Origin: Herpetosiphon aurantiacus DSM 785
GTDB lineage: Bacteria; Chloroflexota; Chloroflexia; Chloroflexales; Herpetosiphonaceae
Assembly (NCBI GenBank): GCA_000018565.1
Contig: CP000875.1
Location: forward strand, 759,199 to 823,198
Length of the DNA stretch: 64,000 nucleotides
Direction: 5' to 3'
Part shown: positions 1 through 64,000 of the stretch, one piece after another
Numbering within the stretch: position 1 is the first letter of the stretch
Layout of the letters: every line of letters starts with the position of its first letter
The notes under the pieces: generated by a model
Told to the model about the DNA's origin: nothing
Databases searched by the model: none
What the model saw: the letters and a program-made list of their open reading frames with translations, nothing else
Made by a program: the position numbers and the translations under genes

Positions 1-3000
1 AACAAGCCAAACTCGAAAGCACGATCGAGGCAACCACCCGGGCGCTGGAGCAGGAACGCGCCAAAGCCGATAGCAATGCCACGACTATCGCCACGTTGGA
101 GCGCTCACTCGATAAATTGCAACAGCAGGCACGATCGACGAGTGATGCGATTGAACGCAAGGTGATCAGTATCGAGAAGGCCAGTGTCAGTATGCGCCAG
201 CTGGAGCAGCGCACGCTGAGCGCCGCCGATGCCATGCGCCGCGAAGACACTGCCATGACTGAATCGAAAGGCTCGCTTGGTGGTCTCACCGATGGGCTGA
301 TGGGCGTGGCTAAAGCCTATGTTGGGGTGGAGGCGGTACGCAAGGTGGTGCAGTGGGGCAAGGAAGGAGCGGCGATCGAAGGGGTTGAGGAAGCCTTCGA
401 CAACCTTGCGCGGAAGTCGGGTACGTCGAGCACTGCCTATCTGGCAGCGCTGAAGCAGGCCAGTGCAGGCACAATCAGCGAAACCAATCTGATGATTGGG
501 GCCAATAAGGCGGTATTGCTGGCAGGCGATCGCTTGGCCAAGGATGTGCCGAAGCTCTTGGAGATTGCCCGTGCAGCCAGCAAAGCGACAGGCGAAGATA
601 TCAACTTCATGTTTGATTCGCTGGTCACGGGTCTCGCGCGAAACTCGAAGATGATCATCGACAACTTGGGGATCACGGTCGATGTGGCCAAGGCCAATCA
701 GGACTATGCCGCGTCACTGGGCAAAACCGTGATGGCCCTGACCGATCAAGAGAAGGCGCTGGCCTTCCAACAGGCGGTGATGCAGAGTGGCCAGCAGATG
801 ATCAACGATGTCGGCGTGGATGTCGATTCGAATGCGGCCAAAATCGCTCGTGCCGAAGCCCATTTGCAAAACTTTAGCAACAGCCTGAAGGTGCTGGCAG
901 GCAATATCGTGGGCTTCTTTGCCGAAGGCATTGATGTGCTCGATCGCCTGACCAGTCAAAACTTTACCCTTGCGCAGCGGCTCGATGAGGTGGATTACAA
1001 AGCGATTCAATCGGGAAAGAGCTTTGCCACCTATCGCCAAATCTTGACCGACCTCGATGCCACGGAGGGCATGGTCACCGAGGGCCAATATCACTTGGCC
1101 GAAGCCTTTCTCAACACGGGCATGGATGCGCAGGCGGCGATGGATCGGGTGCGGGGCTTAGGTGATGCGTTTGTGCGCAAAGCTGAGGCTGCCGGACTCT
1201 CCACCACCGCGATTGCCGAGCTGGCGACGCGGGCTGATACCTTGTCCGACAAAAGCGAACGGGCACGCGGGGCGGTCGAAGCCACGACCTTTGCCTTCAG
1301 TGCCGGATCGATTGATGCGACCCTCTACCAGCAGGCGCTCAATGAGATTGAGCAACAGGTGGTGCAGGATGAAATTGAACTGACCCGCTTGGAAGGGGCA
1401 ACCCTGCTCGTTGCCAGTGCCACCCGCGAAGCCACGGTCAGCACGGATGACTTTACCGCAGCGGTCGATGTCCATACCGAGAGCCTGTACGCCAAAATCG
1501 ATGCCACGATCGAAGCCAGTATGGAGCAAGAAACCCTTGCGCTCTTGACCCAAAACGCACGACTGGCTGCCGATGATCATATTGGCGCATTAGCCGCCGA
1601 AACCAGTAGCCTCTACGATCTCGCCGCTGCGGCCCAAACCGCAGGCGATGCGCTGGCCTATAAAGCCCTGATGGAAGGGGTCGCGCAGCTGCCACGCAAT
1701 ACCACCGCTTCGCGCAATGATCTCCGCGCTGAGGGCATCGACCCGCGTGATCAGCGTCAATACAAAGATGCGGTGGCCGATCGGGCACAAGATCTGGTCA
1801 ATCCGGCAGGCGCAGCGGCGCGGCAACGCGAGGCCGAACGCCAAGCGGGAGAGTTCAATCGCCGCAATGCCGAACGGGTGCGCACGGCTCGCAATCCGAC
1901 CCGCCGAAGTGGTGGCGGGAGTGGGAGTGGCAGCCGTGGTCAATCCGCCAGCCAACGCGAAGCCGAGCAACGGATCAAACAGGCCGAGCAGACCGAAGCC
2001 AAGATTGCCAAGGCCAAAGAGGATTTTCAGGAGAAGGCCGAACGGTTGACCCGTGATCACTATGCCACGGTGCGCAAAATCGAGGATGACTATCACCGCA
2101 AAGCCTTGGCGGCGGAGCAGTCCTTCAATCGCCAGAAGTTTGCCGATCAAGCCGATTTCCTCGAATCCGTGGCCAGCATGCACAAAGACGATCGGGCCGA
2201 GGCGCTGCGCAAGCAAACCGAGGCATGGGATAAAGCCCAAGCGATGGCGCAGGCAGGTCGCGCCAAAGAGGCCGATGCCTATCTCAAAGCCGCCGAAGAA
2301 GAAATTGAAGCCGATCAGCAACGCACCGATCGCATGCGCCAGCTGCGCCAACAGTTGGCCGACGACACGGCGGACTTGACCGCTGCCGATCGCGCGGATC
2401 TAGAAGAGCAGCTGCGGCTGTTAGATAAAGCCGATCAGATTAAGGACGACCTTGCGGCCAAGCGCCTGAGCGACTTGGAAACCGCCAACGATAGCCTGAA
2501 AGCCGAACGCGATGAGGCCTTGGCCAGCGAGAACGCCGACTATAGCGAGGCACAGGCCAAGCTGCGCGATGACTTTGCCGACACCATGCGCGGAATTCTG
2601 GACAAACAAACCGAGCAGTTACAGGCGCATCAAACGTGGGCTGATGCCACAATCGCGCTCTATGGCCTTGTGGCCAGCGCCGCGAGCAATGCCGCGAACG
2701 CTGTTGGCCAAGCACCGAGTGGCACTGCCGCGCCTGGTGAGGATGCAGATTTTACCATCCACAATAAGGTGGAAGCCAGCTATGCCCTTGGCACGGGGGA
2801 TATGGGGTTGACTCGCGATATGGTGGTGCAGGCCCATGCCCGCGAAATTATTGTTGATCCGACTCGCTCCGATGGCATTCGCAAAGCAGGTGGGATTGAC
2901 TATCTGCTCAAACTCAGTGAAACCGAACGGGTCAATCGGTCGCGTGCCGATCGCCTGCCCACCGTCACGCCTACGCCCTTAGTGCAGCCAGCCCCGCGTG

Positions 3001-3176
3001 ACTATCCCCCGACCGTTGCCGCAGCGGGGCCAACCAACGTGGCCATTCAGGCAGGCGGCTTGACCCTTGCCCAAATCGAAGCGCTCTTACGCCGGATTCT
3101 GGCCCAAAACAACCAAGGGATGGGCCAACAAAGCCAGGTCCGGCAGCGCATGAAATCCACCACGCTGATCCGGTAA
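1..3176 (+). CDS. Phage tail tape measure protein (5' partial)
   Basis: The open frame runs in from the left edge (codons from base 3), so the true start is outside the window; a TTG at 96 is only an internal codon. More than 1050 residues are visible. The first part is coiled coil. Next comes an Ala/Gly-rich region typical of tape measure proteins, then a Gly/Ser/Arg linker (about residues 605-620 counted from 96) and a very long charged coiled coil with many Ala, Glu, Lys and Asp. The C-terminus is more globular. In long-tailed phages this protein sets tail length and helps DNA delivery. Position and length fit, because the next two genes look like distal tail and hub proteins. The product is inferred from architecture and order; no catalytic motif can be checked. 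Confidence 0.85.
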   Translation, partial: QAKLESTIEATTRALEQERAKADSNATTIATLERSLDKLQQQARSTSDAIERKVISIEKASVSMRQLEQRTLSAADAMRREDTAMTESKGSLGGLTDGLMGVAKAYVGVEAVRKVVQWGKEGAAIEGVEEAFDNLARKSGTSSTAYLAALKQASAGTISETNLMIGANKAVLLAGDRLAKDVPKLLEIARAASKATGEDINFMFDSLVTGLARNSKMIIDNLGITVDVAKANQDYAASLGKTVMALTDQEKALAFQQAVMQSGQQMINDVGVDVDSNAAKIARAEAHLQNFSNSLKVLAGNIVGFFAEGIDVLDRLTSQNFTLAQRLDEVDYKAIQSGKSFATYRQILTDLDATEGMVTEGQYHLAEAFLNTGMDAQAAMDRVRGLGDAFVRKAEAAGLSTTAIAELATRADTLSDKSERARGAVEATTFAFSAGSIDATLYQQALNEIEQQVVQDEIELTRLEGATLLVASATREATVSTDDFTAAVDVHTESLYAKIDATIEASMEQETLALLTQNARLAADDHIGALAAETSSLYDLAAAAQTAGDALAYKALMEGVAQLPRNTTASRNDLRAEGIDPRDQRQYKDAVADRAQDLVNPAGAAARQREAERQAGEFNRRNAERVRTARNPTRRSGGGSGSGSRGQSASQREAEQRIKQAEQTEAKIAKAKEDFQEKAERLTRDHYATVRKIEDDYHRKALAAEQSFNRQKFADQADFLESVASMHKDDRAEALRKQTEAWDKAQAMAQAGRAKEADAYLKAAEEEIEADQQRTDRMRQLRQQLADDTADLTAADRADLEEQLRLLDKADQIKDDLAAKRLSDLETANDSLKAERDEALASENADYSEAQAKLRDDFADTMRGILDKQTEQLQAHQTWADATIALYGLVASAASNAANAVGQAPSGTAAPGEDADFTIHNKVEASYALGTGDMGLTRDMVVQAHAREIIVDPTRSDGIRKAGGIDYLLKLSETERVNRSRADRLPTVTPTPLVQPAPRDYPPTVAAAGPTNVAIQAGGLTLAQIEALLRRILAQNNQGMGQQSQVRQRMKSTTLIR

Positions 3177-3182
3177 GTGAGT

Positions 3183-3222
3183 GACAAGAGGTACATATAT
3201 CTAGATATATGTACCTCTTGTC
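3183..3222. repeat. Perfect 40-bp palindrome between tail genes
   Basis: Two 20-nt arms with no spacer are exact reverse complements, meeting at the centre CTAG (3201-3204). One arm starts GACAAGAGGTAC and the other ends GTACCTCTTGTC. No T-run follows, so this is not a normal intrinsic terminator. It starts 7 bases after the tape measure stop and ends 22 bases before the next start. It could be an mRNA processing or stability hairpin, a protein binding site or a cruciform-forming site. Confidence 0.85.
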
Positions 3223-3244
3223 GGAATAGAAAAGGACGAATCGT

Positions 3245-4612
3245 ATGCCAACGACCCAACGCACCTGTTCATTGATTGCCGGAACCGATACCTTTACGAT
3301 TGGCGACCCCAGCGCGGGAGCCGATGCCACCTTTGTCTTGGGCGGCGGAGCGATTCCTAGCACCCACGATGATCGTCCGGTGGAAACCCAGTGGCTGATC
3401 AATATTGTGGGCAGCACGGCAGCGGATGCCATGAGTCGGCTGCAAAAACTAGGGCGGATTCTGACCGCCGCGACCTATTACCGCACGGCTCCCGAGCAGT
3501 ATGACAGCCTTCGGCCACGGGTGCTGTTTCAACCCTTTGGCAGTAATCGCAGCACGCCGCTCGTGCGCAGCCTGCTCGATGCGACCGTGCCCGATGTGCC
3601 TGCTGGACTGATCGATACCGATTTGCAAGCGATTCCGCCCGGCATTAACGGGGTGGCGATCAGCTTTCAGTCAGGCGGCTGGTGGTTGCCGAGCGAGATC
3701 AGTGACTATGATCGGGTCACCTCAGCCAGTGTGGCCAATGGCAGCGTGATGAGCCTGAACTTTGGCGCAACCCTGCATGCGACTGCCTCGCCTGCTCGCG
3801 TGACCGTGGCGGGCAACTATCCCCCAACCAGCAGTGGCTTCTTGAACATGCCGCTCTCGGCGTTGCTGGTGAGTAAACAAGGCGGGATTCAGGTGGTGGC
3901 GGGCAGTAGCTGGAGCACCGATGCCACGTGGGCCAGTAACAACCAGTCGGCCCAAAAAGCTCGCGATACCTTTGTCTTACGGGGAACCCTGAGTGCTGGT
4001 GTGACGAGCACGACTCCGCAGCATACGGGTGGCTTTAGCGTGAGTGGGCGGCAAACGGTGGTGACCAAGATTGCCGTGCGCACCGCTGGCGTGAGTGTGC
4101 GGATTGCGGCCATCCTCGACAATCTGGAGAATGGTCAAAGCCTCGTCTCGCCCGAAGAGGTCGTCAGTGGCGGCAGCACGACCAACCCGCAACTGGTGAT
4201 CTTCCGCGAGATTGCGATTAATAGCGTCAGCACCCGCTTGCGCTATCGGGTGACCGCCAGCGCCGCCGCGACCGTCGATATTGAAACCAGCTACCTCGTC
4301 GATACCACCCGCCCTGAGCATGGCGTGCGCATCCTTGAACCCTTCACCTTAAATAGCAGTCCTACCGGCTTTGTCTTGGACTTCCAACCCACCTATCGCC
4401 CACGGGTGGCGATTACGGGCAAGTTTGTTGGTGCACGGGGTCGCTTGCCCGTACAGGTTCCTGCCCAAACCGTAGCGGGAGCCGATGCCAATCTTGATGC
4501 GGTCTATGTCGGAACCTATAGCACCAACTGGCGGATTGTCGATGCAGCCAGCGCCGTGACCAATTATGTGCTGACCCTTGACCGCTATCGGGCCTACCGG
4601 ATGCCAGAGTAA
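3245..4612 (+). CDS. Probable phage distal tail protein
   Basis: 455 residues, starting at an ATG with an AAAGGA ribosome site about 8 bases upstream. It follows the tape measure gene directly and precedes another tail gene by 11 bases, the usual siphovirus order of tape measure, distal tail, hub. The sequence is rich in Thr, Ser, Val and Gly with a predicted beta-strand character, and it contains several sandwich-like stretches (for example residues about 260-380). There is no signal peptide and no membrane segment. I do not recognise a specific family by motif. The distal tail (or fibre-like) call comes from gene order and beta-rich composition. Confidence 0.6.
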   Translation: MPTTQRTCSLIAGTDTFTIGDPSAGADATFVLGGGAIPSTHDDRPVETQWLINIVGSTAADAMSRLQKLGRILTAATYYRTAPEQYDSLRPRVLFQPFGSNRSTPLVRSLLDATVPDVPAGLIDTDLQAIPPGINGVAISFQSGGWWLPSEISDYDRVTSASVANGSVMSLNFGATLHATASPARVTVAGNYPPTSSGFLNMPLSALLVSKQGGIQVVAGSSWSTDATWASNNQSAQKARDTFVLRGTLSAGVTSTTPQHTGGFSVSGRQTVVTKIAVRTAGVSVRIAAILDNLENGQSLVSPEEVVSGGSTTNPQLVIFREIAINSVSTRLRYRVTASAAATVDIETSYLVDTTRPEHGVRILEPFTLNSSPTGFVLDFQPTYRPRVAITGKFVGARGRLPVQVPAQTVAGADANLDAVYVGTYSTNWRIVDAASAVTNYVLTLDRYRAYRMPE

Positions 4613-4623
4613 GCGAGGCAATA

Positions 4624-6390
4624 ATGCTTGATCCCCAATTCCAAATTCTCATACAGGATCTGACGAGTAGCCAAATGCTGGATGTCTCCGATCGGGTGAC
4701 CGCCGCCACGTGGCGCTATACCGAGCAGGGCTGTGGTGATCTCAGTGTCACCATGCCCTGCACCATGCCGGAAGCCTATTGGTTCAAAACGCTGCCGTTT
4801 GTCTATGTCAAAGTCTTCAATCGCTGCTCGAAGCGCATCTGGTGGGGCCGCGCCGCTGGCGACGATGTGACGATTATCCGCACGGCGGATGGGGCTGTCT
4901 CAATCCAGATCTTGGCCTTGGGCCTCGTCAAAGCGCTCGAAGATATTCCCCACACGGGCTGGTGGAGTAGCACGCGCTATGGTGATTGGCAGGACGTGCC
5001 CAGCGACCTGATTCCGAGCCGCACGCCCGAGCGCTTCAGCTTCGAAACCGAGCGGCGCTTGCGGATTGCCCCATCGGGCGGCAATGGCTTTACCACCAGC
5101 AGTATTGGCATGCTCTCGATTGCGCAGCCCGCTGCGGCGAGTGTCCAGTGGCAAACCATCGAGGCGAGCTACACCCTGAAAGCGCCTGCTGGATGGCGAG
5201 CCAGCCTCAGCCGCTACGATGGCACAACCTTTTTATCCTCGCTTTGGACGCTTGATGGCGTTGGCATCGGCGCGACCGGAATTACCACCCAAAGCGGCAC
5301 GCTGAGCTTCCTGAGTGGCGTGGGCTGTTCGCGCTTGGGCTTCAATCTGTTTTGTACCCGTGCAGCCACGAATCTGCATACCGCAGCGATTACGGCAGGT
5401 ACGCGCACGGTCACGCCTGGCACGATGGCGGGGATCGCGGTCAATGCCAAGTTGGCGATTGGCGGCGCGGATCCGGAGGAAGTCGTCGTGACGGCCACGA
5501 CTGCGACGACCTTTACTGCCGTGTTTCGCAATGCGCACCTTGGCAGCGATCTGGTCGAGCCGCTATGGGATGGGAATGATGGCGATATTGAGTTGGTGAT
5601 TACTAATGTGCGGGTCAAAGCTGTCACCACAGCAACCGTCACGCTGGATCAATTGGCCAAGTATGCCTTGAGTGAGGTATTGGCGGTCAATCCATGGGCG
5701 GTCTTTAATAGCGATGGCAAAGTGCAAAGTCCGCTCGTCGATATCGCCAATCTGGTGGCAGAAGATCTGCCGTGGGCGACGATCTTGAGTGAGCAGGTGC
5801 AGCTGGGGGATACCAGTAACCGTCCATGGGTCTGGGGTGTTGATGAAGATGGGGTACTGTTTGTGCGGCCACGCCAGTCAGGGCGGGTATGGTATGTGAG
5901 TACCGAGCAATGCAGCTATACCCAAGGCGGCAATAGCGATGGACGCTGGACGAGTGGCTATGGGGTGTATGAGGATGAGCAGGGCCAACGCCAGCGCACG
6001 CCCATCCAAACCGATGCCCAAGCCTTGGCCAATAGCGGATTGATTCGGCGCACGGCGCTGATGGTTGATAGTGGGACGCTCGCCGTGGCCACGCAACGAA
6101 CCAGTGTATTTCTGAGTGATGCCGCCAAAGGCGAAGCCGCTGCCAGTCTGACCTGTGCGGTGCTGGAAACCGTGGATGGCATGGTCTATCCAGCGACCGA
6201 AGCGCGACCGGGTGACATGCTGCTGTTTCGTGATGTGCTGCCCACCAGTAGCGCGGTGGCCAATCGCCTGAATGGCTTTGTGTTGTCCGAAGTGCAGGTC
6301 GATGGCTTCAATTTGGCGGCAGTGCATCTTGTGCCCGAGGAGCCACTGCCACAGCTGGAGATGGTGACCGCCAAGGTGGGTATCCAGTAA
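4624..6390 (+). CDS. Probable phage tail hub/baseplate protein
   Basis: 588 residues. The opening (FQILIQDL, then DVSDRVTAATWRYTEQGCGDL) resembles siphovirus tail-hub or tail-associated proteins that begin with a short beta domain and a curvature or trajectory statement. The middle (about residues 150-320) is a Thr/Ala-rich beta insert that could be a carbohydrate-binding or decoration domain. It starts 11 bases after the previous stop with a purine-rich leader (GCGAGGCAATA). The gene is the last of the plus-strand tail run and is followed at once by a strong terminator. Hub identity is inferred from order and general shape; a receptor-binding role is possible. Confidence 0.6.
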   Translation: MLDPQFQILIQDLTSSQMLDVSDRVTAATWRYTEQGCGDLSVTMPCTMPEAYWFKTLPFVYVKVFNRCSKRIWWGRAAGDDVTIIRTADGAVSIQILALGLVKALEDIPHTGWWSSTRYGDWQDVPSDLIPSRTPERFSFETERRLRIAPSGGNGFTTSSIGMLSIAQPAAASVQWQTIEASYTLKAPAGWRASLSRYDGTTFLSSLWTLDGVGIGATGITTQSGTLSFLSGVGCSRLGFNLFCTRAATNLHTAAITAGTRTVTPGTMAGIAVNAKLAIGGADPEEVVVTATTATTFTAVFRNAHLGSDLVEPLWDGNDGDIELVITNVRVKAVTTATVTLDQLAKYALSEVLAVNPWAVFNSDGKVQSPLVDIANLVAEDLPWATILSEQVQLGDTSNRPWVWGVDEDGVLFVRPRQSGRVWYVSTEQCSYTQGGNSDGRWTSGYGVYEDEQGQRQRTPIQTDAQALANSGLIRRTALMVDSGTLAVATQRTSVFLSDAAKGEAAASLTCAVLETVDGMVYPATEARPGDMLLFRDVLPTSSAVANRLNGFVLSEVQVDGFNLAAVHLVPEEPLPQLEMVTAKVGIQ

Positions 6391-6409
6391 ACAAACAGGC
6401 TTTACAAGC

Positions 6410-6450
6410 AAAAACGCCTGTGATCAGGATGCTGATCACAGGCGTTTTTT
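6410..6450 (+). terminator. Intrinsic terminator after tail genes
   Basis: A 16-bp perfect stem (6411-6426 with 6433-6448) with a 6-base loop, containing ACGCCTGTGATCA and ending in a run of six T. It lies 20 bases after the last tail gene and closes the plus-strand tail transcript. Confidence 0.9.
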
Positions 6451-6460
6451 ATGATTGTTA

Positions 6461-6790
6461 TTATTATACTGCCGAGGATTGCGTTCATGCTGAGATAATT
6501 TCAAATATTCAAAATGCTTGAGATGGGATAAGTTCTAATCTCTTGGCGAGGATTGAGATCTTTCGAATCCAGCTTTCCGTGCAGAAGGCATAGTCGCTCC
6601 AACCAACTTGTAGTCTGCAAAGAGGATTCAGTCTATTTGAACCCCCCAAAGACGAAAACTTACCTAAGGCTGGTCAAGGGTATTTATTTGTAATGCCCAA
6701 AGAGGATTCAGGTGATTCGGAGGTGGTAGAAGCCATACAAGGTGATAATCTATCCAATATTGTAATCCCCCAACGAGGATATCCAGACTA
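6461..6790. repeat. Decayed CRISPR-like repeat row
   Basis: Five partial copies of a motif close to TGTAATCCCCAAAGAGGAT, followed by a T and often CAG, have their GAGGA core at 6474, 6548, 6622, 6702 and 6775. The spacing is 74, 74, 80 and 73 bases, which is normal for a repeat plus spacer in type I or III arrays. The copies at 6689 and 6761 are best preserved; the first two keep mainly the GAGGATT core. No copy is identical to another, so the array is probably dead. The sequence between copies shows no coding signal. Confidence 0.4.
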
Positions 6791-7090
6791 TACACAATTC
6801 GCTGGGCTGACGCAAGCTCACTAAAACCACAAACGGTTCGCAAATCAGAGTTGCTTGTGGGAGAGATGAGAGAAAAAGGTTTGAATTTAGCATAGCATTT
6901 TTTGTGATCTCGTGTGCAATGGTATGTAGTGGAGCATTTAGTTACACATAATTCAGTGAGAAAAGCCGCGCCTTCATAATTGCGGCAACTAGCTATTATA
7001 CTTGTAGTGAAAAATTGTGCGTATCGCCTAAGAACGAGGGCCAAGACTTGCGGGGTATGAAGCTTGTCACGACAATTTAAAGATAACTAC
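6791..7090. other. Non-coding stretch, nothing recognised
   Basis: AT-rich sequence between the decayed repeats and the terminator of the three-gene cassette. A 126-codon minus-strand frame covers part of it, but it runs through the repeat row, has no ribosome site and has odd composition, so I do not call it. Confidence 0.5.
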
Positions 7091-7137
7091 AAAACAAGAC
7101 CAAAAACATCGTATTTAGATGTTTTTGGTCTTGTTTT
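7091..7137 (-). terminator. Terminator of the three-gene cassette
   Basis: A 20-bp perfect stem (7091-7110 with 7118-7137) with a 7-base loop. The arms contain AAGACCAAAAACATC and its complement. The stem touches the stop codon of the last cassette gene. A-rich and T-rich ends make it work in both directions. Confidence 0.85.
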
Positions 7138-7583
7138 TACTCTTGGCCTACATCTAAAACGATAGGTGCAATTTCACTTAGTTTTCTTCTAAGTACATTG
7201 GCTTGTACACGATTTGCCATATCAATACCTTTAATGTCGGTATGTGCTTGATTCGGACCATTTTCCTCATCCTTATTTATAGGTGTATGAACAACGGTTA
7301 GTTCAGTTATTGCACGTACTAGGGCAACTGACATTTTAACCACAGCATACAAATTTATTGGAAGGTCTTTTGTTGATGTGGCACGTGCACGTGTTTCTTG
7401 AGGAGTAGAATAGTTGTCCCAATCAGTTGATAAACCATCTCCTTGAGGCTTAAATGCCCCATATCCTGGATTTCCATTTTGAATAAAACTTTTATGTACT
7501 CTCATATACAGAAAGTCTTTATCTGGAATAGATTCTGATGCATAACGCTCATTAGCTAGCTCATCAGCCATACCAATAACCAT
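7137..7583 (-). CDS. Uncharacterised protein, last of AT-rich cassette
   Basis: 148 residues, start at 7583 with GAGGGTGG upstream; it overlaps the previous gene by 28 bases, so translation is probably coupled. It has no signal peptide or membrane segment. The pattern FLYMRVHKSF, then LSTDWDNYSTPQETRARA and a late NQAHTDIKG reminds me of a widespread small uncharacterised family with an R-x-H start, a D-W...S-T-P-E-x-T core and an N-x-A-H motif near the end. That likeness is from memory and has no known function. A later start at 7571 is possible. Base composition is clearly richer in A and T than the flanking replication genes, which suggests separate acquisition. Confidence 0.65.
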   Translation of the reverse strand: MVIGMADELANERYASESIPDKDFLYMRVHKSFIQNGNPGYGAFKPQGDGLSTDWDNYSTPQETRARATSTKDLPINLYAVVKMSVALVRAITELTVVHTPINKDEENGPNQAHTDIKGIDMANRVQANVLRRKLSEIAPIVLDVGQE

Positions 7584-8248
7584 AAACCACCCTCACTTAA
7601 GTCAAATGATCCGCTAAGAGAGTTGTCAGCAGCATTATCACCAGAGTATGTTACTAAATCATCAGTTGCGTCAACATTTATTAGAAGATGTTTATTTGAA
7701 TGTTTCCATGATATATCAATACTACCATCTGGGCCAAGGCCAATTATAGGAGTAGGTATCTTTTGATTATTCATGGCAAAATATTGTTTTACCATATCCA
7801 AAAGTAAATTGACTGCCTTAATCCATGTATCTTCTTTATATCCAACGCTACCCTCTTCATCCCAATTATCTTCCAGCTCAAGCATAAACCTTGATTTCTC
7901 AATAGCCTGATGTATATGGTCAAAGTGATCTTTATCTTTATTAAGCCATCTTAAAACTTGTTTACTAATAGATGGAGTTTCATGAAGTTGCCGATGCTCA
8001 TAATTATAAGGTTCAGTTTCAATTGTTCGTTTCTGGCTAGGGTCATAATAGATATATATTACCTCCTCATTTACTAATTTAGGAATACGAGCAACTGCAT
8101 TGTTATCATGGTTAGCTTGAAAAACAAATGGTTCAAGAGTTCTGAGCCATGACGCTGCTTCGGGAGGATTGATTTTTATACTAGGATTAGGTAGAAGATC
8201 CATAGGCTGCCAAGAAAATACTTTAGGTTTTTTATTAGTAGTAGCCAT
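7556..8248 (-). CDS. Uncharacterised protein, middle of AT-rich cassette
   Basis: 230 residues if started at 8248 (MATTNKK), where AGGAGA lies about 8 bases upstream; an upstream in-frame ATG at 8278 has no good ribosome site and would overlap the preceding gene more. It is soluble with no signal peptide. The centre contains LELEDNWDEEGSVGY followed by a helical stretch, a feature I have seen in small uncharacterised proteins that carry an N-W-D-x-x-G motif and usually sit beside a second unknown gene, as here. The C-terminal part (GPDGSIDISW) looks like beta strands. No enzyme motif was found. It is co-transcribed with both neighbours. Confidence 0.65.
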   Translation of the reverse strand: MATTNKKPKVFSWQPMDLLPNPSIKINPPEAASWLRTLEPFVFQANHDNNAVARIPKLVNEEVIYIYYDPSQKRTIETEPYNYEHRQLHETPSISKQVLRWLNKDKDHFDHIHQAIEKSRFMLELEDNWDEEGSVGYKEDTWIKAVNLLLDMVKQYFAMNNQKIPTPIIGLGPDGSIDISWKHSNKHLLINVDATDDLVTYSGDNAADNSLSGSFDLSEGGLWLLVWLMS

Positions 8249-8258
8249 ATCGTTTCTC

Positions 8259-8936
8259 CTATGATGGATTCGAGTCAAGAATATGTATATTGACAGATTC
8301 CAATTTTTCTTGAAGATTATTTGATTTTTCTATTAATAAATCTAACTGATAACGTAATTTAAGTACATCGTATATATCAAATGTGAAGTTTATATCTTTT
8401 TGTTCGTCGTTATTTTCATATGTTAACTTTAACCTATAGAGAATAACATTTGACAATAGTTCCTGATTATCATCATTAAAAATAGGACGCAAATCTAAAA
8501 ATGTATGAGTATCTACAATACATCGTTCACTATCAGATGCTACTTTGTAAGCAGATGCCACTATACCTAATGGACTATAGAGTGTTAGTAGTCTCTCTAG
8601 TCGTTGGCCTAGATTTTGTATTACAGCATCTGATATTTCCGGATTTCGCTGTACAAATGCGTTAATAATGCTTGGGACTAATTTATCAGTAGAAGTCGGT
8701 ATTTGGCTCTTTACTCCATATAAACTTATGATTGTACGAATGATCCGTTCTGCATCAATATGGGGATATTTGAATTTCTCGCTTACGGCAGCAGCAAAGG
8801 ATCTAGGATGATAGCGAACAGGAGTTTGGGTTATCGACTCAATCAGGAAAGCGAATTCCTCGTCTGTTAACGAAGCTATACTCGAAATGGTCGGATACTC
8901 TTCGTCAGGAATATTCATGACAAAAGATAATGCCAT
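8259..8936 (-). CDS. Uncharacterised protein, first of AT-rich cassette
   Basis: 225 residues from the ATG at 8936 (MALSFVMNIP), chosen because GAGGT lies 6 bases upstream; the longer frame to 8990 has no such site. Mostly helical and acidic, with a C-terminal coiled coil (LLIEKSNNLQEKLESVN). No membrane segment, signal peptide or known catalytic motif is visible. It is the promoter-proximal gene of three minus-strand genes that share one terminator. The stop is 10 bases before the next start. Function unknown; the setting (cargo inside a phage-like element, atypical composition) is common for defence or toxin-antitoxin genes, but the sequence alone does not show that. Confidence 0.65.
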   Translation of the reverse strand: MALSFVMNIPDEEYPTISSIASLTDEEFAFLIESITQTPVRYHPRSFAAAVSEKFKYPHIDAERIIRTIISLYGVKSQIPTSTDKLVPSIINAFVQRNPEISDAVIQNLGQRLERLLTLYSPLGIVASAYKVASDSERCIVDTHTFLDLRPIFNDDNQELLSNVILYRLKLTYENNDEQKDINFTFDIYDVLKLRYQLDLLIEKSNNLQEKLESVNIHILDSNPS

Positions 8937-9161
8937 ATTGACCTCATACCTTACTACAAACTTGTAATTATGATAAGAATTATAGTACATTTAGATTAAA
9001 GAATGATGAGTTCATGCCATAATATCTTACAGTATAATTAGATTATATATCACTTTCCTCCATTGTAGCCTATTCTACTTATTGATTCCACATGTTGAAC
9101 AGTCCTAATGCCTTTTGCTTTTCACACGACCGCACCTTTGCGTGAAGCGCGGTTCGTATCT

Positions 9162-10100
9162 TTATGCGATGATTTGCTCAAACCACCCCGCCCGTAAAAA
9201 GCGATGGATCTGCTGAATCCGTTGGCCGTGTTTCGTATACTGGGCTGTCCAGATTGGTGTGAGAATACCCGATTCACGAACATCGTCGATGGTGGCAATC
9301 AGGAGTTGACTGCCGGGCCAGCCGATTTCCCACGCATCGAGCACGGCGCGTTTCCGGCGTTCGCTCGGCACCGTAAAGGCAATCAGCGGCCAACTATACC
9401 GCCCTTCCCAATACTTCGAGCGATACAACTCCCCATAGGAATGCGCCTTGCCTGTGATGATACTCAGTTCCTCGGTTCCCCGATCGATCTCGATGGCATA
9501 GAGTTGATCGATCTGACCTGTTTGCTTTCCAATCCCAAGCCACGGATATAACGACGAGCGCTCGCAATCGGGCTGCGTCGCATCGATCCAGCGGCGTACC
9601 ACGACGATGCCGTCTGCGCGTGGCCGTGCGGTTGGGCCTAAGTCCATCTCGATATAGCTACTCATGCCGACAATACCAGGCACATACGGCAGCGACTGAA
9701 TCAGACTGGTGATGACTTCCGCATATTCAATTTGATGTTCCGCTTGATGTTGGGGATTGAACATCGTTGGAGCGAGCCGCTCACTGCCTTCCTCGAGCAT
9801 CGGAAAGGCCTGTTTGATCATCTCCCAGCCGAAGGGTGTGAGACTGTATAAACGGCCATGGCGCGTCCAGCCGATCGCACCACGCGGATCATAGCCATGC
9901 GATTGAAAGTGTTCGCAATAAGTCAGCAGCTTGGCATCGACGAGCTTGGCCAACGTGCGATTGATGGTCTGAATTGTCACGGTAAACGGATGGCCCCACG
10001 CTGTGCGCAGGTGGCGAGACAGCAATCGACCAAGCCGAGCAACGAGGACGAGAACGTGCAGCTCAGTGGGATTAAGGCCAACGGTGGTATGGGTGGTCAT
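9162..10100 (-). CDS. Replication-relaxation family protein
   Basis: 312 residues. The N-terminus (about 1-110) is a winged helix-turn-helix: LNPTELHVLVLVARLGRLLSRHL, then IQTINRTLAKLVDAKLL and a beta wing ending YSLTPFGWEMI. The C-terminus (about 115-300) carries acidic and basic residues (EYAEVI, RPRADGIVV, YAIEIDRGTE, SYGELYRSKYW) like the nuclease-like half of the replication-relaxation family, found on integrative elements and plasmids with replication or mobilisation genes. That fits its place at the start of a plasmid-type gene block. Whether it cuts DNA or only binds it cannot be told; E and D in AIEIDRGTE are candidates for metal binding. A later start is unlikely because the helix-turn-helix begins within 10 residues. 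Confidence 0.7.
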   Translation of the reverse strand: MTTHTTVGLNPTELHVLVLVARLGRLLSRHLRTAWGHPFTVTIQTINRTLAKLVDAKLLTYCEHFQSHGYDPRGAIGWTRHGRLYSLTPFGWEMIKQAFPMLEEGSERLAPTMFNPQHQAEHQIEYAEVITSLIQSLPYVPGIVGMSSYIEMDLGPTARPRADGIVVVRRWIDATQPDCERSSLYPWLGIGKQTGQIDQLYAIEIDRGTEELSIITGKAHSYGELYRSKYWEGRYSWPLIAFTVPSERRKRAVLDAWEIGWPGSQLLIATIDDVRESGILTPIWTAQYTKHGQRIQQIHRFLRAGWFEQIIA

Positions 10101-10146
10101 TCAATCACTCCTCACGCGATAATTGGTTGCTGCAAAATAGGTATTC

Positions 10147-11136
10147 TCAGGAAGGGGTTGATACGGTGAGGCTGCGCTCTAAAAAGGCTGCATCTTTCTT
10201 CGCTTCTTCAATCTGGCGATCTTGGAGATAGGCACGCAAGACAATCTGTGTCGATGAGCTAAGAAATGCACCGTAGTAAATGCGTGCGCTAATAAAGCCG
10301 CCCACCAAAACCAAACCAATGAACATAACTATACCCATGGTCATACTCATACCTGAAGTTGGTTGTTTCGTTATACTAAAGAGTAAGAGGAATTTGTCGA
10401 TTTGAGTAAATATGGAAGGATTCATAGAAATAACAATACCTAAAAGCGCTAGGACGGCTACTGCAAAACTAAGAATAGTTGTGTGATGAATACGACTCTC
10501 TCGTCGTTGATGGAGCAGTTCAAGGGCATTTGTTAATTTTGAAAGGGGCTGTTTATCAAAGGTATCTTTCAATGTCTGAACTAATTGTATCTGAATAGCC
10601 TCAAATGATGGTATCCATTGAGATTCTGAATATGGCAGTTCTAGGAAGATAACAAAGAACGTTCTATTTACTATGTGTCCAAACATAATCCATGCAAAAA
10701 AAGTAAAGAAGAGGCTATAAAGAATTGAGTTTGCGAGGTTTGTAATTATATTGAACTCCCCATATTTATGTAAGATGATATAAATAGAAAATAAACTGCA
10801 TATAAAGTATACCTTGATTAATATTAATATAGATATTGAACCTAAATTAAATCTTTTCTTTAGATAAATTATTAAATTATAGAATGGTATAGCTAGTATA
10901 GATAGTATTATAAGTGTAAAGATAATAGGATAATTTATTTCTTGCCAATTCATATTTCTACTTAAACTAAATATTATTCCTAGAGAAACGATCGTATAAA
11001 TGATTGCATATAATTTAAAGAAAATACTTCGATTTTTTACCTCAGCTAACCAATCCTGATACATACTCGTTACGGACTGATCAACTTTTTGCTGAATATC
11101 AATACAGAGTTCTAGGGTATTTCCTGATGTATCCAT
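10147..11136 (-). CDS. Multi-pass membrane protein of unknown function
   Basis: 329 residues with about seven hydrophobic segments: near residues 40-58, 69-90, 101-122, 134-155, 222-240, 254-262 (weak) and 272-295. A soluble helical stretch of about 60 residues lies in the middle (SESQWIPSFEAIQIQ to HQRRESR) and a charged tail follows the last segment. The first 30 residues are soluble. I do not recognise the family. The base composition of the N-terminal half is strongly AT-rich compared with the ATPase genes downstream. It lies in the mobile element between two genes of the plasmid-type block, so a role in transfer, entry exclusion or host interaction is possible but not shown. Confidence 0.65.
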   Translation of the reverse strand: MDTSGNTLELCIDIQQKVDQSVTSMYQDWLAEVKNRSIFFKLYAIIYTIVSLGIIFSLSRNMNWQEINYPIIFTLIILSILAIPFYNLIIYLKKRFNLGSISILILIKVYFICSLFSIYIILHKYGEFNIITNLANSILYSLFFTFFAWIMFGHIVNRTFFVIFLELPYSESQWIPSFEAIQIQLVQTLKDTFDKQPLSKLTNALELLHQRRESRIHHTTILSFAVAVLALLGIVISMNPSIFTQIDKFLLLFSITKQPTSGMSMTMGIVMFIGLVLVGGFISARIYYGAFLSSSTQIVLRAYLQDRQIEEAKKDAAFLERSLTVSTPS

Positions 11137-11344
11137 AGCTGTTCAACCCTTTCATCAAAAGACGAGCTATGCCTTGTACGGTTGACTGTAATGCAACGTT
11201 GCGAATATGTGATATAACGCAGGTTTATGCCGAAGCATATACAAATGGTGGCTGCGCAGCCTGTTAAAGAATGTCGGCACGACTAAATGGCCAATTTAGC
11301 CCATTCTAATGCGCTATTTTTTGCTTGGCGATTTGTAAGCCATC

Positions 11345-11381
11345 TGAACGCGATATGAACATGGTTTGAACACGATATGAA
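11345..11381. repeat. Two 15-bp direct repeats
   Basis: TGAACGCGATATGAA (11345-11359) and TGAACACGATATGAA (11367-11381) differ at one base and start 22 bases apart, two turns of DNA. They lie in the gene-free stretch 11137-11462, which otherwise holds nothing I can assign. They could be a binding site for an element protein. Confidence 0.6.
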
Positions 11382-11462
11382 TGGGCTTGTATGCCGCAAC
11401 CATGCCGATCACTAAATGGCCGTGGCTTGCTTGATGTGGCAGCCACGGCCTCGAATACTCGA

Positions 11463-11999
11463 TTAAAGTCCACTGAGCCAGTGTTCATCGGTTCGTACTG
11501 GTTCAGGAATAGCGTGTTGCCACTCATGCAAGCGTTCTGCAAGCAGGGTATCACCTTCGCCGCGATATTCCCGCCATGACTTCGCCCCTTGGATCGAAAA
11601 GGCATGAATAAGCACGGGGATATGCGGCAAGACGAGCGCTGGCGGAACGGCCATCAGCGCGACCGTCCAGAGCTGGTGTGCGTCGCCCTTGGCATCGACG
11701 ACCGTTTCCGCAAGCAAGGTTTCGAGCGGCGTGCTTTGAGGTACACGCAGATACAACCCAAGAAACGGGCAGACCAACACGCTACACAGTGCGCCACACA
11801 GATAGCGCGGTGGCTGCTGAACGCGAATTAGTGCGGCATCCAGTTGCTGAAAGAGCGTCATCGTCGCCTGTTGCAGCAAGGGGGCGAGATGGTGCGGCTC
11901 GGTGCTGGGTGGGGTCACGGTAATTTGCACAGTATGCTGGCCGTGCTTGGGCAGATCAAGGGTTTCGGTCAAGGTAATGGTTATTGGTGTCGTGGTCAT
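11463..11999 (-). CDS. Hypothetical protein of the element
   Basis: 178 residues, start at 11999 with AAAGGA about 9 bases upstream. The first 30 residues are Thr- and Pro-rich with beta character (TITLTETLDLP, VQITVTPP). The middle has two hydrophobic stretches (YLCGALCSVLVCPFLGLYL and LWTVALMAVPPALVLPHIPVLIHAF) that may be membrane segments or a buried core. The tail is polar and ends WLSGL. No known motif. It sits 20 bases after the start of the region of the FtsK-like gene and probably belongs to the same minus-strand transcript. Function unknown. Confidence 0.6.
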   Translation of the reverse strand: MTTTPITITLTETLDLPKHGQHTVQITVTPPSTEPHHLAPLLQQATMTLFQQLDAALIRVQQPPRYLCGALCSVLVCPFLGLYLRVPQSTPLETLLAETVVDAKGDAHQLWTVALMAVPPALVLPHIPVLIHAFSIQGAKSWREYRGEGDTLLAERLHEWQHAIPEPVRTDEHWLSGL

Positions 12000-12019
12000 A
12001 AAAAAGATTCCTTTCGCTA

Positions 12020-13132
12020 TTAAGCACCAAGATCAAGCACCTGCTTGACCTGGCGAATTTGGCTGAGACGGCGCGTGCGTTTGCCACCCAAGCTGTCAAT
12101 AATTTCGTTGCCACTTTTGCCTGCAAGAATGAGCTTGGTAATCAGGATGACATCGGTCAGGGTGGCCTCGTCGATCAGGCTCTCATCGCTAGTTCCCATG
12201 GTTCCAAGCGGGGAATCACCCACTGCATCGCCCATGGAATCGGGAACTCGCCAGAGGCGTGCTGTGTCAATCGGGCGGGTGGACAACATCCACGCAGGTT
12301 CGCGATCGCACCAAAACCATTGACAATTCCATTCAATCGCCGCAGGCCATGGGGCAACCACGGGCGACTTCATTTTCTCCAAGGCCCGATCACCAATCGC
12401 AATCCACAGTAGGTTATCGAGTGCTTCGCTATCGCCTTCAATGCCCAGCGGTTTGACCAACGTGGTTTGGGTCACGAGGATAAGATGCATGCGATACTTG
12501 GCCGCTTGGCGTAACATTTCGCCGACAAAGCGCTGGGCAACAGGCACTTTGGGTTTGGCAGCCGAGCCATCTTCGCCATGCACCTTGCTCATCACATCGG
12601 GGGCTTCTTCCAACACCACCGTAATCGGATCAAAACTATCTGCACCTGTGGCCGCAGCGGCTTTGCGTCGCCCCAGCTCAGCAAGTAACGCTTTCATCAC
12701 ACGGTTGATTGCGGGATAGTCGTAGACTTGTGGCAAGCCGCCGTAGTCATTCGGTCGCGCATGCGAGTTGAGAATCACCAGCTGGTGACCATCGACGGCG
12801 CGAAGATAGGTCAGGGCCATACTCAGTACCGACTTGCCTTGGCGCGAAGGGCCAGCGATGCCAATATGCGGGCGCTTGGCTAAGGTATCGAGCAGCATAG
12901 GCCATGAATAGGTTGGCAAACTGGTGGTCGTGGGTTCCAGTGGGGCTTCACTACGCGGACGATCCACCACCGCTGGCCGCGCCGGACTCGCAGCACGGGC
13001 GGGTGCGGTAGGCGCAGCGGCAGGGCGACGTTCGCTGGCAGGGGTGCGTGCATGCCACCAGAGGAACGTGCCAACAAAACTACAGGCAAACAGAAAAATC
13101 AACGGATAGAGCCACGGCGAATTAATATCCAT
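12020..13132 (-). CDS. FtsK/TraB-like DNA translocase ATPase, membrane-anchored
   Basis: 370 residues from the ATG at 13132, selected because CAGGAG lies 8 bases upstream and the protein then begins with a short cytosolic stub and a membrane segment (about residues 6-26). A Pro/Ala/Arg linker (30-75) leads to an ATPase core with Walker A GPSRQGKS (94-101) and Walker B TVVLEEAP (171-178). A helical C-terminus (GKSGNEIIDSLGGKRTRRLSQIRQVKQVL) resembles a winged-helix or DNA-binding tail. FtsK-like and coupling ATPases of plasmids and ICEs pump DNA, so it may drive conjugation, segregation or packaging. It overlaps the preceding gene by 11 bases and is therefore co-translated. The exact subfamily is not certain. 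Confidence 0.75.
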   Translation of the reverse strand: MDINSPWLYPLIFLFACSFVGTFLWWHARTPASERRPAAAPTAPARAASPARPAVVDRPRSEAPLEPTTTSLPTYSWPMLLDTLAKRPHIGIAGPSRQGKSVLSMALTYLRAVDGHQLVILNSHARPNDYGGLPQVYDYPAINRVMKALLAELGRRKAAAATGADSFDPITVVLEEAPDVMSKVHGEDGSAAKPKVPVAQRFVGEMLRQAAKYRMHLILVTQTTLVKPLGIEGDSEALDNLLWIAIGDRALEKMKSPVVAPWPAAIEWNCQWFWCDREPAWMLSTRPIDTARLWRVPDSMGDAVGDSPLGTMGTSDESLIDEATLTDVILITKLILAGKSGNEIIDSLGGKRTRRLSQIRQVKQVLDLGA

Positions 13133-13571
13133 GCGGATGCTCCTGTACAGTGCGGCCAAAGGCGAGATATTCGGGCCACCGCGCTGAGACCACCCCGAGT
13201 GCCAAGCCAGCACCCCACGCGAGGGCCAGCGCTGGCAGGCCGGAAGCCAGTTTGTAGGCGATGGGGTAAAACAACCATTCACACCATTTATAAGCCGTAA
13301 TCATGGCATCGGGAGCCAGAAAACAGCCATAGCCCCACGCAGTCCGGCGCAAGGTATAGAGTTGGCCAAGGAAGAGAAACAGCGCGACCCCTAGCCCTGC
13401 GAGGATGCCGCGATAATCACGAATCCCCCACAGCCAGTGCTGAAAATCGCTCAGGGTCGAAACGGTGGTGACAATGCTATTGCCCCAGCCGAGCGTGCAG
13501 GCAAGGCCTTTGATGAGTTTGCGGCTGGGGTCAAGGCGGTGCAGATCAAATAACACATCGGATGTTGTCAT
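13122..13571 (-). CDS. Small membrane protein beside FtsK-like ATPase
   Basis: 149 residues, ATG at 13571 with AGGAG 7 bases upstream. Hydrophobic segments near residues 55-72 (ILAGLGVALFLFLGQLYTL) and 105-128 (LPALALAWGAGLALGVVSA), with a weaker one around 85-103. The last four codons overlap the start of the membrane-anchored ATPase, which suggests that the two proteins work together in the membrane, as small partners of conjugation ATPases do. No family was recognised. Confidence 0.65.
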   Translation of the reverse strand: MTTSDVLFDLHRLDPSRKLIKGLACTLGWGNSIVTTVSTLSDFQHWLWGIRDYRGILAGLGVALFLFLGQLYTLRRTAWGYGCFLAPDAMITAYKWCEWLFYPIAYKLASGLPALALAWGAGLALGVVSARWPEYLAFGRTVQEHPHGY

Positions 13572-13629
13572 CGTGTTCTCCTTTGATATACTAGCGCTGC
13601 ATCACTTTGGTGTTCTCCGGTGATGCACG

Positions 13630-13654
13630 CCGCCGATGCTGATTTCATCGGCGG
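13630..13654. other. Hairpin in intergenic gap
   Basis: CCGCCGATG (13630-13638) pairs exactly with CATCGGCGG (13646-13654). On the plus strand it is followed by TTTGTGTTT, on the minus strand by no T-run. It lies between two minus-strand genes, so it is either a weak antisense terminator or a leader structure for the membrane protein gene. Confidence 0.5.
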
Positions 13655-13683
13655 TTTGTGTTTCAAAACGATGTTGGTGGTTC

Positions 13684-14076
13684 CTACACATCTTGGTACT
13701 CGGGATCAGGCGGAAGATCGAGCGTCGTGGGCGGCGGAACTGGGATATGTTCAACAGGTGGTGTACTGGTGTGCAACGATTGTTCAACAGGCGGTGTACT
13801 GGCGTGCAACACAGGTTCAACATTGGGGGAACGTGGGTGCAACGATTGTTCAACAGGTTTCATCAGTACCGCGAGCAAGGTGTCCCGCACGGCGTGATCA
13901 TCAAGGCGGGCAACGCTGGCTAAGGCATCGGCGGTGAATACTTGGATGTTTTTGCCACAGGTGTGCAGGCCAATAATCACGAGGGCGCGGAGCACGGCGG
14001 ATTCGTTGCCAAGACTGGCAATCATCGCACTCAGCACGCCGGAGCTGCGGGTCGTCAGGCGTTCATCAAAGCTCAT
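13684..14076 (-). CDS. Small possible ParR-like partner of ParM-like protein
   Basis: 130 residues from the ATG at 14076, which overlaps the stop of the ParM-like gene as ATGA, so translation is coupled. A longer frame to 14328 runs antiphase inside that gene and is rejected. Residues 1-70 are helical with a helix-turn-helix-like stretch (IQVFTADALASVARLDDHAVRDTLLAVL). Residues 72-115 are Pro-rich repeats of the pattern PVEQSLH and STPPVE, encoded by a 33-bp tandem repeat. In ParM systems the gene right after the actin encodes the small DNA-binding adaptor, so ParR-like is the natural guess, but no ribbon-helix-helix motif is clear. Confidence 0.55.
   Translation of the reverse strand: MSFDERLTTRSSGVLSAMIASLGNESAVLRALVIIGLHTCGKNIQVFTADALASVARLDDHAVRDTLLAVLMKPVEQSLHPRSPNVEPVLHASTPPVEQSLHTSTPPVEHIPVPPPTTLDLPPDPEYQDV
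13749..13857. repeat. 33-bp tandem repeat inside the parM partner gene
   Basis: Three units of 33 bases (13749-13781, 13782-13814, 13815-13847) plus 10 bases of a fourth, each starting GTTCAACA. The first two are nearly identical and the third is more diverged. They encode an 11-residue repeat in the minus-strand protein and might also serve as DNA binding sites. Confidence 0.8.
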
Positions 14077-15062
14077 TGGCCAAACTCCTCGTAGCGTCGC
14101 GCACGGCGGGCATAGCCACGGGCGATGGCGGTTTGTGGATTGGGAGCAACGATCGTTTGGCGGAAGCGCTGGTGAATCGCCTGAACCAGCATGGGCATTT
14201 CTGCGCCACCGCCCGCCACGATAATCGCCGCCAGTTTCGCGCCGCTGCCCCACGCTCGCACAAGGGCATCGGCGACCTGTTGCCCATTGGCCAGCCATGG
14301 GCGATCCCATCCGGTTGGCAGATCGCATTCTTCACCCGCGACCCGTACATAGCCTGCCCGCACCGCGTGATCAACTTCGTGTAAGGTCAGATCAAGGTTG
14401 TAACGCCCGCTAATCTTAGTCTGGAGTTGCTGGAGTGGACTGGCGCTACCGAGTTCGAAGCTCATCGCACTTTCGGGCACAACATTCATCGCTTGCACAA
14501 TGCAGGCATCCACGGTGTTGTGGCCCAAGTCGATCACCCCAACCCGACTCAGCTCATAGCCACTGGTAGTAATCGCCCCACTCGGGTCAAGCAACACGCC
14601 ATACAACGCGCCAAGGGGTTCACTAATCACGCGAATGCCCGTTTTGAGGGTTGTACCGTGGTAGTACTGGGTGGCGACCGCATCCCGCAGCCGCGACCCC
14701 AAGGCCACGGCCAACTCTCGTTCGCCGGACCAGGCAGCGGGGAGTCCGGTCACACATGCACCACCACAGGGCTGCTTGAGGCGCTGTAACGCTCCTTTGA
14801 CCAGTGCGGGGATAATGTGGCGATCGTAGAGCCGTTGTTGCGAGCGGAGCGATAAGGGAGCCGGATGCAATAGGGCATCATCACCTGTCCACCACAGCGT
14901 GCCGTGAACATCTACGGTGGGCACATCGTGCAGATTGCCATCGGTGCTACTGGCGGGAGCCACCAGTGCTGGGAAAATAATCGTTTCTTCGTGATCACCA
15001 GTATTGATTGTATATTTGACATAACCATGGCCGATATTGGCTCCATGGACAATCGTTGTCAT
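14073..15062 (-). CDS. ParM/StbA-like plasmid segregation actin
   Basis: 329 residues from the ATG at 15062, chosen because GAGGAG lies 7 bases upstream; an in-frame ATG at 15089 adds nine residues without a better site. Actin-fold ATPase motifs are visible: phosphate-1 GANIGHGYVK near residue 8, phosphate-2 VIDLGHNTVDACI near 180 and the adenosine motif IIVAGGGAEMPM near 280. Such filaments push plasmid copies apart. The phosphate-1 Asp of actins is replaced by Asn here (A-N-I-G), which is unusual and could slow hydrolysis. The gene is followed by an ATGA-overlapping small gene and preceded by a 9-bp inverted repeat that may be an operator. Confidence 0.8.
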   Translation of the reverse strand: MTTIVHGANIGHGYVKYTINTGDHEETIIFPALVAPASSTDGNLHDVPTVDVHGTLWWTGDDALLHPAPLSLRSQQRLYDRHIIPALVKGALQRLKQPCGGACVTGLPAAWSGERELAVALGSRLRDAVATQYYHGTTLKTGIRVISEPLGALYGVLLDPSGAITTSGYELSRVGVIDLGHNTVDACIVQAMNVVPESAMSFELGSASPLQQLQTKISGRYNLDLTLHEVDHAVRAGYVRVAGEECDLPTGWDRPWLANGQQVADALVRAWGSGAKLAAIIVAGGGAEMPMLVQAIHQRFRQTIVAPNPQTAIARGYARRARRYEEFGQ

Positions 15063-15073
15063 AAAAGGCTCCT

Positions 15074-15102
15074 CGGCGATGGATGACACCCACCCATCGC
15101 CG
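15074..15102. promoter_or_regulatory. Inverted repeat upstream of ParM-like gene
   Basis: CGGCGATGG (15074-15082) and CCATCGCCG (15094-15102) are perfect 9-bp arms with an 11-base spacer, just upstream of the GAGGAG ribosome site. It could be an autoregulatory operator or an mRNA hairpin. Confidence 0.5.
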
Positions 15103-15130
15103 CTAAATATCAGGAGAAAACATTCAGGTC

Positions 15131-16267
15131 TTAGGCAACCGATTGAATCGGGCTAGGGGCGAGGTCGCTCGTCCACCATCGATCAAGATGGGTGGCAATC
15201 CACGCCCGTAAATCCATACCACACTGCACGACCATCGTGCCAAAATCGTGCGGGTCAGGCCGCATGCGGGCAACCTCTTTGCCTTTGAAGATATCGAGCC
15301 AATAGGCAGCGGCCTTATCGCCTGCCTGATCGGCATCGGTGGCGATGAAGAGTGGTTGACAGAGGCTGTATTGGACGAGCCAGCGAAAGCTGCGCCCTTG
15401 GGTTGTGCCAATCGCCGCGACCCCGCTGAGTGGCTGCCCATGGCGTTCGAATTGGCCGAGCGCCTGTTGGGCGACCAACGCATCAATCGGGCCTTCCACC
15501 AGAATGCCGGGGCGACCTGCGCGGAAGGTATCAATGCCATAGGGCACGTTGCTGCTGCCAGCAATCGTCACGTATTTCATTCCCTCGTCGCGTGGGGTGG
15601 TTTGGCGAATCGAGAGCTTCCAGAGCTGTCCATCACAGAACCATGGGATGACGTAGCCCGCAGGCAACCACACGCCGTCTTTCGTTGGGTCTGTCAGTCC
15701 CCACTTGTGCAGCGGACGGTAGAGCGGCTTGGGGTTATAGCCAATCGCGGCAGAGCGGAGCGTGTGATCGGTTAGGCCGCGTTGGTGTAAGTAGGTGCGT
15801 GGCGAGGGCTGGCTCTCCCCATCCTTCCACAACATATCAACCGCGTAGCCAAGAAAACTCAGGGCAGCTTGTTGCCAGAGCGCTGCGGGTGGCTCACAGG
15901 CAGTCGGTGGCTCAGGGTCAGGGACGACTCTCGTCGATGGCCGTGATTGCTCGATCGTCAACCCCAGTGTGGCAAAAGCCCCTTTGATCAATTCTGGCCA
16001 TTCTGGATGATCGTTGCTGGGGATAAAGCCCTGATCGCGCAGGAATACAAAATCAATATCCGAAGCCCACGGCTGGCCATCGCGACAACTGCGACACCAC
16101 CAGCGGCCACCACGATCCCCATGCGGTTGGACTCGAAAGCGATCCTTCCCACCACACAAGGGGCAGGCTCCAGCCCATTCACCGCCATTGGTTGCGGCCA
16201 CTTTGCGCAGGGCGGTGCGCTGGCCAACCAAGGAAAGAAAATCATCGCCCGAAAGATGCTCAATCAT
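15131..16267 (-). CDS. DNA primase, CHC2 zinc finger and TOPRIM
   Basis: 378 residues. The N-terminal zinc-binding domain has Cys35, Cys38, Cys58 and Cys61 (CPLCGGKDRF ... WWCRSC). The centre holds the RNA-polymerase-like part, and the C-terminus has TOPRIM signatures: ILVEGPIDAL near 260, FIATDADQAGDKAA near 315 and DPHDFG near 345. It makes RNA primers for DNA replication, and a compact primase of this kind is typical of phage and plasmid replicons. GGGAGG lies 6 bases before the ATG. Upstream is the iteron-like field and then the DUF3987 ATPase gene, so the three form a replication module. Confidence 0.85.
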   Translation of the reverse strand: MIEHLSGDDFLSLVGQRTALRKVAATNGGEWAGACPLCGGKDRFRVQPHGDRGGRWWCRSCRDGQPWASDIDFVFLRDQGFIPSNDHPEWPELIKGAFATLGLTIEQSRPSTRVVPDPEPPTACEPPAALWQQAALSFLGYAVDMLWKDGESQPSPRTYLHQRGLTDHTLRSAAIGYNPKPLYRPLHKWGLTDPTKDGVWLPAGYVIPWFCDGQLWKLSIRQTTPRDEGMKYVTIAGSSNVPYGIDTFRAGRPGILVEGPIDALVAQQALGQFERHGQPLSGVAAIGTTQGRSFRWLVQYSLCQPLFIATDADQAGDKAAAYWLDIFKGKEVARMRPDPHDFGTMVVQCGMDLRAWIATHLDRWWTSDLAPSPIQSVA

Positions 16268-16285
16268 TGAACCCTCCCACGAGAA

Positions 16286-16549
16286 GTGTCACGAAGCGTC
16301 ACAGAAGTGTCACGCAGCCAAAATCAACGATTTAGGGCTTTCCAATGGGATAAATCGGAGAAGTGTCACAGTGTCACAAGTGTCACAGTATTCTGGCCAT
16401 TTTGGGAGCTTTGCAGGTCTCGCGTACATGTTCCTTATTAAATTGGACATGTCCCCTTGTGACACTGTGACACTTCTCAAGGAAGCGTCTCCCTGAGTGG
16501 GTTTCTAGCGTCACAAACGATGTGTGACGCTTCTGTGACACTGTGACAC
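16286..16549. repeat. Iteron-like field of GTGTCAC heptamers, possible origin
   Basis: At least twelve heptamers GTGTCAC or near copies. Plus-oriented: 16286, 16296 (GCGTCAC), 16307, 16363, 16371, 16380, and GCGTCAC at 16508. Reverse (GTGACAC or GTGACGC): 16459, 16467, 16524, 16535, 16543. They come in clusters with 8 to 11 base steps, and the two sides are inverted around a free centre of about 70 bases near 16387-16458. The field fills the gap between primase and helicase-like genes. This layout fits binding of a replication initiator, a partition protein or a repressor. Confidence 0.75.
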
Positions 16550-16552
16550 TTC

Positions 16553-18148
16553 TCATGCGCTATACCTCCAGAGTTGCATGGTGCGCCCATTGGCAGATTT
16601 GGTTTCAAGTACATCAATTTGGCCTGCGAGGCGTAAGACTTCCAAGACTTCGGTGATCTCTTTTTTGGACTGATGAGTCTGGCGACACAAATCGCGCACC
16701 GTCAATCCAGAAAGGGATGATCGTAGGATGGCAAGGATGGTATCGCCCAGTTTGGTTTCTTCACTCTGAATCCCATCGCTCCAAATCCGATGCAAGTCAT
16801 TGCGCCAGCGCTCGACGATGCTGATCGCCCGTTTGAGATGATCGAGCTGCATCATCACGGGTAACTCAGGGCAATCCATCGCGGCCAGAATCATGGCCAC
16901 CCGCAACACATGCCCCGGGAAACGGGCATAGCTGGCATACAAGGTATCGGGTAAGCCGTTATTGGGCAGGTCAAACCGGACGGCCTTGTCATAGCGCTTC
17001 CAGAGACTCATGACCCCGGACGCGAGGCGGATGGCACTGGGGGGATGCTCGTTATAGATCCGCACAAAGCGCTTGATATTCTCCTCGGGCACATCATCGA
17101 TCAGTTCAGCGTCAGGCTTGGGAAACAGCAAATCAAGCTGTTTCAGGCCATCGAGTAGCGCCGGGGGCATAGTGAGTTCATCAGGGAACTCAGCATAGAT
17201 TGGGTCGTGCTCAGGAATCAGAATTGCGAAGCGACTCCATAAGCCTTCATCCCATAGCTTTTCGCTGCGCAGATGTTCCTCAATGTTTTTCGGTGTGGTT
17301 GCGCCAAGGAATGAAAGACTGGCATCACGGATGGTTGTTCGGCCATGGGTGATCGTTTCGTGGGCCAAGTACTCGGGATTATCAAACAGCTTGAGTAAGA
17401 GCGAGAGCAGCTCGGCCATATACTCTTTTTTCATATCGCTGAAGAGAAATCCAGCTTCATCAAGCAGCCATGCCCGTTGAGCGGCTTGGGCGCGAGCGAG
17501 TAGCCATTGCTCCCGGTCGTAATCACTGTAGCTGTCCAGCTTGTCGGGAATGACGGTCGAAAACTGCTGGAGCAGCGATTGAGGGGTGCTTTTGTCGGGT
17601 AACAGCAAATGGCCAAGACCTGCGCGACGCAACACCCGCTCGACGACCTTCATCGCTGTCGATTTGGCATAACGCCCAGGAGGAGCCACAAACAGCGCAT
17701 AGACATTGGGGTAGTACTGGGTTTCGCCAATTTGCAAATACAGCCGCCGCGCGATCGCGGTCGCCGCCAAAAAGAGGCCTGCCGCTTCATGAAAAATCGC
17801 GGGCGTGACCGGACTGGCATAACTGGCGTAGTTGATATAGGTATCGAGCCAGTGGCCACATGCGCCGTGCTGGCGGATGGCTTTGCTCAAGTCACTCGGT
17901 AAGGGTGGCATCGTGCGCAAAGCTGTGGGTGGCGCGGGGTCAACCACCAGCGCCGCAACGCGACTATCAACCCGCATCGCGGTTTCCAGCGCGGTTTGGA
18001 CGGCAGCAGCGCCGCCCTGTTCAAAGGCATACACCAAACTTTGGATCATTGATAACCATTCGCCCCAGTCTCGGCTCAGGTCAAGGGTTTGGCCTGCGAG
18101 CAATTGCTGGATGGCGGTGCGCACTTGCGCGTATAACGGTGTCGTCAT
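16553..18148 (-). CDS. DUF3987 family helicase-like ATPase
   Basis: 531 residues, ATG at 18148 after GAGGATAG. Residues 1-110 are a helical N-domain. Walker A is APPGRYAKST (155-164), Walker B RAWLLDEAG near 235, and a sensor-like stretch SLSFLGATTP follows. The last 70 residues carry a winged helix (LSGLTVRDLCRQTHQSKKEITEVLEVLRLAGQI). DUF3987 proteins are found in phages and integrative elements next to primases and probably unwind DNA at the origin. Its stop is only four bases from the heptamer field. The helicase role is inferred from the family and location. Confidence 0.8.
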   Translation of the reverse strand: MTTPLYAQVRTAIQQLLAGQTLDLSRDWGEWLSMIQSLVYAFEQGGAAAVQTALETAMRVDSRVAALVVDPAPPTALRTMPPLPSDLSKAIRQHGACGHWLDTYINYASYASPVTPAIFHEAAGLFLAATAIARRLYLQIGETQYYPNVYALFVAPPGRYAKSTAMKVVERVLRRAGLGHLLLPDKSTPQSLLQQFSTVIPDKLDSYSDYDREQWLLARAQAAQRAWLLDEAGFLFSDMKKEYMAELLSLLLKLFDNPEYLAHETITHGRTTIRDASLSFLGATTPKNIEEHLRSEKLWDEGLWSRFAILIPEHDPIYAEFPDELTMPPALLDGLKQLDLLFPKPDAELIDDVPEENIKRFVRIYNEHPPSAIRLASGVMSLWKRYDKAVRFDLPNNGLPDTLYASYARFPGHVLRVAMILAAMDCPELPVMMQLDHLKRAISIVERWRNDLHRIWSDGIQSEETKLGDTILAILRSSLSGLTVRDLCRQTHQSKKEITEVLEVLRLAGQIDVLETKSANGRTMQLWRYSA

Positions 18149-18227
18149 TGATCTATCCTCGGTGCTGCGGGAGGATGCTCACCACAGCACACTACTATCT
18201 CTATTGATGGGCAGGGAATGAGGATGC

Positions 18228-18257
18228 TGCCCCAATCGCACAATGGCCATTGGGGCA
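18228..18257. other. Intergenic hairpin
   Basis: TGCCCCAAT (18228-18236) and ATTGGGGCA (18249-18257) are perfect 9-bp arms. No T-run follows on either strand, so this is not a clear terminator. It lies between the helicase-like gene and the small helical protein gene. Confidence 0.5.
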
Positions 18258-18265
18258 ACTGGGTT

Positions 18266-18568
18266 TTACGACTCGGGCGTTTTCTCTTCGCCGTGGGCTG
18301 CATCAATCAAGAGGCGCTGAATTCGTTCCTGATTGGCCTCGATCTCTGCGAGCAGCAGGGCGATCTTGGTCAGGATGAGTTCGACGGCTTCGGGATTGTT
18401 CAAGTGATAGCGCTGATGCACCACTTGGTTGAGCAACTCTTTGGCTCGGATAGCTTGCTTCGACGATTGCGCGGCGTTCGCCAGCGCTTCGAGTCGATGT
18501 TCGTTCACCACGTTCGGCCAACGCAGTCGTCGCCGTGGCATCCACATCCCTTTCTTGGTGGTCGCCAT
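18266..18568 (-). CDS. Small helical protein of the element
   Basis: 100 residues. The first 20 are basic (MPRRRLRW) and the rest is amphipathic helix: NEHRLEALANAAQSSKQAIRAKELL and VELILTKIALLLAEIEANQERIQRLL. Codon use is consistent throughout. It starts inside the longer membrane-protein frame and both frames stay open together for about 266 bases, so one of them probably has an artificial tail, or the two are translated from overlapping frames. No strong ribosome site precedes its ATG. It could be a coiled-coil accessory protein. Function unknown. Confidence 0.5.
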   Translation of the reverse strand: MATTKKGMWMPRRRLRWPNVVNEHRLEALANAAQSSKQAIRAKELLNQVVHQRYHLNNPEAVELILTKIALLLAEIEANQERIQRLLIDAAHGEEKTPES

Positions 18569-18869
18569 TCACGAGGTCAAAGACAACCGCACGGGTTTGT
18601 TGGCGACGTTTGATCATGCGCCAGACTTGCCACGTAATAATGACCCCACCACCAATGCCAAAGCTGGCGATGATCTGGTGCTCATACTGGGGCCAGCTGG
18701 CGTTCGGCGTAAGGCGGATGGCGATCCCTGCGGCTGTCACGCACAGCAGGGTTCCGACAACCACTTCAATCCACGTCCAATCTGGCTCCAAATAGTGCTT
18801 GTAGCGTTCAAGCACCACGGCATACAGCATCGTGGCCATGGCCAAACCAATTCCAACATCGATGGGCAT
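18303..18869 (-). CDS. Membrane protein with basic tail
   Basis: 188 residues from the ATG at 18869, where AGGGGG sits 5 bases upstream; the frame to 18956 has no ribosome site and crosses a hairpin. Three hydrophobic segments (about 5-20, 34-52 and 66-83) are followed by RMIKRRQQ and a soluble part. From about residue 110 on, the sequence turns to Arg/Ser/Gly-rich low complexity, which overlaps the small helical gene and may be a shadow of it. A sequencing frameshift joining the two is possible. It lies directly downstream of the integrase. Confidence 0.5.
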   Translation of the reverse strand: MPIDVGIGLAMATMLYAVVLERYKHYLEPDWTWIEVVVGTLLCVTAAGIAIRLTPNASWPQYEHQIIASFGIGGGVIITWQVWRMIKRRQQTRAVVFDLVNGDHQERDVDATATTALAERGERTSTRSAGERRAIVEASYPSQRVAQPSGASALSLEQSRSRRTHPDQDRPAARRDRGQSGTNSAPLD

Positions 18870-18881
18870 AGATCCCCCTAT

Positions 18882-18909
18882 CAGCACGTTTTTTGTCAAA
18901 AACGTGCTG
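18882..18909. other. Hairpin between integrase and membrane gene
   Basis: CAGCACGTTTTT (18882-18893) and AAAAACGTGCTG (18898-18909) form a 12-bp stem with a 4-base loop. On the minus strand no T-run follows, but the stem itself has T and A runs. It is 13 bases upstream of the next ribosome site, so it may limit read-through from the integrase. Confidence 0.6.
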
Positions 18910-18965
18910 ACTTTCTGTACACTTTTTCCCTTGTTTCTACCGGGATAGGTGGGCATACTGGAGGC

Positions 18966-19829
18966 TTATAAGCATGACTCCACCTTCTCGAGGAGGTTCA
19001 CGCCTTGCCGATTTTGGGTCGCCTCATGGGATGAGAGTTGTGCATAGTGCAGAGACATTTGAATCGTTTCATGGCCCATCAACACCCGCAGACTTTCTGC
19101 ATCAAGGCCTTTCTTGATCAGTTCGCGGGCGAAGGTGGCACGAAAGGAGTGGATCAAACGCCGCACATCATTGCGGATCTCCGCGTCGGAAGCTACGCGA
19201 TCGAAGCTCTGGTGTACGCCGCTAATCGTCAGGGTTTTTTGCTGGCGATGGCTGACAAACAGCGCAGGGTTCGTATCCGTCCGACTGGCGATGTAGGTTC
19301 GAAGGACTTCTTGGGTCACGGATGAAATCCAGATATACCGATCCTTGCTGCCTTTGCCAAGAATCATGGCGCAGCCTTCCGAGTCAAAGCTGGTCCGGCG
19401 GAGTTGAATCAGTTCACTGACCCGAACGCCGGTATCCAGTAAGACACAGAGCATGGCTTTTTCACGAAGCTCGGCAACCAGCAGGAGGCGCTTAATTTGA
19501 TCCATCGTGTAGTGGGCAGGTAAGCGCTTTGGTAATCGGGGTTTGAGTTTATCGGTCTTAACGGGTTGAATATAGCCTTCTTCAGCAAGCCAGCGCACGA
19601 GGACCAGGGCATCGTTGAGATAACTATAGTGACTGGTAATGCTGATGTTTTGTTGGGCTAAATACGCACTGTAGGCCCGCAATAACGCACGAGTGAGCAC
19701 CTGATTCGGTTGCTCGAGCACCCAAGTACCAAACCGTCCTAACCGGATGCGGTAGGTAGTGATGGTAGCAGGGCTGCGGCGTTCGGCGATTTTGGCGGAC
19801 AAATATTCTTCGATCCATTGCGTAATCAT
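18966..19829 (-). CDS. Tyrosine recombinase/integrase of the element
   Basis: 287 residues, ATG at 19829 after GAGGTCATGATT. An N-terminal SAM-like core-binding domain (1-95) is followed by the catalytic domain with Arg136 (GVRVSEL), Lys159 (LGKGSKDR), His227 and Arg230 (HSFR), His253 (MGHET) and the nucleophile Tyr262 (LHYAQL). All catalytic residues are present. It is XerC/D-like in size. It lies close to the right end of the element, about 930 bases from the tRNA-Asn fragment, which fits site-specific integration into tRNA-Asn. The intervening DNA holds repeats that may be arm-type or accessory binding sites. Confidence 0.9.
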   Translation of the reverse strand: MITQWIEEYLSAKIAERRSPATITTYRIRLGRFGTWVLEQPNQVLTRALLRAYSAYLAQQNISITSHYSYLNDALVLVRWLAEEGYIQPVKTDKLKPRLPKRLPAHYTMDQIKRLLLVAELREKAMLCVLLDTGVRVSELIQLRRTSFDSEGCAMILGKGSKDRYIWISSVTQEVLRTYIASRTDTNPALFVSHRQQKTLTISGVHQSFDRVASDAEIRNDVRRLIHSFRATFARELIKKGLDAESLRVLMGHETIQMSLHYAQLSSHEATQNRQGVNLLEKVESCL

Positions 19830-19854
19830 TAATCATGACCTCGATCTATCGCGG

Positions 19855-19961
19855 TATCCCAATGGGATAGCGTGTGCGTTCGCAGATACTCGACTCGAGG
19901 CCGCGCGGAGCGGAAAGAGTATGTGATGGGATACCCCCGCAGGTGGTGCTAAAGGGGTATC
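19855..19961. promoter_or_regulatory. GGGATA/TATCCC sites upstream of integrase
   Basis: TATCCC-AAT-GGGATA (19855-19869) lies 25 bases upstream of the integrase ATG. A second inverted pair GATACCCC (19930-19937) and GGGGTATC (19954-19961) follows. The shared GGGATA core suggests one protein binding several sites, such as a repressor, an excisionase or the integrase itself. Confidence 0.45.
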
Positions 19962-20012
19962 TCATGACAGGTCTTCAGACACACCGCGTTAAGGGGTGCT
20001 TGCACAACCAGC

Positions 20013-20032
20013 AATGGCGGTCGCCATTTTTT
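20013..20032 (+). terminator. Short terminator hairpin
   Basis: AATGGC-GGTC-GCCATT followed by TTTT. A compact 6-bp stem on the plus strand in a region with no called gene. It could end a small RNA or a transcript from the att side. Confidence 0.4.
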
Positions 20033-20225
20033 GGGTATAGCAAAGCAACCTACACGTTTGGTATTGGCAAAGGGCTGTGGCGAGGGTTACCGTTCCAAAT
20101 TGGCGGCAACACAAAGCCAACCGTCATTCACCAATAGGTGTGAGGAAGACAGGAAACACACTGAGTCAAGGTCATGGGTATATCAAACTCAACCATCGTA
20201 ACCTTGCATTGTGTCGATGGCGAGC

Positions 20226-20257
20226 GATGGCCGTCAATCTCCGAACGGCCATCTTTT
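20226..20257 (+). terminator. Terminator hairpin
   Basis: GATGGCCGT (20226-20234) and ACGGCCATC (20245-20253) with a 10-base loop, followed by TTTT. Plus-strand direction. It is the second terminator-like hairpin in the otherwise gene-free stretch 19830-20760. Confidence 0.55.
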
Positions 20258-20401
20258 ATGAATTGGTTAAAGCCGGAGCGCATTGAATTATGAAGGCCGC
20301 AAGCGGCGTTCGTAAATAAAGAAGTCGGTGAGCAGGACTCCCAGACGACCTATGGTAAAGCTCCATGGATTCAATGATCCTGAATGCCCATGAAGCGTGG
20401 T

Positions 20402-20470
20402 GATAAGCAGCGTGTCATAGCATCTGTCCTGCTTATCCAGCAGGTGGCGTGTCGTAGCATCAACCACCTG
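20402..20470. repeat. Twin stem-loops with the same loop sequence
   Basis: Stem 1: GATAAGCAG (20402-20410) with CTGCTTATC (20429-20437). Stem 2: CAGGTGG (20441-20447) with CCACCTG (20464-20470). The stems differ completely, but both loops start CGTGTCATAGCATC or CGTGTCGTAGCATC. Conserved loops on changed stems suggest selection on structure, as in an RNA or a single-strand DNA site. Confidence 0.6.
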
Positions 20471-20514
20471 TTATTGGGTTTCTAGCAACGAGCGCATGCC
20501 AGATCCAATGGGAA

Positions 20515-20551
20515 GACTATTGATTTAATAAAGCACCCGATATCAATAGTC
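20515..20551. repeat. 10-bp inverted repeat near attR
   Basis: GACTATTGAT (20515-20524) and ATCAATAGTC (20542-20551), perfect arms, 17-base spacer. About 210 bases inside the right attachment site. It may be an integrase arm site. Confidence 0.5.
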
Positions 20552-20760
20552 CTGTTGGTAAGCTCGAATGTGTCGAGTCAAGTTAGGCATCAGCGTACCA
20601 TATCCTACTCCAGCAGAACGTTAACGCTGTGTAAGAAAATGCTGGTTGGGGCGGCAGTGCATTGCAGCAATGTGGTGTTGCTGGTAAGCAAACGAATACA
20701 AAACCTCCTTCAAAGCAGCCTGTCGAAACAGGGTGCTTGCTTCGCATTTTAGGCGAACCT

Positions 20761-20803
20761 GTTAATCAATGGGTCCTAGGTTCGAGTCCTAGTCAGGGAG
20801 CCA
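20761..20803 (+). other. Right attachment site, tRNA-Asn 3' fragment
   Basis: 43 bases that match the 3' half of the tRNA-Asn at 20857-20899 plus one base. GTTAATCA and the block from GTCCTAGG to the CCA end are identical; four bases between them differ. The 5' half of a tRNA is missing, so this is the displaced end left when an element entered the 3' half of a tRNA-Asn gene. The element lies to the left and the integrase is close. The matching left site, with a complete tRNA, must be outside the window. Confidence 0.75.
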
Positions 20804-20823
20804 CTTCTTTTTACAATTGATAA

Positions 20824-20899
20824 TCCCTGATAGCTCAGTTGGTAGAGCGGTTGACTGTTAATCAGCATGTCCTAGGTTCGAGTCCTAGTCAGGGAGCCA
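20824..20899 (+). tRNA. tRNA-Asn (anticodon GTT)
   Basis: 76 bases. Acceptor stem TCCCTGA with TCAGGGA, discriminator G and encoded CCA. The D arm (GCTCAGTTGGTAGAGC), the anticodon loop CTGTTAA with GTT at 20857-20859 and a T arm with GGTTCGAGTCC are all in place. Its twin 3' fragment lies 21 bases upstream. Confidence 0.95.
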
Positions 20900-20995
20900 C
20901 AACCAACAAACGTCCATTGAGCAATCACATGGGCGTTTGTCGATTAAGTACAAAAAACTGTACTCACGATAACCCTAAAAATAACTATTGCCATA

Positions 20996-21056
20996 GCGCT
21001 GACCCAACTCTCAGACCTTCATTCGTCTGTTGAAATTGGGTCAGTGCTCCTTTTTT
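20996..21056 (+). terminator. Terminator downstream of tRNA-Asn
   Basis: CTGACCCAA (20999-21007) pairs with TTGGGTCAG (21036-21044), with a smaller inner pairing of CAGAC and GTCTG, followed by TCC and six T (21051-21056). Confidence 0.75.
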
Positions 21057-21165
21057 AGCCGAAAAATTCAACGGGTCTTTTGCAATTTTCGAAATATTGA
21101 ATACGATCATCTAGACCATTTATGCTTAATTGTAGAGTTCTTGGATTATCCCAAGAAAGGATGTT

Positions 21166-22083
21166 ATGAAGCAGGCTGTTGGTGATTCATCGATTTCTTC
21201 GCCACCCCACCATGTCGATCCATCAACAAGCCGTCAGCGCTGGCTTGGGATTGCGGCTATGCTGCTTTCGGCGATCGCCTTTGGCTGGCTGGGTGTGTTT
21301 GCGCGGTTGGCCTACGCCGATGGTGCTGAGCCGATCACGGTGTTATGTTTACGATTCAGTATTGCCGCCGTGGTCATGTTTGGTATTTTGCGCGTTCGTG
21401 GTGAACGGCTGCCACGTGGAAAGCTGCTGATCGGCTTGATCCTCCTAGGCGGGATTGGCTATGTGGCTCAATCGTTGGCCTATTTTGTTGCGCTTACCAT
21501 GGCCTCGGCGGGCTTAGTTGCTGTGTTGCTCTATCTCTATCCTGGCTTGGTTACCATAATATCGGTTGTGTTTTTTAAGGAACGACTGACCCCTCGGATA
21601 ATGCTGGCGCTGGTGTTGGCACTGGCAGGCTCAGCGTTGGCAATTGGCCCAATTGGTGGTGGCAAACCGCTCGGCATCATTTTCGCCATCAGCGGGGCGG
21701 TGATCTACGCTATTTACATTACGGCGGGTAGCCGAGTTACCGCGCAGGCCGGAGCGATTCCTTCATCGACGGTGATTATGAGTGCGGCAGCGGTGGTGTA
21801 TCTTGGAATTGTGCTTGCCCGTGGCCCGGTCTGGCCAGCAAGTATAGATGGCTGGCTAGCAATTATTGGCATTGCGCTGATTTCTACCGTGCTGGCGATT
21901 GTGATGTTTTTTATTGGACTTGAACGGATTGGCCCAACTGCTGGCTCAACGATCTCAGCATTGGAACCCTTGGTATCGGTAGGAGCAGCAGTCGTCGTCT
22001 TACATGAACCAATTAGCCTCTGGCAACTTGGCGGTGGCCTGCTGATCCTCGCGGCAGTCGTTTTGCTAGCACGCAATGCGTGA
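21166..22083 (+). CDS. EamA/DMT family transporter
   Basis: 305 residues with ten membrane segments arranged as two EamA repeats (about 28-150 and 165-303). A cytosolic N-terminus of 25 residues precedes the first segment. The motif around YLYPGLVTIISVVFFKERL at the end of the first half and SALEPLVSVGAAVVVLHEPI in the second are the usual EamA signatures. These carriers export or import amino acids, nucleotide-type compounds or sugars; the substrate cannot be told. It has its own terminator and stands alone between the tRNA and the OLD-like gene. Confidence 0.9.
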   Translation: MKQAVGDSSISSPPHHVDPSTSRQRWLGIAAMLLSAIAFGWLGVFARLAYADGAEPITVLCLRFSIAAVVMFGILRVRGERLPRGKLLIGLILLGGIGYVAQSLAYFVALTMASAGLVAVLLYLYPGLVTIISVVFFKERLTPRIMLALVLALAGSALAIGPIGGGKPLGIIFAISGAVIYAIYITAGSRVTAQAGAIPSSTVIMSAAAVVYLGIVLARGPVWPASIDGWLAIIGIALISTVLAIVMFFIGLERIGPTAGSTISALEPLVSVGAAVVVLHEPISLWQLGGGLLILAAVVLLARNA

Positions 22084-22104
22084 GCATGCCTGAACGACTT
22101 ACAA

Positions 22105-22137
22105 GCCACCTATCAGTTTTTGATGGGTGGTTTTTTG
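22105..22137 (+). terminator. Terminator of the EamA gene
   Basis: CCACCTATCA (22106-22115) with TGATGGGTGG (22121-22130), one wobble pair, followed by six T. It ends 90 bases before the OLD-like gene. Confidence 0.85.
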
Positions 22138-22224
22138 GTTAATTCAGCAATCTGCCCGATTGACAATCAACCCGCGCCTGAATATAGTTGACAGTCAGCA
22201 GCCTTCAAGCCTTAGGGTAAATGT

Positions 22225-24084
22225 ATGCAGCAAATTGAAACCTTATATCTACCAGATTCAGTCAAAAGCAGCTATCAAAATGTTGAAAACCAGCCACTTA
22301 CTCAACTCGATAGCCTCTCACGGGTCAATATTTTAGTTGGTGCAAATAATTCAGGTAAAAGCCGTTTTATGTGCTTGCTAACTGAAACAGCCAATTTTTC
22401 AATTCGAATAAGAGATGTCGATTTTATCAATCGTACTATAGAAAATGCTATTGATAAAATTATCAATATTTATACTTTCATAGGACACCCACAAATTAGC
22501 AGATATGATACTTCATTTCTTACACAATTAAAATCAAAGCTAATAACTAAAAATAATACAAATACAAATAATAACTATCAAAACATTTTTGACGTATTTA
22601 ATCATTTATCAGAATACAAATCAATATACGAGCAACTTAAAGAAATCAAAAATATTTCAAAAGAAATAGTTGAAATATTAAAATCTACTCAATTAAATCT
22701 AACAAAGAATATCTATATTCCAACCCTTCGCGGCTTACGACCGCTCAATAATGCTTATAATGATTTTTATAAACAGCAAACCCTTGAAAGCTATTTTAAA
22801 GATGCTGAACATAAACCTGAAGTTTTTACGGGCTTAGGACTTTATACAGAACTACGAAGCTATCTCCTTGGTGATAATGCAAAACGAAAGAAAATTAAAG
22901 AGTATCAAGAGTTTATTTCACGTAGCTTGTTTGAAGGCCAAGAAGTTACTCTAATTCCCAGTGAAGAACAAAAGATTGTGGTGGTTAAAATTGGCAATGA
23001 GCTTGAGCGCCCAATCCATGAGCTTGGCGATGGGATTCAATCGGCAATTATTTTGACCTTTTTGCCATTTGTGAGTCTTGAGAATTGCATTTTCTTTATC
23101 GAGGAGCCGGAGCTTTTTCTGCACCCAAGTATGCAGCGCAAAATTCTGGAGTTCTATCATTCATTAGGTCGCCATCTATTCTTTATGACTACCCATTCTA
23201 ATCATTTGCTAGATATTACAATTGATATTCCTGAGATTTCAATCTATAGCTTTCGAAAATCGATCACCAGCAGCGACGATGACCAAACACCGCAATTCGT
23301 TGTTGAGAATGTTGATAACAATCAGAGCAGCTCCTTAGAATTGTTAGGAGTACGAAATTCATCAGTCTTGTTGGTCAATGCCACAATTTGGGTTGAAGGG
23401 ATAACCGACCGTTGGTATTTGCGTGAAATGCTCCAAATGTATATGAAAACTTTGCCAAATCCAAAACCCAAGCTCGAAGAAGATATTCATTATGCTTTTG
23501 TCGAATATGGTGGTGGTAATATTACCAATTTTTCCTTTTTTGAAGAACAGGATAACGAAAAATTGATAAATATCAAAAATTTATGTGCAAAAGCTATCTT
23601 AGTTATTGATCATGATGGAGAATCTAAAAAGAATCGAAAACAACAACTAAAAGATAAATTAGGAACAGATTTAATTATCTTGCCTTGTCGTGAAATTGAA
23701 AATAGCCTACCACCGGAAGTTATTCGTTCAGTCGTAATTGAATATGAGACATCTACTCAAAAACCAAACCCCGAAATAAATTCTTTTGCATATACAGATT
23801 ACCAAAATGAATCGTTAGGGGATTTTATTGAAAATTATGTAATAAAAGGTGAGAAGCATCGTCGAGGTTCTTATAAAGCTGATTCAGGAACCATTACCGA
23901 TAAACTTGGTTTTTGCAAAAGAGCACTTAAGTATATTAATCCATTAACCGATGCAGAACTAGCAAAATTAGACACAGAGGAACGTCAATTGAGGCATTTA
24001 GAGTTATTTAAGGCTCTACCAGAATCAACTCAACAGATAATTATAAAAATCTATGACTTTATTGCAAAGCTGAATCCTAGCTAA
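22225..24084 (+). CDS. OLD-like ATPase with TOPRIM nuclease domain
   Basis: 619 residues. Walker A GANNSGKS (39-46), then a long helical insert, a signature-like HELGDGIQSAI and Walker B CIFFIEEPELFLHP near 290, followed by the switch TTHSNHLL. From about 385 a TOPRIM domain starts: IWVEGITDRWYL (Glu391) and ILVIDHDGES with the Asp pair near 468-470. This ABC-ATPase plus TOPRIM layout is that of OLD nucleases and related defence proteins such as GajA and retron effectors. Partner genes of Gabija or retrons are not visible; the next gene is a NUDIX. It is AT-rich beside the tRNA-Asn hotspot, which supports acquisition by transfer. The ribosome site is weak. Confidence 0.8.
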   Translation: MQQIETLYLPDSVKSSYQNVENQPLTQLDSLSRVNILVGANNSGKSRFMCLLTETANFSIRIRDVDFINRTIENAIDKIINIYTFIGHPQISRYDTSFLTQLKSKLITKNNTNTNNNYQNIFDVFNHLSEYKSIYEQLKEIKNISKEIVEILKSTQLNLTKNIYIPTLRGLRPLNNAYNDFYKQQTLESYFKDAEHKPEVFTGLGLYTELRSYLLGDNAKRKKIKEYQEFISRSLFEGQEVTLIPSEEQKIVVVKIGNELERPIHELGDGIQSAIILTFLPFVSLENCIFFIEEPELFLHPSMQRKILEFYHSLGRHLFFMTTHSNHLLDITIDIPEISIYSFRKSITSSDDDQTPQFVVENVDNNQSSSLELLGVRNSSVLLVNATIWVEGITDRWYLREMLQMYMKTLPNPKPKLEEDIHYAFVEYGGGNITNFSFFEEQDNEKLINIKNLCAKAILVIDHDGESKKNRKQQLKDKLGTDLIILPCREIENSLPPEVIRSVVIEYETSTQKPNPEINSFAYTDYQNESLGDFIENYVIKGEKHRRGSYKADSGTITDKLGFCKRALKYINPLTDAELAKLDTEERQLRHLELFKALPESTQQIIIKIYDFIAKLNPS

Positions 24085-24094
24085 AGGCCTAAGC

Positions 24095-24580
24095 ATGCAG
24101 CAACCGACTTGGCACATTAATACGCATCAACAAACATGGCAAGTGGTTTGGTATGCCGCCGATGCCGAGCCAACAGGCAAGGCCCATGGCTCGGCAGGCA
24201 TTTGCCTTACTCCTGAGCAACACGTTATCGTGGTGAGCCAAAATGGCCTCGATTGGGATGTGCCTGCGGGACGCAGTGAAATTGGTGAATCGTGGGACGC
24301 AACTTTGCGGCGTGAAGTTGCTGAGGAAGCTTGTGCAAGCGTTCAATCTGCCGAGTTATTGGGCTTTTGCCAAAGCCAATGCCTGACGGGAGTTGAGCAA
24401 GACTTAGTGCTGGTGCGAAGTTTTTGGCTAGCCCAAGTTCAAATCCAGCCATGGCAACCCCAATTTGAAATTCGCCAACGCCGCATGATTGCACTTGCTG
24501 AAATTTGGGACTACCTGCCACCGAGCTTTGTGCCAGTCTATCGCCATGTGTTGCAGGTAGCCCTGCTACTCAGGCGATAA
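24095..24580 (+). CDS. NUDIX hydrolase
   Basis: 161 residues, 10 bases after the OLD-like stop, so probably one operon. The Nudix box is GRSEIGE (near residues 60-66), then REVAEEACAS; the Gly before the final hydrophobic residue is Cys here, a small departure from the classic box, while the metal-binding Glu residues are all present. These enzymes hydrolyse nucleoside diphosphates linked to another group. The substrate is not shown. A link to the OLD-like nuclease (nucleotide signal or damage removal) is speculation from adjacency. Confidence 0.85.
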   Translation: MQQPTWHINTHQQTWQVVWYAADAEPTGKAHGSAGICLTPEQHVIVVSQNGLDWDVPAGRSEIGESWDATLRREVAEEACASVQSAELLGFCQSQCLTGVEQDLVLVRSFWLAQVQIQPWQPQFEIRQRRMIALAEIWDYLPPSFVPVYRHVLQVALLLRR

Positions 24581-24773
24581 TTCCAATCCACGAAGAGAGT
24601 AGGCTATGGGCTATAGGCTATAGGCTGAAACACCCCAAAATGTTCCGCTAGCCAAAAGCCTTTACCCTATAGCCATTTTTCTCTGCGCCTCTGCTTGATA
24701 GTATCACTCTCCAACTCTATGCTCTACATTTATCATGCTTTCTTTTGCCTTTTGATTTTTGACTTCCGCCTTA

Positions 24774-24817
24774 AAAAACGCCCCTCACCTAAAATATCTA
24801 GGCAAGGGGCGTTTTTG
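24774..24817. terminator. Bidirectional terminator
   Basis: AAAAACGCCCCT (24775-24786) pairs with AGGGGCGTTTTT (24805-24816), with A-rich and T-rich ends. It separates the NUDIX gene (plus) from lon (minus). The rest of the gap 24581-24834 only holds a short tandem CTATAGG-type repeat near 24606. Confidence 0.85.
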
Positions 24818-24834
24818 ATTGTGATCAGCTTAAT

Positions 24835-27267
24835 TTAGCTGGCGATCACGTCTTGGCGAATAAATGGCATCAATGCAATTGTCAGCACTTCATCCATGGT
24901 TTCGACCGGAATCAATTGCAGATCTTGGCGCACTTTTTCAGGCAGATCAACAATATCTTTGGCGTTTTCCTTGGGTAAGATAAAAGTTTTGATGCCTGCA
25001 CGATGAGCGGCCAATGTTTTTTCTTTCAAGCCACCAATCGGCAAGACCCGCCCGCGCAAGGTGACTTCGCCTGTCATTGCCACATCGCGGCGCACCGCTC
25101 GGCCAGTCATCGCGGAGATCAACGCAATCGTCAATGTAATCCCAGCCGATGGGCCATCTTTGGGCACTGCACCCTCGGGCACGTGAATATGGATCGAATG
25201 CTCGTCGAAGTAATTTGGCTCGATGCCCAACTCTTTGGCGCGATATCGCACATACGACATGGCTGCTTGGGCCGATTCCTTCATCACATCGCCCAATTGA
25301 CCAGTGAGGCGCAATTCGCCTTTGCCAGTCAATGGCAAAACTTCGAAGGAAAGAATATCGCCGCCCGTTGGTGTCCAAGCAACTCCAGTCGCGACCCCAA
25401 TTTGATCGGAAACTTCGGCCATTCCAAAGCTGAAATGTTCAGGTCCAAGGTAGATTGGCACATCAGCAGCGTCAATCAAGAACTTGGTTGGCTCGGCTTT
25501 TTTGGCCTTCTTACGGCGCTTCTTGCCTTCTTGTGGTGCTTCTTCATCCTGCGATTCAGCTACCTTACGGGCAATTTTGCGACACAAGGCCGCAACTTCG
25601 CGCTCAAGGTTACGCACACCAGCTTCGCGGGTATATTCGCGAATCAACTTCAAGATCGCAGCATCGGTTAATTCCAACTGGCTGCTTTCGAGTCCATGGA
25701 ACTCGCGTTGCTTGGGCAGCAAGAAGCCTTGAGCAATCGCTAGTTTTTCGTCCTCGGTATAGCCGCCAATCTCGATAATTTCCATCCGGTCGCGCAGCGG
25801 CGCTGGAATTGGCTCAAGTTGGTTAGCGGTTGCCACAAACACCACTTGGCTCAAATCAAATGGAATTTCCAAATAGTGATCTGAGAACGTGTTGTTTTGC
25901 TCAGGATCAAGCACTTCTAGCAATGCCGAAGTTGGGTCACCACGGAAATCATTGCCAATTTTATCGATTTCATCAAGCATAAAGACTGCTTGACGCGATT
26001 TGGCGGTTTTCATGCCTTGAATAATCCGGCCTGGCATGGCTCCGATGTAAGTTCGGCGGTGACCGCGAATTTCGGCCTCGTCGTGTACCCCACCCAGCGA
26101 CTGGCGCACGAATGGACGATCCAAGGCCCGAGCAATCGAGCGACCAAGGCTGGTTTTACCCACGCCTGGCGGGCCGACGAAGCACAAAATTGGCGAACGC
26201 ATTTTGCTACCAGCGAGCTTGCGCACCGCCAGATATTCCAAAATTCGCTCTTTGACTTTTTCCAAGCCATAATGATCTTCATCAAGCACTTGGCGCGATT
26301 GCACCAGCGAAATCGCGGCGACTTGATCGGCATTCCACGGCAAAGCGATAATCCAATCAAGGTAGGTACGAATCACGCCAGCTTCGGGCGAATTCATGCC
26401 TTGTTGAGCGAGGCGCTTAATTTCGTGCAAGGCTTGATCTTTGACATATTGCGGCGCGTTGAGTTCGTTGACTTTGCGGCGCAATTCATCAATTGGATCA
26501 TCGCCATCGTCATCTTCGCCTAGTTCACGGCGAATCACCCGCATTTGTTCGCGTAAGAAATACTCTTTTTGGCCTTGATCGAGCACTTCTTTGGTGTCGG
26601 ATTGAATTTTGGCGCGGAGCCGCAACAGCTCTAATTGACGGGCCAAAATCACTTGCACCCGATTCAAACGAGCCAATGGCTCCATTTCATTCAACAATTC
26701 CAAGCGATCTTGGAATGAGAAGGCTGGGCCATAAGTCACCAAATCGGCCAAATGGCCAGGTGTCGTGATTCGGTGCACAAAGGCAACTGCTTCTTGAGGA
26801 ATTTCGCCTAAATAATCGACAAATTCAGTAATTTGTTGTTTGACCGTATCCATCAATGCATCGACTTCGATGCCTTTGGGTTCCTGATCGGGCAAGTAGC
26901 GGCAAGCTACCCGATAGAAGGGATCGCTCTGAACACAATCAACAATCTCAGCGCGGGTAATCCCTTCGAGCACAATTTTTACCGTGCCATCGGGCAATTG
27001 GGAGAAATCTTCCAAGCGTGCGACCACGCCAACTTTGGGTAGTTGTTGGGGTTCGTGGCCCTTATAAGCTTCAATTTCAGCCTCAGAAACAAAGATCAAC
27101 AAAACATGTTGATCGTCTTCCATGGCTTGTTCCATGGCCCGATAAGACTTGCCCTGCCCAACCTGGAGCGGCACAGTCATGTGCGGCATGATCACAATTT
27201 CGCCCAATACCACCAACGGTAAAGTGCGCTCGGTACCTGTACGAGGGCGGTCTTTTTCTCGGGTCAT
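24835..27267 (-). CDS. lon: ATP-dependent protease Lon
   Basis: 810 residues, full length for bacterial Lon. An N-terminal substrate-binding domain (about 15-215) is followed by the AAA+ domain with GPPGVGKT near 365 and Walker [11 protein letters not shown]. The protease domain carries the catalytic Ser in KDGPSAG near 695 and Lys in [14 protein letters not shown] near 740. It degrades damaged and regulatory proteins. A Lys/Glu-rich insert ([20 protein letters not shown]) sits before the protease domain, which is longer than in many Lon proteins. It stands alone, with a long leader upstream (27268-27406) that shows no clear operator. Confidence 0.95.
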
Positions 27268-27406
27268 ATCAAAAATCCCTCATTTCGTTGTGGCAGAATG
27301 GCCACACAGAGTGGGTTAAAAGCATCATAATACGTCTTTATAGTATACGCTAACTTATCTTAACGGCAAGCATCGATTGTCCTATTTTGGCATAATCTTG
27401 CTAATT

Positions 27407-29212
27407 TTAATACTCTGTTAGCACAGATCCGGCACTTTCGTTGGTTTCAAATTGCAATTGATACAAACGAGCGTATGTGCCCGCTTGAGCCAAAAGTTCG
27501 CTATGACTACCAAGTTCGGTCACTTTGCCGGCTTCAATCACGGCAATTCGTGTAGCATTTTTGACCGTTGAAAGCCGATGGGCAATTACAAACGTGGTGC
27601 GACCTTGCATCAAGCGTTCTAAGGCTTCTTGCACCAAACCTTCCGATTCGCTATCCATTGCCGATGTTGCTTCATCGAGAATTAAAATACGTGGGTTTTT
27701 GAGCAAAGCTCGGGCAATTGCAACCCGCTGGCGTTGCCCACCAGATAGTTTAATCCCGCGCTCCCCAACGATCGATTCATAGCCACCCTCGAAATTGCTG
27801 ATAAATTCGTGAGCGTTGGCAGCTTTGGCGGCTTCAATCACCGCTTCCATCGGCGCATCAAGGTTGCCATAACGAATATTATCGGCAATCGTACCACTAA
27901 ATAATAACGTTTCTTGCGGCACAATTCCAATTTGTGAACGTAACGAGGGCAAATCGACATCGCGAATATCAAAACCATCAACCGTAATCCGCCCCGCTGT
28001 TACATCGTAAAAACGCGGAATAAGATTAACCAAGGTTGATTTGCCTGAACCACTCGGCCCGACAATCGCCATGACTTCGCCTGGCTCAACTTTGAGATTG
28101 ATGTTGCTCAAAACTGGAGTTGCAGCCTCGCCATAGTTAAATGATACATCCTCTAAATAAATTTCGCCTTCAATTGGCGGTAAGTTGATTGCATTGGTTT
28201 TGCTGGCGATTTCGGGAGCAGTATCCAAAATGCCGAATACGCGGGCAGTCGAACCAAGTGCTTCTTGCAATTGGCTATATAAACTGGTAAACGTGCCCAA
28301 CGAGCCAGCAATCACGGCGGCATACAACAAGAAGGCGATTAAATCGCCAAGTTGCATTGTGCCATTTAATACTTGGCGACCGCCAAACCAAAGCACGAAC
28401 ACCAACGCGCCAAAGCCCGAAAACGAGACAATTGGCACAAACTGAGCACGGGTTTTGGTGCGGCGCATCGAGGCCGAAAAAGCATGCTCAATCGCTCCGC
28501 TAAATCGCTCAACTTCGTATGGTTCACGGGCAAATGATTGGACGATGCGCACGCCCGAGATGGTTTCTTCCAGCACCGATGAAGCTTCAGCCATGCGATC
28601 TTGGACTTCGGTGGACATATTGCGAATTCGGCGGCCATAGATGATCGCCAGTACAATCAACAGGGGAATCAGCAATAGGGTAATCGCAGTCAATTGCCAA
28701 CTGAGATTAATCATCATAATGAAACTACCGATAAAGGTAATGCCATTTTGTAGAAACGCGGCAACCGCATTTGTACCGATACCCTGAATCACCGTGACAT
28801 CGTTGGTGACTCGTGAAGTCAATTCGCCGACGCGGCGTTCGCTGAAAAAGGCCAATGATAGCCGTTGTAAATGCGAATAAACCTCAATTCGCAGGTCGGC
28901 GACTGCTCGTTCACCAACGTAGGTCAAAAAATAGCCTTGAATATAGTTAAACACCATTTGCGCGATGAATACGCCCATCAAGCCGATCGCCACTTTATCT
29001 AAGGCGGCGGTGCTTGAAGCATCTTTGACCGTTTCGACCAAATTGCGAATCGCCAATGGCATAACTAGGCCAATGCCACTTGAAATCGCCAAACACAACA
29101 GCGCCAAGCTTAATCGCCAACGATAGGGATAGACATATTGAAACATGCGCCGCAATTCTAAATGGCGCAAATTTCCCAACTGTTTCGGTGCTTGTGCCAG
29201 CATCACATCCAT
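27407..29212 (-). CDS. ABC exporter, fused permease and ATPase (half transporter)
   Basis: 601 residues. An ABC membrane domain with six segments (about 30-315) is followed by the nucleotide-binding domain with Walker A GPSGSGKST near 389, signature LSGGQRQRVA near 490, Walker B ILILDEATSAMD and an H-loop VIAHRLSTV. Works as a dimer, like MsbA or BmrA, for lipid or drug export. An N-terminal cytosolic stretch of about 28 residues comes first. It stands alone with no partner gene of the same type, which suggests a homodimer. The substrate is unknown. Confidence 0.9.
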   Translation of the reverse strand: MDVMLAQAPKQLGNLRHLELRRMFQYVYPYRWRLSLALLCLAISSGIGLVMPLAIRNLVETVKDASSTAALDKVAIGLMGVFIAQMVFNYIQGYFLTYVGERAVADLRIEVYSHLQRLSLAFFSERRVGELTSRVTNDVTVIQGIGTNAVAAFLQNGITFIGSFIMMINLSWQLTAITLLLIPLLIVLAIIYGRRIRNMSTEVQDRMAEASSVLEETISGVRIVQSFAREPYEVERFSGAIEHAFSASMRRTKTRAQFVPIVSFSGFGALVFVLWFGGRQVLNGTMQLGDLIAFLLYAAVIAGSLGTFTSLYSQLQEALGSTARVFGILDTAPEIASKTNAINLPPIEGEIYLEDVSFNYGEAATPVLSNINLKVEPGEVMAIVGPSGSGKSTLVNLIPRFYDVTAGRITVDGFDIRDVDLPSLRSQIGIVPQETLLFSGTIADNIRYGNLDAPMEAVIEAAKAANAHEFISNFEGGYESIVGERGIKLSGGQRQRVAIARALLKNPRILILDEATSAMDSESEGLVQEALERLMQGRTTFVIAHRLSTVKNATRIAVIEAGKVTELGSHSELLAQAGTYARLYQLQFETNESAGSVLTEY

Positions 29213-29366
29213 CCTTCAGCCAACAATACCCTCGTTGGCACGTATATACGTGCTTGCCCAGCAACCAGCAAGCGCTGTATGATCAATCAATCGGTTACTG
29301 ATGATTGTACGTGGCTGATGGGTGATGTCAATCGCTGTGTTGGTTAGCAGATGTTACCACCAGCCG

Positions 29367-30881
29367 TTATTCGGTTCGGCGCGGGCGATATTGGAGCGCT
29401 TCGGCTAAATGCGCAGGCTGTATTTGCTCAAGATTAGCTAAATCGGCGATGGTTCGGGCCAATTTAAGCACGCGATGATAACTACGGGCTGAAAGTTGTA
29501 ATTGTCGCATGGCGGCTTTCATCAAGCTTTGGCTCGCCGAATCTAGCTCGCAGGCATGGCGTAATTGAGCTGGCCCCATATCGCTATTGGTCAACATAGG
29601 ATGTTTGCCAAAGCGTTCGGCTTGGCGTTGACGAGCTAAAACCACGCGATCACGAATTTGCTCCGATGGTTCGCTACTACGCACACTCGCAAGTTTTTCA
29701 TACTCAAGGCGTGGCACTTCAATATGAATATCAATCCGATCGAGCAATGGCCCTGAGATACGTTTTTGATAGCGGGCAATTGCAGCTGGTGGGCAAACGC
29801 ATTGGCGGGTGGGGTCGCTATAGTAGCCACATGGACAAGGGTTCATGGCTCCTATTAGCACAAAGTTTGCCGGGAATGTCAAAGTTCCAGCAGCCCGACT
29901 GAGCACCACGGTATGATCTTCGAGTGGTTGACGCAGCACTTCGAGCACTTGTTGGCTAAATTCTGGCATTTCGTCGAGAAACAGCACCCCGCGATGGGCT
30001 AGCGAAATCTCGCCTGGCTGGGGGGTGCGACCACCACCAACTAAGCCAGCATTGGAAATTGTGTGGTGCGGCGCACGAAATGGCCGAGTGCGAATAAAGG
30101 GCATATCGCTGGGCAACAAGCCTTTAACTGAATAAATTTTGGTCACATCTAAGGCTTCGTCGAGGCTGAGCGGTGGCAAAATTGAAGGTACGCAGCGGGC
30201 TAGTAAGGTTTTGCCAGAGCCAGGCGGGCCGCTCATCAACACATTATGCCCGCCAGCCGCGGCAACTTCTAAAGCGCGTTTAACGTGTTCTTGGCCTTTG
30301 ACATCGGCAAAATCGACGTTGTAGCTTAGGCTTTCGGCGGCTGGCGGCTGGCCTTCGTAGGCTTCGATGTAGCGCTCGCCGTTGAGGTGCGCGGCAATAT
30401 CAACGATTGAACGCACTGGAATAATCGTGATGCCGCTGAGCAAGGCTGCTTCGGCTGCATCGCAATGGGGCACATAGGCGGTTTGCAAGCCTTCGCGCCG
30501 CGCAATCGTGACCATTGGTAAGATGCCATCGGTGTGTCGAACCGCGCCATCAAGCGATAGTTCGCCTACAAACAAGGCTTGGCTTACATCGGCAGCAATT
30601 TGGCCTGAAGCCAACAAAATGCCGACAGCAATTGGCAAATCGTAGGCTGGGCCAGCTTTGCGTAAATCGGCTGGAGCCAAATTAACGGTGAGCCGCGAAT
30701 CGGGAAACGAGCCGCCGCTGTTGCGTACCGCCGCTCGTACTCGCTCTTTGGCCTCTTGCACAGCAGTATCAGGTAAGCCGACAATTGTGAATGATGGCAG
30801 GCCACGACTGAGATCAACTTCGACTTCAACTAACGCGCCATCTAAACCTACCACGGCGCAACTCCAAACTTTCGCCAACAT
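29367..30881 (-). CDS. YifB/ComM family Mg-chelatase-like AAA ATPase
   Basis: 504 residues. An N-terminal LonC-like domain (about 1-120) is followed by the AAA domain with GPPGSGKT near 214, Walker B VLFLDEMPEF near 297, and a zinc-binding-like stretch CPCGYYSDPTRQCVCP near 348-363. The C-terminal lid contains RSYHRVLKLARTIADL. The homologue ComM is a helicase for branch migration in natural transformation; this one probably does the same. No competence genes lie next to it. Confidence 0.9.
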   Translation of the reverse strand: MLAKVWSCAVVGLDGALVEVEVDLSRGLPSFTIVGLPDTAVQEAKERVRAAVRNSGGSFPDSRLTVNLAPADLRKAGPAYDLPIAVGILLASGQIAADVSQALFVGELSLDGAVRHTDGILPMVTIARREGLQTAYVPHCDAAEAALLSGITIIPVRSIVDIAAHLNGERYIEAYEGQPPAAESLSYNVDFADVKGQEHVKRALEVAAAGGHNVLMSGPPGSGKTLLARCVPSILPPLSLDEALDVTKIYSVKGLLPSDMPFIRTRPFRAPHHTISNAGLVGGGRTPQPGEISLAHRGVLFLDEMPEFSQQVLEVLRQPLEDHTVVLSRAAGTLTFPANFVLIGAMNPCPCGYYSDPTRQCVCPPAAIARYQKRISGPLLDRIDIHIEVPRLEYEKLASVRSSEPSEQIRDRVVLARQRQAERFGKHPMLTNSDMGPAQLRHACELDSASQSLMKAAMRQLQLSARSYHRVLKLARTIADLANLEQIQPAHLAEALQYRPRRTE

Positions 30882-30977
30882 AATGACACCCCCATAACAA
30901 GCTGCTATCGGGAGTTAGAGCCACATGTTGGCGATTTTTGGCATGGAGTCGATGAAATTGAGGGAAATTGCCGAAAT

Positions 30978-31280
30978 TTAGTTGACAGCAACCCAATCGA
31001 GCTTGACCAATTTATCGGCGACGCTGTTCATATCGGCACACCGACAGGCTGGTTGGCGTTGTACAACAATTTGCCAGGCACGACAAACGGTTTGCACTGG
31101 CCAGCAATCTTGGCTTGGTACTTGATGCGCAGCACTGACATGGTTGATAATTTCTTCAGCAACCATGTAGGCATCGTTATCGTTGATGCCTTCAGCTTCG
31201 CGAACAATCACGGCTAATTGGACTATATGGCTTGCTAATTTGAGCAAGACCCCACGGCTTTTAACACGTTCGGTTTGCAT
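30978..31280 (-). CDS. Small hypothetical protein
   Basis: 100 residues from the ATG at 31280, chosen because AAGGA lies 10 bases upstream; the frame continues to 31334 without a site. Mostly helical: GVLLKLASHIVQLAVIVREAEGI and DAYMVAEEIINHVSAAHQ. Five cysteines are spread over the C-terminal half (CWPVQTVCRAW, then PACRCAD), which could bind metal. The upstream region 31281-31648 (368 bases) is AT-rich and holds no other gene. Confidence 0.55.
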   Translation of the reverse strand: MQTERVKSRGVLLKLASHIVQLAVIVREAEGINDNDAYMVAEEIINHVSAAHQVPSQDCWPVQTVCRAWQIVVQRQPACRCADMNSVADKLVKLDWVAVN

Positions 31281-31648
31281 GTTCTGCGATCCTTTGGCAC
31301 GAAGGATTGATAGGACGTTTATGGCAAATACCACGAATGGTATGCGTAAAAATCAATAAAAATAGCGGTACGGAATGGTATCACGTACAGCTAGGCACAA
31401 ATCCAACCCATTTGCTCAAGTAGTCGAATGCAAAGTAGAGCGTTGCTAAAGAGCATCATTATCTCTAAATCTTTCTCTTATTGATAGTAAAACATTCGCA
31501 GCCGAATTTCAATAGATTTTTGAGCAAATTATTATCCAAATAATAAATCGTTAATAAAATTTGATTATCCCAAGGCCAATAACTATTTGCACTAGCATTT
31601 GATAAATAGCACAATAGTTCTGATTATTATTGATAAGGAGATCAATTC
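31281..31648. other. AT-rich divergent intergenic region
   Basis: Gap between a minus-strand small gene and the plus-strand sirtuin. No ORF with a ribosome site. The AT-rich stretch 31480-31640 probably holds promoters for both; no strict -35/-10 pair stood out. AAGGAG lies just before the sirtuin ATG. Confidence 0.5.
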
Positions 31649-32380
31649 ATGGCCGAATTTGCTGCTGACTTAATTCAAACCTTACGCCAAACCCAATCGT
31701 TGGTGGTGTTAACAGGCTCGGGAATTTCGGCTCCCAGCGGAATCCCGACCTATCGTAGTGCTGCCGCCGATGCCCGTTGGACGGCCTATGATCCTGATAA
31801 AGTTGCGACCTTCGCGGGCTTTGAGCGTGATCCGGTTGGAGTTTTTCAGGTGTATCAAGCCATGAAACGCCAGTGTGAGGCAGCTCAACCAAATGCTGGG
31901 CATTATGCCTTGGCGCAGTTGGAGCAATTGGGTACACAATTTAAGCTGTTTACCCAAAATATTGATAGTTTGCATCAACGAGCTGGCTCAAGCCAGGTTT
32001 ACGAGGTGCATGGCAGTTTGGCTCGCACGATCTGTTCGCGTGAGGGCAACTTGGTTGAAACCTGGAATGCTGAGCAGCCAATTTGCCCGGCTTGTGGTGC
32101 GCCGCTGCGGCCTGATATTGTTTGGTTTGGTGAATTGTTGGATGCTGGAATTTTGCAAGCGGCCAAAGCGGCGTTTGATAGCAGCGATGTGGCTTTGGTG
32201 ATTGGCACTTCGGCGATTGTTGAGCCAATTGCTTCGTTGCCGCATCGAGCCTTGCGGCGCAAAAAAACCGTAATTGAAATTAATCCTGATATCCCGTTGC
32301 GAGGGATTGCGACGTTTTCACTGGCAGGCAGTGCCGATGAGCTGTTGCCACAATTGATTAAGGAGGTTTGGAAGCTTTAA
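31649..32380 (+). CDS. Sir2 family NAD-dependent deacylase
   Basis: 243 residues, ATG after AAGGAGATCAATTC. NAD-binding GSGISAPSGIPTYR (about 22-35), TQNIDSLHQRAGS and the catalytic His in VHGSLART (near 120) are present, as is VWFGELL and the late IGTSAIVEP. Of the usual four zinc cysteines, CPACG gives two, but the first pair has only one (CSRE). The fold is intact but zinc binding may be altered. It removes acyl groups from lysines using NAD. Confidence 0.9.
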   Translation: MAEFAADLIQTLRQTQSLVVLTGSGISAPSGIPTYRSAAADARWTAYDPDKVATFAGFERDPVGVFQVYQAMKRQCEAAQPNAGHYALAQLEQLGTQFKLFTQNIDSLHQRAGSSQVYEVHGSLARTICSREGNLVETWNAEQPICPACGAPLRPDIVWFGELLDAGILQAAKAAFDSSDVALVIGTSAIVEPIASLPHRALRRKKTVIEINPDIPLRGIATFSLAGSADELLPQLIKEVWKL

Positions 32381-32381
32381 A

Positions 32382-32426
32382 TGCCCTCACCCCAACCCCT
32401 CTCCCGCTGCGGCAGGCGAGGGGCAT
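32382..32426. repeat. Dispersed GC-rich palindrome unit
   Basis: A short block of the type CTCACCCCAACCCCTCTCCC followed by GCTGCGGCAGGCGAGGGG directly after the sirtuin stop. A related block recurs in mirrored form at 38195-38320. Likely a dispersed intergenic repeat. Confidence 0.6.
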
Positions 32427-32503
32427 TGCTTAGGTTGTTAGCCTAAGCTGTTCTGCGCTTTGTGTCCTTCGCGGTTTCGTTTGTTCCGATCTCCAAATGT
32501 TGG

Positions 32504-33277
32504 TTATTGTTGCCACCAGCGCACAATTGGCCCTAAAATTTGATCAAAACGGCGATTGACTGAGGCTGTGCCTTGCAAAATTGGCCGAAACTGAGCAAGA
32601 TTTTGTTGATTCCAATCATCACGTAGTTGATCGGCGGCACGAGTTAGGTTGGTTGCTAGTTGTGGTTGCAGCTGTTCGCGAGTGGTATCAGCATCAACCC
32701 AAGTTGGCTCGCCGCATCGAATCAGGGCAACTGGCCGTTGTTCGCCAGCAAATTCGTAGCGCAAGGCGATTGGCAAGCACCACAAATTGCCTGTGCGGGT
32801 GGCGATATCGGCGACCCCACGAAAAAGTTGGAGCGGACGGCGATCTGGCGGTATAATCTGACCCTGCGGAAAGATCCAAACTAAAGATTGTTTTTGTTGG
32901 AGCAGGCTGCTGGCGTAGCGAATTGAGCGCAAGGCTTCGCGTGGCTCTTGGCGATTAACTGAGAAACAGCCACACCAACGAAAGAAGAAATAGCGGGCCA
33001 ACTGAGCTTCTTCCATCATTAAATAGTGGTGGCGTGGGTAGACTGTGCGAAATAATTCGAACGCCAGATGCCCATCCCACCAACTTGTATGGGTTACATA
33101 GGCCAAAATCGGCTCGCGGTTGCGCAGAATGTCAGCGGTTGACCCAACATTCAGCAATACTTGATCAAAGGTTTTGCGTAATGCAGGCCGGATCAAGGCC
33201 CGATAGACCAACCAAGCACCCAAACGATTCGGTTGAGCTGGCAAACGTGGTTGATTCTTGCTAGGGCTTGGTGGCAT
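32504..33277 (-). CDS. 1-acyl-glycerol-3-phosphate acyltransferase family
   Basis: 257 residues with the PlsC HX4D motif as HTSWWD near 62-67. A second block FPQGQIIPPDRRPLQLFRGVADI near 135-157 is the acceptor-binding EGTR-like region. No clear membrane segment beyond a short hydrophobic N-terminal part. These enzymes transfer acyl groups to lysophospholipids. The donor and acceptor cannot be told. Confidence 0.8.
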   Translation of the reverse strand: MPPSPSKNQPRLPAQPNRLGAWLVYRALIRPALRKTFDQVLLNVGSTADILRNREPILAYVTHTSWWDGHLAFELFRTVYPRHHYLMMEEAQLARYFFFRWCGCFSVNRQEPREALRSIRYASSLLQQKQSLVWIFPQGQIIPPDRRPLQLFRGVADIATRTGNLWCLPIALRYEFAGEQRPVALIRCGEPTWVDADTTREQLQPQLATNLTRAADQLRDDWNQQNLAQFRPILQGTASVNRRFDQILGPIVRWWQQ

Positions 33278-33338
33278 AATTAAGGTCTCATGCTAGTGAC
33301 AATCTGTCCAAATAGTAGCATAGCTAAAGGAGCTTGGA

Positions 33339-34688
33339 ATGGCTAGCGAACGGGTGATCGTGATTGGAGCCGTCGCCGCCGGAACGAGTGCTGCCGCCAA
33401 AGCCAAACGCACCAATCCCGATTTGGATATTTGTGTGTATGGCCGAGAAGCCCATGTTTCTTACTCTGCTTGTGGGTTGCCCTATTTGATTAGCGGGGCA
33501 GTTGCTGATTATCAGGCGTTAATCGCCCGCACTCCAGCCCAATTTGCCCGCGATGGCGTGACCGTCAAAACCGAACATGAAGTGATTGATCTTGATGTAG
33601 CGGCGGGGCGGGTGACCGTGCGCGATTTGGCTACCAATAGTACGTTCCACGATCATTTTGATCGTTTGGTGCTGGCAACTGGCGCGAGAGTCAATTGTCC
33701 ACCAGTACGAGGGATTGAACTACAGGGGGTCTTTCGGTTACGCTCAATGCATGATGGTTTGGCGATTCAAACCTACATCAGCGAACAGCAACCCAAGCAT
33801 GCTGTCGTGGTTGGTGCTGGCTATATTGGGCTAGAAATGGCCGAGGCCTTGCTCGATCGTGGGATTGGCGTAACCTTGGTCAATCGCAGCAAAACCGTGT
33901 TAAGCTCACTCGATCACGATATGAGCAGCCAGATTATCTCCCGACTTGAAGCTGCGGGCGTGCAATTGGCGCTTGGTTGTGGCTTGGAAGGCCTTGAAGG
34001 TAAGCACGATCGAGTGACCCATGTGGTCGCTGGAGGTCGCGATATTCCCGCCGAATTGGTGATTATCGCGACTGGGGTACAGCCGAATAGCGAATTGGCG
34101 CAAAGCTGTGGTGCTGAGCTTGGCGAGCATGGCGCAATCAAAATCGACCAATTAGGCCGTACTAGCGTCGATAGGGTGTATGCCGCTGGCGATTGCAGTA
34201 CCGTTGATCATCGAATTCTCAATAAGCCCGTGTATTTACCACTGGGCACGACTGCCAATAAACAAGGGCGGACGCTTGGAGCCTATCTCGCAGGCCACGA
34301 ACGCCCATTTCGCGGAGTTGTGGGCACAGCAGTCACCAAATTTGCTGATTTACATATTGCCGCAACTGGATTAAGTGTTGAGCAAGCTCTCCACCATGGC
34401 TACCACGTTCGTAGCAAAATCATCCATTCAACCGATCATGCGGGGTACTACCCCAATGCTCGGCCAATTACGGTTAAGTTGGTTGCCGACGCAGCTGACG
34501 GCACATTGTTGGGTGGCCAAATTATTGGCTTCGACGATGTAGCAAAGCGGGTTGATGTGGTAGCGGTGGCACTCGCGGGAAGAATGACGGTAGATGAGTT
34601 TGCTTGGCAAGACCTGAGTTATGCACCCCCATTTTCATCGGTGTGGGACCCACTGTTGGTTGCTGCCCAAGCATTGGCTAAAGGCTAA
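33339..34688 (+). CDS. CoA-disulfide reductase/NADH oxidase-type flavoprotein
   Basis: 449 residues. FAD-binding IVIGAVAAGTSAAAKAKR (about 7-24), the redox active SYSACGLPY with single Cys45, an NAD-binding VVVGAGYIGLEMAE near 155, a second FAD motif RVYAAGDCS near 280 and the C-terminal dimerisation domain ending in a Tyr-rich DLSYAPPFSSVWDP. Class of single-cysteine oxidoreductases that reduce CoA disulfide or oxidise NADH. It is followed without a real gap by the next gene. Confidence 0.9.
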   Translation: MASERVIVIGAVAAGTSAAAKAKRTNPDLDICVYGREAHVSYSACGLPYLISGAVADYQALIARTPAQFARDGVTVKTEHEVIDLDVAAGRVTVRDLATNSTFHDHFDRLVLATGARVNCPPVRGIELQGVFRLRSMHDGLAIQTYISEQQPKHAVVVGAGYIGLEMAEALLDRGIGVTLVNRSKTVLSSLDHDMSSQIISRLEAAGVQLALGCGLEGLEGKHDRVTHVVAGGRDIPAELVIIATGVQPNSELAQSCGAELGEHGAIKIDQLGRTSVDRVYAAGDCSTVDHRILNKPVYLPLGTTANKQGRTLGAYLAGHERPFRGVVGTAVTKFADLHIAATGLSVEQALHHGYHVRSKIIHSTDHAGYYPNARPITVKLVADAADGTLLGGQIIGFDDVAKRVDVVAVALAGRMTVDEFAWQDLSYAPPFSSVWDPLLVAAQALAKG

Positions 34689-34705
34689 GCTTGAAAGGAC
34701 ATTCT

Positions 34706-35431
34706 GTGAGCATCGAAACGCTTTTTGCCCATGCCCGTGCTGCCATAAGCACTGGCCGGAAGGAGGAGGGGCGCAGCTTATTGATTTCAATTATTCATGA
34801 AAACCCCGATTTTGCGCCAGCTTGGCTCTGGCTCAGCGGGGTTTTGGAGGAGCCAGAAAAACGCCGTGATTGTTTGCAACGGGTGCTTGAGCTTGAGCCA
34901 ACCAATGAAGCGGCGCTCATGGGCTTAGAGTTTTTGCGCTTGCAAGTCGTTGTTGATCAAACGCCACCAGCTCCGCCGGTTGAAAAATCAGTCGCAGTGG
35001 TCAAGCGTTTGGGCGAATATTTGGTTGAGCAAAAGTTTATTAAGCAAATCCAACTTGATGCAGCTTTAAGCGAGCAAGCCCAAGAAGCGCGTTATGGCCG
35101 CATCGTGCCACTCGGCGATATTTTGTTGCGGCGACGGTGGCTCACCACCCAAGCGCTTGGCAAGGTTCTAGAAGTGCAAAAAATGGCGCGTGCTCAGGGT
35201 GGCCATGCCAGCACGATCAACCGATTGGGTGAACATTTGATTGAGCAAGGCCTGATTACGCGGACCCAACTTAATCAAGTCATTGCCCGTCAAGCCGATT
35301 TGAAGGTACGCGGCCAGAATTTCCAGGTTGGCGAGTTGTTGGTGCTTTCGGGCATGCTCTCGCGTGATCAATTGCAACAAGCAATCAATGAGCAACAACA
35401 TACCTTCATGAACGAGTTACCCCAACGCTAG
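34706..35431 (+). CDS. TPR and MshEN-like repeat protein
   Basis: 241 residues with a GTG start at 34706; AAAGGA sits 6 bases before it, while a TTG 15 bases earlier has no site. Residues about 5-85 look like tetratricopeptide helices (SLLISIIHENPDFAPAWLWLSGVL). Two MshEN-type units follow (LGEYLVEQKFIKQIQLDAAL and LGEHLIEQGLITRTQLNQVI), with a degenerate third: LGDILLRRRWLTTQAL and VGELLVLSGMLSRDQLQQAI. MshEN domains bind cyclic di-GMP in type II secretion and pilus ATPases. Here no ATPase is attached, so this might be a free c-di-GMP sensor or scaffold. Confidence 0.7.
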   Translation: MSIETLFAHARAAISTGRKEEGRSLLISIIHENPDFAPAWLWLSGVLEEPEKRRDCLQRVLELEPTNEAALMGLEFLRLQVVVDQTPPAPPVEKSVAVVKRLGEYLVEQKFIKQIQLDAALSEQAQEARYGRIVPLGDILLRRRWLTTQALGKVLEVQKMARAQGGHASTINRLGEHLIEQGLITRTQLNQVIARQADLKVRGQNFQVGELLVLSGMLSRDQLQQAINEQQHTFMNELPQR

Positions 35432-35491
35432 CTTGGCCGGGGTCGCAGCATTATTTTGATTCTTCGCTTCCAACGCGACCCAAAAGCTCGT

Positions 35492-35524
35492 TATAATACG
35501 ACAGCATGGTGCAAACCATGCTGT
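35492..35524 (+). promoter_or_regulatory. Promoter -10 and GNRA leader hairpin
   Basis: TATAAT at 35492-35497, embedded in TCGTTATAATACGA, is followed at 35501-35524 by ACAGCATGGT-GCAA-ACCATGCTGT, a perfect 10-bp stem with a GCAA tetraloop. The -35 box is weak (TTCCAA at 35468). The hairpin would be at the 5' end of the VWA gene mRNA and may stabilise it. Confidence 0.55.
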
Positions 35525-35584
35525 TTGTTCATTCAGCGCAAGCATCTGGGCCTCGGCTGAGATGGTTGTGAGGCAGCGATCCAG

Positions 35585-37324
35585 ATGAATTTGCTTGTGC
35601 CATTGGGTTTAATTGGCTTAATCGCCTTGCCGATCATCGTGGTGTTGCATATGGTGCGCCAGCGCCGCCAACGGCTGAGGATTCCGACGATTCGGCTGTG
35701 GGCGGCATTAACGCCACCACCTGAGCGCCAACAACGCAAATTGCCCCTAACCTTGCTGTTGGCTTTGCATTTGCTGGTTGCTGCTTGTTTAGCCTTGAGT
35801 TTAGCCCAACCAGCTTGGATTTTTGGAGCCGCTGCACCACGCCACCTCGTAATTATTCTTGATACCACCTCTAGTATGGCGGCCAATCGCTCATTTACTC
35901 AAGCTCAACAACAAACCGAGGATTTGATTAACGATTTGGGGCGTGATGATAGCCTGGCGCTGGTTGAGCTGAATCACGAAGCGCGTTTGCTTGGCTATGG
36001 CGGCTATGCTGAACGCCAACAATTGCGCCAAATTGTGGCCGAGCTGGCTCCCGCTGGTAATAATGCCAACTTGGCTCAATCGCTGAGCATTGCCAATGCC
36101 ACCCTCGCCAACGATCGCCAAAACCAACTGATTGTACTAAGCGATGGCGCATTGCCCGCCAACAGCACGCCGTTATCGGTTGCCGCCGAATTAGAATGGC
36201 GGATGTTGGGCGAAAGCACCGCCAACAGTGGCATTGTCAATTTTGCGAGCCGCCGTTTGCCCAACCAGCGCAACGCCCTGTATGCCCGTGTGACCAATTT
36301 TAGCGATCTGCCTGCGGCCCGAACCTTGACTCTTTTGGTTGATGGTGAAATTGAATCGGAGCAAAATTTGGTCATTCAGCCTGGTGGCAGCGAGGAGCGC
36401 ACGTGGGAAGTAGCCAATGGCGAGTTGGCTGAATTACAACTTAGCCCTAACGATGGTTATGCGCTTGATGATCGGGCGGTGCTTGCGCTCAGTCGCTCTG
36501 GCTCATTGCGAGTTCATTTGGCCACATTAACTCCCTCGCCACTTGAACGAATGCTGCGCAGTTTGCCCAATATTGAGCTAAGCGTTGGCCCAAGCGTCAG
36601 CAATCAACGGGTGGATTTGACTGTGTTGAATGGAGTTTTACCGCAGCAATTGCCAACCAGCGCCTTGTTGATTGTCAATCCGCCGAGCGACCCACGCTTG
36701 CCAACCCAAGATAGTGTGCTAGGTGAGCAGGCTAGCAGCGCGGTCTTGGATGCCGATTTTGCTGGCATCGACCTTTCAAGTGTGCAATGGGGTGGTCGTC
36801 GCCCGATCAAGCGTGAAGATATTCCCGCAGGCTTGAGCAGTGTGATCGAAACTGATACGCAAGCGCCCTTGGTGCTGCGTGGCACATGGCAAGAGCGAGC
36901 AACCATCGTTTGGCTGTTTAATTTAGATAATGCGAACCTTAGCGCAAAATTGGCATTTCCTTTGTTGACAGCGGCCAGCATCGCCAACTTAACGGGTGGA
37001 TCATTGCCTGAGCAACTGGCGGCGGGCAGTTTTGCCCCCAATACGCCGCTAACCCGCCCTGATAGCGAGGCCCAAGCGCTTGATCAGCGCCTGAATCAAG
37101 CAGGTTTGTATCGGGTCGTTGGGAGTAATCGTGGCGGGATTGCGGTCAACTTTGGCGATCCACAGGAGTCAAATCTGCAACAACAAACCCAGCCAACGAT
37201 TAGCCAAAGCCCGCAACCTGAGGGTGATCGCTTGCCGCCCCAAGGTACGCCATTATGGCCGATGCTGGTTGGTTTGGCCTTGGTCGGATTGATTTTTGAA
37301 TGGTGGTATAGCTTTCGATCGTAG
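35585..37324 (+). CDS. BatA-like membrane protein with VWA domain
   Basis: 579 residues. Two membrane helices (about 4-22 and 55-75) with the BatA N-terminal pattern (LRIPTIRLW), then a von Willebrand A domain starting HLVIILDTTSSM near 89 and LIVLSDGALP near 182. The MIDAS first motif is DTTSS in place of DxSxS. Residues 200-430 are beta-rich and unlike known domains to me. The last membrane segment (about 555-573) gives a C-terminal anchor. BatA proteins are often linked to MoxR ATPases, but none lies near. Confidence 0.75.
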   Translation: MNLLVPLGLIGLIALPIIVVLHMVRQRRQRLRIPTIRLWAALTPPPERQQRKLPLTLLLALHLLVAACLALSLAQPAWIFGAAAPRHLVIILDTTSSMAANRSFTQAQQQTEDLINDLGRDDSLALVELNHEARLLGYGGYAERQQLRQIVAELAPAGNNANLAQSLSIANATLANDRQNQLIVLSDGALPANSTPLSVAAELEWRMLGESTANSGIVNFASRRLPNQRNALYARVTNFSDLPAARTLTLLVDGEIESEQNLVIQPGGSEERTWEVANGELAELQLSPNDGYALDDRAVLALSRSGSLRVHLATLTPSPLERMLRSLPNIELSVGPSVSNQRVDLTVLNGVLPQQLPTSALLIVNPPSDPRLPTQDSVLGEQASSAVLDADFAGIDLSSVQWGGRRPIKREDIPAGLSSVIETDTQAPLVLRGTWQERATIVWLFNLDNANLSAKLAFPLLTAASIANLTGGSLPEQLAAGSFAPNTPLTRPDSEAQALDQRLNQAGLYRVVGSNRGGIAVNFGDPQESNLQQQTQPTISQSPQPEGDRLPPQGTPLWPMLVGLALVGLIFEWWYSFRS

Positions 37325-37347
37325 TATTTGCTTGAAGGAGTAGCCCA

Positions 37348-38106
37348 ATGACCGATAATCGTCAGCGCTTCAGCAATCGGGTAGCTGATTATGTGCAATT
37401 TCGCCCAAATTACCCTAGCGAAATATTCGTGCCCTTGCAACAACACCATGGCTTTGGCCAAAACTCAGTTGTGGCCGATGTTGGGGCAGGCACAGGGATT
37501 TGGAGCGAGCAACTACTCCAGCATGGGGCAACTGTCTATGCGATTGAACCCAACGCACCGATGCGCGAAGCCAGCTTGCAACTTACCGAGCGTTATCCTA
37601 CATTTCAAGCGGTTGATAGCAGCGCCGAAACCACAGGCTTGGCCGATCAGAGCGTCAATTGGATTACGGCGGCTCAAGCATTTCACTGGTTTGAGCCACA
37701 GGCGACGCGCAGCGAATGGCAACGAATTTTACAACCTGAGGGCTGGGTAGGCTTAATTTGGAACCAACGTTCGCTTGATGGCACAGCATTTTTGCAGCAA
37801 TACGAAGCGCTATTACACCAATTTGGCAGCGATTACGCCAGCGTCAAACATACCAACATCGAACCACAACGCATCGCCGATTTCTTTGGCAACCAACCAG
37901 CATGCTACACCGCCCAAAACGCCCAATATTTTGATCAAGCTGGTTTGTTGGGTCGGGCCTTTTCCTCGTCGTACACGCCCACGCCTGAGCAACCCACCTA
38001 TCATCCGCTACGCCAAGGGCTGATTGAGGCTTGGCAACAGCATCAGGTTGAAGGCAAAGTAGCCTTTTTATATACAACAACGGTGTATGTCGGGCAGTTT
38101 AGCTAG
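37348..38106 (+). CDS. Class I SAM-dependent methyltransferase
   Basis: 252 residues, 23 bases after the previous gene. Motif I VVADVGAGTGIWSEQLL near 41-57, motif II ATVYAIEPN near 62-70, then AVDSSAETTGLADQSVNWITAAQAFHWF in the post-motif II region. The WITAAQAFHWF stretch is found in small-molecule methyltransferases. The C-terminus (about 190-245) is a short lid. Substrate unknown. Confidence 0.85.
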   Translation: MTDNRQRFSNRVADYVQFRPNYPSEIFVPLQQHHGFGQNSVVADVGAGTGIWSEQLLQHGATVYAIEPNAPMREASLQLTERYPTFQAVDSSAETTGLADQSVNWITAAQAFHWFEPQATRSEWQRILQPEGWVGLIWNQRSLDGTAFLQQYEALLHQFGSDYASVKHTNIEPQRIADFFGNQPACYTAQNAQYFDQAGLLGRAFSSSYTPTPEQPTYHPLRQGLIEAWQQHQVEGKVAFLYTTTVYVGQFS

Positions 38107-38194
38107 ATGTAACGGTTCATACTGCCCTTACCCCCTAGCCCCTTTATTCAAGGTTATGTTTTTAACAATGATTGGGTGGGAGTACCGCCGATTG

Positions 38195-38320
38195 CCATGC
38201 CCTCACCCCCTTAGCCCCCTCTCCCGCAGAGCGAGGAGAGGGGGAACCCATTCAGCATGAACGGTGGAACTCCCCTCGCCCGCCGCAGTGGGAGAGGGGT
38301 TGGGGTGAGGGAATTCACCT
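38195..38320. repeat. Mirrored dispersed palindromes
   Basis: Two GC-rich blocks: CCCTCACCCCCTTAGCCCCC at 38200 with a following GAGGAGAGGGGG, and GGGAGAGGGGTTGGGGTGAG at 38289. Each has CTCCC/GGGAG pairing and together they can fold on each other. Related to the block after the sirtuin gene. They form the boundary between the methyltransferase and csx15. Confidence 0.6.
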
Positions 38321-38326
38321 AATCAG

Positions 38327-38716
38327 TTACAGTTTAGGAATCCGTCGGGTGCGGGCAACTTGACGAATTGCATCTAAATTACAAATCTCGCCTACTTCGA
38401 ATGTTGGTGATGTGGCATTGTGGACGGGGCGCATATTGATGATTGGCATAAAATAGCCAGAACGCCCATGCAACTCAGCGATGATGGCCAAAGCCAGTGG
38501 AGCCAAGCCTGGCGGATTGATAATAATTGGGATGGTTTGCCAATCGGCGGTTTTTAAGCCAACGCTTTCAATCAAATCGTAAGCCACCTCAGCCAAAGGC
38601 CGCATGCGGCTCACTTGGGTATCAACAAAGCGAATTTCGGGTGTTTCATCGACAATCGCTACAATTTGAGCAAACTGTTTATCAGTCAATGGATGCGCAA
38701 AGTTAATCAAAAGCAT
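38327..38716 (-). CDS. csx15: CRISPR-associated protein Csx15
   Basis: 129 residues from the ATG at 38716, where GGAAA sits 6 bases upstream (a frame to 38740 has no site). The N-terminus LLINFAHPLTDKQFAQI and the middle WQTIPIIINPPGLAPLALAIIAEL match my memory of the Csx15 family, a small Rossmann-like accessory of type III CRISPR systems. The function of the family is unclear; a role in binding or breaking cyclic nucleotide signals has been considered for similar accessory proteins. It is the last gene of the cmr operon, 34 bases after the CARF nuclease. Confidence 0.7.
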   Translation of the reverse strand: MLLINFAHPLTDKQFAQIVAIVDETPEIRFVDTQVSRMRPLAEVAYDLIESVGLKTADWQTIPIIINPPGLAPLALAIIAELHGRSGYFMPIINMRPVHNATSPTFEVGEICNLDAIRQVARTRRIPKL

Positions 38717-38750
38717 AGGGTTTCCTTTGTTAAATTCCACTCGAATAGTA

Positions 38751-39605
38751 TCACTTAATAATATTTAATATCTTTAACTCGGACTCTTCATCAATAGTAG
38801 AGCCATTAAAATTAACTGAAAGAATTTGCACATTTGATGCATCTGCAAGGGCTAATTGAGATTTCCCAGGTTGTTCTGTAATAATTAGAATCTTATTTGA
38901 ATAAATACCTAAGTGTAAACCCGTTGTATTAAGTTGTCTTATACCTTCAATTTTTTTACCTTTTTCTCCGAATTTCACTTCAATAATACCAAAATGATTA
39001 CCCTTACGATAAATTACATCTAAATCTATCTGTCCTGAGAAAGAGCGTACAGCTGATAATATTTCAATATTATTCTTTTCCAGAATACCTATAACTGCTT
39101 GTTCAAAAGGTTCTTTTACTTTCTCGATAGACCAATTTTCTAAGCCTAAATGAACATCTAGCCAATCTTCTAGTGCTATACAAGGTGGTATAGAATCTTC
39201 TTTTATGAGATGGAATTCAAAATCTTTCCAAGCATATGTATGCAACTTACTTTTGCCTGCTTCGCTCTCAAGATAAACCACAGGAAAGTTATATTTTCGT
39301 GCTACCTGGGCAGCGGCAAATGACATCGGTTTTGTTCCACCAGTAACATTAAAGTAAATCTCATTACCTGCGCTGAAATTAGAAATACCTTCCTCTATCT
39401 GTCGGGTAATCTTTGAGATATCATAAGAATCCGTACATATAATTTCAGTTTCAATATTTTTAGATCTTAGAAGCGCCGCAGTATTATTAGCTTGTTTGAC
39501 TGTTCCACCAGTATAAATAAGCAATGCTAAATCTGGTTTAAGGTGATAGATAGGAATAAGGTTCGGCAAAGGTTGGGCACCAACTAGCGATAAAAGAATT
39601 TTCAT
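38751..39605 (-). CDS. CARF-domain nuclease, Card1/Can2-like (DUF1887)
   Basis: 284 residues. N-terminal CARF domain (about 1-135) with the ligand loop NVTGGTKPM at 86-94. The C-terminal PD-(D/E)xK nuclease domain (about 155-265) has IDLDV (Asp194, Asp196) and IIEVK (Glu209, Lys211). Proteins of this kind bind cyclic oligoadenylate made by Cas10 and then cut RNA or DNA. It is shorter than Card1, which is about 370 residues. It lies 63 bases after cmr6 and before csx15, so it is the likely effector of this operon. AT-rich codons mark it off from csx15. Confidence 0.8.
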   Translation of the reverse strand: MKILLSLVGAQPLPNLIPIYHLKPDLALLIYTGGTVKQANNTAALLRSKNIETEIICTDSYDISKITRQIEEGISNFSAGNEIYFNVTGGTKPMSFAAAQVARKYNFPVVYLESEAGKSKLHTYAWKDFEFHLIKEDSIPPCIALEDWLDVHLGLENWSIEKVKEPFEQAVIGILEKNNIEILSAVRSFSGQIDLDVIYRKGNHFGIIEVKFGEKGKKIEGIRQLNTTGLHLGIYSNKILIITEQPGKSQLALADASNVQILSVNFNGSTIDEESELKILNIIK

Positions 39606-39668
39606 CGATGACTCCTTGAGTGAAAATAAAAATTAATGAAGAACCTTTTTAACTCATCAAAAGCGCTC

Positions 39669-40610
39669 TTATTTTTTATTCAAACGTTGAAGTAGGGCTT
39701 CGATTTGTTGCTCGTTCTTACACATTTCCCCAAGTTTCATTCGGCCATAACCACTAGATGTTTTTGCGCCAATACCCATATGCGTCAGGCCATTGGCTAG
39801 CAACGTGCGGGCGGCATCACGCCAACCTTCTACTCCACTGAGTGCTACCAAATAGTGGCCAGTTGCGCTGAGAAATGGAATAATCGTTGGGCTATCCCAA
39901 TCGGCTGGCGGCATACTTTGCTCTTGATTCCTGTTGGAAAAAGCTTGCTTTTTGCTCTGCGCTTGACCATCTGTGGAAGAGACTTTTTTCTTGCCTTGAT
40001 AATAGTCACGATGATGCACGGTAATCACATCGGAATATAAAGGGCCATCTGGTTTTGGGGTATCAGGAGGAATATACAAGGCATCGTAAAAGCTGACGCA
40101 ACCACTTAGCTCGGTTGTGCCAAATAATTCGCGATGAAATTTGCCACCCTTAGCCCAATCGTTGATAGGAGCTGCATTGGCTGGGCTTTGGCCAAGGCGT
40201 TGGTGGGCGAAGCTCGATGCCAAACCCTTTAATGCGCTACCTGGGATGTAGGGCATGCCATAGGTGCGTTGCAAGGCAATTGAGTTTTCGAGCACACTTT
40301 CGGCTCCCAGCCCCACGACCATGCGACCCTTGACTTCCGCCTTCAGCAAACAAATATCGGGAATTTCCTTTAATGTGTTCAACCAGCGGGCAAAAAATTG
40401 TTGATACAGTTTAGAGCTATGCATTTGGTGCGCAATTTTGGTAACATCGGCAAAATGCTGGGGTAATGAATTAATTGATTGCTCTGCGTTAGTTAATTGC
40501 TTGGATTGGGTGGGCAAATAGCGATCAAGCCATAAACCTGCATTACAATCACTAGGCCTATCTTTTGTTGAAATATGCTCATATTTAATATCTAAACGAC
40601 TACTTCTCAT
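39669..40610 (-). CDS. cmr6: Type III-B RAMP protein Cmr6
   Basis: 313 residues; overlaps the stop of cmr5 by four bases (ATGA). The RAMP signature VVGLGAESVLENSIALQRTYGMPYIPGSALKG is in about residues 97-128 and the C-terminal glycine-rich loop is GASGYGRMKLG-like (KTSSGYGRMKL near 290). It also has an insert KKKVSSTDGQAQSKKQAF near 205-222, charged and probably disordered. Cmr6 caps the head end of the Cmr complex. Confidence 0.9.
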   Translation of the reverse strand: MRSSRLDIKYEHISTKDRPSDCNAGLWLDRYLPTQSKQLTNAEQSINSLPQHFADVTKIAHQMHSSKLYQQFFARWLNTLKEIPDICLLKAEVKGRMVVGLGAESVLENSIALQRTYGMPYIPGSALKGLASSFAHQRLGQSPANAAPINDWAKGGKFHRELFGTTELSGCVSFYDALYIPPDTPKPDGPLYSDVITVHHRDYYQGKKKVSSTDGQAQSKKQAFSNRNQEQSMPPADWDSPTIIPFLSATGHYLVALSGVEGWRDAARTLLANGLTHMGIGAKTSSGYGRMKLGEMCKNEQQIEALLQRLNKK

Positions 40611-41077
40611 ACTTCAGCTCCCTGCTCGTCATCAAGTTGATCAGTCGGATCAACATCAAGTACACTTTGAGCAAAGCGCTTATACCATAAAAGTGCATCA
40701 AGCACCTGTTGGGTTATGTACATATAATTTGATAGGTGTTGTTGGATACTATATTGAACAAGATCATTTGTATCTATGTTTATTGTTTTTGCAAGATGGC
40801 TTAGGAATAAACTAAATTCATCTTCTTTGCCAGTTTTCTTTTTCTTACTCCGTGAACTAATAAATGCCAATGCTTGAGTTAAACCAGCAGTTCTAATTAA
40901 TATAGGCAATTTATGTGCTATGACCCCGTAGCGTTTGCGATTTTTTTTGTACAACAGTGCGAGTGTATCACCTGATTTAACATCCAGCTTTGGATATTTT
41001 TCTAGAACTTCTTCAATATGAGCATACGCTGAAGCAGCATATTGTTGATCACGAGTTTGAAAGACTGAATTACTCAT
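40607..41077 (-). CDS. cmr5: Type III-B small subunit Cmr5
   Basis: 156 residues, entirely helical, with the pattern TRDQQYAASAYAHIEEV at the start and YGVIAHKLPILIRTAGLTQALAFI near 52-74 typical of Cmr5. A loop SKKKKTGKEDE follows. It starts 10 bases after cmr4. Cmr5 lines the inner face of the complex and helps hold target RNA. Confidence 0.9.
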   Translation of the reverse strand: MSNSVFQTRDQQYAASAYAHIEEVLEKYPKLDVKSGDTLALLYKKNRKRYGVIAHKLPILIRTAGLTQALAFISSRSKKKKTGKEDEFSLFLSHLAKTINIDTNDLVQYSIQQHLSNYMYITQQVLDALLWYKRFAQSVLDVDPTDQLDDEQGAEV

Positions 41078-41087
41078 GCTACTGCTC

Positions 41088-41969
41088 CTATTTCACAATC
41101 ACGCGACAAATTCCGCGCCCGACGGTGGCCTTGCCTCCAAGCTGAATTGGTTTTTGCCACAGGCGTGGTAGCTCAGTCGTAATGCTTTGAATTAAGTCTG
41201 TTTTTGAGGCTGGCGGGGCAATCAACATCAAGCCAGCCAAAATCGATTCGGCTGGCAAAGCTTCTTCATACCAAAGTTGACCATCAGCAACTGTTTTGGT
41301 CTCATCGTTGAGCCGAATGCGGGCGGTTATTTCGGTGGCAGTATTCAAAAGGAAACTAAATACATCATCATTGACGATGCAGAAACGCTCAACAAACATC
41401 GTTTGCCACTCTGGTGAATCGCCAAAAATACGTTTTTTCAGCCAATCAGCCCATTGGGTTACTAGCTCAGCTTGATCCGCTTGAGATTCAAAATCTAAAT
41501 CCTCTAGATAAATATCCTTGCGCTTTGCTGATTTTGGTAAGTTTGATTTAAGTGCTGATCCAGCAACGACAAAACATTGATCCACATCAGGGTTTTCGAT
41601 CCAGCTTGGTGGGGTGTTTTCAGTAAAAAGATTTTTGATTTCGCGGGCAAGGCGATTGAGAATATACGGCGAAGTGACCCATGCGAAGGTGCCATACAAG
41701 CTACGCACTGGCATGCACAACAAGCGCAGATCGGAAAATTGAACAAAACCTGCATTACCAGTGGCGTTATCTGATGCAGTTCCAAAGATTTCATCTTTAC
41801 GAGCGCCAGTGTAGCCATCGCGCAACGGGCCTTTGAGCGATGAGCCAGGCAAATAGGGCAAATTAGTGGCCTTTTCGCGAGCAATCGGCAAATCGATAAC
41901 TCCAGCGCCTTGGCCAGTGCCAGCATGAAGTGGTGAAAGCGCATGCACAAAAACGAGTTTAGTAGTCAT
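41088..41969 (-). CDS. cmr4: Type III-B backbone and target RNase Cmr4
   Basis: 293 residues. The N-terminus LSPLHAGTGQGAGVIDLPIARE carries Asp26, the position of the catalytic Asp in Pyrococcus Cmr4. The RAMP loop LPYLPGSSLKGPLRD and the C-terminal GGKATVGRGICRV are also present. It cuts target RNA at regular 6-base steps. Its ATG overlaps the cmr1 stop (TAATG), with AAGGAG 8 bases upstream. Confidence 0.95.
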   Translation of the reverse strand: MTTKLVFVHALSPLHAGTGQGAGVIDLPIAREKATNLPYLPGSSLKGPLRDGYTGARKDEIFGTASDNATGNAGFVQFSDLRLLCMPVRSLYGTFAWVTSPYILNRLAREIKNLFTENTPPSWIENPDVDQCFVVAGSALKSNLPKSAKRKDIYLEDLDFESQADQAELVTQWADWLKKRIFGDSPEWQTMFVERFCIVNDDVFSFLLNTATEITARIRLNDETKTVADGQLWYEEALPAESILAGLMLIAPPASKTDLIQSITTELPRLWQKPIQLGGKATVGRGICRVIVK

Positions 41970-43465
41970 TATCGTAGCTCCTTCGCAAGATAGGCTAAAA
42001 ATGCTTTAAGAATATCGGTTCCTTGATTCAGTAGTGAACCTGACGCTTTATTAGCTTCAATTTGCTTGATTTGTTGTGCTTCATTAGGTGTCAAGAGATG
42101 TTGAAAATCTTCGGTTTGATCGTTAGGATTGAGCAATGGAGTTCCACCCTTTTTCAGTTGTAATTGATTAGGGACTTGGGTTTTGCTCAAAATAAGTGCA
42201 ATTCCAACATAACTTTCATCAGCACATTGAATAATCTTAATAATCAAAGGGCTAGAAAAGCGCTCAAAACCTTTGGGCACTAGCGTTGTATCATAAGGAT
42301 CTCTAGGAGCATTAGGATTTTTTTTATCTTTACGATTGATAAAATGGAATATTATTGGTAATCCAAAGGCTGCCCGTGGGAATTTGTCAACCTTAATAAT
42401 AGCTTCTTGATGATCATTAGATTGCTCCCCCGTGATTTCTCGAATAAAATCTGGCTCAGGCCAATGATTTCTACCAAATTTTTTGCCATACTGATTTCGT
42501 TGATGGCGAAATTTTTGTAACGTATTTATCATATTATTCCAAATACGTATACCATTTAAGCCTTTTGATGAGCAGAAAAATTTACTCTCGTTAATACTTT
42601 CTACAATATTAGGAATATCATTAATCCAATTAAAACCTCTTTTTGAAATATCTTCTGTATAATTTTTAATGTTTTGTTTTAACCATTGCGCAACTGATTC
42701 TGCATTTTGTGGTTTATTATCACTATCACACTGAGTGATCGAACCAAATCCACGTCGGGTACGACCACCGACTCCACCAAACATTTCCCATGCCCACAGT
42801 GCAGCCTGAATTTCCAGCTTATGATGCTGATAGTAGGTAATTTTTAATCTAAAAATAATCTTATTACGAATAGGATTGATAGGAGTTTTAGGTCCATATT
42901 TTCTTATAGCGTTCATTTCTGGTTTTAATGGAAAAGATGCATATGCAGGCGCAGTACTAGATATAGGCTCTGGGTTATAATTTCCTATAGCATTCTTTTT
43001 CATAACATATGGATATTTTTCTTCTCCATCAGAACTTATCTCAACAGAGATTTGAATAGGAATGATATTTTTTAATTTATTATTTTCTTGATTTTTATCA
43101 TCTACCAGATTGCCAGAATCTTCATCCTCTCTTTCTTTTTCAGAAGAGAATGAAGTATTGGCACTACCCCAAATCTGAGCCTCTTTTGCCCGTAAATCAT
43201 CAATTGAGCGATAGCCGCCGCCGCGAATAGCTCGCCACCAAAAGCGCAATTGACCGCGAATGCCACTGGCGCGAATTGGCGTAATTGGGTCATTCACCCC
43301 AGCCTTAACGCCGCCACCAAATAATGGGGTGATCAACCTATAGCTGCGGGTTTCGGTGATATAGGTGTGTTCGCCAACGGTAAATGCGCTAGGGTTCTTC
43401 CCAGCTTTATAGCTTGGATGCTCGTATGCTATTTTTAGTGGTGAGAATTTAGGTTTACGATTCAT
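41969..43465 (-). CDS. cmr1: Type III-B RAMP protein Cmr1
   Basis: 498 residues from the ATG at 43465, where GGGAG sits 6 bases upstream; the frame to 43498 has no site and overlaps cmr3 more. First RAMP domain YRLITPLFGGGVKAGVNDPITPIRASGIRGQLRFWWRA. It then has a long linker (about 105-160) of charged residues, followed by the second RAMP with GGVGGRTRRGFGSI near 250. The second half is AT-rich and less conserved. Cmr1 sits at the 3' end of the crRNA path and helps in target capture. Confidence 0.9.
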   Translation of the reverse strand: MNRKPKFSPLKIAYEHPSYKAGKNPSAFTVGEHTYITETRSYRLITPLFGGGVKAGVNDPITPIRASGIRGQLRFWWRAIRGGGYRSIDDLRAKEAQIWGSANTSFSSEKEREDEDSGNLVDDKNQENNKLKNIIPIQISVEISSDGEEKYPYVMKKNAIGNYNPEPISSTAPAYASFPLKPEMNAIRKYGPKTPINPIRNKIIFRLKITYYQHHKLEIQAALWAWEMFGGVGGRTRRGFGSITQCDSDNKPQNAESVAQWLKQNIKNYTEDISKRGFNWINDIPNIVESINESKFFCSSKGLNGIRIWNNMINTLQKFRHQRNQYGKKFGRNHWPEPDFIREITGEQSNDHQEAIIKVDKFPRAAFGLPIIFHFINRKDKKNPNAPRDPYDTTLVPKGFERFSSPLIIKIIQCADESYVGIALILSKTQVPNQLQLKKGGTPLLNPNDQTEDFQHLLTPNEAQQIKQIEANKASGSLLNQGTDILKAFLAYLAKELR

Positions 43466-44909
43466 TTGGTACTCCCTTGATTTTAGCCAACTTCCCATCC
43501 CACGCGCCGAGCACTGCTAATCCAAAGCCATCGCGGCGATCTTGCTCAGCATCGCTAATACAATGCATCCAATAGTTGCGAACCCACGCTTCAATTGCAG
43601 CCGAATTTTCCTTTTCAGGGAATGTAAGGAAAAAGACCGTGCCAGCGGGAGCTAGGCGGCGGGTTGGTTTCGGCTTATGAATTGCTAAATCCCAGCCTGA
43701 AATACCTTGAGCACGCTTGATCGCGATTGCTGCAAGCTTTGGCTGGACACCTCGGGGATCTTCGAATAGCCAAGTTGGGCGATAGCCCTTTGCAAACATC
43801 GCTGGGGTGAGCAGAATTACACGGCAGGCGTTGGCTTTTACGATTGCATCGAGAATAGCTTGATCGCATGCTGGCAACTGACGCTCAGTTGGCTCCCAAC
43901 GCGCCAAACGGCGTTCGCCGCCCAAAGGTGCAATGCTTGGCTGTGGAATAGTTAAACCAGTTGTATCGCGGTAATCGGCGTGCACATATAATGCCAAACG
44001 TCGTGCTTCTGCTAATCGTTGATCATTGGCTTGGGTAAAGCTCAAGCCACGGGTTTGAAATAGACGACCATCTTCGGCTTGTTGGCTATCAGGTTTAATT
44101 TCAACATGCGTCCGTTGATCAATTGGCAAGCCTTGAATTCCCAAGTCAGTGCTTTTTTGTACTGCGGCAGTTTGAGTTTGATCAATCAATCCTGCTGGAT
44201 CTTGCAACCATTGCAAAAAACGCTTCCAATACCAAAAGTGCGGTTGCTCTTTGGCGGGCTTACGCGGATCGGGTTCAACTAAACCAACCAAGCCAAGCTC
44301 GTTAAAATCACTGACGAGCTTCGCAGGAGCCTGAATTGGGATTAAACGGCGGAGCCAAGGCACAGACTCGGATGGTTTATCTTCGATTTTTGATTCAGGC
44401 TCAAACAACAGTGCATCGGCGGGTGCAGGGCATAAGAATTCAGCTTCAGCATTGGCTTCATTTGGCTCTAACAACTCAACTAATACTGGCCCATAAATTT
44501 GAATTGGCTGTAATTTATTTCCCTGATGTCGGTTGTCATCGGAGTTACGAGTAAATTGGAGTTTTGAAGCATAGGCGGTTTGGGAGCGAATAACCCCAGC
44601 CAAAACCGATGGTGGTGGAAACGACTGAGTATAGGCGCGTGCTCCAGGTGTATTGTTAAATGGTCGGCCATCGCGCACAATCAACGGGTCACGTGGCTCA
44701 ATCAGCCACGCTTGCTGAGTTGTAATTTCAGCATTGGCTGGTTGATCCGCGCTTGCCTCAGGTTGAATTGAATTGTTGGACACACTTATCAATTCATCTA
44801 CTTGATCATTGATTGGGGCTACTAAATTTTGCGCAATGACTTGGGTATTGCTACTATTTTGCTTTTTGGCTTGTTGCTTTTGCTTAGAACGTTCGCGGCG
44901 TGTATTCAT
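43455..44909 (-). CDS. cmr3: Type III-B Cmr3 with long N-terminal extension
   Basis: 484 residues from the ATG at 44909 (MNTRRERSKQ), 7 bases after GGAGG. The Cmr3 core begins with QQAWLIEPRDPLIVRDGRPF at about residue 66; the first 65 residues are Lys/Gln/Asn-rich and probably disordered, not part of usual Cmr3. Further motifs are PPPSVLAGVIRS near 105 and the C-terminal GTVFFLTF near 445. Cmr3 binds the 5' handle of crRNA next to Cas10. It overlaps cmr1 by 11 bases. Confidence 0.9.
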   Translation of the reverse strand: MNTRRERSKQKQQAKKQNSSNTQVIAQNLVAPINDQVDELISVSNNSIQPEASADQPANAEITTQQAWLIEPRDPLIVRDGRPFNNTPGARAYTQSFPPPSVLAGVIRSQTAYASKLQFTRNSDDNRHQGNKLQPIQIYGPVLVELLEPNEANAEAEFLCPAPADALLFEPESKIEDKPSESVPWLRRLIPIQAPAKLVSDFNELGLVGLVEPDPRKPAKEQPHFWYWKRFLQWLQDPAGLIDQTQTAAVQKSTDLGIQGLPIDQRTHVEIKPDSQQAEDGRLFQTRGLSFTQANDQRLAEARRLALYVHADYRDTTGLTIPQPSIAPLGGERRLARWEPTERQLPACDQAILDAIVKANACRVILLTPAMFAKGYRPTWLFEDPRGVQPKLAAIAIKRAQGISGWDLAIHKPKPTRRLAPAGTVFFLTFPEKENSAAIEAWVRNYWMHCISDAEQDRRDGFGLAVLGAWDGKLAKIKGVPNES

Positions 44910-44934
44910 CACAATCCTCCGAAAACTTGTTGAA

Positions 44935-46785
44935 TTAATTACCATTGGCGAGCTTTTGTGCGTCGGCAATAAATTCTGCAATAATTACTTCATCTGCAAA
45001 TTGTTGGATCATTATGTGGGCTTGGGTCAGCGTTTCTGGAACCAAATCGTTAATCATAGCTAATAATTCTGTAGCAATCGCCGACGAGACCTTTATTCCG
45101 TTGCTTGTATGCTTGCGCTCGATGATTCGTTTGGCTTCGGCGTGAAAAATGTTGGCGGGCAAGTCTTTTAGGCGAATAGATAAATCGTGCAGTTCAAAGG
45201 CAAAACCAAGGGGGATTTGATCGGTTTGATGCCATTCAATTAATTTTTTAAGTCGATTGTAAAATGAATATTTGCTTTCAATCCATGAGCCAACGATAAT
45301 TCGATCTGCACCGCCACGTTTGCTGAGGTTGATTGCCAGCGCATTTTTGCCTACAAAGCCTTTGGCTTTTTTCTCAGCAGCGCGTGCCAAATCTAAGGCA
45401 TCGGATAATGGCTCAAGGTGATGGACAATTGCAATGCCAACCGAGAGCGTTGGCGAACGATCTGTTTTATCTTTAAAGTTACTTAAAAGCGTTTGAAACC
45501 TTTTAGCCAACGCATCGGCACATTCCAATGCAGTATGCAACGGTAAAAATGCTAAAACATCATCGCCGCCCGAATAGACTAAGGCTCCTTGATGTTTTGC
45601 GACGATGGTTGCAACAGATCGCTCTTCAGAATCATTCAAAGGATTGATGTCACGTTTATTATCTGCAAATTTTGCTAAGGCTTTTGATATTTCCTGATGT
45701 TTTTCAATTACCTCTTGGTTATTAATCACACTACCCATCGCATCGCCATCAGCATGGAGGATTGCATAGTAGGGAATGGGACGTTTTTTAACACCTAAAG
45801 CGGTATAGAATGCTTCCAATGCGTTTTGAGCATCGGATAGATCATTACCTTCTAATGTGTCGTTAAATCGCTCAGCAAATAAGAGTGATCCATCTATATT
45901 ACCGAAATTCTTTTGTGATTTTGGGGTTCTTTCATTGTCAATATATTTTATCAGAGTGGAATTTGTATTGAAAAAATTAATGTATCTATTCCATGGATCA
46001 ATAAGACTGATATTGGCATTTGCCTCATCATATTTATTTAAAAAGTTGAACATCGGAATTGCCGCCATATGTGAGGTACTTGGAAACCTTGAATCGATAC
46101 CTTTTTGACCATGCCGTTTGAGCATATCAACGCCTGATAAACGTTCACCGACGTTGATGCCATAATCACGATAGAGCCTAGCCACGATTTTGGCGTATTC
46201 TGGCGAGGTATTCGCCATCCCAGCAGGGGGATAGTATTTTTCATCAATTACCGATTCACGTTCGCCATCGATTGAGGATTTTGGCGCGTTTGTGCCCCAC
46301 GTCACCTCGCTAAAATTACGGGTATTTTTGCGGGCTGCCATTAAGTGCTCAAGCTGCTCGCGAGTTTTCGCATAATCAGTCCCTAAGGGCAGGGCAACCC
46401 AATTGAATTCAACCAATGCGGCGATTTGATCAGCAGCTTGTTCATCGTAGAACGTTCCTTTAACTTGATCAAATGCGCCATCACGAATCTGATTTAAACG
46501 TTGCTCCAAGGCTTGTTTAGCTGTGTCAGCAATCTTTTTAATATCGCCCTCTACCTTGGCCAAAATTTTGTTAGGCACATTGAAGGCACTTTCTGGCGCT
46601 AAATCTTGGGCTGGATTGGTTGGATAAGGAAAGATCAAATTGCCTTTAGCTTGATAAATGCTTTTTGCCGCTGCTTTGGCTAATTCGCTGAGTAGCCACG
46701 AACCAAACCAGAGGTCGCGGGTGCGACGAGCACTGGCGATGAAATCTTGAACTGGGCCAATCGCGATTAGTAATAAATGAGACAT
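44935..46785 (-). CDS. cmr2: Cas10/Cmr2, cyclase present, HD domain absent
   Basis: 616 residues, shorter than the usual 800-900 for Cmr2. It begins directly with LIAIGPVQDFIASARRTRDLWFGSWLLSEL, the start of the D1 domain, so the N-terminal HD nuclease is missing. The first palm has HADGDAMGSV near 345-353 and the second has SGGDD at 405-409, the polymerase-type cyclase motif. Only one Cys (422) exists, so the usual Cas10 zinc ribbon is also lost. It should make cyclic oligoadenylate but not cut DNA by HD. First gene of the operon, with GGGGAG 6 bases upstream. Confidence 0.95.
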   Translation of the reverse strand: MSHLLLIAIGPVQDFIASARRTRDLWFGSWLLSELAKAAAKSIYQAKGNLIFPYPTNPAQDLAPESAFNVPNKILAKVEGDIKKIADTAKQALEQRLNQIRDGAFDQVKGTFYDEQAADQIAALVEFNWVALPLGTDYAKTREQLEHLMAARKNTRNFSEVTWGTNAPKSSIDGERESVIDEKYYPPAGMANTSPEYAKIVARLYRDYGINVGERLSGVDMLKRHGQKGIDSRFPSTSHMAAIPMFNFLNKYDEANANISLIDPWNRYINFFNTNSTLIKYIDNERTPKSQKNFGNIDGSLLFAERFNDTLEGNDLSDAQNALEAFYTALGVKKRPIPYYAILHADGDAMGSVINNQEVIEKHQEISKALAKFADNKRDINPLNDSEERSVATIVAKHQGALVYSGGDDVLAFLPLHTALECADALAKRFQTLLSNFKDKTDRSPTLSVGIAIVHHLEPLSDALDLARAAEKKAKGFVGKNALAINLSKRGGADRIIVGSWIESKYSFYNRLKKLIEWHQTDQIPLGFAFELHDLSIRLKDLPANIFHAEAKRIIERKHTSNGIKVSSAIATELLAMINDLVPETLTQAHIMIQQFADEVIIAEFIADAQKLANGN

Positions 46786-46848
46786 TACAACTCCCCAAAG
46801 AACTAACTGGCAACAGAGAGTGGTATAGTTGGCGTGGCTTGGTGGAAT

Positions 46849-46885
46849 GGTAGGAGCTATGTCCTATCCTACCAAGGATTGTCAA
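46849..46885 (-). promoter_or_regulatory. Candidate cmr promoter with operator-like palindrome
   Basis: TTGACA (minus strand, 46885-46880) is a perfect -35 box. GGTAGGA (46849-46855) and TCCTACC (46867-46873), 11-base spacer, form a palindrome in the spacer and -10 area. The -10 is weak. The layout suggests a repressed promoter. Confidence 0.5.
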
Positions 46886-46984
46886 TCACAGCCTGTACTA
46901 GGTATAGATGCAATCTCGAGTGATTTTTTGTATCCAATGTGAGTATTTTTTGCTTAATTGTTGATTAATGGTTGCCACAACCCT

Positions 46985-47014
46985 TTGACTTTTGGCGTAT
47001 CAATCGTTGATAAT
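46985..47014 (+). promoter_or_regulatory. Promoter of the kinase gene
   Basis: TTGACT (46985-46990) and GATAAT (47009-47014) with an 18-base spacer. The GTG start at 47050 lies 35 bases downstream, after a GGGGGAAA ribosome site. Confidence 0.6.
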
Positions 47015-47049
47015 ACAGGCTACGCAATCATGTAGCGGCGGGGGAAACT

Positions 47050-48552
47050 GTGTTTGCTGATTTGCTGCCTGATGGCACGATCCTTCAAGGACAACACGAT
47101 CAATATCGGATTCTCGGCATCATCGGGCGCGGGGGCATGGGCGCGGTCTATCGCGGCGAGCGCCTCAGCGATGGCTCGACCTGGGCGATTAAAGAGATGC
47201 GCCCGCCAATCGAGGCCGCTCCCGAGGAAATTGCCGAAAATCGCAAGCTCTTTGACCAAGAAGCGCAATTATTGCAAACGCTCGATCATCCCAACTTGCC
47301 CAAAGTCGTCGATTCATTTGAGCAGGCTGGTCGCCCCACGCTGGTGATGGAGTTTGTCCAAGGCAAAACGCTCGAAGATAAGCAGCGTGAAATGAATGCG
47401 CCATTTTTTCAACGTGATGTGCTGAATTGGGGTGTGCAGATTGCCCGCGTACTCAATTATTTGCATAGCCAAAATCCACCAATTATTTTTCGTGATATGA
47501 AGCCGCCAAATGTGATGCTCACGCCTGAAGGTATTATTAAGCTGATCGATTTTGGCGTGGCGCGAACCTACAAAACCAATAAAAGTAAAGATACAGTAGC
47601 CATGGGGTCGGCGGGCTATGCGCCACCGGAGCAATATGGCAAGGGCCAAACCGATGCACGAGCCGATATTTATGCTTTGGGCGCAACCCTGCTGCATATG
47701 CTGACCAATCTGCCACCTGTGCCGCTGCAGACTCCTAAAGATGGCTCGTTGATTAAGCACAATCAATCGGTTACGCCAGAGATGGAGCAGGTAATTATTC
47801 GGTCAATGGCGATGGATCGCGAAAAACGCTTTCAGACCATGGCTTCGTTTGAGCAAGCGTTGTTGGCGGTTGATCGTGGGGTGATTGTGCCCGATAAGCG
47901 CGATGATCCCACCATGATGTCGATGCCCGCACCAGTTCTTAATAATCCCAATCCGAACCCAAATCCTGCGCCAGCTTGGGGTAATCCGAATCCCAATCCA
48001 AACCCTGCGCCAGCTTGGGGCAATCCCAATCCAGCACCAGCCTGGGGCAATAATCCGCCGAATTACCAACAACCAGTGCCCCAGCCTGCGCCACCATCGT
48101 GGGCACCGCCAGTTCAAACCCCTGCTTGGTCACCGCCGCCCCAAGCTAATGGCCCAATTTGCGATCAATGTGGCCGTATGAATAAACCCAATGCGCGGTT
48201 TTGCGCTGGTTGTGGTGCGGCAATCAAACGGGCTGTGCCCAAGCTGGTCATTACCTCGCCCCGCGCGGTGTGGGAATTGGCATTAACTCATTTTCCTTGC
48301 CGGATTGGGCGGCGTGATCCGGCGCAAAATCATCATCCTGAGATCGATTTGGCTGAGCATGATCGGGGCGTGGCCTCGCGCCGCCATGCCGTGATCGAAC
48401 AACAGGGTGACCATCATTTATTAATTGATTTGGGCAGCATCAATGGCACAAGCATCAATGGCGTGCCGATGACTGCCTATCAACCGCACCATCTGCGGCC
48501 TGGCGACCGGATTCGGATTGGTGATGTTGAAATGGTTTTTAGTATCGAGTAG
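47050..48552 (+). CDS. Ser/Thr kinase with zinc ribbon and FHA domain
   Basis: 500 residues, GTG start after GGGGGAAAC. Kinase domain about 15-285: glycine loop GRGGMGAVY (26-34), Lys48 (WAIKEM), catalytic loop FRDMKPPNV (His of HRD is Phe), IDFGVART and APPEQYG. Then comes a Pro/Asn linker with repeats NPNPAPAWG, a zinc ribbon CDQCGRMNKPNARFCAGCG (about 373-391) and an FHA domain with GRRDP, SRRHAVI and SINGTSING. It signals by phosphopeptide binding. Next is a hydrolase gene two bases later, so they form an operon. Confidence 0.95.
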   Translation: MFADLLPDGTILQGQHDQYRILGIIGRGGMGAVYRGERLSDGSTWAIKEMRPPIEAAPEEIAENRKLFDQEAQLLQTLDHPNLPKVVDSFEQAGRPTLVMEFVQGKTLEDKQREMNAPFFQRDVLNWGVQIARVLNYLHSQNPPIIFRDMKPPNVMLTPEGIIKLIDFGVARTYKTNKSKDTVAMGSAGYAPPEQYGKGQTDARADIYALGATLLHMLTNLPPVPLQTPKDGSLIKHNQSVTPEMEQVIIRSMAMDREKRFQTMASFEQALLAVDRGVIVPDKRDDPTMMSMPAPVLNNPNPNPNPAPAWGNPNPNPNPAPAWGNPNPAPAWGNNPPNYQQPVPQPAPPSWAPPVQTPAWSPPPQANGPICDQCGRMNKPNARFCAGCGAAIKRAVPKLVITSPRAVWELALTHFPCRIGRRDPAQNHHPEIDLAEHDRGVASRRHAVIEQQGDHHLLIDLGSINGTSINGVPMTAYQPHHLRPGDRIRIGDVEMVFSIE

Positions 48553-48554
48553 TT

Positions 48555-49439
48555 ATGAAACGTAAATTATGGCTTGGGGCTGGCCTGAGTGCCGCCGCCA
48601 GTGCACTTGCTGGCATCGCGGCCTATGCCGCCCATCGTTTAAGTGGCCCAACTGCCGCGCTCAAACGTGAAACGCTGTTTGCTTTTACGCCGTTTGAAAC
48701 CGGGGTTGATTGGGAAGAAGTTCGGTTTAATTCGGTCGATGGCTTGCAAATTCGAGCATGGTGGCTTGGCCGCCCTGAAAGCAAGCGGGTCGTGATTGGC
48801 TGCCATGGTCATCGGGGCCGCAAAGACGAGTTGCTTGGCATTGGTTCAGGCTTGTGGCGAGCAGGCATGAATGTGCTAATTTTCGATTTTCGCGGGCGTG
48901 GCGAGAGCGATGATTCAATTTGTTCGTTGGCCTATCACGAGGTTGGCGATTTGCATGGCGCGATCAAGTATGTTGAAGCACGCTTGCCCGAAGCGCAAAT
49001 TGGGGTGATTGGCTATTCAATGGGTGCGGCGGTCAGCCTGTTAGGCAGCGCCGATCAGCCAGCGGTTAAGGCTGTCGTTGCTGATAGTAGCTTTGCCGAA
49101 ATGGCCAATTTGGTTGATTTTGCTTTGGCCAATCGGCGTTTGCCGCCTCGCCCATTGCGAGCTTTAGCCGACCAGATTACTGCCCAACGTTATGGCTATC
49201 GCTTCGAGGCCGTGCGGCCAATCGAGGCCTTGATTCGCTATGGGCAACGGCCATTGCTGGTTATTCATTGCACTGGTGATACGGTGATTCCCGTGGTTGA
49301 TGCCTATGATTTGTATGCCGCCGCCCAAGGCCCGAAAGAACTGTGGATTGTTGAAGACATGCCTCATTGCGGAGCGTATTTCGCTGATCGCCCAGCCTAT
49401 GTTAAACGAGTCGCCGAGTTTTTCGAGCGCTATTTGTGA
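48555..49439 (+). CDS. Alpha/beta hydrolase, membrane-anchored
   Basis: 294 residues starting 2 bases after the kinase stop. A signal-anchor helix LWLGAGLSAAASALAGIAAYAA (5-26) is followed by the hydrolase core with CHGHRGRKDE (oxyanion), the nucleophile elbow GYSMGAAVSL near 155, an acid Asp in CTGDTVIPVV and a His in MPHCGAY. A peptidase S9-like or esterase activity is likely, facing the outside. Substrate unknown. Confidence 0.85.
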   Translation: MKRKLWLGAGLSAAASALAGIAAYAAHRLSGPTAALKRETLFAFTPFETGVDWEEVRFNSVDGLQIRAWWLGRPESKRVVIGCHGHRGRKDELLGIGSGLWRAGMNVLIFDFRGRGESDDSICSLAYHEVGDLHGAIKYVEARLPEAQIGVIGYSMGAAVSLLGSADQPAVKAVVADSSFAEMANLVDFALANRRLPPRPLRALADQITAQRYGYRFEAVRPIEALIRYGQRPLLVIHCTGDTVIPVVDAYDLYAAAQGPKELWIVEDMPHCGAYFADRPAYVKRVAEFFERYL

Positions 49440-49444
49440 CGAGG

Positions 49445-49533
49445 TGCTAGGTTTCAGGGGCTAGGGGCCAGAAATTGAGGAATTTAGCATTACTTTTTCT
49501 GACCCCTGACAACTAGCCCCTGACCCCTTGCTC
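49445..49533. repeat. Inverted CCCCTAG-type repeat
   Basis: GGGGCTAGGGGCCAGAAA (from 49457) faces CTGACCCCTGACAACTAGCCCCTGACCCC (49499-49527; two overlapping parts of the inverted match). It can form a long imperfect hairpin between the hydrolase and the U32 gene. Similar CCCTGACCCC runs occur near 52370. Confidence 0.5.
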
Positions 49534-49534
49534 A

Positions 49535-52060
49535 CTACTGCATCAATGGTACGCGCAGATAATCATTGGGAATAAACAAACTGCCTTGGGTGATGCCCTG
49601 CGGCGCTGCCTTGCGTAATTGCTCGGCCAAAACACTGCTGGGTTGTTGGCCGAGCAAGGTGCGATCAAAGGCTGCAATAATTGCCGCTACTTGTTCAGCC
49701 GTTTCGTGCACAAATTCCAAGCGATAATGCACAATACCAGCAGCTCGCCAAGCATCAAGATGCTCCACAGCCGTTTGTGCTTCAGCACCAAACACCGTAT
49801 TGCGACAGCCAACATCAGCCATTACTGGATGCGCCCGCCCATTCAGATCGCGTAACTCGACCCGATGCTTCTCGCAGGGATGGCCACAATCTTTGAAGCT
49901 CGTACCATTTGAGAGGAAGCGGCAAAACACACAATGCTCGGTGTGGAATACAGGCAAATGTTGATAGGCGATCACTTCAACCGCTGCACTGCCCAATTGC
50001 TCAGCCAAGGCCGCAACTTGGGCCGCATTCAAATCGTGGGTCGGCGTAATCCGCTCTAAGCCTAATTCGAGCAGGGTGTTGGCGGTAATGCTATTGGCGG
50101 CGTTCAGACTAAAATCGCCAATCAAGGCTGGGTGTTGCTCTTGGCGCAAGGCTTCGAGTAAGCCCGTTGAACGTACTACAATTTCGCAGCCAAGCTTGAG
50201 CAAAAAGTGAATAATTCGTTGTTCGCTAGGTTTGAGCACCCGTGGGCTAGCCACGCGCACCGTAATTCCATGAGCTTGGACTAACTCGACTGCTGGCTTC
50301 AAGCCATACAATTCCAAATAATCGAGGGTGATGCTGTCCGGTTTGGCGGCGATGGCAGCTTGTAATTGCTCAGGCGTGCGTACCAAAATATGCAATTGAG
50401 GCGTATTGCTGAGGCTTGGAGTTGCTTGAACAGTTTGCTGTGCTTGGGCCAAAACCTCAAGTGGCGCTTGAATCTGGCGCGTTGGCGTGGCGGCTTGCAA
50501 GGCACTAAGTTGTTCGATTGCTTGGCGGCGCAGGTTATTCAGCAACGAGCTGGGCACAAACGGCTGGCCACTACTATCAACATTCATTTCGGCCAAACTG
50601 TAGGCGGTATTACCCAAACGGCTAGCTTGATCAAACAGAAATTCGTTGGTCAAGGCGCGGTTCTGCGAGCGTGGCAATGGCTCAGGCGATTGCACGGTTA
50701 CGCTGAATTGAGGATAATTGCTGACCGTCCAGGTTAATTGTAAAGGCTGGCCTTCGTGGGCTACAACATGCACCTGCAAAGGTTGTTTGGCGACAGGCGC
50801 GGCGGCCTCTAAAAACGGCTTGGCAGCGCGATCAAGCTCAGGATCGTGGCTACGCCAAATCAAATCGCCAATGCGAATGCGGTTAGGCTTGATTGCTTGC
50901 GGACCGAAACGTAGCTCAATTTCGCCAGTTGGCAAGGCTTCGATGCCATAAATTCGCCCACCTTCTTCACGTTCTTCAGGGCTGCGCCAGTTGGCGGCAT
51001 CAAAGACCACGCCATCGCCAGCCTTGAGCGGGGCGATGGCGTGATTTTCGTGGGGCTTGAGCACAATCCGTTCGCCATAGATATCGCTGACAGTACCGAT
51101 CAATACGCCACGGTGACGCGGTGCACGGCCATTGACTACGGTTTGATGATTGGTTCCGCCGATGAAAAATGTGCCTAAGCCACGCGAATAGACTTGCTCT
51201 AATTGCAACTCTTCGGCGGGTGTAATGCTCAAGGGCAAGCCAGCCCAAGCCTCATCAACCGCCTTGCGATAGGCGCTGGTAGTCAAGGCCACATAATCGG
51301 CATCTTTGTAGCGGCCTTCGATTTTCAGCGACGAAATACCCAATTTGATAATATCGTGCATCAAGGGCACAGCATACAAATCGCCTGGCGAGAGCAAATA
51401 CCGTGCATCGGCCAAGGGTTTGTGCTTGCCATCAACCAATAATTGGTAGGGCAACCGACAGGCTTGAGCGCATTGGCCGCGGTTGGCACTACGCCCGCCC
51501 CATGCTTCCGAGGAGAAACATTGGCCCGAATACGAGACGCACAAGGCTCCATGGACAAACATTTCTAGCTCGCAATCGGTGGCTTGGCGAATTGCGGCAA
51601 TTTCAGCCAGCGATAATTCACGGGCCAAAACTACCCGATTGGCTCCGAAACGACGCGCTAATTCAACCCCTTCTGCGCTGGTGATGCTCATTTGAGTGCT
51701 GCCATGCACTTCCATTTCGGGGGCGATTTGGCGGGCAAGCTGAGCGATGCCAATATCTTGCACAATCACCGCATCGGCTCCAGCCTCGGCAATTGCTGCC
51801 AACGAGCGGGTGGCTTCGCGCAATTCGTGTTCAAACACCAAGGTATTGAAGGTCACAAAGCCGCGCACACCACGTTGATGCAGGGTACGCATTACGTCGG
51901 GCAACTCGCTGAGCGTAAAACCCACCTTGGCGCGGGCGGTAAAATGCTTCAAACCAAAATAAACCGCATCTGCACCTGCTTCGATTGCGGCATGCAACTG
52001 CGGCCAATAGCCCGCTGGACTCATCACTTCGGGCTTGGAAAAACGGCGTTGTTCGCTCAT
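49535..52060 (-). CDS. U32 family protein with DUF3656, RNA hydroxylase type
   Basis: 841 residues. The N-terminal U32 domain (about 8-330) has VMSPAGYWPQLHAAIEAGADAVYFG and the cysteine cluster HGALCVSYSGQCFSSE with RGQCAQACR (about 172-205). The central part (about 395-510) is a DUF3656-like insert, and the C-terminal domain holds VFHTEHCVFCRFLSNG and CGHPCEKH. Enzymes such as RlhA and TrhP with this cysteine set hydroxylate rRNA or tRNA bases using iron. It was annotated as collagenase in older work. It has no neighbour on the same strand. Confidence 0.9.
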   Translation of the reverse strand: MSEQRRFSKPEVMSPAGYWPQLHAAIEAGADAVYFGLKHFTARAKVGFTLSELPDVMRTLHQRGVRGFVTFNTLVFEHELREATRSLAAIAEAGADAVIVQDIGIAQLARQIAPEMEVHGSTQMSITSAEGVELARRFGANRVVLARELSLAEIAAIRQATDCELEMFVHGALCVSYSGQCFSSEAWGGRSANRGQCAQACRLPYQLLVDGKHKPLADARYLLSPGDLYAVPLMHDIIKLGISSLKIEGRYKDADYVALTTSAYRKAVDEAWAGLPLSITPAEELQLEQVYSRGLGTFFIGGTNHQTVVNGRAPRHRGVLIGTVSDIYGERIVLKPHENHAIAPLKAGDGVVFDAANWRSPEEREEGGRIYGIEALPTGEIELRFGPQAIKPNRIRIGDLIWRSHDPELDRAAKPFLEAAAPVAKQPLQVHVVAHEGQPLQLTWTVSNYPQFSVTVQSPEPLPRSQNRALTNEFLFDQASRLGNTAYSLAEMNVDSSGQPFVPSSLLNNLRRQAIEQLSALQAATPTRQIQAPLEVLAQAQQTVQATPSLSNTPQLHILVRTPEQLQAAIAAKPDSITLDYLELYGLKPAVELVQAHGITVRVASPRVLKPSEQRIIHFLLKLGCEIVVRSTGLLEALRQEQHPALIGDFSLNAANSITANTLLELGLERITPTHDLNAAQVAALAEQLGSAAVEVIAYQHLPVFHTEHCVFCRFLSNGTSFKDCGHPCEKHRVELRDLNGRAHPVMADVGCRNTVFGAEAQTAVEHLDAWRAAGIVHYRLEFVHETAEQVAAIIAAFDRTLLGQQPSSVLAEQLRKAAPQGITQGSLFIPNDYLRVPLMQ

Positions 52061-52526
52061 GAAGTTCCTACATCTATTGTGGTAGCAATTGGGATTGCAT
52101 GGGATTAATCATCGTTGGGATTAAGCTTAACACATTTTAGCCAATTGGTTATTTTATGATCTTCTCGCTGACCTCTAATATCGGTTTCCTAGCTCTTTGA
52201 TTCGCCACCCTTCCGTCCCTCCGCCGGAGGGAAACGCAGTGGGTTTTCATCCCCCTGCACCCCCTAAAGTTCAATTTTTGATTTTCAGTGGTTGCCTGAT
52301 GAACCTAAAACTGAGTGATTCCCGATCCCCAGCCTGCGTGCTTTTTGCGTTCTTCGCGGTTCCTGTTCCCTAATCCCTGACCCCTGCTATCTGAACCCCG
52401 AACCCTGATTTCAAATGTGCCCATGATTGTGCATCAAGCATGGCCCAACTTCTGCTACAATAGAAGTGGGAACCGTGTGTTGATGCGTGCAAAGTCGCAT
52501 CCTTGAGATCAAAAGGAGTCCATACA
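52061..52526. other. Intergenic with palindromic repeat and sod promoter
   Basis: No gene. It holds CCCTCCGCCGGAGGG (52214-52228), a perfect GC palindrome, and a CCCTGACCCCTG-type run near 52370. The sodA promoter region lies at its right end. Confidence 0.6.
52446..52471 (+). promoter_or_regulatory. Palindrome over the sodA -10 box
   Basis: ACTTCT (52449-52454) and AGAAGT (52463-52468) flank TACAAT (52456-52461), with further CCC/GGG pairing at the ends. Repressor binding here would block the promoter. Confidence 0.5.
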
Positions 52527-53129
52527 ATGGCTTTTGAACTGCCAGCGTTGCCCTATGCAACCGATGCCTTAGAAAAAGCAATCGATGCGCAAACCATGGA
52601 AATTCACCATGGCAAGCACCACGCTGCCTATGTGAATAACCTCAACGCTGCCTTGGAAAAATATCCCGAATTGCAAAGCAAATCATTGCACGAGTTGATC
52701 AGCGATTTGAACAGCTTGCCCGAAGATATTCGCACCGCTGTGCGCAATAACGGCGGCGGCCATGCCAACCACAGTTTGTTCTGGAACATCCTCAGCCCAA
52801 ACGGCGGCGGCGAACCAACCGGCAAACTTGGCGATGAAATCAACGCGACCTTTGGCTCACTCGATGCCTTCAAGGAACAATTTGCCAAGGCTGCAACCAC
52901 TCGCTTCGGCTCAGGCTGGGCTTGGTTGATTCGCACTAGCGAAGGTAAATTGGCCGTAACCAGCACCGCCAACCAAGACTCACCAGTCATGGAAGGCCAA
53001 ACTCCCTTGTTGGGCTTGGATGTTTGGGAACACGCCTACTACTTGCGCTACCAAAATCGCCGCCCCGACTACATCAAAACGTGGTGGGAAGTGTTGGATT
53101 GGAACAAAGTTGCTGAAAACGATAAGTAA
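52527..53129 (+). CDS. sodA: Superoxide dismutase, Fe/Mn type
   Basis: 200 residues from the ATG at 52527 ([10 protein letters not shown]), AAAAGGAG 8 bases upstream; the frame start at 52503 is not used. Metal ligands: His in [12 protein letters not shown], His in [11 protein letters not shown], and Asp and His in [12 protein letters not shown]. The motif GSGWAWL and the NQDSP patch are typical for Mn-using members. It removes superoxide in the cytosol. Confidence 0.95.
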
Positions 53130-53151
53130 GCCTGATTAACCACAGGTTTGA

Positions 53152-53181
53152 GCACGGGTGGTTGTTGCCATCCGTGCTTTT
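53152..53181 (+). terminator. Terminator of sodA
   Basis: GCACGGGTGG (53152-53161) with CCATCCGTGC (53168-53177), one wobble, followed by TTTT. Confidence 0.75.
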
Positions 53182-53199
53182 GAGTTAAGGAGGATACAA

Positions 53200-53601
53200 A
53201 TGGCGTTTTGGTTGCTCAAAACTGAGCCAAATGAGTTTAGTTGGGAGGATTTGCTGCGCGATGGTTCGACGGTTTGGAATGGCGTAACCAACGCCCAAGC
53301 CTTGATTAATCTGCGTGCCATGCAGCTTGATGACCAATGTTTGATCTATCACAGTGGCGATGTACGGGCTGCTGTGGGCATTGCGCGGGTTAGTCGCACC
53401 GCCTACCCCGACCCCAACAGCGAAAACCCCAAGCATGTAGTGGTCGAGATTGAGCCAGTTGGCCCGCTTGCTCAGCCAGTAAGTTTAGCCCAAATCAAAG
53501 CCGAACCCAGCTTGGCCGATTGGGCCTTGGTGCGTCAATCGCGGCTTTCGGTTGTGCCATGCAACCCTGAACAATGGGCTTGGATTATCGCCCAAGCTTG
53601 A
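53200..53601 (+). CDS. EVE domain protein
   Basis: 133 residues from the ATG at 53200, with AAGGAGGAT 6 bases upstream. The EVE fold, related to PUA, shows WLLKTEPNEFSWEDL, TVWNGVTNAQALINLRAM and DDQCLIYHSGD. EVE proteins recognise modified DNA or RNA bases. It is a stand-alone domain. The terminator of sodA separates it weakly from that gene. Confidence 0.9.
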   Translation: MAFWLLKTEPNEFSWEDLLRDGSTVWNGVTNAQALINLRAMQLDDQCLIYHSGDVRAAVGIARVSRTAYPDPNSENPKHVVVEIEPVGPLAQPVSLAQIKAEPSLADWALVRQSRLSVVPCNPEQWAWIIAQA

Positions 53602-53717
53602 TCCTAAAATGCCGTTGCCAGGTTGGGAACAATCTAGCTAGCTAGCACGTTAGGCTAGTGCAATTGCAAACAACGAGAACGTTCTCCCGTGGAAATCTGG
53701 CAATGGAGCTAAAATAC

Positions 53718-54323
53718 ATGATCCGTCAATCAATTCTTGGTTTGGGCCTTGGGCTGTGCGCGAGTCTCTTGATCGCTTGTGGCGCGAATCAACCAACCGC
53801 CGTGCCTGCGGCCAATATGGTTAATCCGGCTTCGGCATTTTGTACGCAAAACGGGGGCACGCTGAATATTCGCCAAGACGCAGCTGGCAATCAAACGGGT
53901 TTTTGTGGCTTTCCCGATGGCAGCGAATGTGAAGAATGGGCCTTTCAGCGTGGCGAATGTCGCCCAACCAGCCAAAATCAAGCAGGCAGCGATGCCAGCG
54001 TCAAGCGGCTGACCATGCAAGATAACAATAGCAAAATTACCCTAAAAAAAGGCGAGATCATCGAAATTGTGCTGGCAAGCAACCCCAGCACGGGCTTTGC
54101 TTGGAGCACTGGCCCTGATGCTGGCAAACTGTTGCAGCAACAAGGCGCAGCGCAATTTCAATCCTCAGATCCGAATCCAAAACCAGGCTCTGGCGGCACT
54201 GAAACCTTCTATTTCCAAGCGGTCGAAGTTGGTTCAGGCAGTTTTGCCTTGGCGTACCAGCGTGGCTTTGAGAATGCTGACCCCAACCAACTCTTTTTAA
54301 TTGAGGTTGAGGTTACCGAATAA
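53718..54323 (+). CDS. Lipoprotein: DUF333 and chagasin-like inhibitor
   Basis: 201 residues from the ATG at 53718 (MIRQSILG), GGAG 8 bases upstream; a start at 53703 is possible. Lipobox LLIAC near residues 19-23. DUF333 domain about 36-80 (NPASAFCTQNGGTLNIR and GFPDGSECEEW). C-terminal Inhibitor I42 domain (about 97-200) with NPSTGFAW and the GSGSFALAYQRGFE motif. It is anchored outside the cell and probably blocks cysteine proteases of the chagasin target type. The fusion is uncommon. Confidence 0.8.
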   Translation: MIRQSILGLGLGLCASLLIACGANQPTAVPAANMVNPASAFCTQNGGTLNIRQDAAGNQTGFCGFPDGSECEEWAFQRGECRPTSQNQAGSDASVKRLTMQDNNSKITLKKGEIIEIVLASNPSTGFAWSTGPDAGKLLQQQGAAQFQSSDPNPKPGSGGTETFYFQAVEVGSGSFALAYQRGFENADPNQLFLIEVEVTE

Positions 54324-54339
54324 CCAAACTTGCCAAGCA

Positions 54340-54371
54340 AACCCTTCTCTCGCTCCTAGGAGAAGGGTTTT
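54340..54371. terminator. Convergent bidirectional terminator
   Basis: AACCCTTCTC (54340-54349) with GAGAAGGGTT (54360-54369), then TT. It lies between two genes facing each other and touches the stop of the minus-strand one. Confidence 0.8.
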
Positions 54372-55056
54372 ACTTTGGTTTGGTGGTGATAATTGCGGCT
54401 ACCCGCAAGACCTGATTACTGGTACTTGTGTTGATGATTGCAATCTCCAGCTGTGGATTTGAACGCAGGCGCTTATCAATCTCTTGGTTGAGGGTTGAGC
54501 TAAGCATATTTTCAATGATCGAGCCTGGGATGCTCAGCCGACCATTTTCACCTAGACCAACATGTTCGGTTGTTACCACCAACTTGCCATCGATCGCGGC
54601 AATTTGGGTACGGGCTTGAATATCTTGCACGCCAACCAAGGGCAATGGGTAGCCTAGCGTGACAGTCATTGCCACCCCGCCCTTGGGATGATTGCCCAAA
54701 ATCACTTGGGGATTTTGAAAATCAGGGTTGGTCGCAATCGCTTGTTCGATATAGCTATGATCAATATCGACGCTGATATCAGGTCGTTCGTCGGGTACTG
54801 GCGACGGCGTGCGAGCCTCATTCGTGCCGCCAAAAATCCACAAAGCGATAATCCCGATGAGCGGCAAGATCAAGCCTGTACTTAGAACGCCCAGAATAAA
54901 ACTCCACCATGATTTAACCCAGCGCCGCCGTGGTTTGGCTAGTTTGGCTTGCGGCAATGGTCCAGTTGCGGCACTTGGCTGATTAATTTTTGCACCACAG
55001 GCAGTACAATGCTGAGCTGTATCCCGAATGTTGGCTTGGCACGCGCTACAAATCAT
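54370..55056 (-). CDS. Zinc-ribbon membrane protein
   Basis: 228 residues from the ATG at 55056, with GGAGGA 7 bases upstream. Zinc ribbon CSACQANIRDTAQHCTACG (3-21), then a basic linker, one membrane helix (about 53-75) and an outside domain (about 95-228) rich in beta. The zinc ribbon is the same style as in the kinase at 47050 and the gene at the right edge. Function unknown. It lies 31 bases downstream of the uppP start region. Confidence 0.75.
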   Translation of the reverse strand: MICSACQANIRDTAQHCTACGAKINQPSAATGPLPQAKLAKPRRRWVKSWWSFILGVLSTGLILPLIGIIALWIFGGTNEARTPSPVPDERPDISVDIDHSYIEQAIATNPDFQNPQVILGNHPKGGVAMTVTLGYPLPLVGVQDIQARTQIAAIDGKLVVTTEHVGLGENGRLSIPGSIIENMLSSTLNQEIDKRLRSNPQLEIAIINTSTSNQVLRVAAIITTKPK

Positions 55057-55087
55057 GCTTCCTCCTGCACGGATTGCGCCAGAATAG

Positions 55088-55996
55088 TTAGCGGGCGAGA
55101 TAGACGGCCACAATCACCGCTGCAATTACAAGGCGGTAAATAATAAACGGCAAAAACGAGTTGGTACGAACATAGCGCAGCAAAAAGCCAACCGCTAATG
55201 CTCCCACCACAAATGAGACGCTAATTCCCAGCCAAAAGGGTGCAGTCAATTGCGAGCTATCAATATCGCGCAATTTAAGCACACCTGCCCCAAAGGTAAT
55301 GGGAATTGCCATCAAAAACGAGAAACGTGCGGCAGTTTCGCGGGTAAAACCCAAGGCACGCCCCATCGTCATGGTACTGCCAGAGCGCGAAACGCCAGGA
55401 ATTAATGCCAATGCTTGAGCGCAACCAACCAACAAGGCATGTTTCCAAGTCAAGTCGCTCAGCTCATAACGGCGCGGGGCAAAGCGATCAGCAATATAGA
55501 GCACAACGCCCATAATGCTCATTGTGCCAGCAATCACCAAATATTTATCAAGAAAATACTCTTCCGCCAAACTATCTAAGAGCAAACCGACAATCCCAGC
55601 TGGAATTGATGCCAGCACGATAAACCAAAACATGCGGCCTTGTTGGCTGCGTGGTTGATGCATATGCATAATTAAATTCAGCCAATCGCGCCAAAAAAAC
55701 AACAGCAAAGCAATTAATGTGCCCATATGCAGCGCAACATCAAAGGTTTGGGTTTGAAAAAAGGGATCTTGCCAATCAAAAAACCATGGCACAACAATTA
55801 AATGTGCCGATGACGAAATTGGTAACGGCTCGCCCAAGCCTTGGACAATGCCCTTGCCGGCGGCAATTTGATACTGGCCTGTTAATAAAAAGGCCGTCAC
55901 CAGTGTCAAAAGCAGCACAATCCCCAAAGGAATCCAAAGTTGTAAGGCCTCGCGACGTGGCGATAAGTCGGTTTGTTCGAGTGATGTCTGAGCCAT
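55088..55996 (-). CDS. uppP: Undecaprenyl-diphosphatase UppP
   Basis: 302 residues, about eight membrane segments. Catalytic motifs are GLGEPLPISSSAHL near 54-67 and PGVSRSGSTM near 203-212. It recycles the lipid carrier for cell wall synthesis and can give bacitracin resistance. A 20-residue N-terminal cytosolic part precedes the first segment. The motif has Pro in place of the usual Thr-Glu-Phe before LPISS. Confidence 0.9.
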   Translation of the reverse strand: MAQTSLEQTDLSPRREALQLWIPLGIVLLLTLVTAFLLTGQYQIAAGKGIVQGLGEPLPISSSAHLIVVPWFFDWQDPFFQTQTFDVALHMGTLIALLLFFWRDWLNLIMHMHQPRSQQGRMFWFIVLASIPAGIVGLLLDSLAEEYFLDKYLVIAGTMSIMGVVLYIADRFAPRRYELSDLTWKHALLVGCAQALALIPGVSRSGSTMTMGRALGFTRETAARFSFLMAIPITFGAGVLKLRDIDSSQLTAPFWLGISVSFVVGALAVGFLLRYVRTNSFLPFIIYRLVIAAVIVAVYLAR

Positions 55997-56186
55997 ACCT
56001 CATCCTTGAAATGTTCAAATTAACGATCATCGAACCGATGATCAGCGTTTGCATTATACGCAGGATGCAGCGGATGGCAATTGAAGCAGTGTGGGGTACA
56101 AATAGGCGCTTGAGGTATGAATGCTAGGCAGCAGCGATTAATGCCGCATATTTGTTTGGCTGCTGCCCAATGAGCGGTAATACTTG

Positions 56187-57293
56187 TTAATCAGCAAAAA
56201 AAGCTTGAATACAGTCGATTACCTGATCAACTTCGGCATCGCTGAGTTCAGGGTAGCATGGCAACGACAGAATTTCATTGCTTAAAGCTTCGGTGATCGG
56301 CAAGCTCACATCTTGGTAGCGCTCGGCCCAAGCTGGCTGTTGATGGTCGGCGATTGGGTAATGCACATCGCTGCCGATACCTGCTGCTTGTAAATGTTGG
56401 CGCAGGGCATTGCGTTGATCGGCGGCGACGCGCACCACATACAAATGCTGGACATGCTGAGCAGTATTAAGTTGTGGGCATTGCAGCGGAGTTGCGGCTA
56501 AACCAGCGTTATAACGAGCAGCAAGGGCTTGGCGACGGGCATTTTGGGCATCAAGATGAGCTAATTTGACGCGCAAAATGGCTGCTTGAAGTTCATCGAG
56601 GCGGCTGTTGGTGCCTTTTTCGATGGTTACTTGATATTTGCTGGACCAGCCATAGGTGCGCAATTGTTTGATTTGGGCGGCTAAGGCATCGTCGTTGGTG
56701 ATAATGGCCCCGCCATCGCCCAACGCTCCTAAATTTTTGGTTGGGTAGAACGAAAATGTGGCTAAAGCGCCGAATGTGCCGACGTGTTGGCCTTGGTAGC
56801 GTGCCCCGTGGGCTTGGGCACAATCTTCGAGCACTGGCAATTGGTGGTCGGCGGCAATCGCCAAAATCGCCGAAAGATCGGCAACCTGACCATACAAATG
56901 TACCGGCACAATGACTTTGGTGCGTGGGGTAATCGCAGCCGCTAATTGACTGGGATCAAGCGTATAGCTCACAGGATCAACATCAACATAGCGTGGAGTT
57001 GCGCCAACGGTATGGGTGGCGAAGGTGGTGTAACTGCCAGCGTTGGCTACGGTCAGCACTTCGTCGCCAGCTTGCAAGCCCAAGGCCCGTAGCCCTAAAA
57101 TCAAGGCATCGGTGCCAGTTGCCAGGCTAATGCAATGGCGTGCGCCACAATATTCTGCCCATTCAGCTTCAAAGGCGCGAACTTCTGGGCCCAAAACAAA
57201 CCAACCGCTGCGCAACACCCGGGTGCTGGCTGCTTCGATCTCCTCGGCCATGGTGGCGACATGTCGCCCAAGGTCGTTAAATGCGATCGACAT
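56187..57293 (-). CDS. DegT/DnrJ/EryC1/StrS sugar aminotransferase
   Basis: 368 residues. PLP-binding Lys186 in [16 protein letters not shown], the Asp in [10 protein letters not shown] near 156, and the N-terminal [14 protein letters not shown] (near 58). These enzymes convert keto sugars to amino sugars for surface polysaccharide or natural product glycosylation. No sugar gene lies beside it here, which leaves the pathway open. Confidence 0.9.
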
Positions 57294-57302
57294 TACTCTG
57301 CT

Positions 57303-57335
57303 CCAAAAAGAACAGCCTCGCTACTGCGAGGCTGC
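57303..57335 (-). terminator. Terminator of the response regulator gene
   Basis: CAGCCTCG (57313-57320) and CGAGGCTG (57327-57334), 6-base loop. Read on the minus strand it is followed by TTC and five T. Confidence 0.75.
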
Positions 57336-57381
57336 GAATTAACAGCGATAGGCCAACTTTAACCGAGAGCAGGCTGGTTCG

Positions 57382-58104
57382 TCAAGCGGTGCGGCTGCGG
57401 CTTTCGCGACTTTCATCATAGCCTAGTTTGATCCAGCCTTGTTGAATAGCGTGAATAACGGCCATCGTGCGATCGTTGACTTGGAGCTTGCTAAGAATTG
57501 AGGTGATGTGGTTTTTGACGGTTTGGCCGCTGATCGACAGCTGATTGGCGATTTCTTTGTTGGAAAGGCCACGGGCAATACAATCGAGAATTTCAATTTC
57601 GCGGCTGGTCAATGGCGCAAACATCGACGAGGTATCTTCGCTGTTGTTAGCCACGTTAGAAAGCTCGCGGAATTGGTTGAGCACGCGGGTGGCCACATGC
57701 GGCTTTGACATGACGCTTTCGTTGATCACATAGCGGCCATGGGCAACATCGCGAATCATGCCCACCAGCTGCGTGGGATCGATTTCCTTGGAAGCGTAAG
57801 CAGCAGCGCCAGCCTTGATGGCGTTGAACAATTGCTCATCATCGTCGTGAATACTCAACACAATGATGCCCATGCGTGGAGCTCGGCGTTTGAGCACGCG
57901 AGCAACTTCCAAGCCATTCAAGCCTGGCAAATTAATATCTAGCAACACAACATTAGGGCTGAGGGTTTCAGTGAGCTTAATGGCCTCAGCGCCATTTTCA
58001 GCTTGGCCGATCACCTCGATATCTTTTTCTTGGCCGAGGCTCCAGCAGATGCCTTGGCGAAAAAGTGGATGATCATCAATGATAAGAACGCGAATTAGCT
58101 CCAT
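57382..58104 (-). CDS. NarL/FixJ-type response regulator
   Basis: 240 residues from the ATG at 58104 (MELIRVLIIDDH), GGAGAT 8 bases upstream. Receiver domain: Asp10-Asp11, phosphorylated Asp56 and the Lys in the GAAAYASKE stretch near 110. LuxR-type helix-turn-helix near 170-230 (LTSREIEILDCIARGLSNKEIANQL). It starts 22 bases after the kinase stop and forms a pair with it. Confidence 0.95.
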   Translation of the reverse strand: MELIRVLIIDDHPLFRQGICWSLGQEKDIEVIGQAENGAEAIKLTETLSPNVVLLDINLPGLNGLEVARVLKRRAPRMGIIVLSIHDDDEQLFNAIKAGAAAYASKEIDPTQLVGMIRDVAHGRYVINESVMSKPHVATRVLNQFRELSNVANNSEDTSSMFAPLTSREIEILDCIARGLSNKEIANQLSISGQTVKNHITSILSKLQVNDRTMAVIHAIQQGWIKLGYDESRESRSRTA

Positions 58105-58126
58105 GGGTATCTCCTTCTGGATGAGC

Positions 58127-59140
58127 TTAGATCGTAATCCGAATAGTAACTTCAGTGCCAGCCCCGGGGCGTGAAGCAATTGCAAAATCTCCGCCAAGTA
58201 AGGCGACTCGTTCGCGCATACTGGTCAATCCCCAACTCTCTTTGCCAGAGCGCCGCACAACTTCTCGTGGATCAAAGCCCGGGCCATCGTCGCGGATGGT
58301 GACGATCAGCAGGTTGCCTTGCAACATACTGCGGATCAAAACATTGGCATTGCGAGCATGTTTATGGATATTTTGCAATGCTTCTTGTGTTACCCGATAG
58401 AGCACAATCTCAGCTTCAGCCGGAAGGCGGTTTGGCCAGTGGAGCAGGTCAATCGTAACTTTGACCTTCGTGGTTTGTTGGTATTTTTGAACATAGTCAG
58501 CGAGGGCAGTAGGGAAGCCTTGGTCGAGCGCGCCCGGCCGTAAATCGGCGATAAAGCCACGAACTTCGTGCAAGCCTTGGCGGGCAGCGCTGCGTAGTTC
58601 GTGCAAAAATGGCTCGATCTGCGGCGAATTGCTTTGATGCAAATTCATAGCATGTTCGAGGCCCATCAGTACGTTCGCTAAAACTTGGGCTGGCCCATCG
58701 TGTACTTCACGGGCCAGGCGTAAGCGTTCGTCTTCACGGCCTTGGATAATTTGACCACGTAAGGCCAAGGCCCAAGGGTCATTTTGTTGGCCTATTGTGG
58801 TTGTGCCACTGAGGCTGGTGCTGCTCATTTCGATCTGGCGAATTAATTGTTCGAGCCGCTTGAGGGCTTCGGCGGTGGCACTGGTTTCAGCATCGAGGTT
58901 GGCCATTTTGCTGCGTAGCTCGGCCTCTTGTTGGCGCAACCGCCCGACCGCTGGCGTTCCAAGTTGCTCGGCGAAGGTGCGCTGAACCGCTAACTCATCG
59001 GCAGTTCGATACATCTGACGACCTTGTTGGGCAATTGCCGTATGGCGCTCGCGCAGTTGGGCGGCCTCACCTCGCAAGGCCTGCAAGGCATTTGCCAATT
59101 GGGTCTGTGCTTGTGCAAGTAACGCTGCTGCATCGGCCAC
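58127..59140 (-). CDS. Cytosolic DegS-like sensor histidine kinase
   Basis: 337 residues, no membrane segment. Long N-terminal coiled coil (1-110). HisKA_3 with His147 in LAREVHDGPAQVLANVL, ATPase with IHKHARNANV (N box), DDGPGFDP (G1) and GKESWGLTSMRERV (G2). Like DegS it probably senses internal cues. Partner of the regulator that follows directly. Confidence 0.95.
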   Translation of the reverse strand: MADAAALLAQAQTQLANALQALRGEAAQLRERHTAIAQQGRQMYRTADELAVQRTFAEQLGTPAVGRLRQQEAELRSKMANLDAETSATAEALKRLEQLIRQIEMSSTSLSGTTTIGQQNDPWALALRGQIIQGREDERLRLAREVHDGPAQVLANVLMGLEHAMNLHQSNSPQIEPFLHELRSAARQGLHEVRGFIADLRPGALDQGFPTALADYVQKYQQTTKVKVTIDLLHWPNRLPAEAEIVLYRVTQEALQNIHKHARNANVLIRSMLQGNLLIVTIRDDGPGFDPREVVRRSGKESWGLTSMRERVALLGGDFAIASRPGAGTEVTIRITI

Positions 59141-59327
59141 AAGGACTTCCTTCCTACATGGTGCTAGTTCTGAGATCTGAAGTATAGCACGCTGTACGGG
59201 TGATGCAACAGCCGATTGGCGATAGGAATAGGGGTGATCTTAATCGGTGGATGGGGTCAAAAGTTAACAATAATTAATCGCTCGGTTTTTTGGTGTAGTC
59301 TAGCCTATTAACCATCAATAGTTCCAG

Positions 59328-59370
59328 CCGACGGAATAGCCTGCTTTTCAGGGCGAATCTATTCCGTCGG
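59328..59370. other. Perfect 12-bp hairpin in gap
   Basis: CCGACGGAATAG (59328-59339) with CTATTCCGTCGG (59359-59370), 19-base loop, no T-run. Between the VOC and the kinase genes. Confidence 0.6.
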
Positions 59371-59422
59371 ATGCTAGAGATGCTGATTAGGGGGTTAGAT
59401 AGATTAATTGGCGCTTTAACCG

Positions 59423-59869
59423 CTATACCACATCGACAACCCAGGTAATCCCAAAACGATCGGTAAGCATGCCAAATAGCTGTGACCAAGGCGTTTGGGT
59501 AATCGGCTCGATGATTGTTGCCTGCTCAGCCAGTTTGGCCCACAACTCCATAACCTCGTTAACCTGTTGCCCACGGAGCGAGATAAAGAATGATGCTTGA
59601 GTCAGCGTTAGCCCATGGGCGCGGGAAGTCACGGTTTGTAGTGCGGGTAGCTGCTCTGTGGTTGGAACATCGTAGGCCATCAGCCGGAAACCGCTGGCCG
59701 TCGTTACTTGTCCCCACATAATCGTATCAGCGATCGGCGTGTCTTTTGGTGCACCAACGTCAGCGTAAGTGGTAAGCACAAGCTCCCCTTCGAACACAGC
59801 CTGATAAAACTCAAGCGCTTGACGGGCATTGCCATGAAAGTTGAGATGAGGGGTAACAGCGATCGTCAT
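59423..59869 (-). CDS. VOC/PhnB-like protein
   Basis: 148 residues from the ATG at 59869, AAGGAG 6 bases upstream; the frame at 59887 has no site. VOC fold: PHLNFHGNARQALEFYQAVFEGEL, the mid-region QASFFISL and the end WSQLFGMLTDRFGITWVVDV. PhnB-type members have no clear metal set and unknown function. It is divergent from the WYL regulator and probably controlled by it. Confidence 0.85.
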   Translation of the reverse strand: MTIAVTPHLNFHGNARQALEFYQAVFEGELVLTTYADVGAPKDTPIADTIMWGQVTTASGFRLMAYDVPTTEQLPALQTVTSRAHGLTLTQASFFISLRGQQVNEVMELWAKLAEQATIIEPITQTPWSQLFGMLTDRFGITWVVDVV

Positions 59870-59891
59870 AATTTGCTCCTTGGTCATTCAC

Positions 59892-59957
59892 GACTGTCAC
59901 TATTTGCTGTGTCAGTCATTCATAAATTGATCTTACTCCGTGAGTATAATGTATAAT
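59892..59957. promoter_or_regulatory. Operator and tandem -10 boxes in divergent promoter
   Basis: GACTGTCAC (59892-59900) and GTGTCAGTC (59909-59917), arms matching at eight of nine positions with an 8-base spacer. Two TATAAT boxes at 59945 and 59952 lie in tandem for the WYL gene. The repeat is in place to control both genes. Confidence 0.55.
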
Positions 59958-60000
59958 GCGGTCAGAATTAGACCTAATTAATTCAAGGAACTCTAAATCG

Positions 60001-60960
60001 ATGTATAGCCCAACAACCCGTTTGTTAACCATCCTTGAGCTCTTACAATCGCATCAGCGAATGCGCGGTGCTGAACTTGCCAGCCGCCTCGAAATTAGCC
60101 AACGCACCGTGCGTCGCTATGTGGTGATGCTCCAAGATATGGGAATTCCGGTCGAGGCTGAACGCGGCCCTGATGGTGCTTACTATCTTGGGCGCGGCTA
60201 TACCATCCCACCCCTGATGATTAATCCGACTGAGGCATTGGCGCTGGTACTGGGATTGCGCATGATTCACGCTTTGCAATTTCCTGTTGATGCGACCGCA
60301 ATTGAGGGTGCGATCGCCAAACTCGAACGGGTTATGCCAACAATTCTGCTTGATCAGGTACGGGCTTTTCAAGAGGCGATTACGTTTCATGTTGCTCCAC
60401 CGCCTGCCCTCTTGCAGCCAAGCATCGTCGCCAGCTTAAGTGTGGCGGTGCATACGCGCCAGCAGGTATGGCTGAGCTATCAAACATACAATGGGGATGC
60501 ATCGGTACGGGTGTTTGATCCCTATGGCATCGTCTATTATCAAGGGTATTGGTACAGCGTTGGCTATTGCCACCAACGCAATGATCTGCGCACGTTTCGC
60601 ATTGATCGCATTCAAGAGCTAAAGTTGCTTAATCAGTCATTTGAGCGTCCCCAAGATTTCGATGCGTTACACCATATGCACACCACGTTGGCCACCATGG
60701 CAGGGCCATATGCGGTTGAGATTGTTTTTGCAGCAACCATGGAACAGGTGCGCCATGTGCTGCCACCCGCAGCCGGAACCTTTGAGCAAAGTGAGGTTGG
60801 GATTATTTGGCGGCGGGAAACCTACGAATTAACCTCGATTGCCCACCGCTTGTTACAAATCGATCTGCCAGCTACTATTCGCCAACCCTCTGAATTAAAG
60901 GCGATGATGCATCAGCTGGCAGCGAAGGCGCTAGGAATGACGCTTAATCAACATCCATAG
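60001..60960 (+). CDS. WYL-domain transcriptional regulator (YafY/DeoR type)
   Basis: 319 residues from the ATG at 60001, with AAGGAA about 11 bases upstream; the frame start at 59956 overlaps a -10 box. N-terminal helix-turn-helix (RMRGAELASRLEISQRTVRRYVVMLQDMGIPV), WYL domain near 150-225 (VWLSYQTYNGDASVRVFDPYGIVYYQGYWYSVGY). It senses small ligands. Divergent from the VOC gene. Confidence 0.9.
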   Translation: MYSPTTRLLTILELLQSHQRMRGAELASRLEISQRTVRRYVVMLQDMGIPVEAERGPDGAYYLGRGYTIPPLMINPTEALALVLGLRMIHALQFPVDATAIEGAIAKLERVMPTILLDQVRAFQEAITFHVAPPPALLQPSIVASLSVAVHTRQQVWLSYQTYNGDASVRVFDPYGIVYYQGYWYSVGYCHQRNDLRTFRIDRIQELKLLNQSFERPQDFDALHHMHTTLATMAGPYAVEIVFAATMEQVRHVLPPAAGTFEQSEVGIIWRRETYELTSIAHRLLQIDLPATIRQPSELKAMMHQLAAKALGMTLNQHP

Positions 60961-61010
60961 ATGGACATCATTTAACAGAAAAATGTGCCCATCTACTAAA
61001 CAAAGCGCGG

Positions 61011-62015
61011 CTAGCGCATCGTGATGACGACCTTGCCTTTTACGCGGCCTGTTTCAACGTAGTCCAAGGCCTCTTTGGTTGCTTCAAAGGCAAAGCTCCG
61101 ATCCACAACGGGGTGGATAATTCCAGCGTCGATCAACGAACTAAGTTCGCTTAGCTGCTCGCTGTGCGCCCGCATAAACAGAAATGAATAGCGTACTTGC
61201 CGTTGTTTAGCTTTTTTGCGAATGCGATAGCTCAAAAAGCGCAAAAGCATGCGAATAGGCCACTTCGCGCCAATTTCTTGCGCAAACGTGGGATCAGGCG
61301 GCCCTGAAATCGAGATTAGCGTTCCGCCAGGCTTTAACACGCGAAGCGATTTTTCGACGATCGCTCCCTCTTGACTATTCAAGACTACATCATAGTCCTT
61401 CAGGATTGTTTCGAAATCCTCGGTCTTGTAATCAATCACAATATCGGCCCCAAGGCGCTTCACAAAATCGAAATTTGCCTTGCTCGTGGTTGTTGCGACA
61501 ATCGCTCCCACATGTTTGGCCAGCTGAATTGCAATTGTCCCAACTCCGCCAGAACCGGCCTGGATGAAGATTTTTTGGCCTTTTTTGAGCTGTGCTTGCT
61601 CAATCAAGGCTTGCCAAGCGGTTAGGCCAACCAACGGGAAGGAAGCTGCTTCGGCCATGCTCAGTTTTTTGGGCTTGATCGCGACATCAGCTTCGTTGAT
61701 TGCAATGAATTCGGCAAAGGTTCCAATGCGGTCGGCAGCTGGCCGAGCATAGACCTCATCGCCTAGCTTGAATCGCTGTACCTTTGCTCCGACCTTAACC
61801 ACAACCCCAGCGACATCATTGCCCAAAATAAGTGGGAAGCGATATGGCAAGATAGCTTTGAACTCGCCATCCCTGATTTTGTTATCCAACGGGTTAACGC
61901 CAGCGGCGTGGATCTGAATCAATAAATCAGTATCCCGCAGTTCTGGAATTGGCAGATCGCCAGCCCGCACACGATCCTTGTTTCCATAGCGCTCGATGAA
62001 GAAGGCTTTCATCAT
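61011..62015 (-). CDS. Quinone oxidoreductase-like NADP reductase (MDR)
   Basis: 334 residues. GroES-like N-part with GNDVAGVVVKVGAKVQRFKLGDEVYA, NADPH binding GSGGVGTIAIQLAKHVGA near 153-170, and the final GKVVITM. No zinc-binding residues of alcohol dehydrogenases, so quinone oxidoreductase class. Third gene of the TetR-controlled operon. AGGAGC lies 9 bases before the ATG. Confidence 0.9.
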   Translation of the reverse strand: MMKAFFIERYGNKDRVRAGDLPIPELRDTDLLIQIHAAGVNPLDNKIRDGEFKAILPYRFPLILGNDVAGVVVKVGAKVQRFKLGDEVYARPAADRIGTFAEFIAINEADVAIKPKKLSMAEAASFPLVGLTAWQALIEQAQLKKGQKIFIQAGSGGVGTIAIQLAKHVGAIVATTTSKANFDFVKRLGADIVIDYKTEDFETILKDYDVVLNSQEGAIVEKSLRVLKPGGTLISISGPPDPTFAQEIGAKWPIRMLLRFLSYRIRKKAKQRQVRYSFLFMRAHSEQLSELSSLIDAGIIHPVVDRSFAFEATKEALDYVETGRVKGKVVITMR

Positions 62016-62100
62016 AATGTGTTGCTCCTATTGTTGTATTTGGTGCTGCTGATGGGAATTTCGTTTCCTATCAGCGTGCTGCCGTTCGCAGTTCACGAGC

Positions 62101-62910
62101 CTAGGCAGCGGTCTTGTCACCGCTGAACAGACGGCGTTTGAATGCCTCAAATACTGCTTCGGGGAGCACACGCTGGAGCATCAGGGCGATGGTTCCATCC
62201 ACGCCAACGGGATAGCGCAGACGGGGTTTGCTAGTTGCGGCCTGCAGGATTACGCGAGCCACCGTGCCAGGCTCCAGCCCCTGCTTAGCATTTGTGGCGA
62301 GGCTTTGCTGCGCACGCTGACGACCAAGGGTATAGTCATTAATCAGGGTAGTCGGCGGCTGGGTGACAATCGGGGTATTCACATAGCTTGGCTCGACTAG
62401 TGAGACGCTCACGCCAAACTGCCGAACCTCGGCGCTAAGAGATTCGCTCAGGCCTTCTAGGGCAAATTTGCTCGCACTATACAGGCCACCATATGGAGGC
62501 GCGATGTGCCCGACAATTGAGCTAACATTGATAATGCGTCCGCTGCCTTGTTGTCGCATAATCGGCATTACCGCCTTGATCATGCGAATAACACCGAACA
62601 GATTGGTGTCGAACTGAGCTTGCGCATCGGCAATGCTACTCTCCTCAACCGCACCAAACTGCACATAACCTGCATTATTGATGAGGATGTCAAGTCGTCC
62701 AGTCTGGCCTAGCAGCGATTGAACTGCGGCATGCACCGAGTCGTCCGAGCGGACATCCAGCGGTAGCCAAGTAAATGAGTGCTTGTTCGAAATCGGGTTG
62801 CGGCTCGTGCCGAAGACCCGAAAGCCATGGGCTGCTAGCAGTTCCGCTGTTGCTTGCCCAATCCCCGATGATGCGCCTGTGATGAGCACGACCTTTTGTT
62901 GCGATGTCAT
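62101..62910 (-). CDS. Short-chain dehydrogenase/reductase
   Basis: 269 residues, ATG after AAAGGAAC. TGASSGIGQATAELL (near 11-25), NNAGYVQFGAVE near 80, catalytic Ser in INVSSIVGHIAP and YSASKFALEG near 150. Classical SDR. Runs downstream of the TetR gene and just beyond its operator. Confidence 0.95.
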   Translation of the reverse strand: MTSQQKVVLITGASSGIGQATAELLAAHGFRVFGTSRNPISNKHSFTWLPLDVRSDDSVHAAVQSLLGQTGRLDILINNAGYVQFGAVEESSIADAQAQFDTNLFGVIRMIKAVMPIMRQQGSGRIINVSSIVGHIAPPYGGLYSASKFALEGLSESLSAEVRQFGVSVSLVEPSYVNTPIVTQPPTTLINDYTLGRQRAQQSLATNAKQGLEPGTVARVILQAATSKPRLRYPVGVDGTIALMLQRVLPEAVFEAFKRRLFSGDKTAA

Positions 62911-62934
62911 TAATCTGTTCCTTTACGAATGGTT

Positions 62935-62958
62935 ATGTTTGAATAATCGTTCAAACAT
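62935..62958. promoter_or_regulatory. TetR-type operator upstream of the SDR gene
   Basis: ATGTTTGAA (62935-62943) and TTCAAACAT (62950-62958) with a 6-base spacer, perfect arms. It lies 24 bases upstream of the SDR start, between SDR and the regulator. Confidence 0.75.
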
Positions 62959-62972
62959 GAAGTCAAAAAAAT

Positions 62973-63566
62973 TTAGTTGAAAATCGATAAAGCTGTTTTC
63001 ACGATATCGTCGAGCATTCCCCGCTGTTGTTGGCTCCGCGCTAGCACGCGCAGGCTGACAAAGGTTGCTACCAAGAAATGCGCCAATTGATGGGGATCGT
63101 GTTGCCACGAGAGCTCACCTGCAACCTGCGCTTTGATCAGCAGTCGATAGAGTGCTTCTTCGAACTCATTCAATGCCGACTGGATAATCCCGTTAACCGC
63201 ATGATCATGTGGAGCTATTTCTAAGGATGCATTAACCAAAAAACAGCCACGCCGCGCTGGGTCGTGCAGCAAAGCATCAACCTGGGCTTGGAAAAGCTGG
63301 CCTAATACAACTTGGAGTGAGCCAGTTTGCGCCAAAATAGTCATAGTTTGGGCTTTAATAGCGGCAGTATACTGATTAAGCGCCGCTAGGTACAGCGCAT
63401 GTTTATCGCCAAACGTTCCATAGAGGCTACCGCGCCCGATTCCCGTAACTTGGACGAGATCTTCGATTGATAGCCCTTCGTACCCACGTTCCCAAAAGGC
63501 GTTCATGGCTTTTTCGAGAACCCGTTGAGGCTCAAATGCTTTCTTGCCTGCCATAAGTCGTCTCAT
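62973..63566 (-). CDS. TetR/AcrR family repressor
   Basis: 197 residues from the ATG at 63566, where AGGAGT lies directly before it; the frame at 63620 is less likely. Helix-turn-helix (LSIEDLVQVTGIGRGSLYGTFGDKHALYLAAL). The ligand domain follows, with DPARRGCFLVNASLEI. It probably controls the SDR and oxidoreductase genes downstream through the operator in the gap. A -10 box TATACT lies upstream. Confidence 0.9.
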   Translation of the reverse strand: MRRLMAGKKAFEPQRVLEKAMNAFWERGYEGLSIEDLVQVTGIGRGSLYGTFGDKHALYLAALNQYTAAIKAQTMTILAQTGSLQVVLGQLFQAQVDALLHDPARRGCFLVNASLEIAPHDHAVNGIIQSALNEFEEALYRLLIKAQVAGELSWQHDPHQLAHFLVATFVSLRVLARSQQQRGMLDDIVKTALSIFN

Positions 63567-63888
63567 ACTCCTGCTTACAGCGAAGTATAGCATATGTTGG
63601 AACGATAAGTCAATGATCATAAATGGAAGTGCTAGACCAGATCGTGCTCATTCAATTGTGCTAAGAATAGAGGTGCAGTCGTTTTAACCTCAAACGCTTG
63701 CGAGTAGCGATCAACGAGGGCCAGCTTGCCTGTCGGCTTGGGTTATCCAAGGCGAATCCCCTCTAGGGGTTGAGTGTCAAGGGTTTTCAGCTGGTTATCA
63801 GTGCTAAATAGCGCATTCCAACGATTGAGATGGCTTGATCGGGGTGCTACAATAGGATGACAATGCTGCTGCACAAGAGGCTGAATTC
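63567..63888. other. Intergenic between TetR and edge gene
   Basis: 322 bases. No gene with a ribosome site. TACAAT near 63848 is a likely -10 for the edge gene; a TATACT on the minus strand near 63585 serves the TetR gene. Confidence 0.5.
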
Positions 63889-64000
63889 ATGGTTTGTCCA
63901 CGCTGTTCAACCGAATTAAAAACTGGGGCACGCTTTTGCCCCAAGTGTGGTGCTGGTCTACCCCGTTGGACTGGCCGCCTTGCCAATGGCGATGTATTGA
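63889..64000 (+). CDS. Zinc-ribbon protein, 3' partial
   Basis: 37 residues before the window ends: CPRCSTELKTGARFCPKCGAGL gives four Cys in two CxxC pairs. The following RWTGRLANGDVL resembles the linker before a kinase domain in zinc-ribbon kinases. Plus-strand gene cut by the edge; kinase identity cannot be shown. Confidence 0.7.
   Translation, partial: MVCPRCSTELKTGARFCPKCGAGLPRWTGRLANGDVL

Follow-up and report, generated by a model that had tools for sequence, protein, structure and literature searches.

What purpose does a dense field of short repeats serve between a helicase gene and a primase gene in the chromosome of Herpetosiphon aurantiacus? In the window, the 64,000-bp stretch of DNA that we analysed, this field (16286-16549, no strand assigned) occupies a 285-bp gap between two genes on the minus strand. 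One encodes a protein of the DUF3987 family (PF13148; 16553-18148), which we propose to be an initiator helicase, and the other, directly past the field, a DnaG-type primase with a zinc ribbon and a Toprim domain (15131-16267). The gene order is helicase, proposed origin, primase, with the helicase gene ending at 16553 and the field starting at 16549. A gene for a ParM/Alp-like actin, a segregation protein (14073-15089, minus strand), belongs to the same block, although the field does not need it. A preliminary description had taken the field for the replication origin of a mobile element, or for an operator of its replication genes, and had recognised no initiator gene. We conclude that the field is very probably the origin of an integrated tailed phage, and that it is probably read by the DUF3987 protein through a predicted winged helix.

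The field contains 12 heptamers, nine of them GTGTCAC/GTGACAC and three GCGTCAC/GTGACGC, and the iteron consensus is AAGTGTCAY. They are divided equally, six and six, by a 72-bp centre. In the primase-proximal cluster (16286-16386) all six members are on the plus strand, at 16286-16292, 16296-16302 (GCGTCAC), 16307-16313, 16363-16369, 16371-16377 and 16380-16386. The helicase-proximal cluster (16459-16549) comprises five members on the minus strand, at 16543-16549, 16535-16541, 16524-16530 (GCGTCAC), 16467-16473 and 16459-16465, and one inverted member on the plus strand at 16508-16514 (GCGTCAC). The heptamer (GTG-T-CAC) is nearly its own reverse complement, so that it is the middle base and the AA flank that define its orientation. 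The two clusters are mirror-inverted about the centre, as first described, with the sole exception of the copy at 16508-16514, which is opposed to its own side. The helical spacing reported at the same time holds for some steps but not for the 8-bp ones, which are as common as the near-helical ones (within-cluster spacing of 8, 8, 8, 9, 10, 11 and 11 bp). The free centre (16387-16458, no strand assigned), which we propose as the melting region, is modestly AT-rich (40 of 72 positions), is in large part invariant across five species and carries an TTATTAAATT core inside an imperfect palindrome. This palindrome, GGACATGTCC-AATTTAATAA-GGAACATGTAC on the minus strand (16423-16457), is itself largely invariant in the five species and may be the site of a second protein or a promoter. 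Another conserved stretch that is not an iteron, TTTATCCCATTGGAAAGCCCTAAATC (16321-16352, minus strand), lies between the primase-proximal groups of heptamers.

Such clustering is not reproduced in shuffled DNA: no 264-bp stretch exceeded two heptamers in 200 first-order shuffles of the window. Genome-wide counts were made by pattern searches. The pattern GTGTCACN{0,14}GTGTCAC matched five times in the genome (6,785,430 bp), every time inside the field, and a reversed control pattern had no match in the same search; outside the field, the 6.79-Mb genome has no close GTGTCAC pair. Across six congeneric genomes, pairs of GTGTCAY were confined to the field and one unrelated conserved chromosomal site, and the congener that lacks the element (G034) has such a pair at the unrelated site alone. 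The sequence GTGTCATGGTGTGTCAT (G000:C1:1306083-1306099) is present as a single copy per genome in all six Herpetosiphon genomes and is unrelated to the element.

The element around the field is a prophage of a tailed phage, 41,890 bp long, which ends at the 3' ends of tRNA-Asn genes. Its left half encodes a portal protein (PF05133), a capsid protein (PF25209) and an amidase, together with a weak tail-tube match, and these matches identify it as a prophage. The right half encodes a tyrosine integrase (18966-19829, minus strand), the DUF3987 protein, the primase, the ParM-like actin and a protein of the replication-relaxation family (PF13814; 9162-10100, minus strand) with a sub-threshold MarR-like match. 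Tandem tRNA-Asn genes mark the left end (C1:738.0-738.2 kb), where the left repeat copies (C1:738.08-738.21 kb) lie outside the window. The right attachment repeat is a partial copy of the tRNA-Asn 3' end (20759-20804, plus strand), and a full tRNA-Asn gene is located at 20824-20899. Four copies of the attachment repeat were counted in each of G078, G043 and G102, and two each in G034, which has no element, and in G274. An IMG/VR entry (UViG_2508501111_000002) corresponds to 34 kb of the element. GC skew, which had been suggested as a check, shows no turn at the field across the 41.9-kb element and is uninformative.

The field is found at the same place, with its 12 positions kept, in all five Herpetosiphon copies of the element, G274 included (the congeners compared include H. 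llansteffanensis and H. geysericola). We also analysed the DUF3987 protein. PF13148 is its sole Pfam match (E 1.9e-21, 77 bits against a cut-off of 27), and neither DUF927 nor D5/Primase_Cterm, the families of SaPI and SCC Rep proteins, gave a Pfam match in the helicase. The ATPase residues K162 (Walker lysine), E231 and R306 are invariant in alignments of 10 and 14 sequences. An AlphaFold2 model built from the 14-sequence alignment (mean pLDDT 72) predicts a winged helix at residues 461-531, which superimposes on a Zalpha domain with a Z of 12.5 and an rmsd of 1.3 over 66 residues. The helicase profile, searched against PDB sequences, gave only weak matches, at the C-terminus and mostly to winged helices. 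The predicted AAA+ core (residues 96-457) resembles that of MCM proteins (VIA Z 12.7, rmsd 4.8, 245 residues; no Foldseek hit with E <0.001), a likeness of fold only, in a model whose residues 228-303 have low confidence (pLDDT <50). The model places residue 492 in the turn that leads into the recognition helix (495-507).

Residue 492 and the last base of the heptamers vary together. The base at 16675 (minus strand) decides the codon, C giving His and A giving Asn. In the window the residue is His and the last heptamer base is C in 12 of 12 copies. His492 is also encoded by G043 (9 C and 3 T among the 12 heptamers) and by G274 (11 C and 1 T), whereas Asn492 is found in G078 (10 T, 2 G, 0 C) and in G102 (11 T, 1 G, 0 C). 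When pooled, His492 goes with 32 C and 4 T, and Asn492 with 21 T, 3 G and 0 C, counts in which repeats of one field are not independent, so that a Fisher value for them does not amount to a probability. Since G043 retains three T-type iterons along with His492, any rule that links residue and base is not strict. The complementary strand changes from G to A (GTGACAC or ATGACAC), and DNA recognition often pairs His with G and Asn with A. Binding of the iterons by the C-terminal domain is supported indirectly, by the modelled winged helix and by this co-switch.

Overall identity groups the window with G078 and G043 with G102, a tree that most informative sites of the aligned 8 kb follow. A split of the window and G043 against G078 and G102 was found in three protein columns only, residue 492 among them, in a search of those right-half element proteins that were comparable in all of G078, G043 and G102. 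Within the field, six of the eight sites with this split are last bases of iterons. No co-switching column was found in the replication-relaxation protein, in the actin or in the tested small proteins near the actin. The species tree would imply either two parallel switches, with His-to-Asn and C-to-T changing together, or repeated exchange of small tracts; the co-switch is based on five genomes, and a series of small gene conversions could look like parallel change. A single recombination tract is disfavoured because sites 16573 and 16625, which follow the species tree, separate codon 492 from the repeats.

To see whether the arrangement extends beyond the genus, both ends of the gene, 3' and 5', were screened for exactly repeated heptamers in 29 loci of the DUF3987 clade, including those of Herpetosiphon; the distant relatives share about 23-37% identity. 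Herpetosiphon apart, and with duplicates merged, clusters at p<0.01 were present at the 3' end in 8 of 21 lineages and at the 5' control end in 0 of 20 (Fisher p 0.003). Each lineage has its motif: ACTTGTA (L028), GTGTCAC/GTGTCGC with the same GTGTCAC core as the window (L030), AAAGTAG (L032 and L095, which have the same sequence), AAACCCG (L068; p=0.1 in its sister L027), ACTAAAG (L079, inside the 3' end of the gene), GTGTAGA (L093), GTCTACA (L098) and GTGTAAA (L101). Most distant fields have a mirror layout around an AT-rich stretch, 8-bp steps recur in L093 and L098, and the centre is AT-richer in L030, L032 and L093 than in the window. Less regular repeats were judged by eye in L090, L091 and L092. 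The count of six plus six is not kept in other lineages, and neighbouring repeats have mostly one orientation in L101 and L092. The rule is not universal: in about nine lineages, the exact-repeat test and inspection found no field 3' of the helicase gene. Their origins may lie elsewhere, be too degenerate for the test or work otherwise; the test misses degenerate fields, and G274 itself fails it. Some distant fields have no primase relative nearby, and the stretches retrieved around the other fields, some of them short, showed no actin relative. Thus, it is the DUF3987 gene that accompanies the fields consistently. A plasmid collection contained no helicase relative, and a phage collection contained one distant relative without a clear field. 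An ACTTAAG array in L031 was set aside as a tandem repeat far from the helicase. This array, in another chloroflexotal genome with a DUF3987 gene, is an approximately 60-bp tandem repeat with ACTTAAGA units (L031:1960-2235), and reverse copies are scattered up to about 2730.

Among described replicons, the layout is closest to the pri-rep-ori module of PICI and SaPI elements (PMC6092414). In PICI origins, two sets of iterons surround an AT-rich region 3' of rep, a layout said to be shared by 'no other known bacterial replicon' (PMC6092414). The window shares with them an origin directly 3' of the initiator gene (here a proposed initiator), two iteron sets flanking an AT-rich region (here 40/72 AT with the TTATTAAATT core), a primase gene in the module and integration into the chromosome, but its gene order of helicase, origin and primase is different. 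In addition, PICIs are satellites that need a helper phage, whereas the element described here is a prophage with portal and capsid genes of its own within the same att-bounded element. The helicases differ as well: Cch and SaPIbov1 Rep belong to DUF927, Cch2 and SaPI5 Rep have a D5-type helicase segment, and the window protein is DUF3987. By analogy, the module would work like that of SaPIs and PICIs without being one of them, since it belongs to a prophage and uses another helicase family.

The helicases Cch2 and Cch of SCCmec, as far as excerpts of their description go (PMC7581432), also belong to a mobile element, have iterons downstream of their own operon and differ from DUF3987 in Pfam family. 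According to the same excerpts, SaPI Rep reads its origin with the C-terminal domain, the isolated C-terminal domain of Cch2 binds the putative Cch2 origin through short iterons (AAGTG), and self-loading has been proposed; three iterons are reported for Cch2, and mirror-image clusters around a centre are not described in these excerpts. Iteron plasmids of the RepE/TrfA/RepA type share repeated initiator sites in the origin (PMC4980987). The field in the window differs from them in its units of 7-9 bp and its inverted clusters, and no match to a Rep_3-type winged-helix initiator was found among the scanned element proteins. Plasmids of this type have one direct array of units of about 20 bp. 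DUF3987 proteins are, by prediction, a helicase family of mobile elements (PMC5862659). The window protein is a member of this family; excerpts of that report mention no origin, DNA-binding domain or initiator role, to which we add a predicted winged helix and an iteron field.

An alternative is that the field is an operator or an RNA control element, bound by a repressor or folded, which sets the expression of the primase and partition genes and has no part in origin function. We consider this unlikely. The field does lie upstream of the primase gene, inside a block of genes that all run in one direction. Its transcribed strand shows high self-complementarity (z -7.7), and in several cases both partners of a pair have changed such that the inverted arms still pair; mirrored C-to-T switches would preserve such a stem, too. 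These features are compatible with an operator, as had been suggested, but nothing that we found supports that role specifically. Many predicted pairs are broken in congeners, and the scanned region has one weak promoter-like match, fewer than in shuffles. Given the mostly uniform orientation of neighbouring repeats in L101 and L092, it is not a local hairpin that is conserved, but the position next to the helicase gene. Moreover, a stem neither predicts a linked change of a winged-helix residue nor explains the distant loci.

The field could also be an origin whose iterons have another reader, such as the replication-relaxation protein or a host factor, with the change at residue 492 being coincidental. 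The element does encode further DNA-binding proteins, and the switch is known from five genomes only. Yet residue 492 would sit at the mouth of the recognition helix, the replication-relaxation protein, an earlier candidate for the binder, has no co-switching residue, the DUF3987 gene is the neighbour that stays at distant loci, and a host factor would leave one motif per element lineage unexplained; we regard this reading as very improbable. Known centromeres of the parC type likewise consist of repeat clusters close to parM, and two genes on, the element encodes an actin-like segregation protein. A centromere bound through an unrecognised ParR-like adaptor is nevertheless hardly credible, given that other fields lack an actin relative in the stretches retrieved (some short), that neither the actin nor the tested small proteins have co-switching residues and that the gene found consistently with the fields is the DUF3987 gene.

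The reading as an origin is well supported by comparison: the field is exclusive to the element, kept in five copies, PICI-like in layout and recurrent beside helicase relatives. The first reading as an iteron origin is upheld in this respect, and the initiator that it missed is probably the adjoining DUF3987 helicase, with its predicted C-terminal winged helix and a residue 492 that switches with the repeats. After excision, the DUF3987 protein would bind the iterons via the winged helix, with one domain per heptamer. The mirror-image clusters could seat two MCM-like hexamers in opposite orientation, which fits the count of six plus six, and the hexamers would open the AT-richer centre by melting and be loaded onto the two strands. 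Primers would then be made by the neighbouring primase, and replication would leave in both directions. The terminal base pair of each heptamer may be recognised by residue 492, with His matched to G, and Asn to A, of the complementary strand.

On balance, we lean slightly towards a more general proposal: DUF3987 proteins with a C-terminal winged helix may be widespread, self-loading MCM-like initiator helicases of phages and other mobile elements that have their own mirror-image iteron origins at the 3' side and a specificity code in the winged helix, where one residue switch (His/Asn 492) and an origin-wide base change would have occurred together at least twice. This would give DUF3987 a function, as an initiator of replication at an origin that the protein itself recognises, and would place a PICI/SaPI-like layout in prophages, with an uncharacterised helicase family. 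A natural specificity switch of one residue and one base, apparently made twice, turns origin recognition into a simple binding experiment with AAGTGTCAC and AAGTGTCAT duplexes. In uncultured viruses, origins could be sought just past the DUF3987 stop codon.

Several further features of the element were observed. A 13-pair inverted repeat, TCAGCACGTTTTTTGTCAAAAACGTGCTGA (18881-18910), lies in or beside the start of the gene at 18303-18956 and is either a terminator or an operator. Near the left end of the element, a second tyrosine recombinase gene (L043:4255-5280) may stem from a nested or older insertion. The region 6400-11240 of the window has a low GC content, and for two parts of it, at about 6.4-9.2 kb and 10.1-11.2 kb, the other Herpetosiphon elements contain no collinear DNA match; these low-GC parts are probable cargo. 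In G274 (L026), helicase, field, primase and actin are kept, no tRNA-Asn insertion was seen and the match to the integrase end of the window is lost. There, DNA similarity ends at window position 17917 and is followed by a tRNA-Phe gene, and the integration end has apparently been exchanged.
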